A stretch of 64,000 nucleotides of DNA from a virus. The stretch covers positions 1 to 64,000 of IMG/VR virus record IMGVR_UViG_3300050821_006637. One strand, given 5' to 3'. The notes under the pieces were generated by a model. The model saw only the letters and a program-made list of their open reading frames with translations, was not told where the DNA came from and ran no database searches. This document shows positions 1 through 64,000 of this stretch, piece by piece. Every line of letters starts with the position of its first letter. The stretch's first letter is position 1. The translations under genes were made by a program, and so were the position numbers.

Positions 1-1
1 T

Positions 2-211
2 GGTGCCCCTCAAGCGGGTGGTATGCCAGGTGGTGGTATGCCTCCTGCTCTCGGTGCTGGAGCTGGTGGACCAACTCCTCCTTCTCTTCCAGGCAAAAGT
101 TTGCCTCTGCGAAAGACTGAAATCCCCCAACCTATAAAAGAGAGAATGAAGATATATAGAAAATCCCTCGCAGAGGAATTAGATAAGGAGTTGTCTAATG
201 GAAGGCACTGA
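2..211 (+). CDS. 3' end of a protein with Gly/Pro-rich tail (partial)
   Basis: The frame is open from the first bases of the window to a stop at 209-211, so this is the C-terminal end of a gene that starts outside. The visible 69 residues are a flexible Gly/Pro/Met-rich stretch followed by a charged helical tail. An internal ATG at 23 has no clear ribosome site and is probably not the start. The next gene begins inside its end, at 198. Such tails occur on portal and other virion proteins, but nothing here identifies the family. Confidence 0.6.
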   Translation, partial: GAPQAGGMPGGGMPPALGAGAGGPTPPSLPGKSLPLRKTEIPQPIKERMKIYRKSLAEELDKELSNGRH

Positions 212-1247
212 AATGGCTGGAATAAAGCCAGGATATAGAAGCAAAGAACCCTCTGAGATATTTAACTCCCGTCCTCAACCGGGTCCTGGTCTCTCTGCTG
301 GTGCGATGGGACCGAAGAAAGAAACCCCTGCTCTGGGTATGGATGGAATGATGGAGCCAGAGGAGAAGTCTCTTTCCAGAGATGACCTTTTGCTTTCCGT
401 TCGTAAGATGCGAAAGTATATGGATGGAAAGTTAGAGGAGAACGAAAAGAAGCATCAAAAACTTTATGGAGATGCAGTTACTCTCATCAAAGCAATGACA
501 CAGGAAATTAAGAATCTTAAAGATGAAATATCCTCATATAAGAAAGTTTTGACAGATTCCTCTTCTACTCAAAGTAAGTTACAGGGAGAGCAGAAGTCTT
601 TGAGAGTAGATGTGGATACAAGGAATGATGTATTCCGTAAGTCTATCATAGATATGATGGAAAAGCAGTTTAGTGATTTATACGTGTATACAGACAAGAA
701 ATTCCAAGCAACAACGGCTGAGAATGCTGCGGGTGTGGAAAATCTTAACAAGGCTTTCAATATGGGCTTAGAGGCCGCAGAGCCTCGTTTCAAAACCCTC
801 ATCAATAATCAATTTGAACACGTCCTCGCCCCTGCGATTAAAGCCTTGATTCAAGGGATGCCAGTGCCAATTGTCAATGTCCCTGAGAATGCTATTAAAT
901 CGGCAGATGTCCAAGTCAATGTTCCTGCTCCACAGATTACGAATAATTTGGAAAATGTGAAATTGTTACTTTCTGAGAAGTCTTTTAATCTTAATGTTGA
1001 ACAACCTGCTCCACACGTTCATTTGCCAGAAGGTCTGGTTAAGAATGAGGCGGCGATTGTAAATGTTCATGTTCCTCCACAGCCAGAACAGAAGACACCT
1101 CAAGTCAATGTTCATGTGCCGGAGCAACCCACGCCAGAAGTAATTGTCAATAATGTTCCTAGAAGGAAGGTGATGAAGACATTTGAGTATTATCCGGATG
1201 GCAGACCATCAAAGGTTCTGGAAGAAGATATGCCAGAGGATAAGTGA
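198..1247 (+). CDS. Coiled-coil virion-type protein with VNV-P repeats
   Basis: This 349-residue protein is not assigned to a family. Residues about 60-180 are highly charged and heptad-like, predicting a long coiled coil. The C-terminal third carries repeated Val-Asn-Val/His-Val-Pro blocks (VNVPAPQ, VNVHVPPQPEQ, VNVHVPEQPTPE). It ends in a short charged motif around FEYYPDGRPSKV. A GGAG 8 bases upstream supports the ATG at 198, which overlaps the previous gene by 14 bases. The layout suggests an elongated structural or baseplate-associated protein. That role is inferred from composition and from the fibre genes that follow. Confidence 0.6.
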   Translation: MEGTEMAGIKPGYRSKEPSEIFNSRPQPGPGLSAGAMGPKKETPALGMDGMMEPEEKSLSRDDLLLSVRKMRKYMDGKLEENEKKHQKLYGDAVTLIKAMTQEIKNLKDEISSYKKVLTDSSSTQSKLQGEQKSLRVDVDTRNDVFRKSIIDMMEKQFSDLYVYTDKKFQATTAENAAGVENLNKAFNMGLEAAEPRFKTLINNQFEHVLAPAIKALIQGMPVPIVNVPENAIKSADVQVNVPAPQITNNLENVKLLLSEKSFNLNVEQPAPHVHLPEGLVKNEAAIVNVHVPPQPEQKTPQVNVHVPEQPTPEVIVNNVPRRKVMKTFEYYPDGRPSKVLEEDMPEDK

Positions 1248-1466
1248 ATGTCAACTCCTAGTTCTGCTGTCAAAGTATCTGGTCCTTTGAATTTAGGAAG
1301 TGGACAAGTTCTTTCTCAGAACTTCCAGTTAGGGTCTTCACAGGCGACTTTGATTATTCATGGTCCTTTAGTTCTTGGTAATGGGAAATCCATTTCTGCT
1401 AGTTTGAATCTAATCCCACCAGTTATATCTGTCGGTTTCCGTGACGTGATGGGTATTACCTTGTGA
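1248..1466 (+). CDS. Small hypothetical protein
   Basis: This is a 72-residue protein of mostly beta-prone, Ser/Gly/Leu-rich sequence. Two related halves are visible around SGPLNLGSGQVLS and HGPLVLGNGKSIS, which suggests a small internal duplication. It starts directly after the stop of the upstream gene (TGA then ATG), so it is probably co-translated with it. No family is recognised. Its composition resembles the fibre proteins downstream. Confidence 0.5.
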   Translation: MSTPSSAVKVSGPLNLGSGQVLSQNFQLGSSQATLIIHGPLVLGNGKSISASLNLIPPVISVGFRDVMGITL

Positions 1467-1512
1467 TTACCTTATGATAATCTAGTAATAGGATAGAGCG
1501 GGATAGGAGAAA

Positions 1513-4500
1513 ATGCAGTCGCCATTTCTATTAGTTGGTAATCCTGTAGTAGGGGCGTCTGGTCCTGCTCCTATCTTGAATGGTTTTACGATTAATGGAG
1601 ACCCTTCAACTGCGACGGCGGCTCCTGGTGTCAATATGACACTGGATTGGGATGTTAGTGGAGCGACGAATGTTCAACTCACTACGGGAAGCAATTATGC
1701 TTGGTCTAATTGGTCTGCCACAGGCACTACTTCTGTAAATGCGAATGGCAGTAGAAACTTCTTCCTTCGTGCTAGTAGTGATGGAGGAGTTACTTGGCCT
1801 ACTTTCGCTGCTGTTCACTCTATTGTCACTCAAACTACTAGCGCTCCTAATCTCAGTGGTATAGGAAGATATGATAACTTCACCCGTGCCAATAGCTCTT
1901 CGTCTTTAGGTTCTCCGTCGGATGGAGGTTCTGCTTGGACTGCTTTGACTGGCACTTGGGGGATATCTAGTAACCAAGCTATTAATATCACAGGAGGAAC
2001 GAATAATATAGCGGTCTTATCTTCTACTTTTTCAGATGTATCTGCCACGTTCACGTTACCGACATATACTTTTGGTGTCACTCAAGTAGGAGTCGTAGTA
2101 AGAGCTAGTGACGCAAACAACTTTATCTTTCTTGAGGCAGCTCAGGGTATTTTCTTAAAGAAATATGTTGCTGGTAGTCTTAATCAAATCATCGCCACAG
2201 GTTCTCCCGCCAGTGGCGATAGGTATCAAATCGTCTGCATCGGCAGTACGATTACTTGTTATCAAAACGGAGTCCTTCTTTTCATTGTCACAGATTCTTT
2301 CAACCAAACAGCAACAAATCATGGATTATATGCAAATACGGATAATACGACACCTTTAACAGATTTCGCTGCCCTGGATGCCTCCAAGTGTTTAGACCCG
2401 CAACTCGCTATTCCAGACTTCTGTCTGAATCCGACGACACATAGCACTAAGACAGGAAGTTGGTTTGACTCTACGGTCTGGAGCGGAGGTTCCGTTCCTG
2501 GTTCCTCAGATGTTGCTGTAATACAGAATGGACACATTGTCACAGTAGATGGATTCTCCGACGTTCCTGTCAATGGGATAGGTGTCCAATCTGGTGGTTC
2601 TTTAGAATTTGCTACAAATGCCAAAGTCCGTCTAACTGCTTGTCAAGTCGTAGTCTATGATACAGATGGCTCGCACGGACAAGGTTATTTTGAGATAGGG
2701 AATAGTGGAAATCCTGTCAATCCAACATCCATCCAAGACCAGACAGCTTGTCTAGCATTAGCGAGTGCTCCTTATGCTCAAGCAGACTTCATGCACTGGG
2801 GAGCTGGTCTCTACGTCTTTGGAAAAGCTAGAACCTATGGACAACCCACTTCTCCTGGATACGTTCGTTTAGCCACGGCTCCTCAAGCAGGAGATAGAAC
2901 CCTTTCACTTTCTAGTCCTGTTACTGGTTGGACACAAGGAGACAGACTCTATATTCCGGATACCACCGCGAGGACGGATGCGGCTATCTATGACCCGACT
3001 AGCTACTATGATGTATTGATGTTAGAGGGCGTCTCTCCAAATGGGTTGACATTGACAGTTTCTACTATCACAGGAACTGGTCTGTACTATAGTCATCCAG
3101 GCTCATCTGTAGTAGACAACCCCGCAGCCCCGCCAGAGTATTTACCTCATGTAGTGAATATGAGTCGTTGGGCATCCATCCGAACAACAGACCCGACGGA
3201 CATTAATCGTCCTCATGTATTCTGTGGTAATCGGGCGGATGTTGATTTCGAGTATACGACATTCCACAGCACAGGGAGGGCGGCTCCGTTTCCCGGGGCA
3301 GGAGTGCAGTTTAATCGTCTGTGGGGTCCGTTCCCAGTACGGGCAGACGGGTATCAATTTTCCATCACAAATTGTTCTGTGCTAGACCCTTTTCCTGTCC
3401 CATCCTTAGATGCTGCTAGTGCTCGTTGGGGTATTGTAATTAGCGAATCTGGATGGGGATTAGTGCAGGATAATGTCGTCATCAATTGGGGAGGAGCTGG
3501 GATTACTCCTAGAAATGGCAATGAACGACAGAACACTGTCAATAGGAACTTTGTTGGCTTGATTCGAGGCAATGGAGACCGTTCCGATCAGACAGGCAAT
3601 CCAGCCAACAATGGGGCTTTCAATCATCCAGAGAATCAAGGTCCTGGGAACGGAGTGTGGTGCCGGAATGCTGACCAGATAGTCACTAACAATGTCGTCG
3701 CCGATTGTCGTTCTATCGGTTCATTCTATGCTTACAGCTTTTCCGTCACTCCATTGTCTGAGGGAGGGACGAATCAACTATCAGTACAGAAATACACCCC
3801 AGCATACCAAGGAGCAAATCCCTATTCTGGTAATCCAGCGGATATTTATACGGTATCTACCCCTTTTGGGACGAATTACTTTAGTCCTATAGGCATTCCA
3901 ATCCGTAATATTTCAAATAATGAAGGCTACTCTTCAACCAACTGCATGACGATTTGGTTCGTCCTGCCTTCTGACATCGTAACAGATGCATTTTCAGCCT
4001 CTCTGTATGGTTACTTTGTTCCTGGAGTTGGAGGTGCGGGGGCAAATGGAACGATTCAGAGTTTGACTGGGTGGACTCTCTATCAGTGGGGGATATTTCT
4101 CTACCCAACGACAAATGTAACGATAGATGGATGTATATTTAGAGGATGTGTAACAGATAACTCTCATCGTCCTCCACGCGGTATTCATTCGGATGACTAT
4201 TGTTCTTGGAATTTGACTGTTTCTAATTGTGATATACGAAATTTTGATGTGGGTTTGATTCCCGCTTATTTTGGACAATATGATATAACGTTCGAGGATT
4301 GCCATTTAGTCAACAAGGAGAACATTTTGATTCAACCACTGACGAGTTCCATTGGTTCCGTATTCACAACTGGGAATTGGGTGTTGAATGTCCCAAATCA
4401 ATTGCTTGGCGGTCCTCGTTCTTACGCTATCAATAATTGCACTTATGCCGTCTGGCCTGGATTTCCGTTAGTAACCATATACGGAAGTAATCAACCATTT

Positions 4501-4920
4501 GGTTCTACTGCTGGAGGTGTTTCTCTGGCTGGAGATGGTTGGACGTCCCCAGTTTCTATCGCTGTGACAGACCATCAAGGTGTGGCAAATGATGATTTTT
4601 CAATGTTCCTCTACACTACGGAACCAAATCGTCAATTATCTCCAAATTTCCCATCTAACTTCGTAGTAAGTGTCCCTCAGTTCAATCTTACGAATGCTCA
4701 ATCATATGATAAGTTTAATAATGACGGGACGATTAAAAAGATGGCAAGTAGACTAGCTATGAATACTCCTGGTTTGAGTTTTGTTGGTCAAATACGTCCT
4801 CCCCAGTGGGGGGTGAGACCAGATGTTTACGGATTCATAAGTGTGAATCCGGGACCTTATCCTACTCGCTATTCACCGGCTACATCCATGAGACGCTTAC
4901 ATACTACACGAGGGGTTTAG
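1513..4920 (+). CDS. Large tail spike/fibre with G8-like domain and beta-helix
   Basis: This is a 1135-residue virion-surface protein. Residues about 15-110 look like an Ig/fibronectin-type sandwich. Residues about 120-290 resemble a concanavalin/LamG-like jelly roll (opening YDNFTRANSSS). Residues about 310-410 match the G8 domain pattern (GSWFDSTVWSGGSVP, then GHIVTVDG), known from CEMIP-like and other extracellular carbohydrate-binding proteins. The rest, about 500-1060, is rich in Asn/Gly/Val turns typical of a right-handed beta-helix, as in phage depolymerase spikes. An AGGAG precedes the ATG. Glycan binding or cleavage is likely from the architecture, but no catalytic residues were identified. 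Confidence 0.75.
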   Translation: MQSPFLLVGNPVVGASGPAPILNGFTINGDPSTATAAPGVNMTLDWDVSGATNVQLTTGSNYAWSNWSATGTTSVNANGSRNFFLRASSDGGVTWPTFAAVHSIVTQTTSAPNLSGIGRYDNFTRANSSSSLGSPSDGGSAWTALTGTWGISSNQAINITGGTNNIAVLSSTFSDVSATFTLPTYTFGVTQVGVVVRASDANNFIFLEAAQGIFLKKYVAGSLNQIIATGSPASGDRYQIVCIGSTITCYQNGVLLFIVTDSFNQTATNHGLYANTDNTTPLTDFAALDASKCLDPQLAIPDFCLNPTTHSTKTGSWFDSTVWSGGSVPGSSDVAVIQNGHIVTVDGFSDVPVNGIGVQSGGSLEFATNAKVRLTACQVVVYDTDGSHGQGYFEIGNSGNPVNPTSIQDQTACLALASAPYAQADFMHWGAGLYVFGKARTYGQPTSPGYVRLATAPQAGDRTLSLSSPVTGWTQGDRLYIPDTTARTDAAIYDPTSYYDVLMLEGVSPNGLTLTVSTITGTGLYYSHPGSSVVDNPAAPPEYLPHVVNMSRWASIRTTDPTDINRPHVFCGNRADVDFEYTTFHSTGRAAPFPGAGVQFNRLWGPFPVRADGYQFSITNCSVLDPFPVPSLDAASARWGIVISESGWGLVQDNVVINWGGAGITPRNGNERQNTVNRNFVGLIRGNGDRSDQTGNPANNGAFNHPENQGPGNGVWCRNADQIVTNNVVADCRSIGSFYAYSFSVTPLSEGGTNQLSVQKYTPAYQGANPYSGNPADIYTVSTPFGTNYFSPIGIPIRNISNNEGYSSTNCMTIWFVLPSDIVTDAFSASLYGYFVPGVGGAGANGTIQSLTGWTLYQWGIFLYPTTNVTIDGCIFRGCVTDNSHRPPRGIHSDDYCSWNLTVSNCDIRNFDVGLIPAYFGQYDITFEDCHLVNKENILIQPLTSSIGSVFTTGNWVLNVPNQLLGGPRSYAINNCTYAVWPGFPLVTIYGSNQPFGSTAGGVSLAGDGWTSPVSIAVTDHQGVANDDFSMFLYTTEPNRQLSPNFPSNFVVSVPQFNLTNAQSYDKFNNDGTIKKMASRLAMNTPGLSFVGQIRPPQWGVRPDVYGFISVNPGPYPTRYSPATSMRRLHTTRGV

Positions 4921-4932
4921 AAGGAGTTTGAT

Positions 4933-5421
4933 ATGACAACTCAAAAAGTCGTTTATGGAAGTGGAGTGCCTATTCCTATTACTATAGGTTCCCTTGTCAA
5001 TAACGCAGCTAGACAGAGTGCTGCTGTAAATAATTCTTCTGGTCTGTATTTGGACGCATTGGCGAGTGTGACTGTCAAAGCTCCTACAACTGGCGTGAGC
5101 GGTAATTCTTTGGTGAATGTTTATGTGGCTGGTTCGATAGACGGAACTACGTGGCCTGGAGAAGGCTCTGGGAATCTGGATGGTGTGAATGGTATTGATG
5201 CGACCATTACATTAGAGGCTCCGACGAATTTGATATTATTGTCACAAATCACAACGCCAACCGCCAGCGGTTCTTATGTGTCAGAGCCTTCAAGTCTTGC
5301 TTCGGTATTTAATGGAATAATACCTCCCAGTTGGAGTCTTATCGTACAGAACTTAACGGGACAGACTCTTCAGAGTGGAAGTTCTGCGAGTTACATTGGA
5401 ATTAATACGACTTCTGTTTAG
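4933..5421 (+). CDS. Virion-type beta protein, tandem paralogue 1
   Basis: This 162-residue protein has no recognised family. It is a clear paralogue of the next gene: both share NNAARQSAAV, YLDAL, DGTTWPGEGSGN and an ending in TTSV. It is beta-rich and lacks Cys, consistent with a small structural subunit such as a decoration or fibre-associated protein. AAGGAG lies 7 bases before the ATG. The pair between two spike genes points to a tandem duplication within the tail-fibre cluster. Confidence 0.65.
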   Translation: MTTQKVVYGSGVPIPITIGSLVNNAARQSAAVNNSSGLYLDALASVTVKAPTTGVSGNSLVNVYVAGSIDGTTWPGEGSGNLDGVNGIDATITLEAPTNLILLSQITTPTASGSYVSEPSSLASVFNGIIPPSWSLIVQNLTGQTLQSGSSASYIGINTTSV

Positions 5422-5459
5422 GAGTAATCTCTCCCACAAAGAAATGAGGAGAGTTTTGT

Positions 5460-5951
5460 ATGGCGACGACACAGAAAATATCCTATGGTGGAAATACTAG
5501 CATCACAATCACTGTGGGTGCATTGGCTAATAACGCAGCTAGACAGAGTGCCGCTGTAGATAATACCTCTAATCTGTACTTAGATGCACTACTTACAGTC
5601 TCCATCAATGCTCCTACATCTGGTTTATCTACTCCTTTCTTGGTCAATATCTATCTTGCCGGTTCCTTTGACGGAACTACGTGGCCTGGAGAGGGTTCGG
5701 GTAATCCGGATGGAGTCACTGGGATAGATTCCGCTATCACATTAGACAGCCCAACTGATTTGATATTGGTAGGACAAATAGCGATGCCGACGGCGAGCAA
5801 GACTTATGTGACGGAGCCCATCAGTGTTGCATCAGCTTTTGCTGGATTAATGCCGATTAAGTGGAGTATTATCATTCAGAATACTTCGGGTGGAACTTTA
5901 CAGACTGGCAGTGTGGCTCATTACAATGGGATTTATACGACTTCTGTCTAA
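5460..5951 (+). CDS. Virion-type beta protein, tandem paralogue 2
   Basis: This 163-residue protein is co-linear with the preceding gene over its whole length. The conserved centre is GTTWPGEGSGNPDG and the same TTSV terminus is kept. The divergence looks old, since synonymous and amino-acid changes are spread evenly. The probable role is the same: a minor virion protein made in two versions. GAGGAG stands upstream of the ATG. Assignment to a named family is not possible from sequence alone. Confidence 0.65.
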   Translation: MATTQKISYGGNTSITITVGALANNAARQSAAVDNTSNLYLDALLTVSINAPTSGLSTPFLVNIYLAGSFDGTTWPGEGSGNPDGVTGIDSAITLDSPTDLILVGQIAMPTASKTYVTEPISVASAFAGLMPIKWSIIIQNTSGGTLQTGSVAHYNGIYTTSV

Positions 5952-5976
5952 TAGACATTGAACTAATGGGAAGAAT

Positions 5977-7290
5977 ATGGCTACTAATCCTACGGCTCAG
6001 TGGTGGGTGCGGAACGATGGTAATGATGGCAATGGTGGAGGTTACGACTCTGGGATAGGTGGGGCTGCGACGAACTATTCCGACCAGGCAGCGGCACAAG
6101 CGTCGTGGGCGACTCTCACTTTAGCTGCTGGCACATTAACTGATGCTGGAGCAACTGGGTTATTCACTGCTCTTATGATAGGTAACGCTGTCAATGTTCC
6201 AGGCCAGGGTTATTATTGGATTACAGCATTCACCAATAGTAATACTGTCACGGTTACGGCAGGCACGGGAGCTACCACATCCTTCACAACGCAGCCCGGA
6301 AAACTAGGAGGAGCATTCCGCAATCCGTCGAATCTTTCCAATGGTGGCTCGGTTTCTGCTCCGGCGACTACTACGGCTCTGGTATCTGGCAATAAGGTCA
6401 ATGTACGAGCATCTGGTTCCGGTTCTGTCGGGTCTCCAGATTATACGCAAACGGGCTATGCAGAATTCCCAAACGGAGACACTACAAATGGATATATTTC
6501 ATGGGTAGCATATAACGGAACTCCGTATCTCAAGGGCGATGGTCTAGTCTTCCATATTCTAACCTATCACAAGATGGTTGGGTTGTATATAACCACATCA
6601 GGTTCTTCTAATGGGGCATTTGGGATTATAAACTATGTCACCATTTGTACTTTCATTTCTTGCACTATTGACGCTAATAACCAAGCCTGCACAGGTATCT
6701 TCACCCAGTCTGGAGGTGGTCAAGGTGCCCTAACTGTTATTGGGTGTAATCTTGTTGGTGGAGGAACTACGAGTCTCAATGGTGCTCAAGTACAGGGTTA
6801 TGGGGAGGAGTTCAAGAATTGTGCGATACACGGATGGGGCAGTTGGGGCATTTTGGAAAATGCAGACCCAACTGGTGTCAACGTAGTAAATTGTGCTGTC
6901 TATGGGAATACCGCAGGTGGTATTTCCCTCACTACAACGAGTGTTGAACTAGGGACTATTGACGGTTGCACTATTGATGCTAATGGTGGTGATGGAGTAC
7001 AGATTAATAGTACCGCAGCAGCAGTTTGGACTCGCATTCTCAATAACAACATTACGAACAATGGTGGATATGGCATCAATGTAGCAGCAGGGACGACGAC
7101 GACGAACAATGCAGCGATTGCTTTTGCTGACTATAACAACGTCTTCAATAATACGACTGCCAACTATCATAATATCAGTGCTGGAACACATGACCTAAGT
7201 GTTAATCCAAACTATACAAATGCCTCAACGGGTCATTTTACTCCGGCAAATGTGGCTCTAATCGCAGCGGCTCCTATCGGATTTGCATAA
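5977..7290 (+). CDS. Right-handed beta-helix protein (tail spike-like)
   Basis: This 437-residue protein opens with a Gly/Asn-rich segment (WWVRNDGNDGNGGGYDSG). Regular turns follow with short repeated strands such as VIGCNLVGGG, FKNCAIHGWG, VNCAVYGN and IDGCTIDANGG. This pattern is typical of right-handed parallel beta-helices (pectate-lyase-like). The helix runs over about residues 110-400, and the C-terminal cap has NPNYTNASTGHFTP. Phage proteins of this kind often bind or cleave host polysaccharides. No catalytic acid pair can be assigned by eye. It sits between fibre genes. Confidence 0.7.
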   Translation: MATNPTAQWWVRNDGNDGNGGGYDSGIGGAATNYSDQAAAQASWATLTLAAGTLTDAGATGLFTALMIGNAVNVPGQGYYWITAFTNSNTVTVTAGTGATTSFTTQPGKLGGAFRNPSNLSNGGSVSAPATTTALVSGNKVNVRASGSGSVGSPDYTQTGYAEFPNGDTTNGYISWVAYNGTPYLKGDGLVFHILTYHKMVGLYITTSGSSNGAFGIINYVTICTFISCTIDANNQACTGIFTQSGGGQGALTVIGCNLVGGGTTSLNGAQVQGYGEEFKNCAIHGWGSWGILENADPTGVNVVNCAVYGNTAGGISLTTTSVELGTIDGCTIDANGGDGVQINSTAAAVWTRILNNNITNNGGYGINVAAGTTTTNNAAIAFADYNNVFNNTTANYHNISAGTHDLSVNPNYTNASTGHFTPANVALIAAAPIGFA

Positions 7291-7303
7291 GGATTTGCGT
7301 GAT

Positions 7304-7441
7304 ATGAATAATCTTTATATCGGTGCGGTGCAGGTCGGTGGATTGTGGATTGGAGCTGTTCAACCAGCCTCTACGTCCGCTTTTCATCCGTTCGCAATTT
7401 ATCTTAAAAAACAGGGACTTATAGGTTCTGGAGTCTACTAA
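7304..7441 (+). CDS. Small 45-residue protein coupled to the fibre gene
   Basis: This short reading frame starts MNNLYIGAVQVGGLWIGAVQ and contains a direct repeat of IGAVQ. Its TAA stop overlaps the ATG of the Ser-Gly fibre gene (TAATG). The overlap suggests translational coupling and supports a real gene despite the size. The repeat pattern resembles small virion proteins seen in fibre clusters. Its function is unknown. Confidence 0.5.
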   Translation: MNNLYIGAVQVGGLWIGAVQPASTSAFHPFAIYLKKQGLIGSGVY

Positions 7442-9129
7442 TGTTTTCAGTTGCGATTAGTGGTCAACACCTGGGCTTCAACTTCATCAGTGCTCTCTCT
7501 GGCACTCCTTTGACTGGATTGTCTGGTCTTATTTCAGGCTATAAATCTATAGATGGTGCTGCTCAAGCTGGTATCAGTGGATTTGTGACTGAATTAGCTT
7601 TCGGTCAATATCAAGCGAATCTTTTTAGCCCTGATGTCAGTGGAAAGATAATCACTTTCTACTTCACTGGTGCAAGTGGTGCTGTTCCTGTTGAAAAGAC
7701 TGTCGTTACCACCCTCAATGTCAGTGGTCAAATCTATCCAGCATCTGGCATCAATGCTGTAGTCCCATCCGCCACTCTAAGTGGAGTGACGGCTAATTCT
7801 GGTCTCTTCGTGTCGGTGCCTATTTCTTCTATCAGTGGAGTGAATGTCGTTGCTTCTCAAGCCAGCGGAACTACTTTCCTCGCCTCGGGTAGTTTCTTAT
7901 TCGGTAGTGGGCAGTTTTATCTGGCTAGTGGGACGGATTTCTTGCCATCGGGCTCTATCTTTGCTACGACCTTTGCGAGTGGTGTCTTGGCTGGAAGTGG
8001 ACAGATATTCTTGGCTTCTGGGACACCACTATTCTACTCTGGCCTCTATTATGTGGCTTCTGGGTCTGTTACAGCTTCTGTTAGTTCTGGTTCTCTTTAC
8101 TTAGCCAGTGGTTCTATCTTTAAGAATACATTTGCGAGTGGAGTATTAGGTACTTCCGGAGGATTGCCGACTGCTTGGGGTGGTTCTGGTGCTGTTACCG
8201 ACGGACAGAATTTGGATAAGACTGGTTATACATTACTCAGTGGTCAATCCTACACAGCATCTGGCATCAATGTGACAGTTCCTCCTGCCACTCTAAGTGG
8301 AGTGACTCCCTCCTTCTCTCCAGCAGTCTTCAGTGGTATCTTCAGTGGGAACTTTGTAGTTGTCGGTTCTGTCCTCAGTGGTGTCTTCAGTGGACAACAG
8401 GTAACTCTTACCAGCGGACAATCTTATACGGCAAGTGGAATCAATGCGACGGCGACTGTTCTGTCTGGTCAAGTCTATCTTAACAGCGGTTATGTTCTCT
8501 CCAATAGTGGGCAGTTCTACGTCGCTTCCGGTTCTGTTGCAGCAACTGCTAATTCTGGCCTCTTCGTGTCGGTGCCGATTTCTTCTATCAGTGGTGTAAA
8601 CGTCGTTGCTGCTCAAGGCAGTGGGACTACTTTCCTCGCATCTGGGCAAGCAGTTTATCTGTATTCTGGTCAATCTGTTAATGTCTATTCTGGACAATTG
8701 AGTGGACAACCAGTTACTACAGGGTCTGGTCTTTTTGTTTCTGTACCAATCTCTTCTATTAGTGGAGTGAATTCTGTCGTTCCAGCATCGACTCTAAGTG
8801 GGGTAATTGCAAATTCCGGTCTTTTTGTCAGCGTGCCTATCTCCTCAATTAGTGGAGTCAATGCTGGCAATGTCTCCGTTGCCAGTGGTCAAGTGTTCTT
8901 AGCTAGTGGATGGCCTCAACAGGTTCTTACCTATAACTTCTCTGGGCTTCCAAATAATCCCGTCCACACGATGGTCAATGCTCTTCGAAAGTTGATTGAC
9001 AGATGGGATACGACGACGAATAGTGGGCAGTTGACAGTTTATCTGGAAGACGCTGCTTCGGTGGCTTATATGCAGCCGTTGACGAGTCAATCTGGTGCGG
9101 CTCCAGTAACAGCCCTTGGGGATTCCTAA
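7441..9129 (+). CDS. Ser-Gly repeat fibre protein
   Basis: This 562-residue protein has an N-terminal domain of about 90 residues that looks like a beta-sandwich anchor. The long shaft after it has Ser-Gly pairs recurring every 5-9 residues (FLASG, YLASG, SGQ, TLSGV). A longer unit, SGLFVSVPISSISGVN, occurs four times. The final 60 residues (about 500-562) lose the repeat and include MVNALRKLIDRWDTTTN, a possible trimerisation or tip segment. The repeats are consistent with an extended beta-structured fibre. A related Ser-Gly protein is found at the end of the window. Confidence 0.7.
   Translation: MFSVAISGQHLGFNFISALSGTPLTGLSGLISGYKSIDGAAQAGISGFVTELAFGQYQANLFSPDVSGKIITFYFTGASGAVPVEKTVVTTLNVSGQIYPASGINAVVPSATLSGVTANSGLFVSVPISSISGVNVVASQASGTTFLASGSFLFGSGQFYLASGTDFLPSGSIFATTFASGVLAGSGQIFLASGTPLFYSGLYYVASGSVTASVSSGSLYLASGSIFKNTFASGVLGTSGGLPTAWGGSGAVTDGQNLDKTGYTLLSGQSYTASGINVTVPPATLSGVTPSFSPAVFSGIFSGNFVVVGSVLSGVFSGQQVTLTSGQSYTASGINATATVLSGQVYLNSGYVLSNSGQFYVASGSVAATANSGLFVSVPISSISGVNVVAAQGSGTTFLASGQAVYLYSGQSVNVYSGQLSGQPVTTGSGLFVSVPISSISGVNSVVPASTLSGVIANSGLFVSVPISSISGVNAGNVSVASGQVFLASGWPQQVLTYNFSGLPNNPVHTMVNALRKLIDRWDTTTNSGQLTVYLEDAASVAYMQPLTSQSGAAPVTALGDS
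7795..8862 (+). repeat. Four copies of a ~50-base coding repeat in the fibre gene
   Basis: Near-identical 48-50 base units start at about 7795, 8551, 8722 and 8812. Each encodes SGLFVSVPISSISGVN. The first two copies are the most alike at DNA level, while the last two differ mainly at synonymous sites. The units are a plausible substrate for recombination that changes fibre length. Confidence 0.75.
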
Positions 9130-9144
9130 GTGGGGAAGTAAGGA

Positions 9145-9612
9145 ATGCCAGAAGCAGGCTTTTCTAGTTTGACAGATTTCACTGGTCTTCCTGTGGGAGA
9201 CGGCAACTCCGTTCCCCCACCAGTTCTAGCACCAGGATTTCTTAGTCTTTTAGACTTCACTGGTCTTCCAATCGGTGCGGGAAGTTTCATTCCGTCCGCT
9301 CCACCTGTTGCTGGATTTTTGGGTCTTTTAGATTTTACTGGATTGCCGACGGGAGCAGGGATAGGCTCTCCCGTCCCTCCTGTCATTCCTCATGGTCATG
9401 GGTTCCGTGGTGCTGGACGTCATCTGACATACATCATGCGTATGGCTCAACAGATGAGGCAACAGAAGCAGAAGAGGCAGTTAGTAGAAAGAGTATTAGA
9501 GCAGGTAACCTATACTAAGAGAGTATTGGAAGAAGGTTGGCGAGCAGAGCAACAATACAGGAAGAATCTTGCTGTCGTACAGACGTATTCGATTCTTTTA
9601 GCAGAGGTTTAG
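9145..9612 (+). CDS. Triple-repeat protein with helical C-terminus
   Basis: This is a 155-residue protein. The first 85 residues are three repeats of a unit like GFLSLLDFTGLPIGAG separated by Pro-rich spacers. The C-terminal half is a Gln/Arg/Glu-rich helix (about residues 95-150, with QQMRQQKQKRQLVERVLEQV). The family is not recognised. A hydrophobic repeat joined to a coiled coil suggests an adaptor between virion components. It lies between the Ser-Gly fibre and a glycosyltransferase. Confidence 0.55.
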   Translation: MPEAGFSSLTDFTGLPVGDGNSVPPPVLAPGFLSLLDFTGLPIGAGSFIPSAPPVAGFLGLLDFTGLPTGAGIGSPVPPVIPHGHGFRGAGRHLTYIMRMAQQMRQQKQKRQLVERVLEQVTYTKRVLEEGWRAEQQYRKNLAVVQTYSILLAEV

Positions 9613-9631
9613 AGGAAAGTGAGGTGCCAGT

Positions 9632-10729
9632 ATGTTACTGGAACCAATCTATGGAATTGTCGTTTCGGACGGCTATGGGGATTTCTTAGATACATCTCTC
9701 TCCTATAATCGTCCGCTCTTTTCCAGATGCGTAGTCGTCACTTCTCCAAAGGATAAGGAAAGCCAACGAGTAGCAGGGAAACACAACTGCGAACTCGTCA
9801 TTACGGAGGATGGAGGGAAGACAGGTAGCACACACGATGCGATGCCAGAGTTTGGCGTAGACTCACCTATCACTCGTGCTTTCAATAAAGGGGCGATGAT
9901 AGAAAGAGGACTCCAACAACTTCCACAAAGAGGATGGAGGCTTCATTTTGATAGTGATGTCGTCTTTCCTGGCAATATCCGTCAAAGATTAGGTGATGCG
10001 GATTTAGACCCTTCCTGCATTTATGGCTGTGACAGAATGAATGTGCTGGGATGGGACGGATGGCAGAAACTCCTCGCCAGTGGATGGGCGAGTAAAGGCT
10101 TTGAACATCACCATTTCCTCACTCATTCCATTAATCGCCACGAAATCGGTTCACGTCTTATCTATGGCGACCAGGGTTGGGTTCCCATAGGTTTCTTTCA
10201 ACTTTGGCATTCTTCTGCAGAATATTCTGGTATTTATAGAACTCGTCCCTACCCTACTGGGAGCAATAACGCTGCACATGATGATGTTCAATTTGCATTA
10301 AGATTTGATAGAAAGAAAAGAATCTTCCTTCCCGAATTCATGGTCGCCCATCTCTGTACAGAAGATACATCGTACGGAAAGAATTGGAATGGAAGGATAA
10401 CGAAGAAATTCGGTCCACCGGATAAAAAGGAAGACCCGAGGAAAGAGAGTGGGAAGGCAGAGTTACAAATGACAAAGAAGCCTCTGCCACCAGAAGAAAA
10501 TACCTCCAACTCTCATTGCCAGGGAAGTGGTCCTGTCGGTCCTTTCCCCACTTGGGGTGAGTTGAAGATTCTTGCAAAGATACTTGGATGGCAATCTTCT
10601 ACTGTCGTCTTCCTGTTTCACATTACCTGGGGTAGGATAGAACAGGCTGCTCTAAAGCTCAAGTGGAATGATAATACACCCCTTACTATTGCGAACTTAA
10701 TAGCTCTATTTAGGGAAGTAGAGTCATGA
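9632..10729 (+). CDS. Glycosyltransferase, GT-A type
   Basis: This 365-residue protein is predicted to transfer a sugar from a nucleotide-sugar donor. The N-terminal half has the Rossmann-like start IYGIVVSDGYGDF and the metal-binding DxD motif in LHFDSDVVF (about residue 110). An acidic motif follows near HDDVQFALRF (about 213). The C-terminal part (about 250-365) is variable and charged. The gene follows virion fibre genes, so phage-particle or host-surface glycosylation is plausible. The acceptor is unknown. Its stop overlaps the next start (ATGA). Confidence 0.7.
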   Translation: MLLEPIYGIVVSDGYGDFLDTSLSYNRPLFSRCVVVTSPKDKESQRVAGKHNCELVITEDGGKTGSTHDAMPEFGVDSPITRAFNKGAMIERGLQQLPQRGWRLHFDSDVVFPGNIRQRLGDADLDPSCIYGCDRMNVLGWDGWQKLLASGWASKGFEHHHFLTHSINRHEIGSRLIYGDQGWVPIGFFQLWHSSAEYSGIYRTRPYPTGSNNAAHDDVQFALRFDRKKRIFLPEFMVAHLCTEDTSYGKNWNGRITKKFGPPDKKEDPRKESGKAELQMTKKPLPPEENTSNSHCQGSGPVGPFPTWGELKILAKILGWQSSTVVFLFHITWGRIEQAALKLKWNDNTPLTIANLIALFREVES

Positions 10730-10914
10730 AAGTAAGGATGAGGACGATGAAGATAGCAAATGACCACGCTCGTTTCTGTCGGGCGTGGAAATGGATGGTA
10801 GAGGTGGTGGGAGAGGAAGAGGCGGCGAGGATGAAGAATTCCGTGGTTCCCTGTCCTTCTTTGCTTCCATATTCTGTGTGTAATTCTGTACCGATGCCGA
10901 GGGGAGTTGGATAA
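10726..10914 (+). CDS. Small hypothetical protein
   Basis: This 62-residue basic protein starts at the ATGA overlap with the glycosyltransferase stop, which supports co-translation. It has a helical N-terminal half (WKWMVEVVGEEEAARM) and a Cys/Pro-containing tail. No family is recognised. Confidence 0.45.
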   Translation: MKVRMRTMKIANDHARFCRAWKWMVEVVGEEEAARMKNSVVPCPSLLPYSVCNSVPMPRGVG

Positions 10915-10928
10915 GGAGTAGACTAAAG

Positions 10929-11129
10929 ATGGGGATGGCAAGTAGACCGATAGATGGTGGACCATATACGGAAATCTGGGACAGAGCCTATGAAAAAGAT
11001 GCAGGCGGAATAACTAACCAGACAAAAGGTCTGGTTATAACTTTCTATCGTAATGGAGAATCCTTTGAAAGGATATCGTCTTTGGTAGGTGTTACTTTTG
11101 AAGAGATTGAGAAAATAGTAAACGAGTGA
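10929..11129 (+). CDS. Small hypothetical protein, possible HTH
   Basis: This is a 66-residue protein. The C-terminal half (GLVITFYRNGESFERISSLVGVTFEEIEKIV) is compatible with a short helix-turn-helix: helix, turn at GVTFEE, helix. That would suggest a small DNA-binding or adaptor protein. An internal ATG six bases downstream is an alternative start. Function is inferred only from the pattern. Confidence 0.45.
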   Translation: MGMASRPIDGGPYTEIWDRAYEKDAGGITNQTKGLVITFYRNGESFERISSLVGVTFEEIEKIVNE

Positions 11130-11139
11130 GGAGACGCAG

Positions 11140-11544
11140 ATGCCGAAACTTTATTCCATTGATGTTGATGAGACGTTGGAGATAAGCAGAGGTCCTGTTT
11201 CCATCCAAAGTCTACGAGATTTGAAAGCGAGTGGACAGATAGTTGGGCTGTGCGGAAATTGGGCTCTCTTCTGTCAAAGAGTGCCCGATTGGCATAACAT
11301 AGTATCTTTCGTCAATTGTGGCTTAGTCCAGTTTGAGTATCAAGGACAGATTATTGGAGATAAGGCTTGGTTTCTGCGAAACCTGCAAACCTATGTAAGA
11401 GCGGATGAATATATTCACGTTGGAAATTGCCTTAATGAGAAGAACTCTTTAGGATTCATCTGTGGGAGTGACGATAAGGGAGCAGCGGAGAAGGCGGGAT
11501 GGAGATTCATTAAGGAAGATGACTTTGCCAAAGGAGTAAGATGA
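11140..11544 (+). CDS. HAD-like phosphatase-type protein
   Basis: This 134-residue protein starts with YSIDVDETLEI, the DxDxT motif I of the haloacid dehalogenase superfamily (residues about 8-12). A later block, HVGNCLNEKNSLGFICGSDD, resembles the terminal acidic motif followed by a sugar-phosphatase-like end. It is shorter than most HAD enzymes and lacks a cap domain. GAGGAG precedes the ATG. The substrate is unknown. A link to nucleotide-sugar or end-processing chemistry is only suggested by neighbours. Confidence 0.55.
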   Translation: MPKLYSIDVDETLEISRGPVSIQSLRDLKASGQIVGLCGNWALFCQRVPDWHNIVSFVNCGLVQFEYQGQIIGDKAWFLRNLQTYVRADEYIHVGNCLNEKNSLGFICGSDDKGAAEKAGWRFIKEDDFAKGVR

Positions 11545-11849
11545 AACTCGCCTCAATATCTGCGGAAGCCGTCGCCACTTGCCTCTGTTGCGGATGGGAA
11601 CAGAAGCCTCCTATGCTACGATTAGTTCACTCCACCAGAAAGAAAGAGGAAATACCCCTCTCCAAAAAGATAGAATTAGCAGAACAATCCGTTCTCGCTC
11701 ATCTGCGAGATGCACATGATAGGTTAATGTTGACGAAAGAAAAGATAGATTTGGGTGAAGAGGGGGTTAGGTTAGATTACCACGGAAGACGACCAGAGAA
11801 GAGTTTAGAGATTGCTTTAACGCGAGGCGGAAGGAAGTGGGGTAGATAA
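11541..11849 (+). CDS. Small zinc-finger-like protein
   Basis: This 102-residue protein overlaps the previous gene by 4 bases. It has CLCC near residue 14 and a later His pair in VLAHLRDAHDRL, which could form a C2H2-like zinc site. The C-terminal part is basic. It is probably nucleic-acid binding, but that is an inference from the metal-ligand pattern. Confidence 0.45.
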   Translation: MKLASISAEAVATCLCCGWEQKPPMLRLVHSTRKKEEIPLSKKIELAEQSVLAHLRDAHDRLMLTKEKIDLGEEGVRLDYHGRRPEKSLEIALTRGGRKWGR

Positions 11850-12508
11850 TGGCAGGAGAGATTCAATTTAGTTTCGTAACGAGCAAAGTAACATATGCAC
11901 TCGTCCGTAATACGAATGCCCTCATCTACTCCCCAGCATTCGGTGGCTTCTCTGGCTATTCCTCTCCACTTTATTCTGGCTACGCTATCCCTTGCACAGA
12001 GCAGGGAGCATCTGCCTATTATGTTGGAAACTTTCCTTCCGTTTCTCCAGGCGTCTACAACGTCGTTTCAAAGCAAGCCGTCACTGGTGTTCCACTTGAG
12101 TCAGACCCGACGACGGACGAAGGTGAAATAGAATGGGGTGGTAGTGGCGTCGTTCCCCTCGTCAATATCGCTGCTTCTGGTATCCCAGAAACCATCCAAC
12201 TGAGACGAAGTTGGATGGTGAGGAATTATCCTGTCTATCTTCGTAGCAGTGCAGATAATGTCAATCCGTTCGTTAGTGGCTCTGTTTCTGGGATGGTGAG
12301 CCAGGATGGAGGAAATGCGGTTTCCTTGCAGAGTGGGTCTTTTACACCAGTGATAGGAATCCCAGGGCTTTATAATTTGCAGAGCTTGACGAGTGGCGAT
12401 TTAAACGCCGGAACGATTACTCTATTATTCCAAGGAACCATCTCTGGTGGTGGTGTATCTTCTCCCCTAGTTCAATCTTTTGTCCTTCAAAACCAATCTG
12501 GTTCTTAG
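11849..12508 (+). CDS. Beta-rich virion-type protein
   Basis: This 219-residue protein is Ser/Gly/Val-rich with two similar halves. Each half has an extended strand region ending in a phrase of the type PGVYNVVS or PGLYNLQS. This resembles the N-terminal anchor region of the Ser-Gly fibre at 7441. A baseplate-upper-protein-like sandwich is possible. It starts at a TAATG overlap. It is most likely a tail or fibre accessory protein. Confidence 0.5.
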   Translation: MAGEIQFSFVTSKVTYALVRNTNALIYSPAFGGFSGYSSPLYSGYAIPCTEQGASAYYVGNFPSVSPGVYNVVSKQAVTGVPLESDPTTDEGEIEWGGSGVVPLVNIAASGIPETIQLRRSWMVRNYPVYLRSSADNVNPFVSGSVSGMVSQDGGNAVSLQSGSFTPVIGIPGLYNLQSLTSGDLNAGTITLLFQGTISGGGVSSPLVQSFVLQNQSGS

Positions 12509-12517
12509 GAGTGAGTG

Positions 12518-12715
12518 ATGGAAATCTCATATGACCCGTTTCCTATGGCTCTTGGTGTAGTCAACTTCCCTGCCAATATCTATGTAGATGAGCCTCAAGT
12601 CGTCGGTCCGCAGCAGAACTTAGCGCAAGGGGACTACGATAATAGTATTCATATCCAAGGCTCTGCCGCTGGAATTAACATCTTCCCTCAACTATTGAGT
12701 TGGGGTGGAAACTAG
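12518..12715 (+). CDS. Small hypothetical protein
   Basis: This 66-residue protein starts at the ATG at 12518, 6 bases after AGGAG; a GTG three bases earlier is less likely. It is rich in Pro, Asn and aromatic residues with no obvious motif. The position right after a virion-type gene suggests a minor structural role, but this is not shown. Confidence 0.4.
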   Translation: MEISYDPFPMALGVVNFPANIYVDEPQVVGPQQNLAQGDYDNSIHIQGSAAGINIFPQLLSWGGN

Positions 12716-12728
12716 AAAGAGAAGAAAG

Positions 12729-12953
12729 ATGTCCTCCTTCCAACTCGGTATCTATGGTGTTCCTCATCGGCGGAGAATTGTGCAGTCCTGTGGAGAAATA
12801 ACACAGCAGGAGGTGATTGGTACGTGCCCCATCTGTAGTTCTCCAATTCTAGCACCACGTCAAGTTGTCCCAAATCAACCGCCTTACGTTCGTTACACTT
12901 GTCAGTGCGCCCAGAGAAACAAAGATATTAGAAACTTGATGTTGACGAAGTAA
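12729..12953 (+). CDS. Zinc-ribbon protein
   Basis: This is a 74-residue protein. CPIC (near residue 34) and a later CQC give a four-Cys-like zinc ribbon, with basic flanks. The start at 12729 is preferred over 12705 because a purine-rich GAGAAGAAAG precedes it. Nucleic-acid or protein binding is likely, the target unknown. It is the first of several small Cys-rich proteins in the accessory region. Confidence 0.5.
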   Translation: MSSFQLGIYGVPHRRRIVQSCGEITQQEVIGTCPICSSPILAPRQVVPNQPPYVRYTCQCAQRNKDIRNLMLTK

Positions 12954-12989
12954 GAACTTGCGATTTTTATTTTCGCTCGCTAACCTCCG

Positions 12990-13010
12990 GTATATAGGAC
13001 GTATATACGT
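12990..13010. promoter_or_regulatory. Palindromic operator with TATATA box
   Basis: A perfect 12-base palindrome ACGTATATACGT occupies 12999-13010. The heptamer GTATATA occurs at 12990 and again at 13001, exactly 11 bases apart (one helical turn). TATATA at 12991 could serve as a -10 box. The site lies 13 bases before the start of a ribbon-helix-helix gene, so autorepression is the obvious model. Confidence 0.55.
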
Positions 13011-13022
13011 GGATAGCAAGCG

Positions 13023-13211
13023 ATGCCAAAGTTTCTCCTCAATCTTACCAGCGGACAATATAGTCAACTCCAGTGTCTTTCTCAACGATATGACATTCCA
13101 ATGGCTGTCTATGTGCGACAGGCATTGGATGAATATTTGATAAAGAAGCCTCAATTGCACTGGGTCGCTAGTGGTATGAGTTATGATGCGAGCATTGGGT
13201 ATGAACATTAG
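13023..13211 (+). CDS. Ribbon-helix-helix (CopG/Arc-like) regulator
   Basis: This is a 62-residue protein. Residues 3-8 (KFLLNL) form the DNA-contacting strand. Two helices follow (SGQYSQLQCLSQRY and MAVYVRQALDEYL) with a turn at DIP, which is the usual RHH layout. It is expected to dimerise and bind DNA through the paired strands. It begins a transcription unit, as the only gene here with a convincing palindromic site before it. The regulated set is unknown. Confidence 0.65.
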   Translation: MPKFLLNLTSGQYSQLQCLSQRYDIPMAVYVRQALDEYLIKKPQLHWVASGMSYDASIGYEH

Positions 13212-13219
13212 GAGTGGTG

Positions 13220-13567
13220 ATGCCTAAGAAGAAATGGACTACTTACTACAAGTGGACGGATTACTATGGAGCCATTCGCAAAGTCACCTTCCACGTAGAT
13301 GAGGAGGGAAATTATAACGGCTTCTTGTGTGAAGATATTGGTGCTGGAATCTGTGGGATGGATGAGAGTAAATGGCCTCCTCCAGCGAATCATTACTGGG
13401 ATACAGAGGAAGAGGCACGGAAAGGAATCGTAGAGAATTTGAAGGAACTTTTATCTAAGGATAATGCCGTAGTAGAATGGATGAAGAATGCTATAAAAGA
13501 CCTGAAAGATAATCATATTTATCCTCTGGTACAGCGAATCAAAGAATTTGAGAAGAGAGCAAAATGA
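13220..13567 (+). CDS. Hypothetical protein
   Basis: This 116-residue protein starts at the ATG 5 bases after AGGAG; the upstream GTG overlaps that site and is unlikely. The N-terminal half is beta-prone and aromatic (TTYYKWTDYYGAIRKVTFHV). The C-terminal half is a charged helix. The family is not recognised. The stop overlaps the next start by 4 bases. Confidence 0.45.
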   Translation: MPKKKWTTYYKWTDYYGAIRKVTFHVDEEGNYNGFLCEDIGAGICGMDESKWPPPANHYWDTEEEARKGIVENLKELLSKDNAVVEWMKNAIKDLKDNHIYPLVQRIKEFEKRAK

Positions 13568-13845
13568 CCCCTCCTCGCACTCTTCGTCGCAAACTTCAAA
13601 AGAAGAAGAAGGCGAAGCCTTATAGGAAGTGCCCGAAGTGTGGGAAAAGAATGACGATGGATTTGTATACGGATGACACTGGTACTCCTAGGTTGTGGAA
13701 ATTGTGCATTGAATTAGGAGTCGTGGTCAAAGGTGAAAGACTTTGGGATTGTAATCGTGGTAGTTCTTGTGGATACAAAGAAGAACTCTTTTGGAAATCG
13801 CCGTGTGGTGGAATGGCAGACGCTTCTCTCACTAAGGAAACTTAG
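13564..13845 (+). CDS. Zinc-ribbon protein running into a tRNA-like gene
   Basis: This 93-residue basic protein has CPKCGKRM (near residue 23) and a later C...C pair (WDCNRGSSCGY), giving a four-Cys zinc ribbon like those of transcription or topoisomerase proteins. The last ~16 codons lie inside the tRNA-Leu-like gene that starts at 13799. The true tail may therefore be an overlap accident, or RNA processing may remove it. Zinc and nucleic-acid binding is likely, the target unknown. Confidence 0.5.
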   Translation: MTPPRTLRRKLQKKKKAKPYRKCPKCGKRMTMDLYTDDTGTPRLWKLCIELGVVVKGERLWDCNRGSSCGYKEELFWKSPCGGMADASLTKET

Positions 13846-13914
13846 GCAGAGGGTAGGGAGAGACTCGGCATATGACGGGTCAATCCTGTGAGGGTTCAAA
13901 TCCCTCCACGGCGT
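13799..13914 (+). tRNA. tRNA-Leu-like gene with enlarged anticodon region
   Basis: The acceptor stem is perfect (CGCCGTG at 13799-13805 with CACGGCG at 13907-13913). The D arm (GTG..CGC around GGAATGGCAGA) is typical of bacterial tRNA-Leu. The variable arm is ACGGG/CCTGT, and the T arm is GAGGG-TTCAAAT-CCCTC. No 3' CCA is encoded. The total length is 116 bases against about 85 expected. The region between D and variable arms (13824-13874) does not give a normal 7-base anticodon loop. It instead contains CTAAG-GAAA-CTTAG, a hairpin with a GNRA tetraloop. The anticodon cannot be assigned. Confidence 0.6.
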
Positions 13915-13944
13915 CTTTGGTTTAGAGTAAAGGGAGACGGAAGA

Positions 13945-14184
13945 ATGAAAGCGAAGCAATTAAGACAACTATTGGAGAGTGTGCCAGGTGATGAGGAGAT
14001 ATTTGTCAATATCAATCATCCTTATGACCATTCTGGCAGTTATTTAGAGTCTGTGAAAGAATTAGAGTGTCTGCCAGTCTATCACTCTTGCAACAGGGTC
14101 TGTGTCGCCAATGCACATATCTCAAAAGACCATATTCTTGGTTATTCTTGGATTCTTGTTACGATAGCCGGATTGGGAGACTAA
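13945..14184 (+). CDS. Small phage protein of the 'LLESVPGDEEI' type
   Basis: This 79-residue protein opens MKAKQLRQLLESVPGDEEIF, a pattern common to small phage proteins of unknown role that begin with a helix and then a D/E-rich strand. It resembles the protein at 20948 in architecture. The ATG at 13945 follows a purine-rich GGAAGA. Function is not known. Confidence 0.45.
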   Translation: MKAKQLRQLLESVPGDEEIFVNINHPYDHSGSYLESVKELECLPVYHSCNRVCVANAHISKDHILGYSWILVTIAGLGD

Positions 14185-14187
14185 GAG

Positions 14188-16020
14188 ATGAGTGGAAGCT
14201 GGGAGATTAAGGAGAGGCAGAAAGTCCTCCTCTGTACTATTCACACAGAGGCGACTTCTATCCACTGGGCTGCTGGATTCAAGAACCTCATCATTCCAGG
14301 TTCCTTCCACTTTGTGAGCGGAATGCCGTTTGACCACGCACGGAACGCTTGCGTCCAAACTCTTCTAAATTCTCCTTATGAGTATCTCTTCTTTTTAGAC
14401 AGCGATGTGATACCACCGCCCGATGCGATACTCCGTCTTCTGGCTCACAACCAACCGATTATGAGCGGAATGTATTGTCGTCGGTCACCTCCTCACTCCG
14501 TGCCTGTGATGATGAAGAATCATCAATGGGTGACGAAGTTTCCAATGGGTTCCGTGGTGGAGGTGGAATTGGTAGGAGCGGGGTGCTTGCTCGTTCATCG
14601 CTCTGTGTTTGAAAGAGTTCCAGCACAGAGACCGGGTAAGAATTGGTTTGATTGGCGGGTTGACCAAAAAGGACATATGCCCGACCCTCTGTGTTTGAGT
14701 GAAGATTACACTTGGTGTTTCCCCCCAAATACGTGGGTGATTGGGGACCATCCAAAGAAGATAGCTGATGTGAAGGTGGGAGACCGAGTTGTCACACATA
14801 CAGGTTCCACACGTAGAGTGCTGGACAGGAGCAGCCGACTTTATTCTGGAGATATGACACGTTTGCATGTTTGTTATCTTGGAAGGATAGAAGCAACGCC
14901 AAGTCATAAATTTTATGTGAGGACAACAAGGCCAGCAGGTAGAACTGTTAGGATTCCAGATTTTATGGCATGTTATATGGATGGAGTGCAGACAGTTGCA
15001 GAAGTCACTACCAAAAAGACGTTATGGGTCGAATCTAAGGATATCCAAGTTGGAGACTGGCTCTATGTTCCCAAGGTGTCGATTCGTAAAGGGGCGGGGT
15101 TAAAGACTACAAATCTTGGTCATCATATTAGTACACAGAAATTGATACAGTTCCCGGATGGATTATATGGATACAGTAGGACTAGGAAAACGGCGTTGCG
15201 GTTGCCTGGGAGATTGGAGATTACACCAAACTTGTGCCGTCTTCTTGGATACTATATTGCGGAAGGTATGTCAACAAAAACGTATGCAAGTTTTGGGTTC
15301 AATGCAAATGAGGAAAAGACGCTAGTTAAAGATACCCAAGAAATCTTATCTGAAGTATTCGGTGCTAAATCAAAATATTATGTAAAAGGGAATGGGATAA
15401 ATTTGTATGTCCCGTCCAAATTACTGGCTCGTTTGTTAGCGTCTCTGTGTGGTAACGGGTCTAGTAACAAACATCTCCCTAGATTCTGGCACAAGTTGAA
15501 TAGGGAATGTTTGACGGAACTTTTGAAAGGATATTGGTGGGGCGACGGGTGTTTTAGTGATGGTGGATTTTCGATGAGGACCATTTCAGAAAGATTAGCA
15601 AAGGAATTGCAAGCGGCATTTCTTCGTCTTGAAGTTTTGACTAGCATCTGTTACCAAAAGAGTCAGAATGCGTATGATCTTCTAGTTCCAGTAGAGTTAG
15701 GTATGCGATTCCGAAGCATTGTTGGATATTCTGGAAAGGTCACGTTGCCACAGAATCAGATATTTCGAGAAACTAATACACATTTTCTGGTGCGAGTCAA
15801 TAAGGTAGAAACTTTTGGTTATGAAGGGTTGGTGCATAATCTTAAAGTGGCTGGGGTTGAATCATATACGGCGAATGGAGCAGCAGTCCATAATTGCTAT
15901 CATGTAAGGCAACACGGCTATCGTATATTAGTAGATAGTTCGGTTCGCTGCCGTCACGTTGGGATGGCAGAGTTTGATTATGGCTCCGTCCTCCCAGCTC
16001 AAGTCCCTGCTGCTGCCTAA
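14188..16020 (+). CDS. Intein-containing glycosyltransferase (GT-A)
   Basis: The primary product is 610 residues and the spliced host protein about 217. The extein has the N-terminal strand KVLLCTIHTEA, the DxD motif in LFFLDSDVIPP (near residue 73), a GAGCLLVHR segment, and an acidic motif LSEDYTW that joins CYHVRQHGYRI after splicing. This matches the order of GT-A (GT2-like) enzymes, where the last acidic motif acts in catalysis. The intein interrupts exactly after that motif, so activity should depend on splicing. Cys is the +1 residue. Donor and acceptor are unknown; sugar genes follow downstream. Confidence 0.75.
   Translation: MSGSWEIKERQKVLLCTIHTEATSIHWAAGFKNLIIPGSFHFVSGMPFDHARNACVQTLLNSPYEYLFFLDSDVIPPPDAILRLLAHNQPIMSGMYCRRSPPHSVPVMMKNHQWVTKFPMGSVVEVELVGAGCLLVHRSVFERVPAQRPGKNWFDWRVDQKGHMPDPLCLSEDYTWCFPPNTWVIGDHPKKIADVKVGDRVVTHTGSTRRVLDRSSRLYSGDMTRLHVCYLGRIEATPSHKFYVRTTRPAGRTVRIPDFMACYMDGVQTVAEVTTKKTLWVESKDIQVGDWLYVPKVSIRKGAGLKTTNLGHHISTQKLIQFPDGLYGYSRTRKTALRLPGRLEITPNLCRLLGYYIAEGMSTKTYASFGFNANEEKTLVKDTQEILSEVFGAKSKYYVKGNGINLYVPSKLLARLLASLCGNGSSNKHLPRFWHKLNRECLTELLKGYWWGDGCFSDGGFSMRTISERLAKELQAAFLRLEVLTSICYQKSQNAYDLLVPVELGMRFRSIVGYSGKVTLPQNQIFRETNTHFLVRVNKVETFGYEGLVHNLKVAGVESYTANGAAVHNCYHVRQHGYRILVDSSVRCRHVGMAEFDYGSVLPAQVPAAA
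14716..15894 (+). mobile_element. Full-length intein with LAGLIDADG endonuclease
   Basis: This is a 393-residue insertion. The N-terminal splice block is CFPPNTWVIGD with Cys1. Block B is in ATPSHKFYV, with the TxxH pattern. The homing endonuclease core has two LAGLIDADG-like helices, LLGYYIAEG and LLKGYWWGDG. The C-terminal blocks are FGYEGLVHNLKV and NGAAVHN, ending in His-Asn before extein Cys. All residues needed for class-1 splicing are visible. The acidic residues in both endonuclease helices suggest it could still cut DNA. Confidence 0.85.
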
Positions 16021-16040
16021 AATCTAAAAAGGAGATGAAG

Positions 16041-16340
16041 ATGTCCACGTCTGCCGAATTCCAAACTCTGTGCCAGGAACTCCTTAAGATGAATGAGGAG
16101 CATGAATTGCAGTATGATGTTGAACTAGAAGCAAGGAAAAAGAGGAATTATCTCCAGGATGAGATTACCAAAAAGGAGAAGGAACTCGCCGTCAGTGCCT
16201 TGGAACTAGGATGGGTGAGTAAAGAAGACGCTTTCAGTTCCAGGCTCCGTCTGCCTGATGGAAAGGTCTTGGACTTGAGACTAGCTGAGAATCGTTTGAT
16301 AGTGGAAGAACGTAGATTGATTGATTTAGGAGATAAATGA
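16041..16340 (+). CDS. Coiled-coil hypothetical protein
   Basis: This 99-residue protein is almost entirely charged helix over residues 5-60, followed by a short beta-prone end (LRLPDGKVLDLRLAENRL). The ATG at 16041 is chosen because AAGGAG sits 6 bases before it; the ATG at 16035 would have no spacing. The family is not recognised. The stop overlaps the next start. Confidence 0.45.
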   Translation: MSTSAEFQTLCQELLKMNEEHELQYDVELEARKKRNYLQDEITKKEKELAVSALELGWVSKEDAFSSRLRLPDGKVLDLRLAENRLIVEERRLIDLGDK

Positions 16341-16654
16341 TGGAAGGTGTTCAAACTTTCGTTCACTTTGATTTGAAAGAACTTAAAGAATGTCTTGGGG
16401 ATGATAAGAAACTCCGTAATCTCATTAAGAGCAAACTTTGTGATATGGCGGAGATTTGTTTCCTGGAACCAGGGTTCGTCCTCCCCTTCGTGCCAGAAGT
16501 CCTTGACAAAGTAAAAGAGGAGATAGGGAAGATGAAGTTTGGACCGAGAGAATATTATCCTCTGGTACAGCATAATGAATTACGGATTCAGTTAACGATG
16601 CCGACGGCGGGGAAGGTCGGGGTTCTTTTCTGGGCAGCGAAAGTGGTCGTATAA
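16337..16654 (+). CDS. Hypothetical protein
   Basis: This 105-residue protein overlaps the upstream stop by 4 bases. It is helical and charged in the N-terminal two thirds. It ends with hydrophobic strands (GVLFWAAKVVV) that could be a single membrane-prone segment. No family is recognised. Confidence 0.4.
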   Translation: MMEGVQTFVHFDLKELKECLGDDKKLRNLIKSKLCDMAEICFLEPGFVLPFVPEVLDKVKEEIGKMKFGPREYYPLVQHNELRIQLTMPTAGKVGVLFWAAKVVV

Positions 16655-16671
16655 GGAGCAAATGATGGAAG

Positions 16672-16938
16672 TTGAAACACAACGAGAATTGGTTCTGTAT
16701 TATATACGTTACTTTTGGAACCACTTATCCGTTGACTTATGAATACGGAACTGCCAAAGGTGAGCGACAGGATATTGAACTTGCCTTGGTTCACAAGTTT
16801 CAACATCCATCATATAGAGAACAAGAAGGTTTCAGATATTGTGTCGCTACTAGGGAATGGAATGTCGGTCGTCGATTTGTGGAATGGGAATTAGGGTTTT
16901 CAAAGAAACCAGTGAAAGAATTGATGCAAGTATCATGA
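16672..16938 (+). CDS. Hypothetical protein, TTG start or frameshifted
   Basis: This 88-residue frame has only a TTG start at 16672. The good ribosome site (AAGGAG at 16653-16658) instead matches ATG codons at 16662/16665 in another frame, which stop after about 25 codons. The reading frame may therefore use TTG, or a single-base shift may have broken a longer gene. The protein has a mixed alpha/beta pattern and no recognised motif. It overlaps the next gene by 4 bases. Confidence 0.35.
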   Translation: MKHNENWFCIIYVTFGTTYPLTYEYGTAKGERQDIELALVHKFQHPSYREQEGFRYCVATREWNVGRRFVEWELGFSKKPVKELMQVS

Positions 16939-17366
16939 ACGTTGACGAATACCTCAAAGCACGCACGGGTGAAGCTTCCAAATACTGGATGGACAGAGTC
17001 GGCTGTCTTATCGCCAGTCATACTGATGAAGAGACCAACGCCTCCCGTTGTGATGATTGGATGATGGATTTGTCTACTCTTCTGTGGAACAAAGTGAAAC
17101 CTCTTCCCTGTTACGACTGGTCTAAGCAGGATGAGAACATCGTCTGTGCCTCCCTCATGGGTCTTATCCTTACTCTTTGGTCTACACGAGTCATCCGTGC
17201 CAAGAGCTTTGACCCCAGACGTCCAGTGGAAGTAAGAAAAGGTATGATGAAACGATTGTGGGAATACCGAGATTTGAGCCATGAGGCAATGTGGGGTTCA
17301 AGCAAGGACAAAGAATTCTTTCCACTCCAAGAGTGGGAGTGTCCGTTCACTGGTGAAAAGATATGA
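16935..17366 (+). CDS. Hypothetical protein
   Basis: This 143-residue protein starts at the ATGA overlap with the previous stop. It is helical, rich in Trp and Cys, with no repeat or signal. The C-terminal ECPFTGEKI contains a lone Cys. Its stop overlaps the start of the secreted protease, suggesting co-expression. Function unknown. Confidence 0.45.
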   Translation: MNVDEYLKARTGEASKYWMDRVGCLIASHTDEETNASRCDDWMMDLSTLLWNKVKPLPCYDWSKQDENIVCASLMGLILTLWSTRVIRAKSFDPRRPVEVRKGMMKRLWEYRDLSHEAMWGSSKDKEFFPLQEWECPFTGEKI

Positions 17367-18082
17367 AAAAAATTCTCTTCGTCTCCGTTCTATTCCTCTT
17401 CCCTTCGTCTCTCTTTGCAGAGACGATAGAGGAATGGACGAAACCATCTTCCGTTCGTGTCCGTAAGATGTACGGACGAAGTGCCGACTGCGGTTCTGGC
17501 ACTGTCGTCTATACGGATAAGAAAAGTTATCTGGTTCTCACCTGCTTCCACGTAGCACGACCAGATAAGCAAGGGACTCTTCAAGTCCAAGCCACAGATG
17601 AACGATGGCTACCAGCAGATATCGCTTCCCAGTGGCAAGGACATGACCTGGCTCTTCTCTATGTGAAAGACCCAGAGCACAAAGTCCTTGCGTCCAAAGT
17701 GGCAGATGCAGAAGACTATGAGAATGGGCTTCAAGTCTGCAAGTGTGGTTATCCAGGTGCGGGACCGAGGGATGTAAGAACAGGGACGAGTAGAGGCGAT
17801 AAGAGTATGGGAGAGGACACTTCCTGGGTGACTGTCAATTATTCCCTTCTCTCACGGAGTGGAGACTCCGGTGGTGGATTATTTAGACAGAGAGACCACG
17901 CTTTGATAGGAGTGGTATGGGGTGGAAGGGAAGACCTCCACCTCGCCTGTGCTACTCATGTAATGAGTATTCAAATGATGATGAGCAGTGCGAGGGAGAA
18001 CGGCTGGATAGTCACTCAAGGGGTCAAGAAGAAGCAGATAGTAAAGAAGCAGAAGCCCCCTCAATCTGTCCTTTCGAAGTAA
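17363..18082 (+). CDS. Secreted trypsin-like serine protease
   Basis: This is a 239-residue protein. An N-terminal signal peptide (two Lys, hydrophobic core, SLFA-E site near residue 19) predicts export. The chymotrypsin-fold triad is visible: His63 in LTCFHVA, Asp95 in GHDLALL, and Ser169 in SRSGDSGGGL. Residues after about 215 are a basic Lys/Gln tail. It is close in size to HtrA/trypsin catalytic domains and has no PDZ domain. Phages rarely encode exported trypsin-like proteases. It may cut host envelope or surface proteins, or process secreted phage proteins. Confidence 0.8.
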   Translation: MKKILFVSVLFLFPSSLFAETIEEWTKPSSVRVRKMYGRSADCGSGTVVYTDKKSYLVLTCFHVARPDKQGTLQVQATDERWLPADIASQWQGHDLALLYVKDPEHKVLASKVADAEDYENGLQVCKCGYPGAGPRDVRTGTSRGDKSMGEDTSWVTVNYSLLSRSGDSGGGLFRQRDHALIGVVWGGREDLHLACATHVMSIQMMMSSARENGWIVTQGVKKKQIVKKQKPPQSVLSK

Positions 18083-18093
18083 AGAGGTGATTT

Positions 18094-18357
18094 ATGTGTG
18101 TAGTGAGTATGGTGTATGATTACTATCAGGATAAATGGAAACAGCCATTCGTACTTCCAACTTATCCTTCTTGGATAGTTCCTCTTTCTATTCCTCCTCA
18201 ACTCACACCAGAAGAGTTGCAGGATTTACGGAAGTTATTAGAACGGGCTAAGAAGTACGATGAAGAGAACAACCAGAAGGATTGTGAGTTAGAGGAGAAG
18301 AAAAAGAAGTTGAGAGAATTGGCAGCAGAGTTAGGTGCCAAGGTAGATTTTCTATGA
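18094..18357 (+). CDS. Small coiled-coil protein
   Basis: This 87-residue protein has an N-terminal aromatic segment (MCVVSMVYDYYQDKW) and a Pro-rich middle. The C-terminal half is a charged heptad-like helix with QLTPEELQDLRKLLERAKKYDEE. Similar short phage proteins are found near metabolic genes, but the function is unknown. An AGAGGTG precedes the ATG. Confidence 0.45.
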   Translation: MCVVSMVYDYYQDKWKQPFVLPTYPSWIVPLSIPPQLTPEELQDLRKLLERAKKYDEENNQKDCELEEKKKKLRELAAELGAKVDFL

Positions 18358-18632
18358 AGAAGATGAAATACTTTGCAAAGAAGGAGCCTTGGCTTCCAAA
18401 GGAAGGGCAGGTAGTTGCGGATGGAGGGATGTTTGAGGCTTGGTTTGCCCCAGGTACGGAGTGCTTTTTGATAGACGATTATCGCCCCCAATGGGATGCG
18501 GGTCTATTCCGTGGTCTCCGTATCTGTGAGAATCCAGAAGCAGAGTGCGGTCTGCCAGTAGGAACGCACAGAGAGAATGATGAAGAGATTTGTAGTTTTG
18601 ATGAGTTTGAGATAATAGAAATAGACGAGTGA
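18354..18632 (+). CDS. Hypothetical protein
   Basis: This 92-residue protein starts at a 4-base overlap with the previous gene. It is acidic, with Trp/Phe clusters and scattered Cys (ECFLIDD, ICENPEAECGLP). The spacing does not make a clear zinc site. The family is not recognised. Confidence 0.4.
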   Translation: MKKMKYFAKKEPWLPKEGQVVADGGMFEAWFAPGTECFLIDDYRPQWDAGLFRGLRICENPEAECGLPVGTHRENDEEICSFDEFEIIEIDE

Positions 18633-18850
18633 TGGACGAAGAAATCTGGTATATGGATTGCTACTCCTTCCACGCTGCCTGTGGTGACCTTTTCCCTGTC
18701 CACTCTTACCACGGAAATGATTTGGAGTATTTGATGAAGAAGGGGAAGGAGTTGCTAGAGAGGGACTCAAGTGGCGTAGATAAGGTTTCCTTTGCTAGGA
18801 CGAGTGATGGTTGCAATCCAATAGAGATAGAGCAGGAGATAGAACCTTGA
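18632..18850 (+). CDS. Hypothetical protein
   Basis: This 73-residue acidic protein starts at the ATG overlapping the previous stop. It has Cys/His-containing N-terminal residues (CYSFHAACGDLFPVHSYHG) and a helical segment with LEYLMKKGKELLERD. The ligands could bind a metal, but the pattern is not diagnostic. It directly precedes a glycosyltransferase. Confidence 0.4.
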   Translation: MDEEIWYMDCYSFHAACGDLFPVHSYHGNDLEYLMKKGKELLERDSSGVDKVSFARTSDGCNPIEIEQEIEP

Positions 18851-18852
18851 AG

Positions 18853-19959
18853 ATGCGAATAGCAGTTATCTCCTCATCCGTCTTTCCTGTTGGTGGGCAT
18901 CAAGGACTTCCGGGATATGGAGGATTGGAATCGATTGCCTGGTGGTGTGCTCGGGGTCTCGCTGCGAAGGGACACGACGTCACCCTCATCGCTCCACAAG
19001 GTTCGACGTGTCCTGGTGTGGAAGTTTTTGAATGTCTTCCTCCTGGTGGCTTTGCAGAGCAGCATCATTATGGAGGATGTGTCTATAATGATGCCAACGG
19101 ACAGCCTATTCAGTGGGCTGGGTACTGGCAGAAACTTTTAGAACTACAGGAGAAGGGTGACTTCGTAATTCTCGACCATAGTTGGAATAAGATGAGTGCC
19201 CTCTTAAAGATGGAGGGACGTCTTTCCAAGACGCCTATCCTTGGCGTCTGTCATGCTCCTGTGTCAACAATGTACTCTTCTCTCCCCCCAGAAGGCATAG
19301 TCTCTTTCGTGTGCATCTCAGATGACCAGAAGGCACACTTTGAGGCACTCCACTCTCCGAGGACTGCTCGTCGTGTCTATAACGGAATAGACTTGGATTT
19401 CTATCGTCCTATAGAGACACCCGGGAGTGATAGATACTTATTTCTGGCGAGATTTAGTTCAATAAAAGGACCGGACATCTGTCTTAAGGTGTGTAATGAA
19501 GCAGATGTTGGATTGGATTTAATAGGGGATTCAACGATTACCCAAGAGCCTCAGTATTACAATTATTGTTGCTCTTTGGCAGATGGTGTAAAGAGGAGAG
19601 TAGTGGGAAGCGTGCCTAGAGGTGAGGCTGTCTGGTGGTACTCCCAAGCTAGGGGGTTCCTCCACCCAATAGGAAATAGATTCCGAGAACCATTTGGTCT
19701 AGCACCAGTAGAAGCCCAAGCGTGTGGTTGCCCAGTCTTGTCTTTTAATTTTGGAGCACTACGGGAGACTGTCAAGCACGGAGAAACAGGCTTCTTAGTT
19801 AAGACGGAAAAGGAGATGTTAGAGGTGATTAAAAGCAGTGCTTTGGATAGTTTGAGCAGACAAAGATGCCGAGAATGGGCATCCCAGTTTTCCATTCAAA
19901 ATATGATTCTCGGATATGAGAATCTGTGCCAAAGAGCCTTAGATGGGGAGGTTTGGTAA
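18853..19959 (+). CDS. Glycosyltransferase, GT-B (GT4-like)
   Basis: This 368-residue protein starts MRIAVISSSVFPVGGHQG, the usual N-terminal Rossmann strand and Gly-rich loop. The second domain has FLARFSSIKGPD, and a C-terminal motif near FREPFGLAPVEAQACGCPVLSFNFG holds the conserved E-x7-E pattern of GT4 donor-site enzymes (about residues 280-300). It probably transfers a hexose from a nucleotide sugar in the cytoplasm. The start at ATG 18853 is preferred over an upstream in-frame start. It overlaps the next gene by TAATG. Confidence 0.8.
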   Translation: MRIAVISSSVFPVGGHQGLPGYGGLESIAWWCARGLAAKGHDVTLIAPQGSTCPGVEVFECLPPGGFAEQHHYGGCVYNDANGQPIQWAGYWQKLLELQEKGDFVILDHSWNKMSALLKMEGRLSKTPILGVCHAPVSTMYSSLPPEGIVSFVCISDDQKAHFEALHSPRTARRVYNGIDLDFYRPIETPGSDRYLFLARFSSIKGPDICLKVCNEADVGLDLIGDSTITQEPQYYNYCCSLADGVKRRVVGSVPRGEAVWWYSQARGFLHPIGNRFREPFGLAPVEAQACGCPVLSFNFGALRETVKHGETGFLVKTEKEMLEVIKSSALDSLSRQRCREWASQFSIQNMILGYENLCQRALDGEVW

Positions 19960-20153
19960 TGACGGAATCTCAACTTGAATACACTACGATGTCCGACACT
20001 CCTTTCACAGAGGAGAAAAAGATACTAAGGATTAGAAATTGTGAAAAGAAGCAATATTTGGAAATAGAGGAACAGGATGTAGAGAATCTTGTTTATAGTC
20101 TCAGGGAAGTATTCCCTGGCAAGTGGTGGGGGACGTGGGATGAAAACTATTGA
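19959..20153 (+). CDS. Small hypothetical protein
   Basis: This 64-residue acidic protein starts at a TAATG overlap with the glycosyltransferase. A beta-strand pair (KKILRIRNCEKKQYLEIEE) is followed by a short helix. The family is not recognised. It overlaps the next gene by 14 bases. Confidence 0.4.
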   Translation: MTESQLEYTTMSDTPFTEEKKILRIRNCEKKQYLEIEEQDVENLVYSLREVFPGKWWGTWDENY

Positions 20154-20373
20154 TGAAATTGCCGATAAGTTAGAAGTCGTCGTCATAGAGTTGGAACGGC
20201 GGTACACCGAAGCTAGAGGAATAGAAGTGACTGAACTCCCACCAGAGAAACTTTCTCCCTATTGCTTCTGTGCTGGAATGCTCTTCGCCTTTGGTTGGTT
20301 GATGGAGGATGAGAAAGTTGACCCTCTTATCCAGGCTATCGGACTTACGGATTTGATGGAGAAGTTCAAATAA
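20140..20373 (+). CDS. Hypothetical protein
   Basis: This 77-residue protein starts at the ATG at 20140, after a purine-rich GGGGGACGTGGG. The N-terminal helix (MKTIDEIADKLEVVVIELERRY) and an EALLQ-type C-terminal helix suggest a small helical bundle. A Cys pair (YCFCAGM) is present. The stop overlaps the next ATG. Confidence 0.4.
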   Translation: MKTIDEIADKLEVVVIELERRYTEARGIEVTELPPEKLSPYCFCAGMLFAFGWLMEDEKVDPLIQAIGLTDLMEKFK

Positions 20374-20552
20374 TGAAGAAGGTGCGATTGAATAGAATGG
20401 AAATGGAAGCTGTTAAGACGGCACTTCGTTTCTATAGTGAACATCTGCGAAAGCCGATAGAACCCTGTTCTGGGACTGCTATCCAATTAAGGACTTATGT
20501 GGTAGACCCCCTCCTCCGAAAACTTGAGGATTTGTTTAAAGATGACAGATGA
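20373..20552 (+). CDS. Small helical protein (59 residues)
   Basis: This short gene begins at a TAATG overlap and starts MKKVRLNRMEMEAVKTALRF. It is mostly helical with a single Cys. The tight coupling on both sides supports it as real. The family is not recognised. Confidence 0.5.
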   Translation: MKKVRLNRMEMEAVKTALRFYSEHLRKPIEPCSGTAIQLRTYVVDPLLRKLEDLFKDDR

Positions 20553-20958
20553 CGATTTAGTAGACCTTGTCTTCGTCACTACGAACCAAAACTTCCTTCC
20601 TGTCATCCTCCACAGAAAGATGGCGAGTGAGATTATTATGAACTGGTTTGAGGAGAGGGAACGAGTAAGGAGTAAAAGATTCCTTCCTCTCCTCTGGTTC
20701 CGTGCTTTCTGTTCTTGGCTAAGACCTTCTACGGCGATTTATAGTGAACACAATAGAGAGACGAATGAATCTTTCGTCTTCTGGGCAGTTGATACTAAAG
20801 AGGTCATCGGTATGTATGTGAGGGAGAGGGAACCCTCTCCTCATCAACTTTTAGCAGAAAGTCAAAAACGGATTGCCGATGCGATTGAGAATCAAGGAAA
20901 GAAGTTAGATGAAGGTGACGAGTGGAAGAATGGAGGAGGAGAAGAGGATGACAGTTAA
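20542..20958 (+). CDS. Hypothetical protein
   Basis: This 138-residue protein starts at ATG 20542; an in-frame TTG earlier is less likely. It is mixed alpha/beta with a short hydrophobic stretch (RFLPLLWFRAFCSWL) that is not clearly a membrane segment. The C-terminal third is charged, with Gln/Lys/Glu and a Gly-rich end. No motif is recognised. It overlaps both neighbours. Confidence 0.45.
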   Translation: MTDDDLVDLVFVTTNQNFLPVILHRKMASEIIMNWFEERERVRSKRFLPLLWFRAFCSWLRPSTAIYSEHNRETNESFVFWAVDTKEVIGMYVREREPSPHQLLAESQKRIADAIENQGKKLDEGDEWKNGGGEEDDS

Positions 20959-21160
20959 AGACTTAATCGTGCAGTTGCAGTATCTAGACCCAGATGCTCT
21001 GGTCGTCATTCGGGAATCCGTTGGTGGGGAGTGGTGGTATTGGAATGCAGCAAGAGCCACTATAGGAATGGATGTCCGTGTCCGTTCTGTGAATAGACCC
21101 GACAATGCACAGGGTCCGTTTCGTGTTGTTTATCTAACTTTGGACAAGAAGGAGAATTGA
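20948..21160 (+). CDS. Small phage protein ('DPDA' type)
   Basis: This 70-residue protein starts MTVKDLIVQLQYLDPDALVVIR. The helix-DPDA-strand opening is a pattern common to small phage and prophage proteins of unknown function. The ATG is preceded by GAGGAGGAGAAGAG, a strong ribosome site. The architecture resembles the gene at 13945. Function unknown. Confidence 0.55.
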   Translation: MTVKDLIVQLQYLDPDALVVIRESVGGEWWYWNAARATIGMDVRVRSVNRPDNAQGPFRVVYLTLDKKEN

Positions 21161-21162
21161 AG

Positions 21163-21465
21163 ATGGCTAGAACGAATCTTAAGTACACGAAAAGATACAC
21201 GATGAGGAATGACCTCGTTCTTCTGCGAAGGACGATAGAAAAGGTCGGCGGTCTGGTTATGCCAGATTTGGCGAGTGAAGGAAAAATCTATACCGTCATC
21301 GGTATGGGTCCAAAAGTCGAGAATCTAGAAATTGGAGACGTCATCCTCCTTTTCGCAGAAAAGGGTGACCCATTCTTCAATATCCCAGAAGAAGAGGATT
21401 TGCTATCCGTCCGAGAAAAGAACATCGGTTGCGTGGTAACGAAGCACCTGGCAGAAGAGGAATAG
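21163..21465 (+). CDS. GroES-like co-chaperonin
   Basis: This 100-residue protein fits the chaperonin-10 fold: NDLVLLRRTIEK, then GGLVMPD (the mobile-loop region), then SEGKIYTVIGMGPKVENLEIGDVILLF, and an EEDLLSVREKNIGCVV end. These follow the order of GroES strands, including the dome-base GDxVL motif. Phage T4 gp31 is the known precedent, replacing host GroES for capsid folding. The giant capsid-related proteins here could be clients. GGAGA lies 7 bases before the ATG. Confidence 0.7.
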   Translation: MARTNLKYTKRYTMRNDLVLLRRTIEKVGGLVMPDLASEGKIYTVIGMGPKVENLEIGDVILLFAEKGDPFFNIPEEEDLLSVREKNIGCVVTKHLAEEE

Positions 21466-21470
21466 AAGTA

Positions 21471-21683
21471 ATGGCTGCGGACACTGGATTTATTTACTTT
21501 TATACAGATAGTAGGAGTGGTTCTAACTCTTTTCAAGAGATTTGGAAGACGGATGAGGAAGCCAAGGTATGGGCGAAAGGATTGCGGGAGACCTGTTCCC
21601 CTGCACCAGAAAGTTATTTATTGACTACGCCAGCAGAGGACTTCCAAATCAGAGTAGTAGATGGGGTTAGAAAGGCTTCCTAA
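21471..21683 (+). CDS. Small hypothetical protein
   Basis: This 70-residue protein starts at ATG 21471, after GAGGAAT. It has an aromatic strand (GFIYFYTDSRSG) and helix (QEIWKTDEEAKVWAKGL), then a strand pair. It resembles small phage accessory proteins, but no family is named. It precedes the broken lipoprotein gene. Confidence 0.4.
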   Translation: MAADTGFIYFYTDSRSGSNSFQEIWKTDEEAKVWAKGLRETCSPAPESYLLTTPAEDFQIRVVDGVRKAS

Positions 21684-21725
21684 ATGTCTTCCTTGCATGT
21701 TGAGAGTGGAATTGGAGAAGTGGGT

Positions 21726-21978
21726 ATGAGAATTTTATTCTCTTCTGTTCTCTTCTGTTCTCTTCGTTTGTCTGGGGTGTGCTTCCAATGTTAAGAAAGA
21801 CATCCCTGTGGTTGAGGTTGATATAATGAACAAGGAAGCGGAGAAATCACAGCAAAGAGGTTTGATGAAACGAGTCAAGGATTTAGAGGAAGAAGACTCA
21901 GATAAGAATGTATTGATACAGCAATTGCAGCAGGCTGTTGGTGATTTGCAGGTTCGGGTTGGAAATTTGGAGAAGTAG
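21726..21978 (+). pseudogene. Frameshifted lipoprotein with coiled coil
   Basis: The ATG at 21726 opens MRILFSSVLF, then stops after about 22 codons. The frame one base on encodes VCLGCASNVKKD and a charged coiled coil to the TAG at 21976-21978. Joining the two frames gives a signal peptide with a lipobox-like LGC-A and a ~65-residue mature part. The break lies in a 10-base tandem repeat (21739-21765). Removing one unit restores a continuous frame, so the gene may be switched by slippage. A spanin-like or surface lipoprotein is possible. The -3 residue is Cys, not the usual Leu. Confidence 0.65.
21739..21765 (+). repeat. 10-base tandem repeat, 2.7 units (TCTCTTCTGT)
   Basis: TCTCTTCTGT occurs twice in tandem, followed by TCTCTTC. 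The unit length is not a multiple of three, so each gain or loss shifts the reading frame of the signal-peptide segment. At this copy number the lipoprotein is out of frame; one unit fewer or two more would put it in frame. Confidence 0.85.
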
Positions 21979-23091
21979 ATGAGCCTCCTCTTTCTTACCG
22001 CAGATGAACTCGGTTCCTGGACAGGAGGTTCGACAGTCGCTAGCCAGGAATGCTTGGCGCTTAAGGAGTTCGCTGACCAGTCTGTCCGCCAGAGGAGAGA
22101 CGCCACGCTATCCTCTGTCAAAGTGTTGAGCAGAAGGGAATTGGGTTCCACTTTAGAGGAGCCATGGAAGTGGGATGAGGTAGCATTGAAGAGGTTAGAT
22201 GAGACGGCTACCATCCCACGTCTCTGTCACGTCTATTCTGGCACGTTTTCTAAAACCATCAAATGGTTGAAGGAACAGGGGACGAAGGTCACTTGGACGA
22301 TTGCTGCCCATGACGTCGCCATCTCCAAGCGAGAACACGAAAAGTTAGGATTGCCGTTTCCTTATCTCCATCTCACAGAAAAGGCTTTGTGGAAAAGATA
22401 TATCTCGGGCTACGCGATGGCAGATGTGATTATCTGCCCTGGTTTGGAACCAGCAGGGGTCGTAAGGAGATATGGGGAGGAATTCTTACAGAAAAGAATA
22501 GAAATCATCCCTCACGGATGTCATCTACCAGAGGAGATAAAGCCTCTCCCAAAGACTTTTGTTGTAGGGTACTGCGGTGCCATTTGCGGCGGCGACAAGG
22601 GGGTTAGATACTTACTTGAGGCGTGGAAGCGGCTTAACTACACCGACGGCTCTCTGTTAGTCATAGCGGGCAAAGATAGCGTTTCTCCGTGGACTCGTCA
22701 TCTGTTGAATACCTATGGAGGGGGTTCGGTTCACTTGGCAGGATGGCAGAAAGACATGAGTGATTTTTATAATTCTATTTCTTTATTCGTCTGTCCCGCA
22801 GCGACGGAAGGCTTTAATTTAGAAGTAGTTGAGAGTCTTGCTCATGGTCGTTCTGTTCTCTGTTCGAAGAATGCTGGAGCAGCGGATTTGACGCCAGAAG
22901 GTTGGCGGGTTCCTGCGTGTGATGTGGATGCTTTGGTGGATAGGATAAGGATGGCTAGAAACGCAGTAGAAAGTTCTTATAGTTTTGATTGGCAGGGAAG
23001 TTGGAAAGAAAGAGCAGTAGATTACACTTGGGAGAAAGTCCGCGGAATGTACAAATCCCTTTGGACGGAGGTCTTATATGGAAAAGAGTAA
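21979..23091 (+). CDS. Glycosyltransferase, GT-B (GT4-like)
   Basis: This is a 370-residue protein. The N-terminal domain is divergent (LLFLTADELGSWTGGST). The C-terminal domain has FVVGYCGAICGGDKGVRYLLEAW and an acidic E-x7-E motif around AATEGFNLEVVESLAHGRSVLCS (about residues 270-290), as in GT4 enzymes. It begins one base after the lipoprotein stop. It is the third glycosyltransferase of the region. With the dehydrogenase and radical SAM genes it suggests assembly of a modified sugar or glycan. Confidence 0.75.
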   Translation: MSLLFLTADELGSWTGGSTVASQECLALKEFADQSVRQRRDATLSSVKVLSRRELGSTLEEPWKWDEVALKRLDETATIPRLCHVYSGTFSKTIKWLKEQGTKVTWTIAAHDVAISKREHEKLGLPFPYLHLTEKALWKRYISGYAMADVIICPGLEPAGVVRRYGEEFLQKRIEIIPHGCHLPEEIKPLPKTFVVGYCGAICGGDKGVRYLLEAWKRLNYTDGSLLVIAGKDSVSPWTRHLLNTYGGGSVHLAGWQKDMSDFYNSISLFVCPAATEGFNLEVVESLAHGRSVLCSKNAGAADLTPEGWRVPACDVDALVDRIRMARNAVESSYSFDWQGSWKERAVDYTWEKVRGMYKSLWTEVLYGKE

Positions 23092-23614
23092 GATGAAACC
23101 TGGACTTTACTGGATTAAAGACGGCAAAGAATGGGACGTCTGTCGCATCTGTGTAGGTGCCAGAGGAGTATATGTCCAGTGGATTGGGGATGAGGTAGAA
23201 AGCACGCTGGAGAATGTTTTGCGAAAGGGTATGGAGTTCGGTCCACCTCTCCATCCTTTTGACAAGGAGCCATATCCACCAATGATGATTAATCCTTCTG
23301 TAGAGTTGAATATGAAGGAAGTGACGGGGAGAGACCCACTGCCAGAAAGTGAGATTGATAGAATCAGGAAAGAATTTGAGGATGCTTTCACAGGTCCAGA
23401 AGCCAGAGGCCGCCTCTATGTCGCTGCTCCAGGGTCCAAGGTTCATTATAGTTCCCCACCCAAAGAATCTTTTATGGAAGAGGTGGAGGAGAAGGGAAAA
23501 TTAATAGCAGATTGGTCTCCCGACTCGATGCTCTACGAATATGAAGGAAAGAAGTACGAAATCTACTATGCTCGTAAGGCGGTAGATTACTTAGAACACA
23601 AAGGAGGAGAATGA
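23078..23614 (+). CDS. Hypothetical protein
   Basis: This 178-residue protein starts inside the end of the glycosyltransferase; GGAGG precedes this ATG. The N-terminal ~60 residues are beta-prone with Trp/Cys (GLYWIKDGKEWDVCRICVG). The middle contains a Pro-rich stretch and a helical acidic block. The end is KYEIYYARKAVDYLEHKGGE. No family is recognised; an enzyme or binding protein is possible. Confidence 0.45.
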   Translation: MEKSKMKPGLYWIKDGKEWDVCRICVGARGVYVQWIGDEVESTLENVLRKGMEFGPPLHPFDKEPYPPMMINPSVELNMKEVTGRDPLPESEIDRIRKEFEDAFTGPEARGRLYVAAPGSKVHYSSPPKESFMEEVEEKGKLIADWSPDSMLYEYEGKKYEIYYARKAVDYLEHKGGE

Positions 23615-23817
23615 TGTTGACAACGTCCTGTCGTAAGAATCCGAAGACGGGCAGAATTGAGATGACGATTCTTTTGGACTTGCCAGAGGATGCTGTAGAT
23701 TGGGATAGAGGCAAGATTATGGGTTTCTGGGTTAAGGAAGGACAGACCACAGGGGTCTTGCAGATTTGCGAACATCTCTCCTCCCTTCGTACTCTTCATG
23801 GAAAGGAGAAGAAGTGA
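23611..23817 (+). CDS. Small hypothetical protein
   Basis: This 68-residue protein starts at a 4-base overlap with its neighbour. It has strand-rich, charged sequence with a helical end (TTGVLQICEHLSSLRTLHGK). No motif is recognised. Its stop overlaps a GTG start. Confidence 0.4.
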   Translation: MMLTTSCRKNPKTGRIEMTILLDLPEDAVDWDRGKIMGFWVKEGQTTGVLQICEHLSSLRTLHGKEKK

Positions 23818-23990
23818 ACTGGGAAGATAGTCAAGTGGAATGTGCCTGGTGTGGCTGTGAGCACATCTCTCAGGAAGTACAGATAGAGGAGAAACCCACT
23901 GCTCTCTGTTACGATTGTGCGGAGCGACACAGGAAAGAGCAGAAGGGACTGGCGGAGATTAGTTTCACATATAAGCGAAGGTGTTTTTAG
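23814..23990 (+). CDS. Small Cys-rich zinc-binding protein
   Basis: This 58-residue protein reads from a GTG overlapping the previous stop (GTGA), 5 bases after AAGGAG. CAWCGCEH and a later CYDCAERH give paired Cys/His ligands for one zinc. The rest is basic and helical. It is likely a small nucleic-acid or protein adaptor. It belongs to the group of Cys-rich small proteins in this region. Confidence 0.5.
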   Translation: MNWEDSQVECAWCGCEHISQEVQIEEKPTALCYDCAERHRKEQKGLAEISFTYKRRCF

Positions 23991-23991
23991 A

Positions 23992-24348
23992 ATGGCGACT
24001 GAGAAGGTAATAGAAGCCATACCGAAGTCCCTCGTCGCTGGTCCTTATACCTATCAAATAAGTTTTGATGGAGAGGCTTCCTATGATTATTCTTACTATG
24101 GTGTCTGTCTCTATATGAGCAAAAGGCTCAAATTAGACCCAAGACAAGCGGATACAGAACTTCCACAGACTCTGTTGCACGAGGCTCTTCACGCATTGGG
24201 TCATGCTTATCAAATAGAAGAGTGGGATAGGCATAAGACGAATGACCAAGGGAAAGTAACAGATAAGATAGATTTGATGGCATCGGCTCTTCTTACGTTT
24301 ATCCGTCAAAATCCAAAAGTCATTCAATGGCTACAAGAACAACGTTGA
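23992..24348 (+). CDS. HExxH-containing metallohydrolase-like protein
   Basis: This 118-residue protein has the extended zinc motif HEALHALGH (about residue 65), which fits the HExxH pattern of gluzincin/ImmA-type phage metallopeptidases. The flanks are a beta-strand N-terminus (PYTYQISFDGEASYDYSYYG) and a C-terminal helical region with a possible third ligand. Upstream ATGs in frame lack ribosome sites. It may be a host-directed or regulatory protease. Catalysis is not certain because the third ligand is not clear. Confidence 0.6.
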   Translation: MATEKVIEAIPKSLVAGPYTYQISFDGEASYDYSYYGVCLYMSKRLKLDPRQADTELPQTLLHEALHALGHAYQIEEWDRHKTNDQGKVTDKIDLMASALLTFIRQNPKVIQWLQEQR

Positions 24349-24367
24349 AAAGAGCAAAAATAGAGAA

Positions 24368-24586
24368 ATGAAAGTTTTCATCGTCGTCCTCCATGAGGAT
24401 TATGAAGTGGAATGTGGAAGAGCAGACGCCACCGAATCCACCATCATGGGTGTCTTCGCTTCTAGGGAAGAGGCGGAGGTGCTCGTTGCGAGTAAGCCGA
24501 GAGTGATAGTGGATGGAATTGAACTGAACTATGCGAGTTCAGATTATAATAGGAAGTATCTTATAGAAGAATGGGAGATAAGATGA
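24368..24586 (+). CDS. Small hypothetical protein
   Basis: This 72-residue protein has KVFIVVLHEDYEVECG at the N-terminus, a short helix (SREEAEVLVAS) and a strand/helix end. The pattern resembles small alpha/beta phage proteins of unknown role. It overlaps the next gene by 4 bases. Confidence 0.4.
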   Translation: MKVFIVVLHEDYEVECGRADATESTIMGVFASREEAEVLVASKPRVIVDGIELNYASSDYNRKYLIEEWEIR

Positions 24587-24969
24587 CAGAACAAGAAGCA
24601 CGGAGAATTGCTGGACAAGCGTGGTGTGCGGACAGCACGAAAGATAAAGTGATGGATATAGAACTGGCGATGGAATTCGCTAGGATATTGAAAAGAGAAG
24701 TAAATCAAAAGGAAGACCTTGCCAGTGGATGGGTAGACGAAGCAAAAGCATGGCTGGAGGCTGCTAGACAGCACTGCAAGAACGAAGAGTATTATCGTAA
24801 TCTTGTCCAGCAGATAGGCTCCTTGTTCGGTGATGTAGCTTATATCTCGGATGATGGAAGTAAGCAGGACGGCATACTCTGTGCCAAGGTGCCAGAGTTA
24901 GTGAAGGAGGCACTTGAGAGGATGAATCCCAATCTTTCTTCATCCTTGCCTAGAGGTGGATATTTCTAA
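24583..24969 (+). CDS. Hypothetical phage protein with MTEQEA...C-terminal module
   Basis: This 128-residue protein opens MTEQEARRIAGQAWCADST and contains VMDIELAMEFARILK, two segments commonly seen in small phage proteins. A second block (EEYYRNLVQQIGSLFGDVAY, then AKVPELVKEAL) is likewise typical of phage tail or replication-associated proteins of unknown function. Two such modules in one gene suggest a fusion or duplication. No catalytic motif is seen. Confidence 0.5.
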   Translation: MTEQEARRIAGQAWCADSTKDKVMDIELAMEFARILKREVNQKEDLASGWVDEAKAWLEAARQHCKNEEYYRNLVQQIGSLFGDVAYISDDGSKQDGILCAKVPELVKEALERMNPNLSSSLPRGGYF

Positions 24970-24970
24970 G

Positions 24971-25189
24971 ATGACTCCAGACCAATTGGCACGGCAAACC
25001 GATTTATTCCGCCTTCGTAGCGAAGTGGATGGACTTGGCGAGGAGTTGAAGTGGGCTATCAAAAAGGAACGTGCTTTGACAAAGGAGATGTTGAACAAGG
25101 GAGAATTGTGCAAGTTGTGTGAAGGACACGGAGGTTCACTACTCTATCCCTGTCCAACCTGTCACAATAGTGGAGGATTGTTAGAATGA
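24971..25189 (+). CDS. Small zinc-finger protein (DnaJ-like CxxC pair)
   Basis: This 72-residue protein has CKLCEGHGG and CPTCHNSGG, a two-motif zinc site like half of a DnaJ cysteine-rich domain, after an N-terminal helical region. It probably binds one zinc. Its role could be protein-binding. The ATG at 24971 is preferred over an upstream GTG. Confidence 0.5.
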   Translation: MTPDQLARQTDLFRLRSEVDGLGEELKWAIKKERALTKEMLNKGELCKLCEGHGGSLLYPCPTCHNSGGLLE

Positions 25190-25389
25190 CTTCCATTCCC
25201 TCGCCTCTATTTTGGATGTGGCAAATCCCAGACTTCCTGCGTGAAATAGATAGAGTGAAAGAAGCACTCCAAACAGATGAAATCAAAGATTTCCGTCTCT
25301 GGCTGGCAGAAAGATGGGGAGTGAATTTAAATAGAGAAGAGATGAAGGACGGAATAAGAATAAAATCATGCACGAAGCGCATCAGTTAA
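25186..25389 (+). CDS. Small hypothetical protein
   Basis: This 67-residue protein starts at a 4-base overlap with its neighbour. It is aromatic at the N-terminus (PLFWMWQIPDFL) and helical afterwards with a short basic end. Its end overlaps the start of the next glycosyltransferase by 22 bases. No family is recognised. Confidence 0.4.
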   Translation: MTSIPSPLFWMWQIPDFLREIDRVKEALQTDEIKDFRLWLAERWGVNLNREEMKDGIRIKSCTKRIS

Positions 25390-26108
25390 CTTTTCCAAGA
25401 ACCAGTAATCCCTTGGTTTCTGTCCTCCTTCCCACTAGAGGACGAAGTGAATGGTTATTGAAGTCCGTAGATAGTTTGCATAGTCAAGCCGTCCACAAGG
25501 ATAAGATAGAATATCTCTTTCGTGCCGACCCAGATGACTTGGAAACGATTTCTACTTGTTCTAGGTTAGTCAATACTCTCCCCAATGCGGTTCTTAATGT
25601 AGAGCCACGGGGAAGAGGTTATTTGGATATGCACTTTTGGATTTCCAAACTCGCTAGCATGGCTCGCGGAGATTGGCTACTAATTTGGAATGATGATGCG
25701 ATGATGAAGACACCCCATTGGGATGACCTGTTGCTCAATGGCTCTGTTCAATGTTGGCACAAGTGCCCAGATGTTTATATGTATGTCTTACCGAGTAGAG
25801 GGCGTCCTGGTTGTTATGAGTTCATGTTTCTTCGTCGTTCGGTGACACAGATACTCGGGCACTGGTCTCTTTCTCCACATAATGACAATTGGATAATGCG
25901 GGTGATGTTAGGAGTGAATTCTGTCTGTGGTATACCGATAGAAGTAGACCATTTAAGTGATAGGATGACAGATAAGATTAGGGAGGAGACTGTCGCTGCC
26001 TATGGAGATGGACAATTGGCGAGGGAAACTTTGGAATCTCCGTGGGCGCAGAAGGCTATAGAAGAAGATATTAGGAAGTTAGCAGAGCACATTCAAAAAA
26101 ATGTCTAA
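25368..26108 (+). CDS. Glycosyltransferase, GT-A (GT2-like)
   Basis: This 246-residue protein starts with a short lead and then PLVSVLLPTRGRSEWLLKS, the classic GT2 N-terminus. The donor-metal motif appears as LIWNDDAMM (about residue 107). A later VDHLSDRMTDK region may hold the catalytic base. It is slightly shorter than most GT2 enzymes, with no membrane segment, so it should be cytoplasmic. It is adjacent to the radical SAM and dehydrogenase genes. Confidence 0.7.
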   Translation: MHEAHQLTFPRTSNPLVSVLLPTRGRSEWLLKSVDSLHSQAVHKDKIEYLFRADPDDLETISTCSRLVNTLPNAVLNVEPRGRGYLDMHFWISKLASMARGDWLLIWNDDAMMKTPHWDDLLLNGSVQCWHKCPDVYMYVLPSRGRPGCYEFMFLRRSVTQILGHWSLSPHNDNWIMRVMLGVNSVCGIPIEVDHLSDRMTDKIREETVAAYGDGQLARETLESPWAQKAIEEDIRKLAEHIQKNV

Positions 26109-27900
26109 GCTCAAATTAGCTCTGGCACAATTTGGAAACTCCTACGGAGGACAGCAGGCGTTGCCCTTGAGCGTAGGGTGTCTGTGGTCTTACGCCAAGA
26201 AGGAAGGTTTGAGCACGGAATATGAAAATCCTGTCTTCCTATACAAAAAGGAAGCAGTTTCCAAGGTAGTGGCTAGAATACCTGAGGATGTAGATATAGT
26301 AGCCTTTTCGGCTTATATTTGGAACTGGAGGTTTTCAAGGGCTGTAGCGGAGGCGATTCTTGAAAAGTCACCCAAAGCGGCTATCGTCTATGGCGGCGTT
26401 CATGTACCAGACTCACCGACAGAGGAGTGGTGGCAACAACATATAGAATGTGACTATGTGCTGCGAGGAGAGGGGGAACTCTCCTTTGCTTCTTTTCTAC
26501 AACAATTCGCAGCAAAGGATTCACAGAGAGACTGGAGCAAGGTGCCAGGGCTGTCCATACGGGGATTAAATACAGAGAGGAAACAACCACCAGTAAATGA
26601 TTTAACTAGTCCCTATTTGGACGGAACGTTTGACAGTCTTCTTCCCTTGGAAGAGAAATGGACAGGCTTGCAAGAATCCGATCGTGGATGTCCCTACTTT
26701 TGTTCTTTCTGTATGTGGGGCGATTCTGCTCTCAACAAAATACGCCAGTTTCCTATGAATAGAGTAACGGAAGAGATAACTTGGTTCGGCAAGAATCGTG
26801 TGGAATTTGTTGAGGGAGCGAATGCTAACTTTGGAATCTTACCCAGGGATGTACAGATAGCCGAGCACCTGGCTAAGACGAAAGAGAAGTACGGATTCCC
26901 ACAGAAATACAGAGCCGCCTTCGCCAAGTATTCCAATAAGAGAATAATGGACCAAGTCTTTTCTGTCGCCTCTATTCTCAATAAGAGCGGACAACTCAAA
27001 GCCGTCACCCTCGCTCTGCAAAGTACAGATGATGGAGTATTGGAATCTATTGATAGAAAAAACATCTCAATGTCTGGTTTCCAAGAGTTGCAGGAAAGAT
27101 ATAAGAAAGATGGAATCCCCACTTATATAGAATTAATCATGGGTCTGCCTGGGGAAACTTACTCCTCCTTCAAGGCAGGTATAGATAAAATCCTCAATGC
27201 AGGAGGACATGAAGGACTCTCTATCTACCAGTGTGTGATTCTTCCTAATTCTGAGATGGACAACCCAGAATATATTAAGAAGCACGGGCTCCAATCTGTC
27301 CCTATGCGGGCGATGCTCCTCCACGGAACTCCAAATAAAGAGTGTCCAGATGAGGTGCAGGAGACTGTCATCGCCACGAATTCTATGCCACACGAGGATT
27401 GGAAGAAGACGTGGTTTCTGTCCTGGGCTTTACAGACCTTTCACTCTACTCACTTAACCCAGTGGTGGGCAAAGGAGCAGAGTGCCCTTGGCACGCCCTA
27501 TTCGTGCTTCTACGAGCGTTTGATAAGGACAGCCGAGCAGTGGCCCGAGTCGGTGCTCGGGCGTGTCTATGCCCATACCAGTGCGTTGCTTGAGGCGGCG
27601 ATTCAAGGAGGTAGTTGGGACAACGTCCTTCCTGGATTTGGGGACATAAGTTGGCCTCCGGACGAGGGAGCCTTCCTTATGATTGCCAAAGAACTCCATC
27701 TATTCTACAGCCAGATGAAACTTCTAAAAGATATGCCTGTCCAGCAGTGGGAATATGGACCTCCCGAGATTCCCCAAGGGAAGGAAGAGGCATATGGAAA
27801 GGTATTCTGGTACTCACGTAAAGGTGACTTGATTGGAAGTTTGAGAAAGTTCATTGAGGAATGTAAAGAGGAAAGTAAGAGGAGACTCTGTGATGACTAA
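26101..27900 (+). CDS. Radical SAM enzyme with B12-binding-like domain
   Basis: This is a 599-residue protein. The N-terminal ~150 residues fit a cobalamin-binding (Rossmann) domain (GGQQALPLSVGCLWSYAKKEG, then VYGGVHVPDSPTEEWW). The radical SAM core follows with C197-x3-C201-x2-C204 (RGCPYFCSFC) and a GxPGET-type motif in IMGLPGETYSSF. B12-dependent radical SAM enzymes often methylate or rearrange unreactive carbons. The neighbours suggest a sugar or lipid-linked substrate, but that is inference. It overlaps its neighbours by 8 bases on each side. Confidence 0.8.
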   Translation: MSKLKLALAQFGNSYGGQQALPLSVGCLWSYAKKEGLSTEYENPVFLYKKEAVSKVVARIPEDVDIVAFSAYIWNWRFSRAVAEAILEKSPKAAIVYGGVHVPDSPTEEWWQQHIECDYVLRGEGELSFASFLQQFAAKDSQRDWSKVPGLSIRGLNTERKQPPVNDLTSPYLDGTFDSLLPLEEKWTGLQESDRGCPYFCSFCMWGDSALNKIRQFPMNRVTEEITWFGKNRVEFVEGANANFGILPRDVQIAEHLAKTKEKYGFPQKYRAAFAKYSNKRIMDQVFSVASILNKSGQLKAVTLALQSTDDGVLESIDRKNISMSGFQELQERYKKDGIPTYIELIMGLPGETYSSFKAGIDKILNAGGHEGLSIYQCVILPNSEMDNPEYIKKHGLQSVPMRAMLLHGTPNKECPDEVQETVIATNSMPHEDWKKTWFLSWALQTFHSTHLTQWWAKEQSALGTPYSCFYERLIRTAEQWPESVLGRVYAHTSALLEAAIQGGSWDNVLPGFGDISWPPDEGAFLMIAKELHLFYSQMKLLKDMPVQQWEYGPPEIPQGKEEAYGKVFWYSRKGDLIGSLRKFIEECKEESKRRLCDD

Positions 27901-29614
27901 ACCGATTATCGGGTTCCTTGGCGTCGGCAAATTAGGTTTGCCTCTGGCTGTCTCTATCGCTATGAAGGGACACAAGGTTCTGGCTTATGATGTGAATCCA
28001 GGCTTGATGAAGAAGCAAATCTGGCCTCATAGAGAGACTGGACCCGACGGAACTGGAGACTTCCAACCTTACTTGGATTCTGCAGATATTACTTTCTGTC
28101 CGTTAAAAGAGGTCGTGCAGGGAAGTGACATTATTTTCTTGTGTGTGCAGACGCCACACGGAGCGGAATATGAAGGCATTACGAGGTTGCCGTTTTCTAG
28201 GGCAGACTTTGACTATAAGTATCTAAGAGAAGTCGCCCAGCAGGTATCTGAGTATGTTACGCCTCAACAAGCTGTATCTGTCATCTCTACGGTACTTCCA
28301 GGTACGATGAGGAGAGAAGTTCTTCCCTTTTTGCCAGAGGCAGTCTATAATCCTGCTTTCCCTGCTATGGGGACTGTGATGAGGGATTTTTTAGAGCCGG
28401 AGTTCATCCTCTTGGGTGGGACACCTGGTCCGTCTGTCACAAAGCTCAAGGACTTCTATTTCCATCTACTCAATAGGTTCTGTACTGTGATAAGTATTGA
28501 AAGTGCAGAATTGTCCAAGTGTGCGTACAATACTTTCGTATCTATGAAAGTGACAGTCACCAATATGCTGGCAGAGGTAGCCCATAAGATACCTGGGTGC
28601 AATATAGATGAAGTGAGTAGGGTTCTCACGTCTGCGACGAGGAGGGTTTGTTCTCCTGCTTATATGCAAGGAGGGATGGGAGACGGCGGAGCGTGTCTAG
28701 CAAAAGGAACCCTTGTTCGGGTACGAGACGGATGGAAAGTAATAGAACAGATACAGCCTGGGGAGTGGGTTCTGGGTCTAAATGAGAAGACAAATGAGCC
28801 AGCTTGGAATTGTGTGGAAAAGGCTATCTGTAAGGGTAAACAGCAAGTCCTTCGTGTCAAGTTTGACGACACGGAAGTGAAAGCCACACCAGACCATAAG
28901 TTCTTTGTCTCTCTGGGTGCTGCTCCCCATAATTGGATGAAATTGGAGGATACAATCACCAGGAAGAATGTCGGTGGGCAATATGTAGAAGGACACCGAT
29001 TTTTGGGGATTAGATTGCTGGATGAACGTCCGTTTCTAATTGAATCTTGCTCTATGAAAAATGACGTGACAGCGGAGGTGTGGGATTTGTATAATGCATG
29101 TCCCCATCATAACTTCTATGCCAATGGTATCTTAGTTTCAAATTGTCATCCCAGAGACAATATCGCTATGTCCTGGCTCGCAGAAAAGTTGAAACTTTCT
29201 TCTAATCTTTTTGACAAAGTGATGGAAGCCAGAGAATGGCAGACGGAGTGGTTGGCAGACCTTTTCTGTACACACGGAAAAGATATGCCGAAGTATCTCC
29301 TCGGCAAAGCCTACAAAGCCGATAGTGCTATCGTTGCTGGTTCTGCATCTGTCCTCCTTGCCAACATCCTCTACGAAAGACAAATAGACTTCGCACATTG
29401 GGACCCCTATATTGACATAGATGACGAGGATGAGGTAGGGGAGTTCCCAGTTAAGAATCCCTTTGCAGAAGAGAAAGCGTGCTTCTTCATCGGCACACAG
29501 CATTCTATCTTTCGAGAATATAAGTATGCTCCAGGTTCTGTGATTTTAGACCCATTTAGATATATCCCAGAACAACCAGGAGTAAAGATAATACCAATAG
29601 GAGTAGGGAGATGA
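27893..29614 (+). CDS. UDP-glucose/nucleotide-sugar dehydrogenase with mini-intein
   Basis: The primary product is 573 residues, spliced about 423, which matches UGDH family size. The N-terminal NAD domain has FLGVGKLGLPLA. The central domain includes SKCAYNTFVSMKVT. The catalytic motif reads GGA-C-HPRD after splicing, equal to the family GGxCxPKD with the active-site Cys. The C-terminal domain is complete (KAYKADSAIVAGS). It probably oxidises a UDP-sugar to a uronic acid, giving a charged donor for the local glycosyltransferases. The start at ATG 27893 overlaps the radical SAM gene. Confidence 0.8.
   Translation: MTKPIIGFLGVGKLGLPLAVSIAMKGHKVLAYDVNPGLMKKQIWPHRETGPDGTGDFQPYLDSADITFCPLKEVVQGSDIIFLCVQTPHGAEYEGITRLPFSRADFDYKYLREVAQQVSEYVTPQQAVSVISTVLPGTMRREVLPFLPEAVYNPAFPAMGTVMRDFLEPEFILLGGTPGPSVTKLKDFYFHLLNRFCTVISIESAELSKCAYNTFVSMKVTVTNMLAEVAHKIPGCNIDEVSRVLTSATRRVCSPAYMQGGMGDGGACLAKGTLVRVRDGWKVIEQIQPGEWVLGLNEKTNEPAWNCVEKAICKGKQQVLRVKFDDTEVKATPDHKFFVSLGAAPHNWMKLEDTITRKNVGGQYVEGHRFLGIRLLDERPFLIESCSMKNDVTAEVWDLYNACPHHNFYANGILVSNCHPRDNIAMSWLAEKLKLSSNLFDKVMEAREWQTEWLADLFCTHGKDMPKYLLGKAYKADSAIVAGSASVLLANILYERQIDFAHWDPYIDIDDEDEVGEFPVKNPFAEEKACFFIGTQHSIFREYKYAPGSVILDPFRYIPEQPGVKIIPIGVGR
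28694..29143 (+). mobile_element. Mini-intein at the dehydrogenase catalytic cysteine
   Basis: This 150-residue intein has no endonuclease. Block A is CLAKGTLVRVRDG, block B is ATPDHKFF (TxxH), and the C-terminal blocks include VWDLYNACPHHNFYANGILVSN, then extein Cys. Cys1, the block-B His, terminal Asn and +1 Cys are all present, so it should splice. The penultimate residue is Ser rather than the usual His, a variation seen in some active inteins. The +1 residue is the enzyme's catalytic nucleophile. Confidence 0.85.
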
Positions 29615-29886
29615 GCGCCGAATCCACTAGCCCTGATTGCGGTGAATCCTTTCTACACGTCCATCATTGTGAAGGTTGTGGGAAGTGGCGGTGTGAACGT
29701 TGCCAAGAGAAACATAATAGCCATTCCTCTTGTTCCATAATCTCGGCAGCCGAGAAACTGCAGAAAGCCGCTCGTGCCGTTTGTATGGAGGCACATATGT
29801 CCATAGAAAGAATTCCAAATTCCCTTCACCGAACGATATACGAATTAGGCATCGCCCACGATGCCTTTTTAGATGCGCGAGGTTAA
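29611..29886 (+). CDS. Small Cys/His-rich (B-box-like) protein
   Basis: This is a 91-residue protein. The segment CEGCGKWRCERCQEKHNSHSSC has the paired Cys and His spacing of B-box or AN1-like zinc fingers. The C-terminal half is helical. It overlaps the dehydrogenase stop by 4 bases. A structural zinc is likely; the partner is unknown. Confidence 0.5.
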   Translation: MSAESTSPDCGESFLHVHHCEGCGKWRCERCQEKHNSHSSCSIISAAEKLQKAARAVCMEAHMSIERIPNSLHRTIYELGIAHDAFLDARG

Positions 29887-29887
29887 G

Positions 29888-30067
29888 ATGACCTTCCTAC
29901 CAGCAGATTTCAATCTTCCAAAATGCGTCACGTGCGGAAAAACGCAACTCTGCGATTTCTGTCTTCGCTATAAGATTGATAATCGGTTATCATTTTCAAA
30001 AGATGCGAAGTGGGAACCGATGAAAGGACATTGCTTGGATGGAGTATCTGTTAAAAAGGTAAGATAG
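29888..30067 (+). CDS. Small zinc-binding protein
   Basis: This 59-residue protein has CVTCGK and CDFCLRY (about residues 14-30), which would bind one zinc. The short basic tail ends in KKVR. It is the last member of the run of Cys-rich small genes before the disordered protein. The ATG at 29888 is used rather than the upstream start. Confidence 0.45.
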   Translation: MTFLPADFNLPKCVTCGKTQLCDFCLRYKIDNRLSFSKDAKWEPMKGHCLDGVSVKKVR

Positions 30068-30119
30068 CCGCTATACTTAGAGTGAGGGAGACCATCTACA
30101 GATTCTGTGGGATTCTGCT

Positions 30120-32933
30120 ATGCCTGTTGTCACAGACGTAAGAGACCATTTGAGATTGCCACCGAGGGTCTCTCCTTCTCTCTTCAAGCCGAAGTTTAAG
30201 AAATCCCTTCCTCCAGCCCTTCGATTTACAAAAAGATACTTCAAACCAGTCTATTGGTGGAAGTCTTTTGACTATAAACGAAAAGCAGCGGATGGCTCTG
30301 ACGCTAGTGCAGAATCTCTTTCTCCGGAAACTCCGGAACCGATTGAACCGCCGAAAGAGGCACCGAAAGAGGAGAAGAAACCGAAAGGGTATTCTAAGGC
30401 TGAGTTAGCTGACCCCGCTTTGTTGGAAGCGAGGAAACAAGCTAAACGAGAGGCACAGAAGGCAAGACAAGAGGCTAAGAAGACCGGAACGTATGTTCCT
30501 AAAAAAACTGGTGCTCGTCAAGGTATGACTCCGGAGCAAAAGGCGGAAAGAGAACGGGAAAGAAGAAGGGCACAGAAAGAAGGAACGGAGTTAACTACTT
30601 CCACTGGGGAATCCACCGAGCAACACGCCGAACGTCTTGCCAATACGAATGAGGAATTAAAATTACAAGCACGGAAAGTCACCCAGAATCGAAGAGGGTG
30701 GGAAACACCGGAGGATTTTAAGGAGCGAGTAGATACAATTGTAGATAGAAGAATGGCTTCCCTGAAGAGACCAAAGAAACGAGCTATAGTCGAAAAGCAA
30801 ATTCTAAATGAGATTATCCAATCAGGGGAAAAGAATAGAGGTTATACGGAAGAGCAGTTAGATGAGGAACTCGGTAAGCGGGTAGATAAAGAAGCTGAAA
30901 AGAAGTATGGGAAGCCGCCCTCTGAGATAATGGCTTTGGCTGAGAAGGATGATTATCTGGCTCTTGAACTAGCTGAACTGATAGACAGAGTCCGTTCCCA
31001 AATCAAACGAGAGTGGTCCTATAAAAAGAAACCTACTCTCGCTCCCAAAGGTACAGACAAAGCCAGAGCGTGGCAAGGACTTGAGCCAGCAGAAAGAGTG
31101 GAAGGGGAAGTGAGCCCCCATCCTGAAGAGATGCCTGTCGCTTCTACAGACCAACCCAATAGATTCGTTCCTTCTACGGAATTATCAAAAGAGGGAGAAG
31201 GGACTAAGAAACCTAGCAGGATGCCCCCCTTTATTCCGCCTCCTCTAAAAGGGAAACCAGGCTCAAAGCCCCGTCGTGGAGAAACACAGCCTCAATTAGA
31301 CCCATCCGTAAATCCACAGATTCCCCTTGAGGATTTACCTGGAACGACTCCTATTCCTACAGATTTTGGACGTGGGTCAACAGAGCACGGCACTCCGTTC
31401 ATTCCCCAACCGGAAAGAGGGAAGCCTGGTTCGAAACCTCGGCACGGAGAAACAATCTCTCATGTCCCGCAGATTCCTCTTCACGATATTCCTGGAACGG
31501 CACGTCCCAATCCACAGGCTGCTTCTGTGGGTTATGGACAAGAGCGGACGCCTTCCAATCAAGGAGGCAATGTCGCCACCTCTATTCCACCAGAATCTGA
31601 AGACCCTCTGGCTATGGAGAAGATGCCCGAATACAGAGCCAATAAAAGAAAGTTAGAATCGGCATTCCAAGGTGGTGGGGAGTCTGGTTGGGGTTTCTCC
31701 GTTCCTTTCACAGAAAGAACAGCCTTCCCCCAGAGAATTAGACCAAAAGAAGGCGGAGGAATGGAACGAGTCCCCTTGAACGAATTTCCCAATGTTCAAG
31801 CACAGACACCAGAGAATCTAGAGGCCATAAAAGAAAGATATAGAACAGAATACCCTCCCCACCCTGTCGATCCTATATCTGGGAAGCCAATAACTCCTTT
31901 GAAACCACCTGAAATTAGAAGGAAACGCACTGCTTCCAGAGAGACAGAATACATTCCATTCAATGCTTCACCCAAAGATTTACCATTGGAAGTCCGTGAA
32001 GCATTAGGAGTGGATTGGAATAAGCCTCTTGGACGACAAAGTAAAGAAGCCAAAGACAATGAAGATACCTTTCTTTCTTTACTTAGTACAGAAGGAATGC
32101 CACAGGGATTGGTGGAAGGACCACCAGAGTCCAATGGTGATGTTACAGAAGGTGTTCAATATGCAATAAATAAGAAGTGGGGGAAACAAGTTTCCTTCTC
32201 TTATGTTATCCATAAGACGAAAGTAGAACCAGGAGAACCCCAACCTCCAGAGACGATGTCTGCAAGAGAGTTGAGAGAGACACTTCTGGGTATGAATCCA
32301 GAATATCCGATTGAGATGCTCCCAGATATTATTTCAGTTAAGAGGAGGAATGTCTTCGTTGCTACAGGTGGAATGGGTAAGAAGAAACGGGGGAAGCCTA
32401 CGGAAGCCCTTGTGATGAAGATGCCTGCCGGTAGCCGCGAAAGATATATGGATGGTGTTGCTTCTGAATTGGGACTTAATGTAGAAAGAGAAGACATTCG
32501 TCAGAAGATACAAGCCCAATTGGCGAATGAAGACCCGATGCTTTTCCAGTATCTGCTACGGAAAATGGGAGCCAGTGCAGAGGAAGCAGCGAAAGCGACA
32601 GCACAATACATAGGTGAGGCAGAAACCAATAAACTCTTCCGTGCCTACAGACAACGGACAGGGGATACGTCAAGATGGTTTAGCTCCCGTCGTGGAGCTG
32701 GGGAAGAGAACGCAGCTAAGAAACGACGAATGGCTGCTGCTCAACAAGCACATGAAACAGGTGAAGAGAATGCAGAACGTCTGCGACGTATGCAAGCTGG
32801 ACAAGTTGGTGGAATGGAACGCAGACGAGACCAGGCAGAGATAGATAGACGCAAGGAAGCTGAAAGGATTTATCAGCAGAAGGAAGCCCAGGAAAGATTG
32901 AAACGTGAACAAGGGTTAAGTGGGGGTCTTTAA
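30120..32933 (+). CDS. Large basic, low-complexity protein, possible internal virion protein
   Basis: This 937-residue protein has an N-terminal 30-residue segment ending in KKSLPPALRFTKRYF. Long Lys/Glu/Arg/Pro-rich disordered regions follow. Two copies of a ~40-residue repeat are present, with GKPGSKPR and PQIPL..(L/I)PGT. A folded-looking segment lies at about 680-800 (IKKKWGKQVSFSYVIHK-type strands and VATGGMGKKKRGKP). The C-terminal part is a charged coiled coil. No enzymatic motif was found. The length, charge and position upstream of the head genes suggest a packaged DNA-associated or scaffold protein. That is inference. Confidence 0.55.
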   Translation: MPVVTDVRDHLRLPPRVSPSLFKPKFKKSLPPALRFTKRYFKPVYWWKSFDYKRKAADGSDASAESLSPETPEPIEPPKEAPKEEKKPKGYSKAELADPALLEARKQAKREAQKARQEAKKTGTYVPKKTGARQGMTPEQKAERERERRRAQKEGTELTTSTGESTEQHAERLANTNEELKLQARKVTQNRRGWETPEDFKERVDTIVDRRMASLKRPKKRAIVEKQILNEIIQSGEKNRGYTEEQLDEELGKRVDKEAEKKYGKPPSEIMALAEKDDYLALELAELIDRVRSQIKREWSYKKKPTLAPKGTDKARAWQGLEPAERVEGEVSPHPEEMPVASTDQPNRFVPSTELSKEGEGTKKPSRMPPFIPPPLKGKPGSKPRRGETQPQLDPSVNPQIPLEDLPGTTPIPTDFGRGSTEHGTPFIPQPERGKPGSKPRHGETISHVPQIPLHDIPGTARPNPQAASVGYGQERTPSNQGGNVATSIPPESEDPLAMEKMPEYRANKRKLESAFQGGGESGWGFSVPFTERTAFPQRIRPKEGGGMERVPLNEFPNVQAQTPENLEAIKERYRTEYPPHPVDPISGKPITPLKPPEIRRKRTASRETEYIPFNASPKDLPLEVREALGVDWNKPLGRQSKEAKDNEDTFLSLLSTEGMPQGLVEGPPESNGDVTEGVQYAINKKWGKQVSFSYVIHKTKVEPGEPQPPETMSARELRETLLGMNPEYPIEMLPDIISVKRRNVFVATGGMGKKKRGKPTEALVMKMPAGSRERYMDGVASELGLNVEREDIRQKIQAQLANEDPMLFQYLLRKMGASAEEAAKATAQYIGEAETNKLFRAYRQRTGDTSRWFSSRRGAGEENAAKKRRMAAAQQAHETGEENAERLRRMQAGQVGGMERRRDQAEIDRRKEAERIYQQKEAQERLKREQGLSGGL

Positions 32934-32955
32934 GAAGTTTTAGGAGACGCACATC

Positions 32956-33180
32956 ATGGATTCTGTTCCAGACTCGTGCTTCTGCACGAATCCTATCCAA
33001 TTCATCGCTAGTCCTACCGAATCTGCTCTACGACAGCAGGTTTACGATGAGACGAAGCAATCCGTCATCCAATTCATCACAAAAGTAGCCGCCTGTTGGA
33101 CGGATGATGTCATCGTGTCCAATGTATTGGATTCCTTGATTTGGGAACTTAATAATGAAGTAGAAGGAGATGAGAAATGA
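32956..33180 (+). CDS. Small hypothetical protein
   Basis: This 74-residue protein starts after AGGAGACGCACATC. It is Cys-containing at the N-terminus (DSCFCTNPIQF) and helical and acidic afterwards, ending ELNNEVEGDEK. No family is recognised. The stop overlaps the next start by 4 bases. Confidence 0.4.
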   Translation: MDSVPDSCFCTNPIQFIASPTESALRQQVYDETKQSVIQFITKVAACWTDDVIVSNVLDSLIWELNNEVEGDEK

Positions 33181-33497
33181 AACGAATGATTTTGACTGTT
33201 GTCTTCAAGCACGCTTCTCAACCATTACAGATAATGTTGCCAGATGGAGAGGCACAGAGTCTCGTCCGTGCTTTCACGTCTGGTGCGAAGGCAGGTTATG
33301 CTCATGGCTATGTGAAAGAGGAGGACTTCACTTATTCTTTTGATTGGAGTGAAGTCGCTGCTCTTTATTTGAATAATTTGGAACTTTTGCAGAAGGCACA
33401 CGCAGAAGCACAGAAGCAACAGATGGCGGGAAAGCCGAGTCTTCCCCCTGGAAAGGGTTTTGGACCAGATTACTTTGGACAGAGTGGGAGGAATTAG
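33177..33497 (+). CDS. Hypothetical protein
   Basis: This 106-residue protein begins with a strand (RMILTVVFKHASQPLQIML) followed by a helical region with a Ser/Gly/Ala-rich stretch (VRAFTSGAKAGYAHGY). The C-terminal part is a Gln-rich helix and a Gly/Pro tail. No motif is recognised. It belongs to a closely packed operon with its neighbours. Confidence 0.4.
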   Translation: MKRMILTVVFKHASQPLQIMLPDGEAQSLVRAFTSGAKAGYAHGYVKEEDFTYSFDWSEVAALYLNNLELLQKAHAEAQKQQMAGKPSLPPGKGFGPDYFGQSGRN

Positions 33498-33499
33498 AG

Positions 33500-33922
33500 A
33501 TGAGTGATTTCAAACCAGGTGACGTAGTTAGATTGAAGAGTGGTGGCCCGAAGATGACTTTGGGGAACTTTGTCGAGATGGGTGGCAACCCTAGAACAGC
33601 CTATTGTTCTTGGTTTGATGGTGGAAAGATGGATACTGCTGCGATATTTCTCCATTGTTTGGAAAAGGTAGAGGAAGAAAGGAGTTGTGAGCCTAGAGTA
33701 GAATATCGTGCTCTTCCCTATGGTGGCAAGTTGTTGGAAGGAGCCAAAGGAACACACGTAAGCGATGTGATTGCCTATACTCTGCAGGAAGGTTATGATG
33801 GTTTCGTTTTCAATGATGTCATCGTCCGTGTGTGGAAAGATTGTACTATCGGAGAATTGATGGAAGAATATAATCGACTCCACAAATTGAAGTACGAACA
33901 GATGTATGGAAAAGGAAAGTAG
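33500..33922 (+). CDS. DUF2158/YodC-like N-terminus, hypothetical protein
   Basis: This is a 140-residue protein. Residues about 4-60 (FKPGDVVRLKSGGPKMTL, then AYCSWFDGGKM) match the YodC-like DUF2158 pattern of a small beta-barrel. The remainder is helical and charged with no named domain. DUF2158 proteins are found in phages and bacteria, function unknown. Three bases separate it from the previous stop. Confidence 0.6.
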   Translation: MSDFKPGDVVRLKSGGPKMTLGNFVEMGGNPRTAYCSWFDGGKMDTAAIFLHCLEKVEEERSCEPRVEYRALPYGGKLLEGAKGTHVSDVIAYTLQEGYDGFVFNDVIVRVWKDCTIGELMEEYNRLHKLKYEQMYGKGK

Positions 33923-33940
33923 AAAGAATAGGAGACGAAG

Positions 33941-34714
33941 ATGAAACAGATAGACGTAGGCACGTTTGAAACGACCCTCCACGGACTCCCCTTCCTCTGT
34001 AGTGACGATGCTGCTGTAGGCAGGGTAATCAAAAAGAATGAATATGAATTGAGTGAAATCTACACCATCACTCAAGCTATCAAGCCTGGAGATGTTTTCG
34101 TTGATGCTGGAGCAAACGTCGGCATCTTTACAACCCTCGCTGCCAAACTCGTTGGCTCTACTGGCAGAGTGTTCTCTTTTGAACCAGACCCCTTCAATCA
34201 AAAGATTCTTCGTACCAACGTAGAAAAGAATGGTTTTGGGGATAGAGTGCATATTCATAACGCCGCTGCTGGTGCGAAACAAGGATGGAAGTTCCTCTAT
34301 CAAAGCATCAACAATACTGGTGACCACAGAACCTGGAACGACGGGAAAGAGGAACGACCGACGGCTTCTGTAGAAGTACAATCCATTGATGATGTTTTGA
34401 AGGATTGGCAGAGGATTGATGTTCTCAAGGTTGATGTCCAAGGGGATGAGATGAATGTGCTTCGGGGAGCAGAGCAAGTGATTGACCGCTCCCTCGGTAT
34501 GTTTTTATCCATAGAATATTGGCCTTACGGATTAACACAGAATGGAAGTTCCCCAGTTGAGTTTGCCGACTGGCTGTTCTCTCGCTTCGTCTGTTATGTG
34601 ATGTATCCACAGCAAGCTGGGATGATGCAATCTTGCACGAAGGAAGCCTTGTTGAATGTTTTTGGACATAACGATGACCAAGTATTGAATCTTTGGTGTG
34701 TTAGAAGGCGATAA
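33941..34714 (+). CDS. FkbM-family methyltransferase
   Basis: This 257-residue protein has the SAM-binding motif VFVDAGANVGIFTTLAA (near residue 52) and SFEPDP for ribose contact. The KVDVQGDEMNVLRGA block is typical of FkbM-like O-methyltransferases, which often methylate sugars. The next gene is also methyltransferase-like, so the pair probably modifies a glycan made with the upstream cassette. Substrate unknown. A GGAGACGAAG precedes the ATG. Confidence 0.8.
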   Translation: MKQIDVGTFETTLHGLPFLCSDDAAVGRVIKKNEYELSEIYTITQAIKPGDVFVDAGANVGIFTTLAAKLVGSTGRVFSFEPDPFNQKILRTNVEKNGFGDRVHIHNAAAGAKQGWKFLYQSINNTGDHRTWNDGKEERPTASVEVQSIDDVLKDWQRIDVLKVDVQGDEMNVLRGAEQVIDRSLGMFLSIEYWPYGLTQNGSSPVEFADWLFSRFVCYVMYPQQAGMMQSCTKEALLNVFGHNDDQVLNLWCVRRR

Positions 34715-34740
34715 TAAAGTAGGAAAGAGGAGACGCTAAG

Positions 34741-36468
34741 ATGTTGAATTTCGTTAAGCAAGATGGTTGGAAGGTACTTGAACTAGGTAATGGAGGAGCT
34801 TCTCTCCCCAATATTGATGTAAGAGTGGATAAGAACCCTGTGGAGGGAGTCACTCACTTCTCTGCTAACTTAGATGCGGACGAGTGGCTGGAAATCGGCA
34901 GTGATGCCTTTGACCTCGTTGTCTGCCAGTGCTTTACAGAAGTAGCCACTCATCCTCTCTCTTTCCTCAAGCAAGTCCTCCGTATCCTCAAGCCAGGAGG
35001 GAATATTCTCTTTGAGGCGGAATATAGGAATGAAGTGGAGGAGGGTTCTTCTGTCCTCACTCCTTCTAAAGCCTCCAAGTTATTCACCTCTGCTGGATTC
35101 AAAGATGTCCTCCTTATGCCTGTTAGTGAAACGAGGATGAGCATAGAGGCGGAGAAGGGTTTGGGGGGGAAGCCTGTCGCCCAAGTGCCCGTAAACCCCC
35201 TAGAAAATGCACCAAACGTGCGAGGAGACACTCAAACACCCCAAGGGGTGTCAACCACCACCTTGCCTGTTGAGGCTGTTTCACAGCCTCCTACGCAACC
35301 GAGTAAGCCAGCGAGTGAGATTTACAACAGAAAGTATTTTGAGAGCTACCAAGGAGGAGGCTTTCTATGGGATTTTCCTTCCAATGAACTCATCGCACGG
35401 AAACTCGTATCCACTTACTCTCCACAAAGTGTCCTTGAACTCGGTTGCTCACGCGGATATGTAATCAAGCGTCTCCAGGATAGAGGAATCCGTGTCCAAG
35501 GAGTGGACGTTAGCAAGCACGCTTGGATGACGAGGGTCTGCGACCCGATTATTATCCATGACTTATTGGAATCGCCGTGGCCTCTCGGAAAGCAGGAATT
35601 TGATTTATGCTTTACGCAGAATCTGTTAGAGCACATTCCGGAAGCAAAGTTAGAAGTATTCGTAGAAGAGCTAAAGCGGGTTTCCAAGAGAGGCGTCCAC
35701 GCTATCGTCTTCCAAGGAACCCCAGCTCAATTGGATTCCACACGCTGCACACTCAAAACCAAGGATTGGTGGAAACGAATATTACCAGAGACGCATGAGG
35801 TAGTTGACCCGACGGAATTGACTGGTGATGGGACTCTGCCAGAGGACTATGTGAAGGGAGACGGGAAGATAAAGTTGAATCTCGGATGTGCCTTCACTAT
35901 GTATCATAACGGGTGGCAGAGTCTGGACGTGATAGATGCCATTGGATTTTCGCAGGCTTTTGGATACAACTTCAAGCGGCACGATATCAATCAAGGTCTC
36001 CCGTACTCCACTGGGGTAGTTGACTGCATCCAACTTCATCACGTGTTGGAGCACTTTTCTTACGCAGATGGTTTGAAGTTGTTAAGGGAGTGCAGAAGGG
36101 TGATACGGACAGACGGAGCGATGAGGATAGTAGTGCCTTCGACAAAGAAATTGTGTGAACTTTACGCCAGTGTATCTACCCATTTGCGAAAACTGGAAGA
36201 GTTTGATGAAGTAAATGAAGGTTGTTCTAAATCAGTTACAGACTCACAGCGTCTTTGGTCTGTATTAGGAGAAGGGCATCGTGCGTTTTATGATTTGGAA
36301 ACAGCAGAGTATTTACTCAAGGAAAGTGGCTGGACTCCTTACTTATCTGCTTTCCGGTCCTCTTCGTCATCTGGGCACATTGCTCTCCAACAGATACAGA
36401 GAGAATGTGTGGAGTATGATTACGGCGGATTGAGCCTCTTCGTCAATGCTCTTCCTTCTGTGGGTTGA
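34741..36468 (+). CDS. Triple-domain SAM-dependent methyltransferase
   Basis: This is a 575-residue protein. Domain 1 (about 1-130) has KVLELGNGGAS and LKPGGNILFEAEY. A Pro/Thr-rich linker (about 145-195) follows. Domain 2 (about 195-345) opens EIYNRKYFESYQGGGF with SVLELGCSRGYV and LLEHIPE. Domain 3 (about 375-575) has KLNLGCAFTMYHNGWQSLDV and HHVLEHFSY. All three look like class I Rossmann methyltransferases, but domain 1 lacks a clear catalytic acid, so it may be regulatory. It likely acts on the same glycan as the FkbM enzyme. Confidence 0.75.
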   Translation: MLNFVKQDGWKVLELGNGGASLPNIDVRVDKNPVEGVTHFSANLDADEWLEIGSDAFDLVVCQCFTEVATHPLSFLKQVLRILKPGGNILFEAEYRNEVEEGSSVLTPSKASKLFTSAGFKDVLLMPVSETRMSIEAEKGLGGKPVAQVPVNPLENAPNVRGDTQTPQGVSTTTLPVEAVSQPPTQPSKPASEIYNRKYFESYQGGGFLWDFPSNELIARKLVSTYSPQSVLELGCSRGYVIKRLQDRGIRVQGVDVSKHAWMTRVCDPIIIHDLLESPWPLGKQEFDLCFTQNLLEHIPEAKLEVFVEELKRVSKRGVHAIVFQGTPAQLDSTRCTLKTKDWWKRILPETHEVVDPTELTGDGTLPEDYVKGDGKIKLNLGCAFTMYHNGWQSLDVIDAIGFSQAFGYNFKRHDINQGLPYSTGVVDCIQLHHVLEHFSYADGLKLLRECRRVIRTDGAMRIVVPSTKKLCELYASVSTHLRKLEEFDEVNEGCSKSVTDSQRLWSVLGEGHRAFYDLETAEYLLKESGWTPYLSAFRSSSSSGHIALQQIQRECVEYDYGGLSLFVNALPSVG

Positions 36469-36492
36469 GAGTTAACTAGAAAAGGAGATGAA

Positions 36493-36927
36493 ATGATTCA
36501 TTCTATTCAAGTTGGATGTGATGAGGATGGAGACAGAGGAGTGGTTCTTTACGAAGGTCCAGAATTCGTTAATCTGTCTAAGTTGAGTGATGATTTCTAC
36601 AAAAGATTCGTCGTGCCTGAATCTGACTATCCTGAATGTGATGCTCCACTCCTCCCTCAAGAACCTCGGAATGACAATTCTGTTTCTTGTTGTTCTGGTT
36701 TCTTTACTGGATTCGAATTTAAGAATTACGATCACCAGTCAAAGGAATACAAGGCATACGAAAAGGAATGTAATAGAATAAGGAATGCCTGGGTTAAGGA
36801 ACGAGAAGACAGAATAAAAGAGGCGAAGAAGACCTATCCTGGAAAGGAACTTTTTGATATGTTCCTTTCCTACTTGGAAATTGAGCACGGATTCAAAAAA
36901 GTTCCGTGTAGGGAGTGGAACCTCTAA
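36493..36927 (+). CDS. Hypothetical protein
   Basis: This 144-residue protein starts after AAAGGAGATGAA. The N-terminal half is mixed strand/turn with a CC pair (SVSCCSGFFTG). The C-terminal half is charged helix. No family is recognised. It is the last gene before the terminator at 36948. Confidence 0.45.
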   Translation: MIHSIQVGCDEDGDRGVVLYEGPEFVNLSKLSDDFYKRFVVPESDYPECDAPLLPQEPRNDNSVSCCSGFFTGFEFKNYDHQSKEYKAYEKECNRIRNAWVKEREDRIKEAKKTYPGKELFDMFLSYLEIEHGFKKVPCREWNL

Positions 36928-36947
36928 ATCCATCACAGATTGACCCC

Positions 36948-36984
36948 TACCCCACTCTATCCATAAACTAGAGTGGGGTATTTT
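36948..36984 (+). terminator. Strong rho-independent terminator
   Basis: A 12-bp perfect stem (TACCCCACTCTA with TAGAGTGGGGTA) encloses a 9-base loop and is followed by TTTTATTT. It separates the accessory/methyltransferase operon from the giant modular proteins. It is the clearest terminator in the window. Confidence 0.85.
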
Positions 36985-37003
36985 ATTTACTGGGGTCTCT
37001 TTC

Positions 37004-40000
37004 ATGTCTCCCAAACCTCTTCCTCGCTTACCTAGTGTCCGTCCCTCTCCATATCGAACCAAATCCCTCTCTAAAGCCTGGGGACATTCCAGCGAATATT
37101 CCCCCGACCTCTATTCTGCGATGGATTTTGATGGTGATGTGAAACGAGGCTTGATACCAGTAAAGAACATCGCCCAACCGAATGACTTCTGGTGTCATCC
37201 CTGCTGTGTGGCGATGATTTGTCACTACTGGGGAGTAGGACCGAAAAACGTCGCCTCTATCGCCAAAGCCCTCGGCACGACAAGGAAGTATTCCACAGAC
37301 CCCAGAAAAGAAGTTCAATTCTACAAATCTCTCGGATTACAAGTAGAAGATAAGCATGAGATGACTTTGGAGCATCTCATGCACTATTGGAAGATTGGAT
37401 GGCCTTGTCAAATACTTTTACAAGAATATGGAGACCCGACAGAGGAGGAGAAACATCCCGACGCCAAGAAACACGGAGCTACGAGTAAGGATGACGAGGC
37501 TGCCTATGACTACGGACACTCTGTCGTCTATGTGGGAGGACCAGCTCTTGGTCTCATCTTTTGCCAAGATCCCAGCCTCGAAAATATTATGAGTAACGAA
37601 GGGGGTGACGAGGCGAAGGGGTTGATGCCCATTCCTGTTTTGAAGTTCCTCAAGGTATGGCACGACAGAGACCAGTGGGGTCATCAATATGTGCGATATG
37701 GAATCGCCGTCGGTCCTCCTCGTTGTGTTTCAACTAAAGGACTCAAGTCTCAAGTCGTTGCCGTCCCTGGTCGCTCTAACCAGCAGATAGCCAAGACACC
37801 ATTGAGCGGAGGAAATCTTTTTGGGCAGACTCCTGAGACGGAGGAAATGCGTCCTGTCTGGTACGGAACTGGAGAGGGGAGGAATCCAAAGAACCCAGAA
37901 TTGACGGAAGACCACCCAAAGCACAGATTGAAGAGTTTAGAGAAGAGTGATGGACATAAGCCTACTCTTGCTGTTGACTTAGATGGAACCCTCGCCGAGT
38001 ATGATGGATGGAAGGGAGAGGAGCACTTTGGAAAACCTCGTCAAGGTGCCAAAGATGCGATGCAAGCCTTCAAGCAAAGAGGCTACGAAATCATCATCTT
38101 TACGACACGAGGCAACACAGAATTAGTCCGTCAATGGTTGAATGAGAATGGAATAGTCTTTGATTACATAAATGAGAATCCCCACCAGCCAGAAGGTTCC
38201 AACGACGGAAAGCCGATTGCCGACCTTTATATAGATGACAGAGCAGTGGATGCCAGAGGCGAGTGGAGTAAGATAGTCTCCGAAGTTGAAAGAAGGCTAC
38301 GAAGTAAGCCAGAGGAAAAGAAATCAAAGTTCTCCTCCACGCAGTTCAACCTCGCAGAAGCAGGCTATCCCCGCTCCCAAGGTTCTCCCCTTGAAAAGAT
38401 AAAAGAACTCCAAGATAGAATCTCGGATGACGATTTGGCGGATGATGGTAAAGAGAAGGAGCACCACGTCACCTGTCTCTATGGTATTCATTCTGAGAAC
38501 CCAGAAGAAGTGAAGAAGGTGGTAGAGCACTGGGTGAGGCATCATTCAAGGACTATCTATGCCAAGTTAGGTGAAGTCTCCATCTTTGCAGGTGGTGAGG
38601 ATAAAGATTACGATGTGATTAAGATTGACGTGGAGAGTGAGGATTTGCACTCTTTGAATAAGATACTCAAAGAAAGTTTAGAGCACACGGACACCCATCC
38701 TACTTATCATCCACACTTGACGCTTGCCTATGTGAAGAAGGGGATGGGAGAGCAGTACGCTCAAGGTTTGAATGGGATGTGGAGTCCTGGGCACGAACTC
38801 CTCTTCCACAAACTCCATTTCTCAGATAAGGATAGAAAGCACACGATAATTGACCTTTGGGACTTGGCGAAGAATGAAGTCCCTTCCAAGTGTCTCCTCT
38901 GCGGCAGTCATAAAATCAAGGCTTTCCAAGATGGTGAGCCAGGATGGAGATGCACAGAAGCTCCTTGTGAGTGGTCGTTGACTCAAGCGGGAGCACCGAA
39001 TGACCATATGGAGGCTCCTGGCGGGATGACTGTCATCCAAAACCAGGAACCTTGGGAACGGAGCGGAGGAGAGAATCAACACTGGGAGAGGGACGGACAA
39101 CTCTTTTACTTCGGTCCCTCATTCCAAAATCCTTCGTATCCAAACTATCCTAGAAAGAAGGATTTGGATGAAGCCGAGGGTACACAGCAGCCGAAAACAG
39201 AGGAACCGAAGCAAGTAGAACAGCCAGAACAGGCAAGACAACCAGAGCAACAACCATCTGTTCCAGTTGAAAGGTCAAATCAATCTATAGAACCACTACA
39301 ACAGGATAAAGTAGAATCTGCCCCAGTGCAACAGGATGACTCGGAAGAAATTCATCATACCATTGGAAAATGGATAGATGACAGATATGCGGATAAATTT
39401 GCTGAATATGCGTCGGCTGTTCCACAGGTTCGTAACTGGTTGAAATGGGTTGGACAGCAACCAGCTTCTGGAGAAAGCGGTATTAATGAGGCTGTTTGGG
39501 TAGAGGATGCAGATGTAGTTTCCAATATGGTGATGGCATCCCAACAGAATCCAGCCATCCTTAATGAAATCCGTCCTGGCTTTGGGCATATGAAGATAAG
39601 AGAGGAAAAACAGAAACAGCAGCAGGCAACCCTTCCACTTCTCGTCCCAATAAAAGACCCTAAGAACTTCGGACAGATTTTGAATAGAGGACAAACGGCT
39701 GGAGGATTGGCGATTCCTCTAAACATTAGTATGGAGAAGCGTTCCTATCCTCCAGAGATTGGGCAGTTCGTTGTTTTTAGAAACCCAGAAGGAGAAACCA
39801 TTCAACTTGGCAGGATAAAAGATGTCCAGCCAAGAGAGAACAAGTGGGATATTAAGATAGAGCCGCAGTATAGACAAGAGTTTGAAAAGGATGAACTGGA
39901 GGCTTATGAAAATGGGCTCAATGCAGGGTACTCCCCAACTGACGAACTACCATTCCCAAAGGAACCTAAACTTGCTCAACTCTTTTATGCAGGGGTGTAT

Positions 40001-43000
40001 GACCGACGGAACTATCGTATTCCGGGTTCTGCCCTCGGTACACCTGCTTGGGGAGGTGACGTAAGAGAGTTTTGGGATGGATGGTATGCTTTGGAATCAC
40101 ATCGTTCCATTTTTTCCTATCTAAAACATTATAGACCAGATATCCTAGATGAAAGTGACCCTAGTTCTGCTAATACATTGGCAACCCAATTAAATCCAAT
40201 AGTAGAAGAATCATGGTTTCAGGAATTAAGAAAGAATCCTTATGCTGGGAAATTAGATTACGAACGGATAGTAGAAGGAGTCATCAACACTAGATTCCCA
40301 AAAGCCTCTAAATCCCTCCATATCAAATCTCAACAGACTTGTCCCGACGGCACTCCTCGCGACAGAAACACGAATAGTTGTGACGGACATAATGTTCCTA
40401 TCGTCACAGAAATGGGAATAGAGCAGGGAGACCATCACATTGGTGGGGAGATCCCCTCAAGTGGCAAAGGTTATATTCAGCCAGGATTAGATGCCTCTGC
40501 GGGCATTCCCAATGATTATCCACAAGAATGGGTCTTCTACCTCCAAGCCTATAACCGATGGCGAGTGAAGCCTGATATATTAGGTGAGAGAAGATTGCGG
40601 ATGGGGTATGAGAGGAGAAAGTCTCCGCAGGATATGGCATTACAGAATGATGAGGAGTGGAGATTAAAGGAGCAGAATAATACCTTTGAAAGCCAGATGG
40701 AATTAGTTAAGAACCCGATGGGGAATGCTTTAGAGCAGGTGATGGAAAAGAGAATCACTTGTCCCAATGGCACTCCTCGTCCTTATGGCAGTGACACCTG
40801 TTCTGGCAGACAAGCAGATTCATGGGATGGAGTAGTAGATAAGAATAACAAGCCTGGATGGGCAGAATATCCAGACTATGCTCCTGTCTCTGGTGTTGAT
40901 ACACGGAAGCCAAAGGACAGAGAAGAACCTGTCGTTGGACGAAGAAGATTCTTTAATAAAAAGGATATGGAGGAAGGACAATCTGCACAGCCAGCAGAAC
41001 CGAAGGTAGAAGAACCCAGCACTCCTCATGGATGGGGAACTGCGGGGGATGAGCCTGTTGCTCCTATTCCACACGAGATACCGGAAGATGAGAATCCTCC
41101 TTCTCCAGCACAAGGGATGAGGAGGATGTATAGAGGAACTAGAGGGGGTGAACTGCCACACGAACACGCCTACTTCTCAGACGAAAGAGGGCTTCCAGGC
41201 GTCGCTCGTGCCTTCGCTAAAGTTCCTGGCAGACGATTAGTCTATGTGGATGTGCCAGAAGAGATAGCACAGCAAGGATTACAGACAGGAGCAGTGACAG
41301 AGGGAGAATATAAATTACCAGAGGAGTACAGACGCCAAGTTCGGTATATGAAGTTCTTTAGTACGAAACGTGCGCCATATCCGAATCAACATCTCTGCCC
41401 CGATGGAACTCCTATGCCTCCAGGCACTGGGACGTGTGCTGGAAGAGAAGGTTGGGTTCCGTGGACAGAAGAGCAGAGGCAGCAGTTCACTTTGCAGGAG
41501 CCACCGAAAGGACCGAAGCCTTATCAACAAGCACCGATGAGGGGGAAGTACCCAAACAATCCTTCTGTTCGTCTGTCTCCCTACTCTACGAAACATTTGG
41601 ATGAGCAGGGTGGAGAAGTTCCACCCAGAGGACAGATGAAGGAAGCGGAGAAGTATGACTTCGTCACCCTGCCTAAAGATGTTTCTGGGACGAACTGCGG
41701 AAATTGTCTATTCGTCAAGGAGAAAGGGGAGGGACACATCTGTGGTCATCCCAAGCTCTATGGCTTGCCAGTGAATGAGAACAACTGCTGTGCGTTATGG
41801 GATGCGAAGAGTACGATGCGAGCGTGGGAAAAGAAACTCTGTCCCAACGGCACTCCTCTTCCTCGTGGCATTGGCACTTGTGCAGGACGTGGATTGCCAA
41901 TGCACTTTCACGATAACGAAAATTATAATTCCGTTGCAGCAGGACCAGACCACGTAGAAAGTCCCGAAGTGCTTGAGGGACAGGATTGGAAGTCTTTAGA
42001 GAAAGCGATGTCCTGGCTCGCCTCCGGGAGCGGAGGTGATTTAGTAGATGAACCAGAATGGAAAGGTCCTCGTCCCAAGAAAGTCAAGTCCTCTCCTTAT
42101 TCAAAGATGCTTTACAGAACCAAGGCAGAACCTCCGTATACGGGTGTATTCAAAGATTCATTGGGACGGAATACCTGTTATCAAAACGGAGTCAAAGTTT
42201 CCTGCGTCCAAATGGGCATAGAGGAAGACCCAGAGCCAGAACAAAGTAATTCCCTCTTGGCAGGCACTCAACACGCGGGAGGGGCAGCGAGTAATGAATC
42301 CCCGACGATGTATGGAGGGGCCGGAGGTTCCGTCACTCAAGTAAGATACGCTTTGATATTTGATAGTAAGGGTAGGCTGTTGGTGAATGAGGAGGATATG
42401 GAGTTGGGAGGATTCGTTTGGCAGATTCCAGGCACCACGGAACAGGAGGTAGAGAAGGGGATAAAAGAGCAGACGGATTTGAAAGTGAACTTATTTGGAA
42501 AGTTGGGAGATGCTGGTAGTGGACAAGGGTATTATCTATTTGAAGTGAAGGAACAGAAGAGACAGGGACGAAAGGCACTTGAGCCAATAGAGCCTGCGGA
42601 ACCAGAGGAGCCCAAAGAGACGGAGACAGAATCGCCGAAAGAACAAAAGACAGAGGAGCCATCTTCTTTCTCTCCACCTGTGCAGAATGAACCAGTAGAA
42701 AGGGACTGGGGTGATGATTTTCCAGAAGAGGGGTCATATGGTCTAAGGATGCCCGAGCCTAAACCTTCTCAACTAGAAGTTCAACAAGAGATAGATGCAG
42801 AGCCATCTTGGGGCGAATCCCCACGGACGGAGGAATTACAGTTAATCTATCAACACGCTGAGCAGTATAAAACACAAAGAGCACAAACAAGTAATTATGA
42901 TATTGAATTACCAAGTGACGAGGAAATAGCTACAGGACAGTACGAGTCATTTGGAACTGGAAGTCTCCATCAACTAGAAATCGGTAAGCTAATCATTAAT

Positions 43001-43708
43001 GGGGCGTCTTATTTTACGAAAGGATTGCCAAAAGACAAGACTGTTAATGAGATAATGGCTAATAGATTAGGTCACATTGCTGGGGTTCCTGTCCCGTCTG
43101 TCCGGCAAGTTAATTTGATGCATCTGCCTCGAGAATCTGAAGCACCCGATATAGCTATTCTAACGCCGTGGCTAGAGGGACAGACAGTAGAAGAGATAAT
43201 GACTGGGGTTTCTACTCTAACAGAAGAAATGGGCAGTGATAGAAGTTATGGAATGGATTTCCTAGAACAAATCGTCCAACCAGGAGATGTAGACTTACAG
43301 ATACTCTTTTCCTTTTTAGCAGGATTACAAGATAGGCATTTGGGAAATTATATGGTTTCTGGAGGTAGATTAATCTCCATTGACCATGAATGGATGAGAC
43401 GGGATGACACTCAAGAAAAGTTCCATAGCATTGGAGAAGATGACTTGTTATTCCTTTTATCCCAACAGATGTATGGTTCACCTCCTTATAGGGTAGATGA
43501 CATTCCTTTGAGTCAAGATATTGCTAAGATACTAGCTTCTAAAAAGGAGGAATATATTGCAGCGTGGAAAGAGGTAGACCCAACAGAATTAGGATTAGAT
43601 TCTTTCTTAAAACGACTAGAGGTACTTGAGAGATTTAGCGAATCTGAGGATAATACCTATAAGACCCTATCCTCAATCTCTAGACAGATATTCGGAATAC
43701 CAAAATGA
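37004..43708 (+). CDS. Giant modular effector-like protein (2234 residues)
   Basis: Modules in order: C39-like peptidase (about 45-235; QPNDFWCHPCC, GHSVVYVGG); HAD phosphatase (about 320-430; AVDLDGTLAEYD); 2H phosphoesterase (about 480-585; HHVTCLY, HPHLTLAY); zinc ribbon (about 628-650); unassigned folded region (about 800-1110); ADP-ribosyltransferase-like (about 1375-1455; MYRGTRGG, YFSDE, EGEYKLPEEY); Cys-rich cluster (about 1562-1605); Nudix-like with degenerate box (about 1775-1860); and a kinase-like domain (about 1980-2185; LQDRHLGNYM, SIDHEW). Low-complexity linkers join them, with four CPxGTP...C-G motifs between. It is probably a packaged protein cut by the prohead protease, by analogy with T4 Alt; this is inference. 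Confidence 0.7.
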   Translation: MSPKPLPRLPSVRPSPYRTKSLSKAWGHSSEYSPDLYSAMDFDGDVKRGLIPVKNIAQPNDFWCHPCCVAMICHYWGVGPKNVASIAKALGTTRKYSTDPRKEVQFYKSLGLQVEDKHEMTLEHLMHYWKIGWPCQILLQEYGDPTEEEKHPDAKKHGATSKDDEAAYDYGHSVVYVGGPALGLIFCQDPSLENIMSNEGGDEAKGLMPIPVLKFLKVWHDRDQWGHQYVRYGIAVGPPRCVSTKGLKSQVVAVPGRSNQQIAKTPLSGGNLFGQTPETEEMRPVWYGTGEGRNPKNPELTEDHPKHRLKSLEKSDGHKPTLAVDLDGTLAEYDGWKGEEHFGKPRQGAKDAMQAFKQRGYEIIIFTTRGNTELVRQWLNENGIVFDYINENPHQPEGSNDGKPIADLYIDDRAVDARGEWSKIVSEVERRLRSKPEEKKSKFSSTQFNLAEAGYPRSQGSPLEKIKELQDRISDDDLADDGKEKEHHVTCLYGIHSENPEEVKKVVEHWVRHHSRTIYAKLGEVSIFAGGEDKDYDVIKIDVESEDLHSLNKILKESLEHTDTHPTYHPHLTLAYVKKGMGEQYAQGLNGMWSPGHELLFHKLHFSDKDRKHTIIDLWDLAKNEVPSKCLLCGSHKIKAFQDGEPGWRCTEAPCEWSLTQAGAPNDHMEAPGGMTVIQNQEPWERSGGENQHWERDGQLFYFGPSFQNPSYPNYPRKKDLDEAEGTQQPKTEEPKQVEQPEQARQPEQQPSVPVERSNQSIEPLQQDKVESAPVQQDDSEEIHHTIGKWIDDRYADKFAEYASAVPQVRNWLKWVGQQPASGESGINEAVWVEDADVVSNMVMASQQNPAILNEIRPGFGHMKIREEKQKQQQATLPLLVPIKDPKNFGQILNRGQTAGGLAIPLNISMEKRSYPPEIGQFVVFRNPEGETIQLGRIKDVQPRENKWDIKIEPQYRQEFEKDELEAYENGLNAGYSPTDELPFPKEPKLAQLFYAGVYDRRNYRIPGSALGTPAWGGDVREFWDGWYALESHRSIFSYLKHYRPDILDESDPSSANTLATQLNPIVEESWFQELRKNPYAGKLDYERIVEGVINTRFPKASKSLHIKSQQTCPDGTPRDRNTNSCDGHNVPIVTEMGIEQGDHHIGGEIPSSGKGYIQPGLDASAGIPNDYPQEWVFYLQAYNRWRVKPDILGERRLRMGYERRKSPQDMALQNDEEWRLKEQNNTFESQMELVKNPMGNALEQVMEKRITCPNGTPRPYGSDTCSGRQADSWDGVVDKNNKPGWAEYPDYAPVSGVDTRKPKDREEPVVGRRRFFNKKDMEEGQSAQPAEPKVEEPSTPHGWGTAGDEPVAPIPHEIPEDENPPSPAQGMRRMYRGTRGGELPHEHAYFSDERGLPGVARAFAKVPGRRLVYVDVPEEIAQQGLQTGAVTEGEYKLPEEYRRQVRYMKFFSTKRAPYPNQHLCPDGTPMPPGTGTCAGREGWVPWTEEQRQQFTLQEPPKGPKPYQQAPMRGKYPNNPSVRLSPYSTKHLDEQGGEVPPRGQMKEAEKYDFVTLPKDVSGTNCGNCLFVKEKGEGHICGHPKLYGLPVNENNCCALWDAKSTMRAWEKKLCPNGTPLPRGIGTCAGRGLPMHFHDNENYNSVAAGPDHVESPEVLEGQDWKSLEKAMSWLASGSGGDLVDEPEWKGPRPKKVKSSPYSKMLYRTKAEPPYTGVFKDSLGRNTCYQNGVKVSCVQMGIEEDPEPEQSNSLLAGTQHAGGAASNESPTMYGGAGGSVTQVRYALIFDSKGRLLVNEEDMELGGFVWQIPGTTEQEVEKGIKEQTDLKVNLFGKLGDAGSGQGYYLFEVKEQKRQGRKALEPIEPAEPEEPKETETESPKEQKTEEPSSFSPPVQNEPVERDWGDDFPEEGSYGLRMPEPKPSQLEVQQEIDAEPSWGESPRTEELQLIYQHAEQYKTQRAQTSNYDIELPSDEEIATGQYESFGTGSLHQLEIGKLIINGASYFTKGLPKDKTVNEIMANRLGHIAGVPVPSVRQVNLMHLPRESEAPDIAILTPWLEGQTVEEIMTGVSTLTEEMGSDRSYGMDFLEQIVQPGDVDLQILFSFLAGLQDRHLGNYMVSGGRLISIDHEWMRRDDTQEKFHSIGEDDLLFLLSQQMYGSPPYRVDDIPLSQDIAKILASKKEEYIAAWKEVDPTELGLDSFLKRLEVLERFSESEDNTYKTLSSISRQIFGIPK

Positions 43709-43905
43709 AGATAGAAGTTCACTTTCGAGACCAAATTATCGGCACAGGCACCAGCCGAGGGAATGAAGTCTTTTGGGAAGGTGAAGGCTCCAACCGAATA
43801 AAAATGATTGCCGCCCATTATGAACGACAAGGGTTCAAAGGAGACGTTCTACTCCAAAAGATGTTAGAAAGACTCCAAGGAATGTGGTGGGCTCAAGAAA
43901 TATGA
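43705..43905 (+). CDS. Small hypothetical protein
   Basis: This 66-residue protein is coupled to both giant genes by 4-base overlaps. It has a strand-rich N-terminus (KIEVHFRDQIIGTGTSRG) and a helical C-terminus. Because of its position it may be a chaperone or adaptor for the giant proteins. No family is recognised. Confidence 0.45.
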   Translation: MKIEVHFRDQIIGTGTSRGNEVFWEGEGSNRIKMIAAHYERQGFKGDVLLQKMLERLQGMWWAQEI

Positions 43906-46900
43906 ACTTCCTCTCCCTCAAAGAAATTGAATTTCGTCTAAAAGAAACCGACAATCCCGAATGGATTGAACGGGCTACTCCCCTTTTGAAAGAAGCCTTC
44001 CGCCAATGGCGTCATCTTCACTCAAAATCTGCGAGTCGCTCTCCACAAGGGAAGGAAATGGCTTCTGTCCATCCTTCTCCTTACTCAAAGATGCTTTATT
44101 CTAAGAAAGCCCGTCCAAAAGTCACTTTTACTGGCAGACAGACGGATGCACAAGGACGGCAGACTTGCTTTAGAGGTGGAAAACACGCTCCATGCGAGGA
44201 ATTTGGCGGACAGAATCAAGGATGGACGGGAGTAGAGCAAGAGCACTTACAGAAGGAGGGAGAAAAGGACTTAGAAACGACGGAAATAGAGCAGAAGAAG
44301 CCAAAACTACCTGAAAAAGTGGGCGAAAATCCGCAGATACAGCAACCAGAACAGCCAGAAGCAGAAGAAAGGGCGAAAATACAGCCAAATCCGTCAAAAG
44401 TAGAAGGATTTACGGAGGAACAGCCAGAACAGGTGAAAACCACAGAGGAGCCGAAGAAACCGCTTCCAAGTTCTCCGTCTACGAAACCTATTTCCAAATT
44501 TAAGATATCTTCGGAAAACGCCAAGTTAAATCCTTATTTTGATGATGGGTATTGGGAGGAGATTAAGGAGTCCATACGGGGTTTAATTTCGAGTGGAAGT
44601 GAATCTTCTATACAAACTCAAGATATAACACAGGACCAAACGGCTGGTATCCTCGCTTCATTTGTTGGGGCTCCTCCTAATTCTACTATACAAGTGTTCG
44701 ATGTTAGCCAGAAGAGTGGGGGACGTTACACTACCCTTGATGTGACGAATCCTATGTTTAAGAATTGTGTAAGAACTCTACTCGTCCGTTCAAATGGCAC
44801 TAAGGAGATAAGGAATGAAGAATTAGTCCTAAAGCCGCAATACAGAAACAATGGCGAGGGGTCTAACATCTTTTATGCTCAAGTGCAAAATGCGGCTGCT
44901 TATGGGTTCTCGGAAATATCTACTTCAGCGGGTAGTGGACGAGATATGAACGGGGTTACTACATGGCCACTGCTGGGTTATGATGCTTCTATCCAAGAAC
45001 TTTTTGATGGGTTAAGAAATCCTGAATCCTATGACTATTTTAAAAGAATTTTCCCAAACGCATACAGCATAAGTGAAATTATTGAGTCGCCCGAGGTGCC
45101 TTTATCTAAAGACCAGTTGCGTCAGGTTAATTATTCACTGGCTTCCTTGGCACAATGGCGGGGTTTGCCTTACACTAAGAAAAATGTTGTGAATGGAAGG
45201 GATTGGTGGAAGGCTTTTATACAGCAAAGTCGTCATCTTACTATTTCTGTTGATATGACATTTAACCTACATGAAGGCTCTACCTCCCGTAGGATTTTAG
45301 AAGCCTATATGAAACAACGTCAAAGGAGAACCAAGGCAATGGATATGCCGAAAGAAGATTATGAGGACATTAACTTAGCCCCGTGGGAGGAAGAAGCCTT
45401 AGAACGTGCGTGGGATAGTTTGGATAAGCAAACTTACGGACAGAAAGGTCTTCCTCCACTCCCCGACCAGACAGAAACTACTCTTAAATCTCCTCCCAAG
45501 GTTCCTCAATCTCGCTTCCATTCCTTCTTCCACGAACATAAAGCACTCGGAGAACGGAAAGCACCTCCTGCTCCAGGCAAGTATCCCAGTGACCTCAATG
45601 TCTCTAAGGTCACTTCCAATCCCTTACCCAATGCCCATCCGCCAGGAGAGCAACCACCCCCAGTTCCAGAGAATTCCGTCCAACACGGAGCACCAGATAC
45701 GGCTGCTCTCCAACAGATAGAACGATTGGTTGGAGAAAGGGGACAGGGGACTGGATTAGCACACGAAATCCGTGCCCATCAAGTGGATGCGTCTATCCTC
45801 CAGCAATTCCAAGCACACGGAGTTGCCTCACTCACGGACTTATCTAGCTTTCTAAGACAGCAAGGAGAAGCGGATTCTGCGAACTTAACAGAATTCCACG
45901 ATGATGAGTCTCCTTTCGTGGTTTTGAGTCAACCTCAACAGCAGATAAGTGGACAGAATGCGCCTTCCGTGGTAGTGGGGAAGCCATATGATAGAGTTAT
46001 CCATCTTTTAGAGGAGGCATTCCCTGGAGTTCACTTCTTGCCAGTGGAAGAGGCGGCGAATCAGTTGAAAGAGGCGGCTCAGAGCAATCCGTTGCCAGCA
46101 GCGAAAAGTTTTGGACAGAAGTCTAACTCTGTTGTTGACAACACGAACACGAAGTTGCCGCGGATGCCGAGTCACCAGACACAGAGTACGAGCAAGCCGG
46201 GAGGTGCCCAGCAACAGCCCCAGCAAGCCCCTACACAAGCCCCACAAGCTGTTCAACCAGTGCAACAGGCTATACCAGCACCTTTGGCACAGACGCAGTC
46301 TACAACACATTTCCAGCCCCAAATACAGCAACCTGTTGAACAATCTGCTCAACCACTAAACCAAGCGTCAGTTGAGCCAATTCAACAAATCGAAGCTCCA
46401 CTCACTGGGACACAAGATTCCGGTGCTCTAAATCTTTCTCCAGAAGGACCGAATGCTTATTATGACTATGCGTCTGCTTCACTCTACGGAGAAAAGATGG
46501 CAGAGCAGGCGCAGAAACTTTATGAACAACAAGGACTGCCTTATGAAGAAGCTGCCTCTCTAGCAAAGGATGCTTATAATCAAGCAGTGGACGAATGGAA
46601 TCAAGCACGATGGAACGAAAAGGGAATGAATGAAGCCCCCCTCCCAGAAGGAGAAACCCTAACTTCTCTTACTACAGAAATAGGACGTTTTCTTAGTACG
46701 GCACCAGAAGTGAAGAAAGAAAAACTTGGGAAAGGCGAGAATGGTGCTTGGAACGTAGAAGTAGAAGGTGGTTATCGTGGTGTGCAGAAATTAGGGAGAG
46801 ATGAAGCTTTTGATGCCGAAAGAACCACTGGGATTAAAAGTGGAACTATGTATCGCAGAGAAATTGCAACGAGTTCCGTAGCTAAAGCCATCCTTGGAGA

Positions 46901-47465
46901 TAAATTTAATCTAGTACCGGAAACCGTCCTCCGTCTCCAGAATGGAGCTCCAGGCAGTATGCAGAGTTATGTTGAAAACTTTAGAGCAGCGAGTGAAGTT
47001 GACTCAAAAATAGCTTATGGCAATAATCGAGAAGCCCTCCAATGGGCTTGGGTTTTGGATTACTTGACAGGAAACACAGATAGACATTTAGGTAATCACG
47101 GAATAAATGAATCTGGAGAATTAGTGTTGATAGACAATGGTTTGAGTATGCCGAGCAGAACAGCACGATTTGAAAGAATGTTTGAGTACCGAGCGGCGAA
47201 TATCCTTGCCCAAGGTATTACTAAAGATATAAAGCTGCCCGATGTCGCTTCCATCAAAGATAAATGGGCGACACTTGAAAAGATATTCATAGAATGTGGA
47301 ATAGATGAAAGGGCGATAAATTTGGCTAAATATAGATGGAACGATTTAGTTCTATTCTCTGGTCGTGCGTGTAGAGACGTTCCGTCTCTTTCTGGTAATA
47401 CGACTATGTACGGAATGTATACGAAACAGATAGACCTATTGAAAGCAAGAGGGATAAATGCTTAA
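43902..47465 (+). CDS. Second giant modular protein with GNAT-like and kinase-like domains
   Basis: This 1188-residue protein has a helical start, then the boundary motif SPYSKMLY (also found in the first giant protein) and TGRQTDAQGRQTC. A Pro/Glu linker follows. A GNAT acetyltransferase-like segment (about 255-365; KPQYRNNGEGSNIFYAQVQNA) precedes a Gln/Pro-rich linker (about 740-830). The C-terminus (about 915-1180) is kinase-like with YRREIATSSVAKA, NTDRHLGNHG and LIDNGLSM, the catalytic loop and metal-binding Asp of PI3K/HipA-like kinases. The start at 43902 overlaps the previous stop. Acetyltransferase assignment is tentative. Confidence 0.65.
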   Translation: MNFLSLKEIEFRLKETDNPEWIERATPLLKEAFRQWRHLHSKSASRSPQGKEMASVHPSPYSKMLYSKKARPKVTFTGRQTDAQGRQTCFRGGKHAPCEEFGGQNQGWTGVEQEHLQKEGEKDLETTEIEQKKPKLPEKVGENPQIQQPEQPEAEERAKIQPNPSKVEGFTEEQPEQVKTTEEPKKPLPSSPSTKPISKFKISSENAKLNPYFDDGYWEEIKESIRGLISSGSESSIQTQDITQDQTAGILASFVGAPPNSTIQVFDVSQKSGGRYTTLDVTNPMFKNCVRTLLVRSNGTKEIRNEELVLKPQYRNNGEGSNIFYAQVQNAAAYGFSEISTSAGSGRDMNGVTTWPLLGYDASIQELFDGLRNPESYDYFKRIFPNAYSISEIIESPEVPLSKDQLRQVNYSLASLAQWRGLPYTKKNVVNGRDWWKAFIQQSRHLTISVDMTFNLHEGSTSRRILEAYMKQRQRRTKAMDMPKEDYEDINLAPWEEEALERAWDSLDKQTYGQKGLPPLPDQTETTLKSPPKVPQSRFHSFFHEHKALGERKAPPAPGKYPSDLNVSKVTSNPLPNAHPPGEQPPPVPENSVQHGAPDTAALQQIERLVGERGQGTGLAHEIRAHQVDASILQQFQAHGVASLTDLSSFLRQQGEADSANLTEFHDDESPFVVLSQPQQQISGQNAPSVVVGKPYDRVIHLLEEAFPGVHFLPVEEAANQLKEAAQSNPLPAAKSFGQKSNSVVDNTNTKLPRMPSHQTQSTSKPGGAQQQPQQAPTQAPQAVQPVQQAIPAPLAQTQSTTHFQPQIQQPVEQSAQPLNQASVEPIQQIEAPLTGTQDSGALNLSPEGPNAYYDYASASLYGEKMAEQAQKLYEQQGLPYEEAASLAKDAYNQAVDEWNQARWNEKGMNEAPLPEGETLTSLTTEIGRFLSTAPEVKKEKLGKGENGAWNVEVEGGYRGVQKLGRDEAFDAERTTGIKSGTMYRREIATSSVAKAILGDKFNLVPETVLRLQNGAPGSMQSYVENFRAASEVDSKIAYGNNREALQWAWVLDYLTGNTDRHLGNHGINESGELVLIDNGLSMPSRTARFERMFEYRAANILAQGITKDIKLPDVASIKDKWATLEKIFIECGIDERAINLAKYRWNDLVLFSGRACRDVPSLSGNTTMYGMYTKQIDLLKARGINA

Positions 47466-47712
47466 AGTTCCTTTCTATAAGAATGCAAACTTCGCCCAGG
47501 AACTAATAGGATGGATTGTCCTTCGAGATAATCACCTCTCTGTCTATCCGTCTGATGCCCTGTCTCTGAAAGCCATCTTAGAGGGTCCTGTCATCAATAA
47601 AGATAACGAAGTTATCCTGTCGACAGAGGACCCCGAAGCCTGGTTGAAGGCACTTCCTCTCTTCTATCGCGGTTCGTACTTCTGGGCTGGCAAAGCCGAA
47701 GAGGAAGAGTGA
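47458..47712 (+). CDS. Small hypothetical protein
   Basis: This 84-residue protein overlaps the second giant gene by 8 bases. It is strand-rich at the N-terminus (KVPFYKNANFAQELIGWIVL) with an acidic, aromatic C-terminus. Like the small gene between the giants, it could accompany them. No family is recognised. Confidence 0.4.
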   Translation: MLKVPFYKNANFAQELIGWIVLRDNHLSVYPSDALSLKAILEGPVINKDNEVILSTEDPEAWLKALPLFYRGSYFWAGKAEEEE

Positions 47713-47754
47713 TGAAGACTAAACATTTCTTGCCTTAAACATCACATCTAATCT

Positions 47755-47802
47755 ATCGTTCCTATAGGGTCTTTCTTTTCTTCCTATTAGGAGACTATAG
47801 CC
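47755..47802 (+). promoter_or_regulatory. Leader with shared late-leader motif (copy 1)
   Basis: This leader contains CCTATAGGGTCTTTC and TTCCTATTAGGAGAC, which recur in similar order before the GIY-YIG endonuclease (48048-48099). The second block includes the ribosome site GGAG. A similar GGGTCTCTTTC stands before the first giant gene at 37004. A phage-specific late promoter or processed leader is likely. Confidence 0.4.
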
Positions 47803-48027
47803 GTGCCTCAAATTAATCCACAGACTGGAATCCCAGAACCTTTGTCGCAGACTCCGGAGGAGAGTTTTCGAGCGACTTTGGACGACGTGATTCTGGTTAT
47901 TCAAAAGTTGGCTCCACTCAGTGCCGATTTGGATAGTTTGGTTGAAACTCTTCAATTCGCACTGAAGAATGATTCTCAGTTGAATATGATTCTTCATTTG
48001 GTTCGTCCGGTGGGGTTGAAAAGGTAA
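47803..48027 (+). CDS. Small hypothetical protein
   Basis: This 74-residue protein starts with GTG after AGGAGACTATAGCC. It is mostly helical and acidic (PEESFRATLDDVILVIQKLAP). It sits between the giant-protein block and the endonuclease/protease block. Its own leader suggests independent expression. No family is recognised. Confidence 0.45.
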   Translation: MPQINPQTGIPEPLSQTPEESFRATLDDVILVIQKLAPLSADLDSLVETLQFALKNDSQLNMILHLVRPVGLKR

Positions 48028-48047
48028 ATTACTAATAGAGGGGTGCT

Positions 48048-48099
48048 TGGTTGCTATACTATAGTAGGGTTTCAGCAATTTCCTATTATAGGAGACAAT
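48048..48099 (+). promoter_or_regulatory. Leader with shared late-leader motif (copy 2)
   Basis: This leader holds CTATACTATAGTAGGGTTTC (with the palindrome CTATA-C-TATAG) and TTCCTATTATAGGAGAC, where CCTATTATAGG is palindromic and includes the ribosome site. The two blocks match the leader at 47755 in order. It drives the endonuclease and perhaps the protease-scaffold gene beyond. Confidence 0.4.
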
Positions 48100-48100
48100 C

Positions 48101-49162
48101 ATGCAGGCAACAAAGAGAACTGGTGTTTATCTTTGGAAGTGCTTAGTGTCTGGGAAATGTTATGTTGGAAGTGCTTCTATCTCTTTTAAGGACAGGAAGA
48201 AGAGTCATTTAAGTGATTTACGAAGGGGAATTCATTATAATCGGTATTTTCAGGCTGCTTGGAATAAGTATGGTGAAGACACGTTTGAGTATTGGGAATT
48301 AGAAGTATGTCCTCCAGACCAGTGTATTGAAAGGGAGCAGTATTGGCTAGATTTGTATCAGGCAGCTGATTCTAGATATGGGTACAATTTATCCCCAACT
48401 GCTGGAAACTGCCGTGGCGTCATAAAAAGTGAGGAGGCAAGAGCCAAGCATTCCGTATTGATGAAGAAAAGATATGAAGACCAAGAAGAAAGAGAAAAAA
48501 CAAGGCTCTGCACAAAAGAGGCATATGACGACCCTGGGTTAAGGGGAAAGATTTCTCAAGCAGTAAGAGCAGCAAATGAACGACCAGGGATTGTAGAGAA
48601 AAGGGCTGCTGCGGTTAAAAAGTCTTATGAGGACTTCCCTCTTCGTAAGAAAAAGAAGGCTGAAGAAGGTCTAGAGAATTGGAATAAGGCAACAGAAGAG
48701 GAGAAGAAAAGTCGGTTATCTGGTCTTGTTGCTTGTTGCACGGATCCAGAACTCAAGAAGAAGAAAACTGAAGCCGTTCGTGCTGCTTGGGAAAATAAAA
48801 CAGATGAAGAGAAAGCGGCTTACGCAGAAAAGAAAAGAAAAGATTTATCCAGTCCAGAGGTAAGGAAGAGGATTTCTGAAGGATGTAAGAAAGGCTGTGC
48901 TATACCAGGACAAAAGGAACGGAAATCTAAAGCCACTGCCGAAGGATGGAAAGACCCTGAGAGTAGGGCGAAGAGGATAGAAGGGCTTAAAAGAGCCGCT
49001 GCCACTAATAAGAAAGCGGCGGAAAAGCGTGTCGCAGGGATTAAAGCAGCCTGGGCAGACCCTGAGAAACGAGCGAAGCGGTTAGCGGCTATTAAAGAAG
49101 GTTGGGCGAGAAGAAGAGAAAGATTAAAAGAAGAGAAAACCAAGGTTCCAAAGGATGAATAA
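48101..49162 (+). CDS. Freestanding GIY-YIG homing endonuclease with NUMOD3 repeats
   Basis: This is a 353-residue protein. The GIY-YIG core has TGVYLWKCLVSGKCYVGSA, an Arg-containing helix (FKDRKKSHL) and a Glu in IEREQYWLDLY. After about residue 110 there are repeated Lys/Ala/Glu-rich units of the NUMOD3 DNA-binding type (SEEARAKHSVLMKKRYED, DPELKKKKTEAVRAAW, DPESRAKRIEGLKRAA). It lies between a small gene and the prohead protease, overlapping the latter by 8 bases. The likely target is the intron-less protease locus, as for T4 freestanding endonucleases. Confidence 0.85.
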   Translation: MQATKRTGVYLWKCLVSGKCYVGSASISFKDRKKSHLSDLRRGIHYNRYFQAAWNKYGEDTFEYWELEVCPPDQCIEREQYWLDLYQAADSRYGYNLSPTAGNCRGVIKSEEARAKHSVLMKKRYEDQEEREKTRLCTKEAYDDPGLRGKISQAVRAANERPGIVEKRAAAVKKSYEDFPLRKKKKAEEGLENWNKATEEEKKSRLSGLVACCTDPELKKKKTEAVRAAWENKTDEEKAAYAEKKRKDLSSPEVRKRISEGCKKGCAIPGQKERKSKATAEGWKDPESRAKRIEGLKRAAATNKKAAEKRVAGIKAAWADPEKRAKRLAAIKEGWARRRERLKEEKTKVPKDE

Positions 49163-52100
49163 AGAAGTTCTATCTCTGTTAGATGCAAGGGAAAAGGATT
49201 TCCCTTTCCTCGACTCGAGTCAATATAGTTACAAATTAGCAGGAGGATCATACGGGCATGACGTCCCAGTCGCCATTCGAGATTTGGATATAGATGAAAA
49301 AACGATGAGCCTGTGGATTCCCGTTTGTGACGGCAATCGCAGAGATGGAGTAGGAGATTTGCTCGATGTCCTTGGAATTGACACTTCTAGGCATAAAAAG
49401 AACCCCATATGTTTATTAGATCATGGGAAACAGATTCCACTTCCAATTGCAAGAGCCAGAGAAGACCCCAAAGATGAGGAATCTTACACCTTTCGAATAA
49501 ATCCTGGGGAAAAGACGGCAGGATGTAGGGCATATTTTTATCAAGGAAAAGAGAATTGTGATGAAGTATTAGGATGCAAACAATTTGAGCACGGGATTCT
49601 ATGTCACCAATTGTTCCATATGGCGGCAAACGGGTTTTTGAACTCAGGTTCCATAGGCTACCAAATAATTTCTGCCGACCCACTTCCAGAAGATCCATAT
49701 CGTGGCATACCACGAGGGATGCATCTACAAAGGATACTTGCCCTCGAGAATTCTTTAGTCGTTTTGCCGGCCTCTCAGGATACTGTAGGAAAGTCCACTA
49801 ATACAGATGTATACCCCTACTCCGCCAAGCACTTGGAGGCTTGGGAATACACCCAAAAATCTCGCATCTGTGGCTCCCCTCCCTCCCCCTACTTAATCAA
49901 AGCCTTCAGTTCCTTCGCTCCTCCTCATAAGGCACAAGTGGTAGGTGGCTATGATTCTAAAGGAATGAGAACTATTATAGAAGATAGTTCTGGTAATCCT
50001 AGAGTCACTTCTAAACCATTAGGGAAAGGAGGAGTTGAAGATACTGCAAAGGATTTGTCTATTCATACAAAGTCGGCAGAAGCAATATTACACGGAAAAC
50101 CACACCCCCCAGGATGTAAATGTGCCAAGTGTATCAAGGAACTCCCATCCAAAAAGTCCTGTTCTTGTGATTCCTGCTCCAAAGGTCACTCGTGTCCTTG
50201 CGACACGAAAACCAAGGGAGTGAAGGACTTAGAGAATCAACCTGCTTCTGCTCTTCCTGAGAAGCCGACGACGAAGCCTGTTCCCACGTCACAATCTGCT
50301 CCGGGTTCTCCGCAACCAGCACAGCAGACGAAAACACCGAAACAGGCTGCGAATGTAGGACAACAGACTCCTCGTAACTTAACTCCTGCTCCTGCTCCAG
50401 TTCCTTCTCAACAGCAAGGACAGGCATCGCAGCAAGCGTCCGTTCAAAATACTCCACAAGGACAGATAATAAATCCAGTTACGCCTAATGCCGCTCTCTC
50501 TGGCCTAAGTACTGGAGCAGTGGAGATACCACAAGGGCAGCAGATTCCTCTCGCTCCGGTTCCTACTTTCAATCCTGCTCAACCTCAAAGAAATCCTGTC
50601 CAAAACACACCGCAAGGACAGACCCCTCCGCCTCTACCGAAACCAAAGTATCCCTACTCTCTACCTGTTCCCCCTGGTCAGCAAGCTGAACAAGCTCCAC
50701 AAACCTCTGGTCCTCCTCCACTTACGCCTGAAAGACTTGCGGCTACGCAAAGAACGAATTTCAACCCCAAGAATCTTCATCTGAAGAAAGTCGATTACTC
50801 CAAGTTAACACCAGAGCAAGCGACGAAGAAAGCCACGCAAGCGGCTCTAGCTGCTGGTGCGAATAAAAAGCAAGCACAACAGATTGCGAAGCAAGTCGTA
50901 GAACAGATGAAGAGGATGGGGAATAGACAACATCGTCAACAGCGGAATGCTAGATGGACGCCCCAAGGACCGAAATCCTTGGATATGAATTTCCATATCA
51001 AGTCTCTCCGCTCTAAATATGGAAAGAAGTCCTTACCGAATACAGGTAGGAAGTTTGAGGCGACGCCAGATGGGTCTTCACTTACACCGAAACTTCGTGG
51101 TGCCCCCAAGGTTCCTGGTCCCAAGCCAGTTGGAGAAGGTGCTTCACAGACACCTCCTGTCACTCCTAAACAAGACCCTACTTTCAAACCAGTGAAAGAA
51201 ACACCACCAGGAAATATTGAGGCGTATAGAAACGTCGGTGACGCCTCCAGTGGTGCATCAAATAACGAATCTAGAGAACCTCTCACGGAAGGAAGTATTC
51301 TGCCAGAGGAAGGATTTGAAGAATACCAGGAATGGACTCCAGAGAGTAATGAAGTAGGAGAGGAAGGAAGTGGAGAAGCACAAGAATATTTAGAACCAGA
51401 CCACATTGATTTATGGATAGGAAATCACGTAGCCAATCTTGTGGATTCTGGTGCCTTAGAAAATTGGAATAAGGAAGATGGTTTTGATGCCTCTATTACA
51501 GAAATAATGGATCAAATTAGTGACGAGGCAAGAGCAGAAGGGTTTGAGGGTGAAGAATATATCAAGATTATGGATGGGGTAATAGAAAACCTTCGGCTCG
51601 TATGGCTTGATACATTTGGAGATTGGGGTGGTGAAGGAATCGGACCTTTTGAAAAATCCCTCCGCTCCAAATATGTGAACAAAGATTCAAAGAAAGAAAA
51701 GAACCCTCCAGCCAGACGAAATAAGAAGACTGCCAATCGTCATATGGCAGCAGGAATAAATTCTGCTTTGGATAAAAGTGCTGGACTTAAACATCTGGGA
51801 GTTCCTAGTATGAACATAGGGAACATAGGAATCAAATGGTTAGATAAAAAAAGTCTTCTGGGACTACGAGACAAGTATAAGACGGCGAAGGGAAGACTGA
51901 AGCGACACAGGAAAGGTTCCCCTTCCAAGGCTTCTGTCCACGTATCCAGTAAAGACCTTGATAAATTAAGAAAAGACGCCGAATCTAAAGGCGTTGCCGT
52001 CAAGTGGAGAAGTGATGATGGAAAAGGGATGGCGAAAGTCCTTTTAGAAGGTGATGGCGGCGTCATAGAAAAGTTGGCGAATGCTCACGGGAAACTGAGG

Positions 52101-54998
52101 AAGAAGAGTCTTATGGGTAGTGAAGCCAAAGACTTTACTGATACGAAGAAGCCTTTGGGACCGATTGGAACCCTTCCAGGTACTACTCCAAGCCGTGAAA
52201 GAGAAACCCTCCAGGAAGCTCCTCTCACCGAAGGTGAGTTAAGTACGGAAAGACCTGGCGAGCCAGAAGCAACGGATGTATTGACAGCCCATAAAGAGGA
52301 AAAGAATATGAAGGTGAAGACGAAGGCTGCCGACCCGTTGACGGACCCCAATATGCCTCTCCCAGAAGAAGGAACGGAAGATTCCCTCCCCCTTGAGGGA
52401 AACCCAGACCTCGGTGCCACAGATGAGATGGGTGGAGACCTTGGTGATGAAGAAGACTTAGGTGATATGGGTGGTGATGAGTTTGATATGGGTGGACTGG
52501 ATGAAGGTCCCGAAGCTGGTGGATTAGGCGAAGAGGGTTCTGGCGAAGAACCCTACGGAATGCAGGTGATGCGTCGTCTGTGGGATGACACCGCTGGTCT
52601 CCTCCACGAGTATGACCAGTTTATGGAACACTTGGAAGACGAAGCCACTCGTGGTCTCCTCCAGTCAATGCTTGAGTATCTGTCTTCCCACTTGGAACGA
52701 TTGGAAAGCCACGTAGCCAGTCATCCTCGCTACGGAGAATTTCCGGGTCTTGGTGGTGAAGAGGGTGAAGAAGGAGCCGAAGGGGAGATGGGTGAGGAGG
52801 CTCCTGGCTTGGAACCAGAAGAAGGTGAAGACGTAGAAGCCTCCAGTGGACAGAGAGAAGAGCCGACACCAGAAGAAGCTTTGATGGGAATGGCACCAGA
52901 TGCCGCTCAAGGTATTCCTGGTCCTTTTAAGAGTTTAGGAAGCGTGAAGGGTCGCTTAACGAAAGAGCAATACTTCGCTCGTGTCAAGGCTTTGAAAGGT
53001 CTTCACAAGACGAAAGCCATTGATGGCGGAGAGATGCCGCACGATGACGCCTCTTCAACCCAAGGTGAAATCCAAGGGATGAATGAAGAGGCGACGAATG
53101 GAGCCGAGACTCCTCCTGGCTTTGACCACGAGCATAAGAACCTCACCACTCTCGCTACGCTCGCTCGTCTCCGTAAGGATTTGATGGGAATGGGCGCTGG
53201 CGACCAGGAGGGTGAAGAAGAATTGCAGAAGCGACTGTCTCTCATCTCTAAGATTAAAAAGATTGAGTCCTTGGTGACAGACAAGGCGGAAGAGATTCCT
53301 GGTAAAGAGAGTGAGATTATCACTGGGCAGACTGGAAAGAAGTCACAGCCTAGTGAGCATACGGATTTGACTCCTGAAAAAGCGGGACGAATGTTAGAAG
53401 AGAATGAAGCTAACGGAGAACCTTTAACCAAGAAGCAACGCGGCTTCTTTGGAGCGGTACGCGGGAAGAAGGATAAAAAAATGAGTAAGAAGTCTTTGCT
53501 GCAAGAGCGGGTCTCCCTGCGTAACCGCTGGAAGGCCATCAAACAACTCCACGCCAAACATCTTGATGAAGTTAATCAAGAGAAATCCCTCATCTCCTCT
53601 ATGTATAAAGGACTTGAATCCAAACAGGATATGAAGTCCGTGCAAGAGAAGCAATGGCTCCATAAAAGATTCAAGGCTCTTGAAAAGAACCTTGACCCGT
53701 ATTCTCAAGAGAAGACCTACATCGTCTCTCGCTTCAAGGACTTGAACTACTCCTTGAAGAAAGAATACAACTGGGAACCTGGAGCGGAAGACAAGAAGGC
53801 GAATGATACCGTCAAGGCTTTCGCCAAGAAGTTCAACTCCAACCACAAGAATCTTTTGGGTGAGGCGAGGAAGTTTCTCACGGAACTCAAGTCTGTCTCC
53901 CCAATGGCTTTCGGTGACCCGCATCGCCAAGAAGCGTACCACCTTTCCAAGTGCTTGCACCAGATTATCGGTGATGTTTGTGGGAAAGGTTCCGTCCAGG
54001 CTGGATTGCAGAACTTGGCTAAGACGCTCGTCACAGAAGAGATGCCTGCGGAAGTTGGGAATAAGCCGAAGGGACCTTCCAAATACAATCCTAACGGCGA
54101 GCCGATGCAGCAGTGGGAAGAGTCGGAATCCGTCGTCAAGGGTAAGAAGAATGTTTCTTACGAATTCCCAGAACTTGCCAAAGAGAGGGAAGAAGTAAAC
54201 GTAGAGCACCCGAACTCCAATCCACAGGCGAAGCCACACGATGAGCATATGCCATACCACGAGGGAGAGCATCTTCCCATCGGTGGTGTGAATGCGAAGG
54301 GAATTGGCGAGCGAGGTAGCTTCCCTGAGATGTGTGAGGAAGATGGTGTTGTCAACCTCACCGACCCGAAGGGACCTTCCAAATACTCTCCAGGCAAAGA
54401 ACCCCTCCAGCAGTGGAAGGAAACCCTCGTCAAAGGTCTCCAGTCCATCGGTCAAACCGCCAACTTCTTTAAGATGCTGTCGTATAAGAAGGACTTCGGC
54501 GACGATGACCAGGAGATGGCTGGGAAGTTCGTCCTCATCCTTGCCCCCATTGAATCCCTCGCTGGTCATCTCGGTATGGAAGCCGAGGAAGGACTTGAGG
54601 GATTAGAAGAAGGTCCCTTCGGTATGGATGAAGGGTTAGAAGGTGAGTGGATGGAAGAGGAGATGGAAGAGCCAGAGCACGCTGACATCGCTAATGAAAT
54701 GGGCGAAGAGATGGGTGGAGAGGGAACTCCTGGCGAGTTGATGGAGGAAGAAGAGGGTGAAGAGGAAAATGAAGAGGAGGCTGCACACCCAGAGGCTCCT
54801 GGTGAGATAGGTGAGAAGAAACAGAAGAGCCTCGCTCACGCAACTACGAAGGAAGGTTCCAATGGCAAGATGCCTAAAAGGGGTGGAATGAGTGAGAAAG
54901 ATTTGAATGGTGTGATGACGGACAATATGCACCAGACACAGACGCTTTTGAATCTGCAACAGAGTTTACAGAACCTGTTGTCGAGATTACCGAATTAA
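49155..54998 (+). CDS. Prohead protease fused to a giant scaffold-like protein
   Basis: This is a 1947-residue protein. Residues about 1-215 fit the HK97/S78 prohead protease: His90 in ICLLDHGKQ, Ser164 in GFLNSGSIGY, then LENSLVVLPA. A Cys-rich stretch (about 316-355) and a Pro/Gln-rich linker (about 360-560) follow. The middle has repeated KSL(R)SKY-type basic sites, and the remainder is coiled-coil and strongly acidic. Two PKGPSKY motifs occur near 1637 and 1739. The acidic C-terminus resembles a scaffold. Protease-scaffold fusions are known, but this one is far longer than usual. It probably self-cleaves and is degraded during capsid maturation. Confidence 0.8.
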   Translation: MNKEVLSLLDAREKDFPFLDSSQYSYKLAGGSYGHDVPVAIRDLDIDEKTMSLWIPVCDGNRRDGVGDLLDVLGIDTSRHKKNPICLLDHGKQIPLPIARAREDPKDEESYTFRINPGEKTAGCRAYFYQGKENCDEVLGCKQFEHGILCHQLFHMAANGFLNSGSIGYQIISADPLPEDPYRGIPRGMHLQRILALENSLVVLPASQDTVGKSTNTDVYPYSAKHLEAWEYTQKSRICGSPPSPYLIKAFSSFAPPHKAQVVGGYDSKGMRTIIEDSSGNPRVTSKPLGKGGVEDTAKDLSIHTKSAEAILHGKPHPPGCKCAKCIKELPSKKSCSCDSCSKGHSCPCDTKTKGVKDLENQPASALPEKPTTKPVPTSQSAPGSPQPAQQTKTPKQAANVGQQTPRNLTPAPAPVPSQQQGQASQQASVQNTPQGQIINPVTPNAALSGLSTGAVEIPQGQQIPLAPVPTFNPAQPQRNPVQNTPQGQTPPPLPKPKYPYSLPVPPGQQAEQAPQTSGPPPLTPERLAATQRTNFNPKNLHLKKVDYSKLTPEQATKKATQAALAAGANKKQAQQIAKQVVEQMKRMGNRQHRQQRNARWTPQGPKSLDMNFHIKSLRSKYGKKSLPNTGRKFEATPDGSSLTPKLRGAPKVPGPKPVGEGASQTPPVTPKQDPTFKPVKETPPGNIEAYRNVGDASSGASNNESREPLTEGSILPEEGFEEYQEWTPESNEVGEEGSGEAQEYLEPDHIDLWIGNHVANLVDSGALENWNKEDGFDASITEIMDQISDEARAEGFEGEEYIKIMDGVIENLRLVWLDTFGDWGGEGIGPFEKSLRSKYVNKDSKKEKNPPARRNKKTANRHMAAGINSALDKSAGLKHLGVPSMNIGNIGIKWLDKKSLLGLRDKYKTAKGRLKRHRKGSPSKASVHVSSKDLDKLRKDAESKGVAVKWRSDDGKGMAKVLLEGDGGVIEKLANAHGKLRKKSLMGSEAKDFTDTKKPLGPIGTLPGTTPSRERETLQEAPLTEGELSTERPGEPEATDVLTAHKEEKNMKVKTKAADPLTDPNMPLPEEGTEDSLPLEGNPDLGATDEMGGDLGDEEDLGDMGGDEFDMGGLDEGPEAGGLGEEGSGEEPYGMQVMRRLWDDTAGLLHEYDQFMEHLEDEATRGLLQSMLEYLSSHLERLESHVASHPRYGEFPGLGGEEGEEGAEGEMGEEAPGLEPEEGEDVEASSGQREEPTPEEALMGMAPDAAQGIPGPFKSLGSVKGRLTKEQYFARVKALKGLHKTKAIDGGEMPHDDASSTQGEIQGMNEEATNGAETPPGFDHEHKNLTTLATLARLRKDLMGMGAGDQEGEEELQKRLSLISKIKKIESLVTDKAEEIPGKESEIITGQTGKKSQPSEHTDLTPEKAGRMLEENEANGEPLTKKQRGFFGAVRGKKDKKMSKKSLLQERVSLRNRWKAIKQLHAKHLDEVNQEKSLISSMYKGLESKQDMKSVQEKQWLHKRFKALEKNLDPYSQEKTYIVSRFKDLNYSLKKEYNWEPGAEDKKANDTVKAFAKKFNSNHKNLLGEARKFLTELKSVSPMAFGDPHRQEAYHLSKCLHQIIGDVCGKGSVQAGLQNLAKTLVTEEMPAEVGNKPKGPSKYNPNGEPMQQWEESESVVKGKKNVSYEFPELAKEREEVNVEHPNSNPQAKPHDEHMPYHEGEHLPIGGVNAKGIGERGSFPEMCEEDGVVNLTDPKGPSKYSPGKEPLQQWKETLVKGLQSIGQTANFFKMLSYKKDFGDDDQEMAGKFVLILAPIESLAGHLGMEAEEGLEGLEEGPFGMDEGLEGEWMEEEMEEPEHADIANEMGEEMGGEGTPGELMEEEEGEEENEEEAAHPEAPGEIGEKKQKSLAHATTKEGSNGKMPKRGGMSEKDLNGVMTDNMHQTQTLLNLQQSLQNLLSRLPN

Positions 54999-55081
54999 TT
55001 TTCACGGAAGCAAGTTCGAACGGAGACGGAATGTCGGTCCCAACTTAGAGGCCGGGGCCGGAACAGAAAGAGAAGAAGAAG

Positions 55082-56548
55082 ATGGCTGCTCCTACTTTTG
55101 AGACGGTAGCCCTGGCCACCCAGCAGAACGGCGAGGCTATCCAGTCGTTGAATAAAACCCTCGGGACTGTTGTTGATAAACTCTCCCGTATGCCAATGCC
55201 CGGACAACCGACGCCGGAACAAGCATTCGGTACTCCTTGGATTCGTAATGGTGAGAGTTCTTTGGATGACTCCAGAGGCTTCTCCTACCTCAAAATGATT
55301 GGGCACATCGCTGGCTTCGTCCCAGACGAGCAGTGCAAGCATGAGCGGAACCTCGCCATGAGAATGGCGAAGTGCCTCTATGCGGATGCTGGCAACGACG
55401 GCTATCAGTGGGCTTCTCAGAATCGCCTTGGTGAGAAGAAATTCCTCGCTCCACTCGCTCCTAACTTCCTCCAGGACAACTTCGTTGACCGGAGCTTCCG
55501 TCGTGAGATGAAGCAGATGGTCGCCGCAGGGACGGACGGAGCCGACCTGGGAGAAGCGAGCTGGATTAAGCGAAAGATGCTTTCCCAGCAATATGGGACG
55601 AAAGCCCTTTCTTGGTTGAATGAACTCACTGGTGGTGCTATCGTCGCTCCGCCTGAGATGGGTGAGTTGATTGAACTTCTGAGAAATAAAGAGGCTCTGG
55701 TCAATGCAGGAGCCAGAGTTGTTCCTCTACCTCCACAGGGTAGATTAAAGTATCCTCGCCAGACTTCTCCATCCAATACCTTCTGGGTTGGTGAGAACTC
55801 TCCTATCACAGAATCCATCGTCGGTACTGGTGAGATTACTCTGCAAGCTAAGAAGCTCGCAGTCCTCATCAAGGCACCGAACGAGTTGATTCGTTTTGCC
55901 TCACCTGCGGCAGAGGCGTTGCTCCGAGACGATATGACGAAGAGTTTGGCTCTTGGTTTGGATTTGGCTGGATTAGAGGGACAGGGGAGTGACGTCAAGC
56001 CTCGCGGTGTGATTAACTATCCTGGAATCAACAGAATCCAGTCCTCTCAGATTGGTGTTAACTCTGGTGGTGTGGTAGTTGGACAGGACATCTACCGAAT
56101 GATTGCTGCGGTAGAGGAAAGTGACGCGGAGTTCGAAGCGTACATCATGCGTCCGAAGACTCTGTATAAGTATTATCAGCTGCGAGCTGATGCCGTCGTG
56201 GCGGGTGATGCGGCTGGTCCGTATCTGTTCAACCTGATTAGAGAGGCACAGGATGACACGCCCGCTTCGTTGGCTGGTTATCCCGTGGTGAAGTCGACTC
56301 AGGTTTCTCAGACTCGTTCCTATGCGGCTGCGACAAATCTGACCTATGTGGTTGGTGGAATGTGGAGTGATATGCTCATCGGTATGTTCGGTGCGATTGA
56401 GTTCGCGGCGACCACGATGGGTGACACCGCTTTCGTCAATGACCAGACGTGGGTGCGTGGTATTCTGTCGGCGGACGTGCAGTTGAGGCACGAGGCGGCG
56501 TTCGTTTTACTTGACAATCTCAACACTCTAGTTACGGCGGCAAGCTAA
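55082..56548 (+). CDS. HK97-fold major capsid protein
   Basis: This 488-residue protein follows the usual HK97 order. A helical N-terminal delta-like region (about 1-90) is followed by the E-loop area around PLPPQGRLKYPRQ with WVGENSPITES (about 220-245). The long spine helix is near LLRDDMTKSLALGLD, then GSDVKPRGVINY (A-domain). The final strand region has FAATTMGDTAF and VRGILSADVQLRHEAAF. The position after the protease confirms the role. It would form the icosahedral shell. Cleavage of the N-terminal part by the protease is expected. The ribosome site is the purine-rich AAGAGAAGAAG. Confidence 0.9.
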   Translation: MAAPTFETVALATQQNGEAIQSLNKTLGTVVDKLSRMPMPGQPTPEQAFGTPWIRNGESSLDDSRGFSYLKMIGHIAGFVPDEQCKHERNLAMRMAKCLYADAGNDGYQWASQNRLGEKKFLAPLAPNFLQDNFVDRSFRREMKQMVAAGTDGADLGEASWIKRKMLSQQYGTKALSWLNELTGGAIVAPPEMGELIELLRNKEALVNAGARVVPLPPQGRLKYPRQTSPSNTFWVGENSPITESIVGTGEITLQAKKLAVLIKAPNELIRFASPAAEALLRDDMTKSLALGLDLAGLEGQGSDVKPRGVINYPGINRIQSSQIGVNSGGVVVGQDIYRMIAAVEESDAEFEAYIMRPKTLYKYYQLRADAVVAGDAAGPYLFNLIREAQDDTPASLAGYPVVKSTQVSQTRSYAAATNLTYVVGGMWSDMLIGMFGAIEFAATTMGDTAFVNDQTWVRGILSADVQLRHEAAFVLLDNLNTLVTAAS

Positions 56549-56568
56549 CTCAGTGTTTGAGTTGGGAA

Positions 56569-56657
56569 CTGACGCAGCCTTATGTGTCAGTTGTACATCT
56601 GCGGTCTTCAGGTTGATAAGCGATAATAATATGTGTATCTCTTACCAGCCTGAAGAC
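56569..56657 (+). other. Structured intergenic region after the capsid gene
   Basis: Two hairpins follow the capsid gene. CTGACGCA/TGTGTCAG (56569-56590) has a 6-base loop. GTCTTCAGG (56604-56612) pairs with CCTGAAGAC (56649-56657) across a 36-base spacer. Neither has a run of T after it, so simple termination is doubtful. The longer inverted repeat lies immediately before the inserted endonuclease gene. Confidence 0.5.
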
Positions 56658-56686
56658 AAGCAGCAGAAACACAAAGGGAGACTGAA

Positions 56687-57574
56687 ATGAGTTCTATTAC
56701 AGGGACGCTTTCTAAGGAACTTTGGAATCACAGACGGGACGTCATTATTTCTCGTTTCCAAACAGACGACCCGAAGGATATTGCTAGAGACCTTGGTATG
56801 GATTGGACGAGTGTATATCGTTGGGCACGAAAACTAGGTATTGCTCCTAAAGGCAATGTCCGTCGCGCCCATCGCAATCAGTCCTGCAACATCCATTACT
56901 TTGACCAGTGGTCGCCAAATATGGCATATATCCTGGGGTATCTTTTTGCAGATGGCTCAGTTACGGAAGCTGGTGTAACGGCAGATGCTACTGAAAGTGA
57001 CAAAGGTATTTTAGAATTCATCAAGGCGGAAACTAATTCGGTTTTGTCTATCAAAACATATGCCGGTACAAACGGGACGAAGACTTATTGTAGGATTCAT
57101 CTTAATAGTAAGGTTATAAGAAATAAGCTGGTTGAGTTAGGAATGAAGCCCTCTAAAACATACTTAGATGATCCGTATCCAAATGTTCCAGAAGAATTAA
57201 ATGGACACTTTGTTCGGGGATTCTTTGATGGAGATGGGAGTGCTAGTAAAGACGGAACTGAGATTAAATTTATAGGAACCATTAAATTTATCCGGGGTCT
57301 AATTGGCTCTCTTGTTCAATTAGCTGGTATGAAAGAAGCCAAAATCACTAAGTTTCTAGGAGAAAGAGCTACTTGGTGTGTTGTTCATTGGCACCACCGA
57401 GATGATATTGAAAGATTTTACCGTCACATTTATCCTGTAGACGGTTACGGGTTCTGTTTGGAACGTAAGCGGGCTAGGTTGGCGGGACGGCTCGCGAGAC
57501 CTTATCGTGTCAATTGTGTTCCGCCGGCTTTTAGACGCAAAGGAGGGATGGCTGAATGTCAGCAAATCTCTTAA
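56687..57574 (+). CDS. Freestanding LAGLIDADG homing endonuclease
   Basis: This is a 295-residue protein. The N-terminal ~60 residues form a helix-turn-helix (DPKDIARDLGMDWTSVYRWARKLG), followed by the endonuclease core with two LAGLIDADG helices, AYILGYLFADGS and VRGFFDGDGSA. The acidic residues at both helix ends are kept, so activity is possible. It sits between the capsid gene and its decoration-like partner, and its last 19 bases overlap the next start. Homing into a conserved capsid locus is typical of these elements. Confidence 0.85.
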   Translation: MSSITGTLSKELWNHRRDVIISRFQTDDPKDIARDLGMDWTSVYRWARKLGIAPKGNVRRAHRNQSCNIHYFDQWSPNMAYILGYLFADGSVTEAGVTADATESDKGILEFIKAETNSVLSIKTYAGTNGTKTYCRIHLNSKVIRNKLVELGMKPSKTYLDDPYPNVPEELNGHFVRGFFDGDGSASKDGTEIKFIGTIKFIRGLIGSLVQLAGMKEAKITKFLGERATWCVVHWHHRDDIERFYRHIYPVDGYGFCLERKRARLAGRLARPYRVNCVPPAFRRKGGMAECQQIS

Positions 57575-58248
57575 TAGATTTGGGTAATACGGGTCATTTT
57601 AACCCGTCCCTAATCGCAGTCAATGGCCCGCAGTCTGGTACGGTTATTGGTCTACCTATTGATTTGGGTGACGCCAATACCTTTACCAATGTCTGGGTCG
57701 TTGCCAACGTTGCCAGCGGTCCTATTACGTTGCAAGTCCAGTGTAGTGATAGCCCTTCGGGCTTTATCCCCTGGGGTGGAGGAGTCCCCCCTAGTGGAAC
57801 CTTCACAGACCCCACCAGCGGTGCGGCTCAGTTGCCGACAAACTTTAATTCTGGTGGGCTTCTAATTATTAATTCTGGGACTTATGCCATTCCTGGAGGA
57901 GGAGCTCCATTTTCCGGTCAGCCTGGTGTTCCCGGTGGCTATGTGGCTGGCTATGCTCCGGCCTCCTATCCGTTCGGTGCCACTCCAGTTATAAATGGTA
58001 TGGGAGGAACTGCTTTCCTATTTAGTGGTTTGTTCCCAGAATTTGCCTCTGGTGGGATTGGTTTCGGAGGCTTCCAAAGAACCGGACAGTATGCCAGATT
58101 AAACCTGCTGGTTGGTTCTGGTGGCGGTAGTACAAGTGGTGGACAAGTCGTTGTCATCGGGGGATTCCTCTCTCAGAAACGCACCACGGGTTCTGGTGGC
58201 GGTTTCACGTGGCTTCCTCAATCCGGACCCAATGTCGCCAACGTGTAA
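57556..58248 (+). CDS. Gly/Ser-rich virion protein, paralogue A
   Basis: This 230-residue protein opens MSANLLIDLGNTGHF and contains a beta-rich domain with TNVWVVANVASGPITLQVQ, SGTFTDPTSG, and a Gly-rich end with GGFTWLPQSG. It is clearly paralogous to the genes at 58261 and 59417. Its place after the capsid gene suggests a decoration or head-fibre protein. The domain has no named family by eye. Confidence 0.65.
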   Translation: MSANLLIDLGNTGHFNPSLIAVNGPQSGTVIGLPIDLGDANTFTNVWVVANVASGPITLQVQCSDSPSGFIPWGGGVPPSGTFTDPTSGAAQLPTNFNSGGLLIINSGTYAIPGGGAPFSGQPGVPGGYVAGYAPASYPFGATPVINGMGGTAFLFSGLFPEFASGGIGFGGFQRTGQYARLNLLVGSGGGSTSGGQVVVIGGFLSQKRTTGSGGGFTWLPQSGPNVANV

Positions 58249-58260
58249 GGAAGGGGAAAC

Positions 58261-59013
58261 ATGAGCGCTAATCTTATTGTTGATGTAACGAATACCGCAA
58301 ACTATGAAGTTTCGGCATTTGCTAATACGAACAACCTCTCTGGTGCTACTACTATCGGGCAGATAGTAGACCTGTTGAATAGTGACACGTACTGCAACCT
58401 GTTCGTTGTAGCACCAGGAGTATCTGGCGTCATCCAGGTGCAGGTTCAATGCACAAACCAGTTGAATGACGCTGGGTCTGGGTCATTCTGGTCGGGTGGT
58501 GGTTTCCCTGTGTCGGGAGCTTTTACTGACCCAACGAGTGGGCTGCCACAACTGCCGACTGTCTTCCAGTCTGGTGGTAACGTCTACTTTAATAGTGGAG
58601 TTTATCAACTTCCAGGTGGGGGATTTCCTCCTACTTCGGGAGGTAATATCCAACCATTGGTTGGTGGTTATCCTGCTGGTTCTGTCCCATTTGGTCTTAC
58701 GCCGATTTATAATGCCCAGGGCGGGGCGTATCCTATTCCAGTTCTTTCTGGTGGTGGGACTGGTGGCACTAGCGGCGGTGTGCTGAGTGGCTTCTTCCCT
58801 GTCTTCGCTTCTGGTGGAATTGGCTTCGCTGCCTTCCAGCGGACGGGACGATGGGCAAGAGCTAACATCATAACGACTGCACTTACAGCAGTTTCCGGTA
58901 CAGCGACTACTCCAATCTTTGCCGGTTTTATCAGTCAATTGGACACAACTGGTTCTGGAGGAGGTTTCAGCTGGCTTCCTCAATCTGGTGGTGGGAACAC
59001 CGCCTCTGTCTAA
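58261..59013 (+). CDS. Gly/Ser-rich virion protein, paralogue B
   Basis: This 250-residue protein shares with the previous gene MSANLIVDV, the central SGAFTDPTSGLPQLP, the ASGGIGFAAFQRTGRWAR block and the terminal GGGFSWLPQSGGG. The longer middle has extra Gly-rich loops. A terminator follows at 59029. As a paralogue it may be an alternative decoration protein with a different exposed loop. Confidence 0.65.
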   Translation: MSANLIVDVTNTANYEVSAFANTNNLSGATTIGQIVDLLNSDTYCNLFVVAPGVSGVIQVQVQCTNQLNDAGSGSFWSGGGFPVSGAFTDPTSGLPQLPTVFQSGGNVYFNSGVYQLPGGGFPPTSGGNIQPLVGGYPAGSVPFGLTPIYNAQGGAYPIPVLSGGGTGGTSGGVLSGFFPVFASGGIGFAAFQRTGRWARANIITTALTAVSGTATTPIFAGFISQLDTTGSGGGFSWLPQSGGGNTASV

Positions 59014-59028
59014 GAAGTGTTTATCCAA

Positions 59029-59074
59029 GAGGGAGTGTGTGCTCACTGCCCAAGGGCACCACTCCCTTCTTTTT
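59029..59074 (+). terminator. Rho-independent terminator
   Basis: GGGAGTG(T)GTGC pairs with GCACCACTCCC with one bulged base, and TTCTTTTT follows. It lies right after paralogue B and would end the capsid-protein transcript before the next small virion genes. Confidence 0.75.
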
Positions 59075-59088
59075 AAGAGGGATGTGAT

Positions 59089-59406
59089 ATGAGTGCCTAT
59101 AATGCACCTGTGATTCCAACACAGACGACACGCAGTATCAATATCGGTTGGGTTGGATTGCCGATGAATACCGCCAATCAGATTTTATCAGCCAATGCTA
59201 ATCGTGAGAAGGTCATTCTCAATGCTCCAATTGTTGGTGGTTGTAATATTTATCTAGATACCAGTAATACTGTTAGTCCCACCACGAGTTTCCTTATTAC
59301 TCCTCTTCCCGCTGGTGGTTTGGAGCTAGATTGGCCTACAGATATATGGGCTTATGCAGAAGCAGCTAATAACCACATAACATTTGCTGAGAGTGTTCTC
59401 AGTTAA
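59089..59406 (+). CDS. Small virion-type beta protein
   Basis: This 105-residue protein is a strand-rich small domain (TRSINIGWVGLPMNTANQIL, then GGCNIYLDTSNT and ITPLPAGGLELDWPTDIWAYA). It may be a decoration-like subunit. The last residues are close to the start of paralogue C. No family is named. Confidence 0.5.
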   Translation: MSAYNAPVIPTQTTRSINIGWVGLPMNTANQILSANANREKVILNAPIVGGCNIYLDTSNTVSPTTSFLITPLPAGGLELDWPTDIWAYAEAANNHITFAESVLS

Positions 59407-59416
59407 GGGGACAAAG

Positions 59417-60178
59417 ATGGCTCAGCAGATTGTAGACCTCGGATCACGGGCACAATTCGTGCCTTCCATAGTTGGTGCCAGTCCGTCCTCTGGTACTCTG
59501 GTCGGCTTTCCTGTGGATATGAAGGATGCTGATTCATACTGCAATGTTTGGGTCGTTACGACGTCATGTAGTGGTCCATTCCAAATCCAAGTACAGACAA
59601 CAGACACATTAAGTGGTTTGTTAGTTTCTGGTGGTGGAGTTGTTTCAGGCGCTTTCACCGACCCCACATCTGGACTGGCTTCCGTCTCAGTAGGAACTAC
59701 TTTTCCTACATGGTTCCAGTCTGGTGCAATCTTAACTATTAATTCTGGTTTATGGCCGACTATTGGTGGGGGGATGGCTCAATCGGCTGTCAGTGGTTTT
59801 CCGCTTAGTGGCGGAGTCACACAAGCCTATATGGGAGGATTCCCTCAAGGAACTTTCCCATACGGATTGACACCTACCATCCAGTTCATGGGCGGTACGG
59901 CTTTTGTACCGAACACACCGGGAATATCTGGTGTGGGGGCTGGTATCCCCCGCTTTAATTCTGGTGGTATGGCTGTTGCCGGATTTCAGAGGGTTGGTCA
60001 ATATGCTAGACTGCTCCTCCTCTCAGGTGGTACAAGCACCACGGTAATCGCTGGTTTCCTGTCTCAACTTATGGGCGGAGGCGGCGGGTTTTCCTGGAGT
60101 CCTGGCTCTGGTCTCTCTGGCGGTGTGGGAGGAACGGGATTCGTCGGTAATGGTGCAATTGGAATGCCACTTGTTTAG
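59417..60178 (+). CDS. Gly/Ser-rich virion protein, paralogue C
   Basis: This 253-residue protein is the third copy of the post-capsid family: MAQQIVDLGSRAQF, YCNVWVVTTSCSGPFQIQVQ, SGAFTDPTSGLASV, and MAVAGFQRVGQYARLLLLSGG. The C-terminus has a Gly-rich WSPGSGLSGG tail. The start at 59417 follows AAGGGGACAAAG; an upstream ATG at 59384 is less likely. Three diverged copies next to a capsid gene suggest duplicate decoration proteins. Confidence 0.65.
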   Translation: MAQQIVDLGSRAQFVPSIVGASPSSGTLVGFPVDMKDADSYCNVWVVTTSCSGPFQIQVQTTDTLSGLLVSGGGVVSGAFTDPTSGLASVSVGTTFPTWFQSGAILTINSGLWPTIGGGMAQSAVSGFPLSGGVTQAYMGGFPQGTFPYGLTPTIQFMGGTAFVPNTPGISGVGAGIPRFNSGGMAVAGFQRVGQYARLLLLSGGTSTTVIAGFLSQLMGGGGGFSWSPGSGLSGGVGGTGFVGNGAIGMPLV

Positions 60179-60194
60179 ACGAAAATTCAAGTAA

Positions 60195-60265
60195 ATTCCG
60201 CTTTCGTCTCCGGCGGAATAACACTCCCGGTGAGTCCCGCTCGTTGCGGAGGCAAGCCGGGAGTG
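60195..60265 (+). other. Paired hairpins before the connector gene
   Basis: ATTCCGC/GCGGAAT (60195-60219) and CACTCCCGG/CCGGGAGTG (60222-60265, with an inner CCGC/GCGG) are two adjacent hairpins. There is no clear T-tract, so they could regulate or stabilise the transcript, or be a weak terminator. Confidence 0.5.
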
Positions 60266-60283
60266 AGTTTGAGGGAAGAATAA

Positions 60284-60985
60284 ATGCTGTGGACTAACCT
60301 CACCAACTTGAAAAGTTTACTGGAGATAGACCAGAATGATAACAGCCAAAACTGGCTCCTCAATCATTTTAATGAGTGGGTGACGGATATATTAGAAACT
60401 TTACTCAACAGAAAATTCACCTATGCGACGAGGACGAGGTATCTGCAAGGCTCTGGTATCATCAAACTCCTCTACCCCTTCCGTCCCCTCTACCCCTTGG
60501 CACCGCCACCCCAAGCAGCGAGTATGCCCTTTAGCACGCTTACAGTAGCCATAGACCAGCAGGGAAACTTTGGGGAAGCCGTTGGTGCCTTTGCAGGCAC
60601 TCCCCTTATCTATGGCACAGATTACTGCCTTAAAATAGACCGAGATGATGGGGGAAGTGATGAGGCAATCCTCTATATGGTCGGTGGTTACTGGCCTCGT
60701 CCCGTCTGTCGTCAACCAGGACTCCTTTCCTCTTTCATCGGAACGGATTTAGGAAGTATTCAAGTAACGGCGACAGCGGGGTATACGATTGACACTCTCC
60801 CTGCTCAATTGAAGATGGCAGCGGAAATGATGGTTGCTAGATTGGCGTATATTATGCCGTTAGGAATGGAGACTACTTCCGAGAGTTACATAGATAGAAG
60901 CATTGCTTTGAGTCCCGAGGACAGGGACTATCTATATGGGATGGTGAAACACTTAGTTTGGCAGTTTCGGAATTGGAAGTTTTAG
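60284..60985 (+). CDS. Head-tail connector protein (HK97 gp6-like)
   Basis: This 233-residue protein starts with a helical bundle segment (WTNLTNLKSLLEIDQNDN, LLNHFNEWVTDILETLLNRKF). A central insertion is followed by a final helix bundle with LPAQLKMAAEMMVARLAY. This matches the pattern of gp6-like connector proteins that sit below the portal. It is larger than the typical ~110-150 residues because of the central beta insertion. Confidence 0.7.
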   Translation: MLWTNLTNLKSLLEIDQNDNSQNWLLNHFNEWVTDILETLLNRKFTYATRTRYLQGSGIIKLLYPFRPLYPLAPPPQAASMPFSTLTVAIDQQGNFGEAVGAFAGTPLIYGTDYCLKIDRDDGGSDEAILYMVGGYWPRPVCRQPGLLSSFIGTDLGSIQVTATAGYTIDTLPAQLKMAAEMMVARLAYIMPLGMETTSESYIDRSIALSPEDRDYLYGMVKHLVWQFRNWKF

Positions 60986-61006
60986 TTTTATTGTTGGGAT
61001 GGTAAG

Positions 61007-61432
61007 ATGCCTCTTAAAAAAAGAAACCAACACGTATTTCATCGTCGCCTGTATGCAGGTGAATTAGAGAAGGTCATCCTCCTGAAGCGGCTTGATGACC
61101 AGAATGAGGGGAGTGTAACGGCTTATCAACTTTTCCAATGTAGGAGAGGGAATATCACTAAGAGCGGTGAAGCCATTTACAAGGACACGGGTGCCTTCAC
61201 TTATCTTCAATGGTTGATACCTTGCACAGAGCTGAGAAGGGTTGGAGTCAACTACCTCAATGTGTTGGATAGAATAGTAGACCAATTTGGGATGTTCTGG
61301 CAATCGGAAAGCCCTGAAACAATCACCCTGGCAATCTTTGACAATTATTATGTTATCCCAGCAAGGAGGGTTGACCCATATCCAAATGAAATTTTAGTTG
61401 GCATCCCTGGCATTGAGCTTCCGTTACCTTAA
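61007..61432 (+). CDS. Probable head-closure or neck protein
   Basis: This 141-residue protein lies in the usual position after the connector. It has a charged N-terminus (RRLYAGELEKVILLKRLDD) and a beta-rich body (NITKSGEAIYKDTGAFTYLQWLIPC, IDNYYVIPARRVDPYPNE-type). This is suitable for a small neck-barrel protein, but the family is not certain. Its end overlaps the reverse-strand endonuclease by 4 bases. Confidence 0.5.
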   Translation: MPLKKRNQHVFHRRLYAGELEKVILLKRLDDQNEGSVTAYQLFQCRRGNITKSGEAIYKDTGAFTYLQWLIPCTELRRVGVNYLNVLDRIVDQFGMFWQSESPETITLAIFDNYYVIPARRVDPYPNEILVGIPGIELPLP

Positions 61433-62379
61433 TCTGGTAGTGGTCGTTTCTTTTTCTTTCGCATCCACGGCTTCAAAGAAGGGGTAGTAAGTGCTTCCAG
61501 CATATCCCAACCTGCTACTCGAACTCGATACCATACGTTGTCGTAATTAACCTTGTAGATTTCACACCATTCTTTCAAACACTTTGTTTCTCCATTAATA
61601 GTATATTGAGCGGCACTCTTCTTTCTATGAGAATCCTTCACTTTTTGGCTTCTTTTGGTTTCGTATTCTTGGTATGCTTCCGGGTTCTCTTTCAATTTGT
61701 CACGCCATTTGTGTTTACTAGAACCTTCCCCACCAAAAGGAGTTGTTAATGCTCGCTTTAAATCCCATTTCATCCATAGCCTCCACTTTACCAAACCAAA
61801 ATCTAATCCATAGGCTTCACACCATTCTGGTAGCGTTTTAGTTACTCCGTCTATCGTATAAGGTTTAGATAGAAATCTTTTCTTTCTATTCTCCAACATT
61901 GCCTTTCGTTTAATCGGGTCTTGCCAAGCCTTTTTAAGCCCTTCTGATAGAGACTCACTTGCCTTTCTTCTATTTTCAGGGTTAGAAAAGCGTTTTGCGG
62001 CTGCTTCATTTGACTTTTTTAATCTGATTTCCGTCCAAAGGTGGTTTTGATTAGTCCGCACTAAATCCAAATCAGAATTGAGAATAAATCCTCTGCCCAA
62101 CTCTTTTAAGAATTTCTGCTTACAAAGGAATTCTTGAAACTCCACTACATTGGGATGACATCTTCTATATATGATAGGAGAGAATGACTCACTATACTCA
62201 TTCCACATCTTTTGTAGACGTGGGGTTGTGTGCTTGTTCCTTCTCAATTTAGACAGATGCTCATTCCACCTATCTCGAAATCCTCTCTCAAAGAAGACCC
62301 CACCAATATAAACATATCTCTCACCTTCCACCCAAAACTCAAGCAAATATACCCCTGTTTCAAATAGTCTCATTGCCAT
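61429..62379 (-). CDS. Reverse-strand GIY-YIG homing endonuclease
   Basis: This 316-residue protein is the only convincing gene on the - strand. The core has TGVYLLEFWVEGERYVYIGG, the Arg helix FRDRWNEHL, and Glu in FQEFLCKQ. Two C-terminal repeats follow, YTIDGVTKTLPEWCEAYG...RALTTP and YTINGETKCLKEWCEIYK...EALTTP. They resemble the DNA-binding repeats of phage homing endonucleases. It stands between the neck gene and a fibre gene and is expected to move with them. Confidence 0.8.
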   Translation of the reverse strand: MAMRLFETGVYLLEFWVEGERYVYIGGVFFERGFRDRWNEHLSKLRRNKHTTPRLQKMWNEYSESFSPIIYRRCHPNVVEFQEFLCKQKFLKELGRGFILNSDLDLVRTNQNHLWTEIRLKKSNEAAAKRFSNPENRRKASESLSEGLKKAWQDPIKRKAMLENRKKRFLSKPYTIDGVTKTLPEWCEAYGLDFGLVKWRLWMKWDLKRALTTPFGGEGSSKHKWRDKLKENPEAYQEYETKRSQKVKDSHRKKSAAQYTINGETKCLKEWCEIYKVNYDNVWYRVRVAGWDMLEALTTPSLKPWMRKKKKRPLPD

Positions 62380-62546
62380 TTTCTCCGTAAGTGTTGTAGT
62401 ACAATATCAAATAATTATCGCTTGTGCTAAAATCAATCATCTCAGATTTCATGGTGGATAAGAACTCTCTCTAATCCTTACACTACCAGTGGTGGGTTCC
62501 CACATCTATGTGAGAGGGCCTAGACTAAAAGAGTGGATAAAATATT
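62380..62546. other. Divergent intergenic region
   Basis: This A/T-rich spacer between the reverse endonuclease and the final fibre gene must hold the promoters of both. On the reverse strand TTGATT followed by TATTTG/TATTGT is a weak promoter candidate. GTGGG-TT-CCCAC (62491-62502) and CACAT-CT-ATGTG form two small palindromes. No ribosome site is strong for the forward gene. Confidence 0.35.
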
Positions 62547-64000
62547 ATGTTAATCGGTCCCTTTCAACTACTTTCCGGCTCTGTACAGAGTGGCAATACA
62601 GGGAATTCTGCCATTCTGTCGGGGAATCTCGGCAGTGGGCAGATAGGAAGTTTCCATCTGGCCAACGGAGCCGTATTGAGTGGAGATGTTGGACTCTTAG
62701 CTATCTCCAGTGGGAATCTCGGCACCCAAATCATCGGTGTCGTCCACATCCAATCTGGGGGACTAGGAAGCGGAGCACTCGCTTCCGGTGCTATCACCCC
62801 ACTCCTCTTTAGTGGACTAATCGTCAATCAATCGGGTTCCATCACGTCGGGACTCCTTGCTACGGCGAGTACGACAGCAGCAGTGGCGAGTGGAAACATT
62901 GCTAGTGGCTCTGTCGGTGCCGTACACTTCGCTAGTGGCATCAATTTCCTCTCTTCAGGGAGTGTGATAAGTGGCTACCTGGGTTCAGGCTCCGTCAACA
63001 GCGGAGCCATATCAAGTGGCATCATCGCTTGGTTTAACTTGTCCTCTGGAGCCGTTCGTTCAGGCAATCTGGCTCAAGGCTCCGTCTACAGCGGAATTTA
63101 TGCCCCTGCCAGCATCGGTACTATTCATGTTATCAGCGGAGGATTCCTGTCCGGGGCATATGGAAGCGGACAAGTCGGTCCGTTCATCCTTTCGTCAGGG
63201 GCGGTACAATCGGGCAATATCAGCAATAATGCCGTTCTGTCAGGGAACATCCAGGCTGGTCAGATATCTACGCAACATATCCAATCAGGTGGCTTTGCGA
63301 GTGGAGCGTTAGCGAGTGGAACTTTACTCGCCAATCAATTCGGTTCTGGGATTACTTTCGTCGGCAGTGGGTCGGTAGGCAGTGGAAGTTTAGCTTTCAA
63401 TTCGGTGTTATCTGGGAATATTGCCAGTGGGCAGATAGGTTCTTTCCATCTGGCGAATTTCTCTGTTCAAAGTGGAGACATAGCAAGTGGAGCAGTTACA
63501 TCGTTTGGGATTGCATCTGGTCAAATTTCTACTCTTCTGGTTGTTAGTGGTGGCTTCGGTTCTTCAGCGTATGGCAGTGGGTCGGTCGGGCGGTTCACAC
63601 TGGCACCTCTTTCGGTTTGGTCGGGGGCTCTTGGCTCTGGGTCCGTTACCTCCGGTATTATTGCCAGCGGTTCACTCGGCTTATCCCAAATTGTTAGCGG
63701 GGGTATCGGTAGCGGGTTACTATCTTCCGGAAGCGTCGGAAGTATCTTCCTGGGTGTCGGAGCTGTTCTATCAGGAAATGTTGGCTCAGGTGCAATTACA
63801 AATTTCCAAATCGCTTCAGGAACGATTGGAACGCTTTCCATCGTTAGTGGAGGACTCGGCAGTGGTTCCATCGCTAGTGGAACACTAACAGCTTTCAACT
63901 TCGCCAGTGGAGCCACCTTCCTCTCAGGCTCCATCGGTCCTGCTCAACTCTCCAGTGGTTCCGTCGGTAGCGGCGTCGTCGCCTCTGGTGCAATCCAAGG
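62547..64000 (+). CDS. Ser-Gly repeat fibre protein (partial)
   Basis: The reading frame opens at ATG 62547 and stays open to the window end (484 codons). It has a stop in frame just upstream at 62538. The sequence is almost entirely short Ser-Gly units such as SGNLGSGQIGSFHLAN (near residue 25) and SGNIASGQIGSFHLAN (near residue 291), with SGAV, SGGF and SGSV elements. It resembles the shaft of the fibre at 7441. The first residues form no obvious anchor domain. It is probably an extended tail or head fibre; the tip lies beyond the window. Confidence 0.75.
   Translation, partial: MLIGPFQLLSGSVQSGNTGNSAILSGNLGSGQIGSFHLANGAVLSGDVGLLAISSGNLGTQIIGVVHIQSGGLGSGALASGAITPLLFSGLIVNQSGSITSGLLATASTTAAVASGNIASGSVGAVHFASGINFLSSGSVISGYLGSGSVNSGAISSGIIAWFNLSSGAVRSGNLAQGSVYSGIYAPASIGTIHVISGGFLSGAYGSGQVGPFILSSGAVQSGNISNNAVLSGNIQAGQISTQHIQSGGFASGALASGTLLANQFGSGITFVGSGSVGSGSLAFNSVLSGNIASGQIGSFHLANFSVQSGDIASGAVTSFGIASGQISTLLVVSGGFGSSAYGSGSVGRFTLAPLSVWSGALGSGSVTSGIIASGSLGLSQIVSGGIGSGLLSSGSVGSIFLGVGAVLSGNVGSGAITNFQIASGTIGTLSIVSGGLGSGSIASGTLTAFNFASGATFLSGSIGPAQLSSGSVGSGVVASGAIQ

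What the first reader, a model, noticed from the sequence alone, without database searches (positions are those of the whole stretch)
21726..21978. Lipoprotein gene switched by a 10-base tandem repeat
The ATG frame is out of step with a downstream frame that encodes LGC-A and a coiled coil. The only difference is in the TCTCTTCTGT repeat (2.7 units at 21739-21765). Removing one 10-base unit gives a continuous signal peptide and lipobox-like site. Ten is not divisible by three, so slippage would turn the gene on or off. This may be phase variation of a surface or lysis lipoprotein in a phage.
Basis: seen in the sequence. Interest (0 to 1): 0.75.

Follow-up and report, generated by a model that had tools for sequence, protein, structure and literature searches.

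The report
Phage lipoprotein gene shifted by repeat
A small lipoprotein gene in an environmental phage is out of frame in this genome, most simply because one extra 10-base repeat unit lies in its signal peptide; that slippage could flip it back is plausible, but nothing available here shows that it does.

Summary
A perfect 28-base tandem repeat (2.8 units of 10) at 21738-21765 lies just after an ATG with a good ribosome site. That frame stops at 21794. The +1 frame (21730-21978) carries a hydrophobic segment, a CLGC-Ala lipobox-like site and a long helix, and its codon use is clearly coding. The repeat is unique in the 89-kb phage record, absent from 60 simulated genomes, and sits in the 62-base stretch where the two frames conflict. 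Apart from one conserved programmed frameshift elsewhere, the record's reading frames are clean, so generic indel error is unlikely. An extra 10-base unit is the best reason for the break. The claim that it is the only possible difference is too strong: a small indel anywhere in 21730-21791, or an internal start at 21826, also fits. Phase variation is untested. No relative or read covers the locus, 2.8 units is fewer than usual contingency loci have, and 625 kb from related phages shows only repeats with units divisible by three. The neighbours are glycosyltransferase and small accessory genes; no lysis gene was recognised nearby. Verdict: a real, frame-shifted accessory lipoprotein gene; a switch is possible, not shown.

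The parts
21714..21717 (+). Shine-Dalgarno GGAG, 8 bases before ATG 21726
   Evidence: read in sequence; spacing computed
21726..21794 (+). frame 0 from the best ATG: MRILFSSVLFCSLRLSGVCFQC, then stop (also open from ATG 21684)
21738..21765 (+). perfect tandem repeat, TTCTCTTCTG x 2.8, in the signal-peptide region
21730..21791 (+). zone where both frames are open; the frame change must lie here
21769..21780 (+). lipobox-like C-L-G-C in the +1 frame (candidate lipidated Cys 21778-21780)
   Evidence: translation; chance estimate
21781..21978 (+). mature part in the +1 frame; one long helix (residues 11-65 counted from the Cys, mean pLDDT 87 from a single sequence)
21814..21828 (+). possible internal start: GAGGT 7 bases before ATG 21826 (50-aa product without signal peptide)
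21979..23091 (+). glycosyltransferase gene starting right after the lipoprotein stop, with its own GGAG

Best explanation
21726-21978 is an accessory phage gene for a short lipoprotein: signal peptide, lipidated cysteine, then a membrane-tethered helical coiled coil. In the sampled genome, or in the assembly's majority allele, replication slippage has left one extra 10-base unit in the signal-peptide repeat. Translation from ATG 21726 therefore ends at 21794 and the lipoprotein is not made. Loss of a unit by slippage could restore it, but this is better seen as an ordinary slippage mutation at a repeat-prone signal-peptide sequence than as a shown switch. Shown: the repeat, the frame conflict, the coding signal. 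Inferred: lipidation, slippage as the cause, the off state. Not shown: reversibility.
For: The +1 frame is coding by codon use up to and across the lipobox. A good SD and ATG lie in the other frame. The unique, perfect, non-triplet repeat lies in the 62-base conflict zone; chance overlap of one such repeat with a 62-base stretch of 89 kb is about 0.001 (inference). A whole-record gene decode finds only one forced frameshift, at 67208, and that is a conserved programmed one. The stop of the coding frame abuts the next gene's start, a usual phage arrangement. The mature part is predicted as one confident helix.
Against: No homologue or second allele was found, so the intact form is hypothetical. 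The inferred signal peptide would be short (14 residues) and its lipobox has Cys rather than Leu/Val/Ile at -3 (general knowledge). Codon usage cannot place the frame change within the zone.
Confidence: 0.62

Rival explanations
1. True phase variation: the phage population keeps both unit numbers, and slippage switches a surface or exclusion lipoprotein on and off, as the CTCTT repeats do in the leader of Neisseria opa genes.
For: Non-triplet unit in the hydrophobic signal-peptide region, the same place and a similar pyrimidine-rich sequence as the opa CTCTT repeat (PMC5354566). It is the only such repeat in the phage.
Against: Only 2.8 units. A published screen required at least 3 copies for 6-9-base units and 5 for pentamers (PMC5953494). 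All perfect repeats with at least 15 matched bases in 625 kb of related phage DNA have units divisible by three. No second allele was found.
Confidence: 0.13
2. The gene simply starts at ATG 21826 (50-aa soluble coiled-coil protein), and the upstream signal-peptide-like stretch is a non-coding or decayed leader.
For: GAGGT 7 bases before ATG 21826; the gene decode chose this start.
Against: Codon use upstream of 21826 in the same frame is coding-like (only 1.5% of wrong-frame stretches reach it), and an out-of-frame lipobox signal peptide behind an SD-ATG is rare.
Confidence: 0.14
3. Sequencing or assembly error: a small indel in the zone, for instance at the T4 run 21733-21736 or the G4 run 21774-21777, or a miscounted repeat; the real genome has one frame.
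For: A small indel at either run would also join the frames; the version shifted near the ATG would keep a longer hydrophobic segment (translation).
Against: No other unexplained frame break on the forward strand of the record. A 28-base repeat is shorter than a short read.
Confidence: 0.09
4. Programmed +1 ribosomal frameshift (for example at GGG-G 21774-21777) makes the lipoprotein from the sequence as it stands.
For: GGGG allows re-pairing in the +1 frame; the join would read LSGC-A (inference from the sequence).
Against: It would put Arg just before the lipobox; +1 programmed sites are rare; no conservation can be shown, whereas the phage's other frameshift is a conserved -1 site.
Confidence: 0.02

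Closest known systems
Neisseria opa genes (CTCTT repeat in the leader peptide; PMC5354566)
   Same: Non-triplet pyrimidine-rich repeat within signal-peptide codons; unit change alters the frame
   Different: Opa proteins are outer-membrane proteins with many pentamer copies and shown variation; here 2.8 decamer copies, a phage lipoprotein, no shown variation
Small phage lipoproteins (superinfection-exclusion lipoproteins such as T5 Llp; o-spanins such as lambda Rz1) - from general knowledge
   Same: Short phage protein with signal peptide and lipobox
   Different: No sequence match; no lysis gene recognised nearby; coiled-coil body
Ordinary slippage frameshift mutation at a short direct repeat
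   Same: One tandem unit gained, frame lost
   Different: Nothing in the data excludes it; it is the default

Membership tests
Simple-sequence-repeat phase-variable (contingency) locus | Tandem repeat with a non-triplet unit inside the coding region or promoter | tested here: met
   21738-21765, unit 10
Simple-sequence-repeat phase-variable (contingency) locus | Enough units to be hypermutable | tested here: not met
   2.8 units; a published screen asks for at least 3 for 6-9-base units and 5 for pentamers (PMC5953494); 10-base units are not covered by that rule, so this is borderline
Simple-sequence-repeat phase-variable (contingency) locus | Unit number varies between reads or relatives | not testable with these tools
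   no reads held; no relative covers the locus
Bacterial-type lipoprotein | Positively charged start, hydrophobic stretch, lipobox ending in Cys | tested here: inconclusive
   Arg2, hydrophobic stretch and CLGC are present only across two frames; -3 is Cys rather than Leu/Val/Ile
Phage o-spanin / lysis lipoprotein | Next to or nested in an i-spanin or endolysin gene | tested here: not met
   neighbours are glycosyltransferases and unassigned small genes; no lysis family hit among the proteins scanned

The most novel reading that the evidence does not exclude
A virus of bacteria with an opa-like contingency locus: a decamer repeat in a signal peptide that switches a tethered coiled-coil lipoprotein between lipidated, absent and, through the internal start at 21826, soluble forms.
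Probability: 0.08. Interest if true: 0.65.

Novelty: new member of a known kind. Interest (0 to 1): 0.33.

Why it matters
If reads showed both unit numbers, it would be a phage gene switched by simple-repeat slippage, a mechanism described mostly for bacterial surface genes, and would suggest that the phage hedges a host-surface trait. As it stands it is a well-localised, testable frameshift allele in an otherwise clean phage record.

Tried and rejected
Protein-pattern scans with the joined lipoprotein: viral contigs, genome contigs, annotated phages: no relative. DNA patterns on both sides of the repeat in viral contigs: none. Scans with the glycosyltransferase, radical-SAM and UDP-glucose-dehydrogenase-like genes: none, or distant ones only. 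The major capsid protein gave related phages, and the flanking glycosyltransferase is conserved in six of them (45-52% identity), but the genes just upstream differ and none encodes this lipoprotein. So the gene is an accessory insertion, and comparison cannot settle the ancestral unit number. A lysis role was dropped for lack of any recognised lysis neighbour. A -1 programmed frameshift was dropped because the needed change is +1.

Full report
WHAT IT IS IN. The window is bases 1-64000 of an 89,066-base virus record. The phage has an HK97-type major capsid gene at 55082-56548 and no near match in annotated phages. Its capsid protein has relatives at 59-76% identity in many uncultivated virus contigs, one short contig at 98%, and two MAGs.

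OBSERVATION. The repeat TTCTCTTCTG x 2.8 is at 21738-21765 and is perfect. In the 89-kb record it is the only perfect tandem repeat with at least 17 matched bases, and 60 simulated order-3 Markov genomes contain none. The start ATG 21726 has GGAG 8 bases upstream; its frame stops at 21794. The +1 frame is open from 21730 to 21978 and reads EFYSLLFSSVLFVCLGCASNVKKDIPVVEVDIMNKEAEKSQQRGLMKRVKDLEEEDSDKNVLIQQLQQAVGDLQVRVGNLEK.

IS THE DOWNSTREAM FRAME REAL? Codon scores trained on the phage's own genes give +16.3 for 21766-21975. Real-frame stretches of this length have a median of +14.7, and the 99th percentile of stop-free wrong-frame stretches is +0.5. The 20 codons before the internal ATG 21826 score +3.7, close to the real-frame median of 4.2; 1.5% of wrong-frame stretches reach it. 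A hydrophobic stretch plus lipobox in the wrong frame behind an SD-ATG occurred at 1 of 2,197 such ATGs in related phages, and only here in this phage. The mature part is predicted as a single helix, mean pLDDT 87 from one sequence.

WHERE DOES THE FRAME CHANGE? It must lie in 21730-21791. Codon usage does not place it: all switch points within the zone score within about 4 log units. The repeat is the natural suspect because it is unique and its unit is not a multiple of three; chance overlap with a 62-base zone is about 0.001 (inference). Short homopolymers in the zone (T4 21733-21736, G4 21774-21777) are alternatives.

SEQUENCE QUALITY. A Viterbi decode of the forward strand finds one forced frameshift in the whole record, at 67208. 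That one is real biology: the gene has an A9 run at 67117-67125, and in nine relatives both halves are conserved with the same -1 offset and a run of As in the overlap. The broken frame at 21726-21978 is thus the only unexplained one seen, which argues against generic indel error. The decode itself did not force a frameshift at 21726-21978 either: it took the internal ATG 21826 instead, so the case for a break there rests.

RELATIVES. The glycosyltransferase just downstream has homologues in six related records (45-52% identity). Several of those records also carry a second glycosyltransferase just upstream with a variable set of small genes between the two; none of the small genes is this lipoprotein. 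In 625 kb of related sequence (a few stretches come from contigs linked only by a shared sugar gene) every perfect tandem repeat with at least 15 matched bases has a unit divisible by three, so these phages show no general habit of repeat-based switching. Scans for a second allele found nothing. No reads are available here.

MECHANISM. Most likely: gain of one repeat unit by slippage put the signal peptide out of frame with the mature protein; the sampled allele makes a 22-residue dead-end peptide. Reversion by loss of a unit is possible in principle, and a large phage population may hold both, but with 2.8 units the rate would be expected to be modest. In the off state an internal start at 21826 (GAGGT 7 bases upstream) might still give a soluble 50-residue coiled coil; this is a guess. 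The downstream glycosyltransferase has its own ribosome site.

COMPARISON. The architecture is like Neisseria opa, where CTCTT units in the leader peptide shift the frame (PMC5354566). Membership in the class of contingency loci is not established: the number of units is lower than one published screen asks for (PMC5953494), and variation could not be tested.

VERDICT. Observation confirmed, interpretation partly supported. A real, frame-shifted accessory lipoprotein gene; the switch is a hypothesis that read mapping could settle.

Noticed in passing
record position 67117-67125 (L002:3117-3125), gene 66731-67401: A9 run where a -1 frame continues the gene. In nine related phages the N-terminal half and the -1-frame C-terminal half are both conserved with the same offset and a run of As: a conserved programmed -1 frameshift, probably the tail-assembly chaperone.
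   Followed up: partly
window 18853-23091: Two glycosyltransferase genes bracket a variable set of small genes; in several related phages a similar pair brackets different small genes.
   Followed up: partly
window 21163-21465: 100-aa protein that reads like a GroES-type co-chaperonin but has no Pfam hit; homologues in two related records, in one of them directly before the glycosyltransferase.
   Followed up: partly
window 26101-29614: B12-binding radical-SAM protein followed by a protein with a UDP-glucose-dehydrogenase-like PHROG match: likely sugar or surface modification genes.
   Followed up: no
window 1513-4920: 1135-aa protein with G8 and CEMIP-type beta-helix domains, families known mainly from animals; probably a phage fibre or depolymerase.
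   Followed up: no
L059, L060: Related capsid genes sit in MAGs labelled Phycisphaerales and Candidatus Parcubacteria, a hint (binning may be wrong) at hosts.
   Followed up: no
L078:9211-9460: Dense hexamer-based TCCATA/TCCACT repeat array in a related phage record, all units divisible by three.
   Followed up: no
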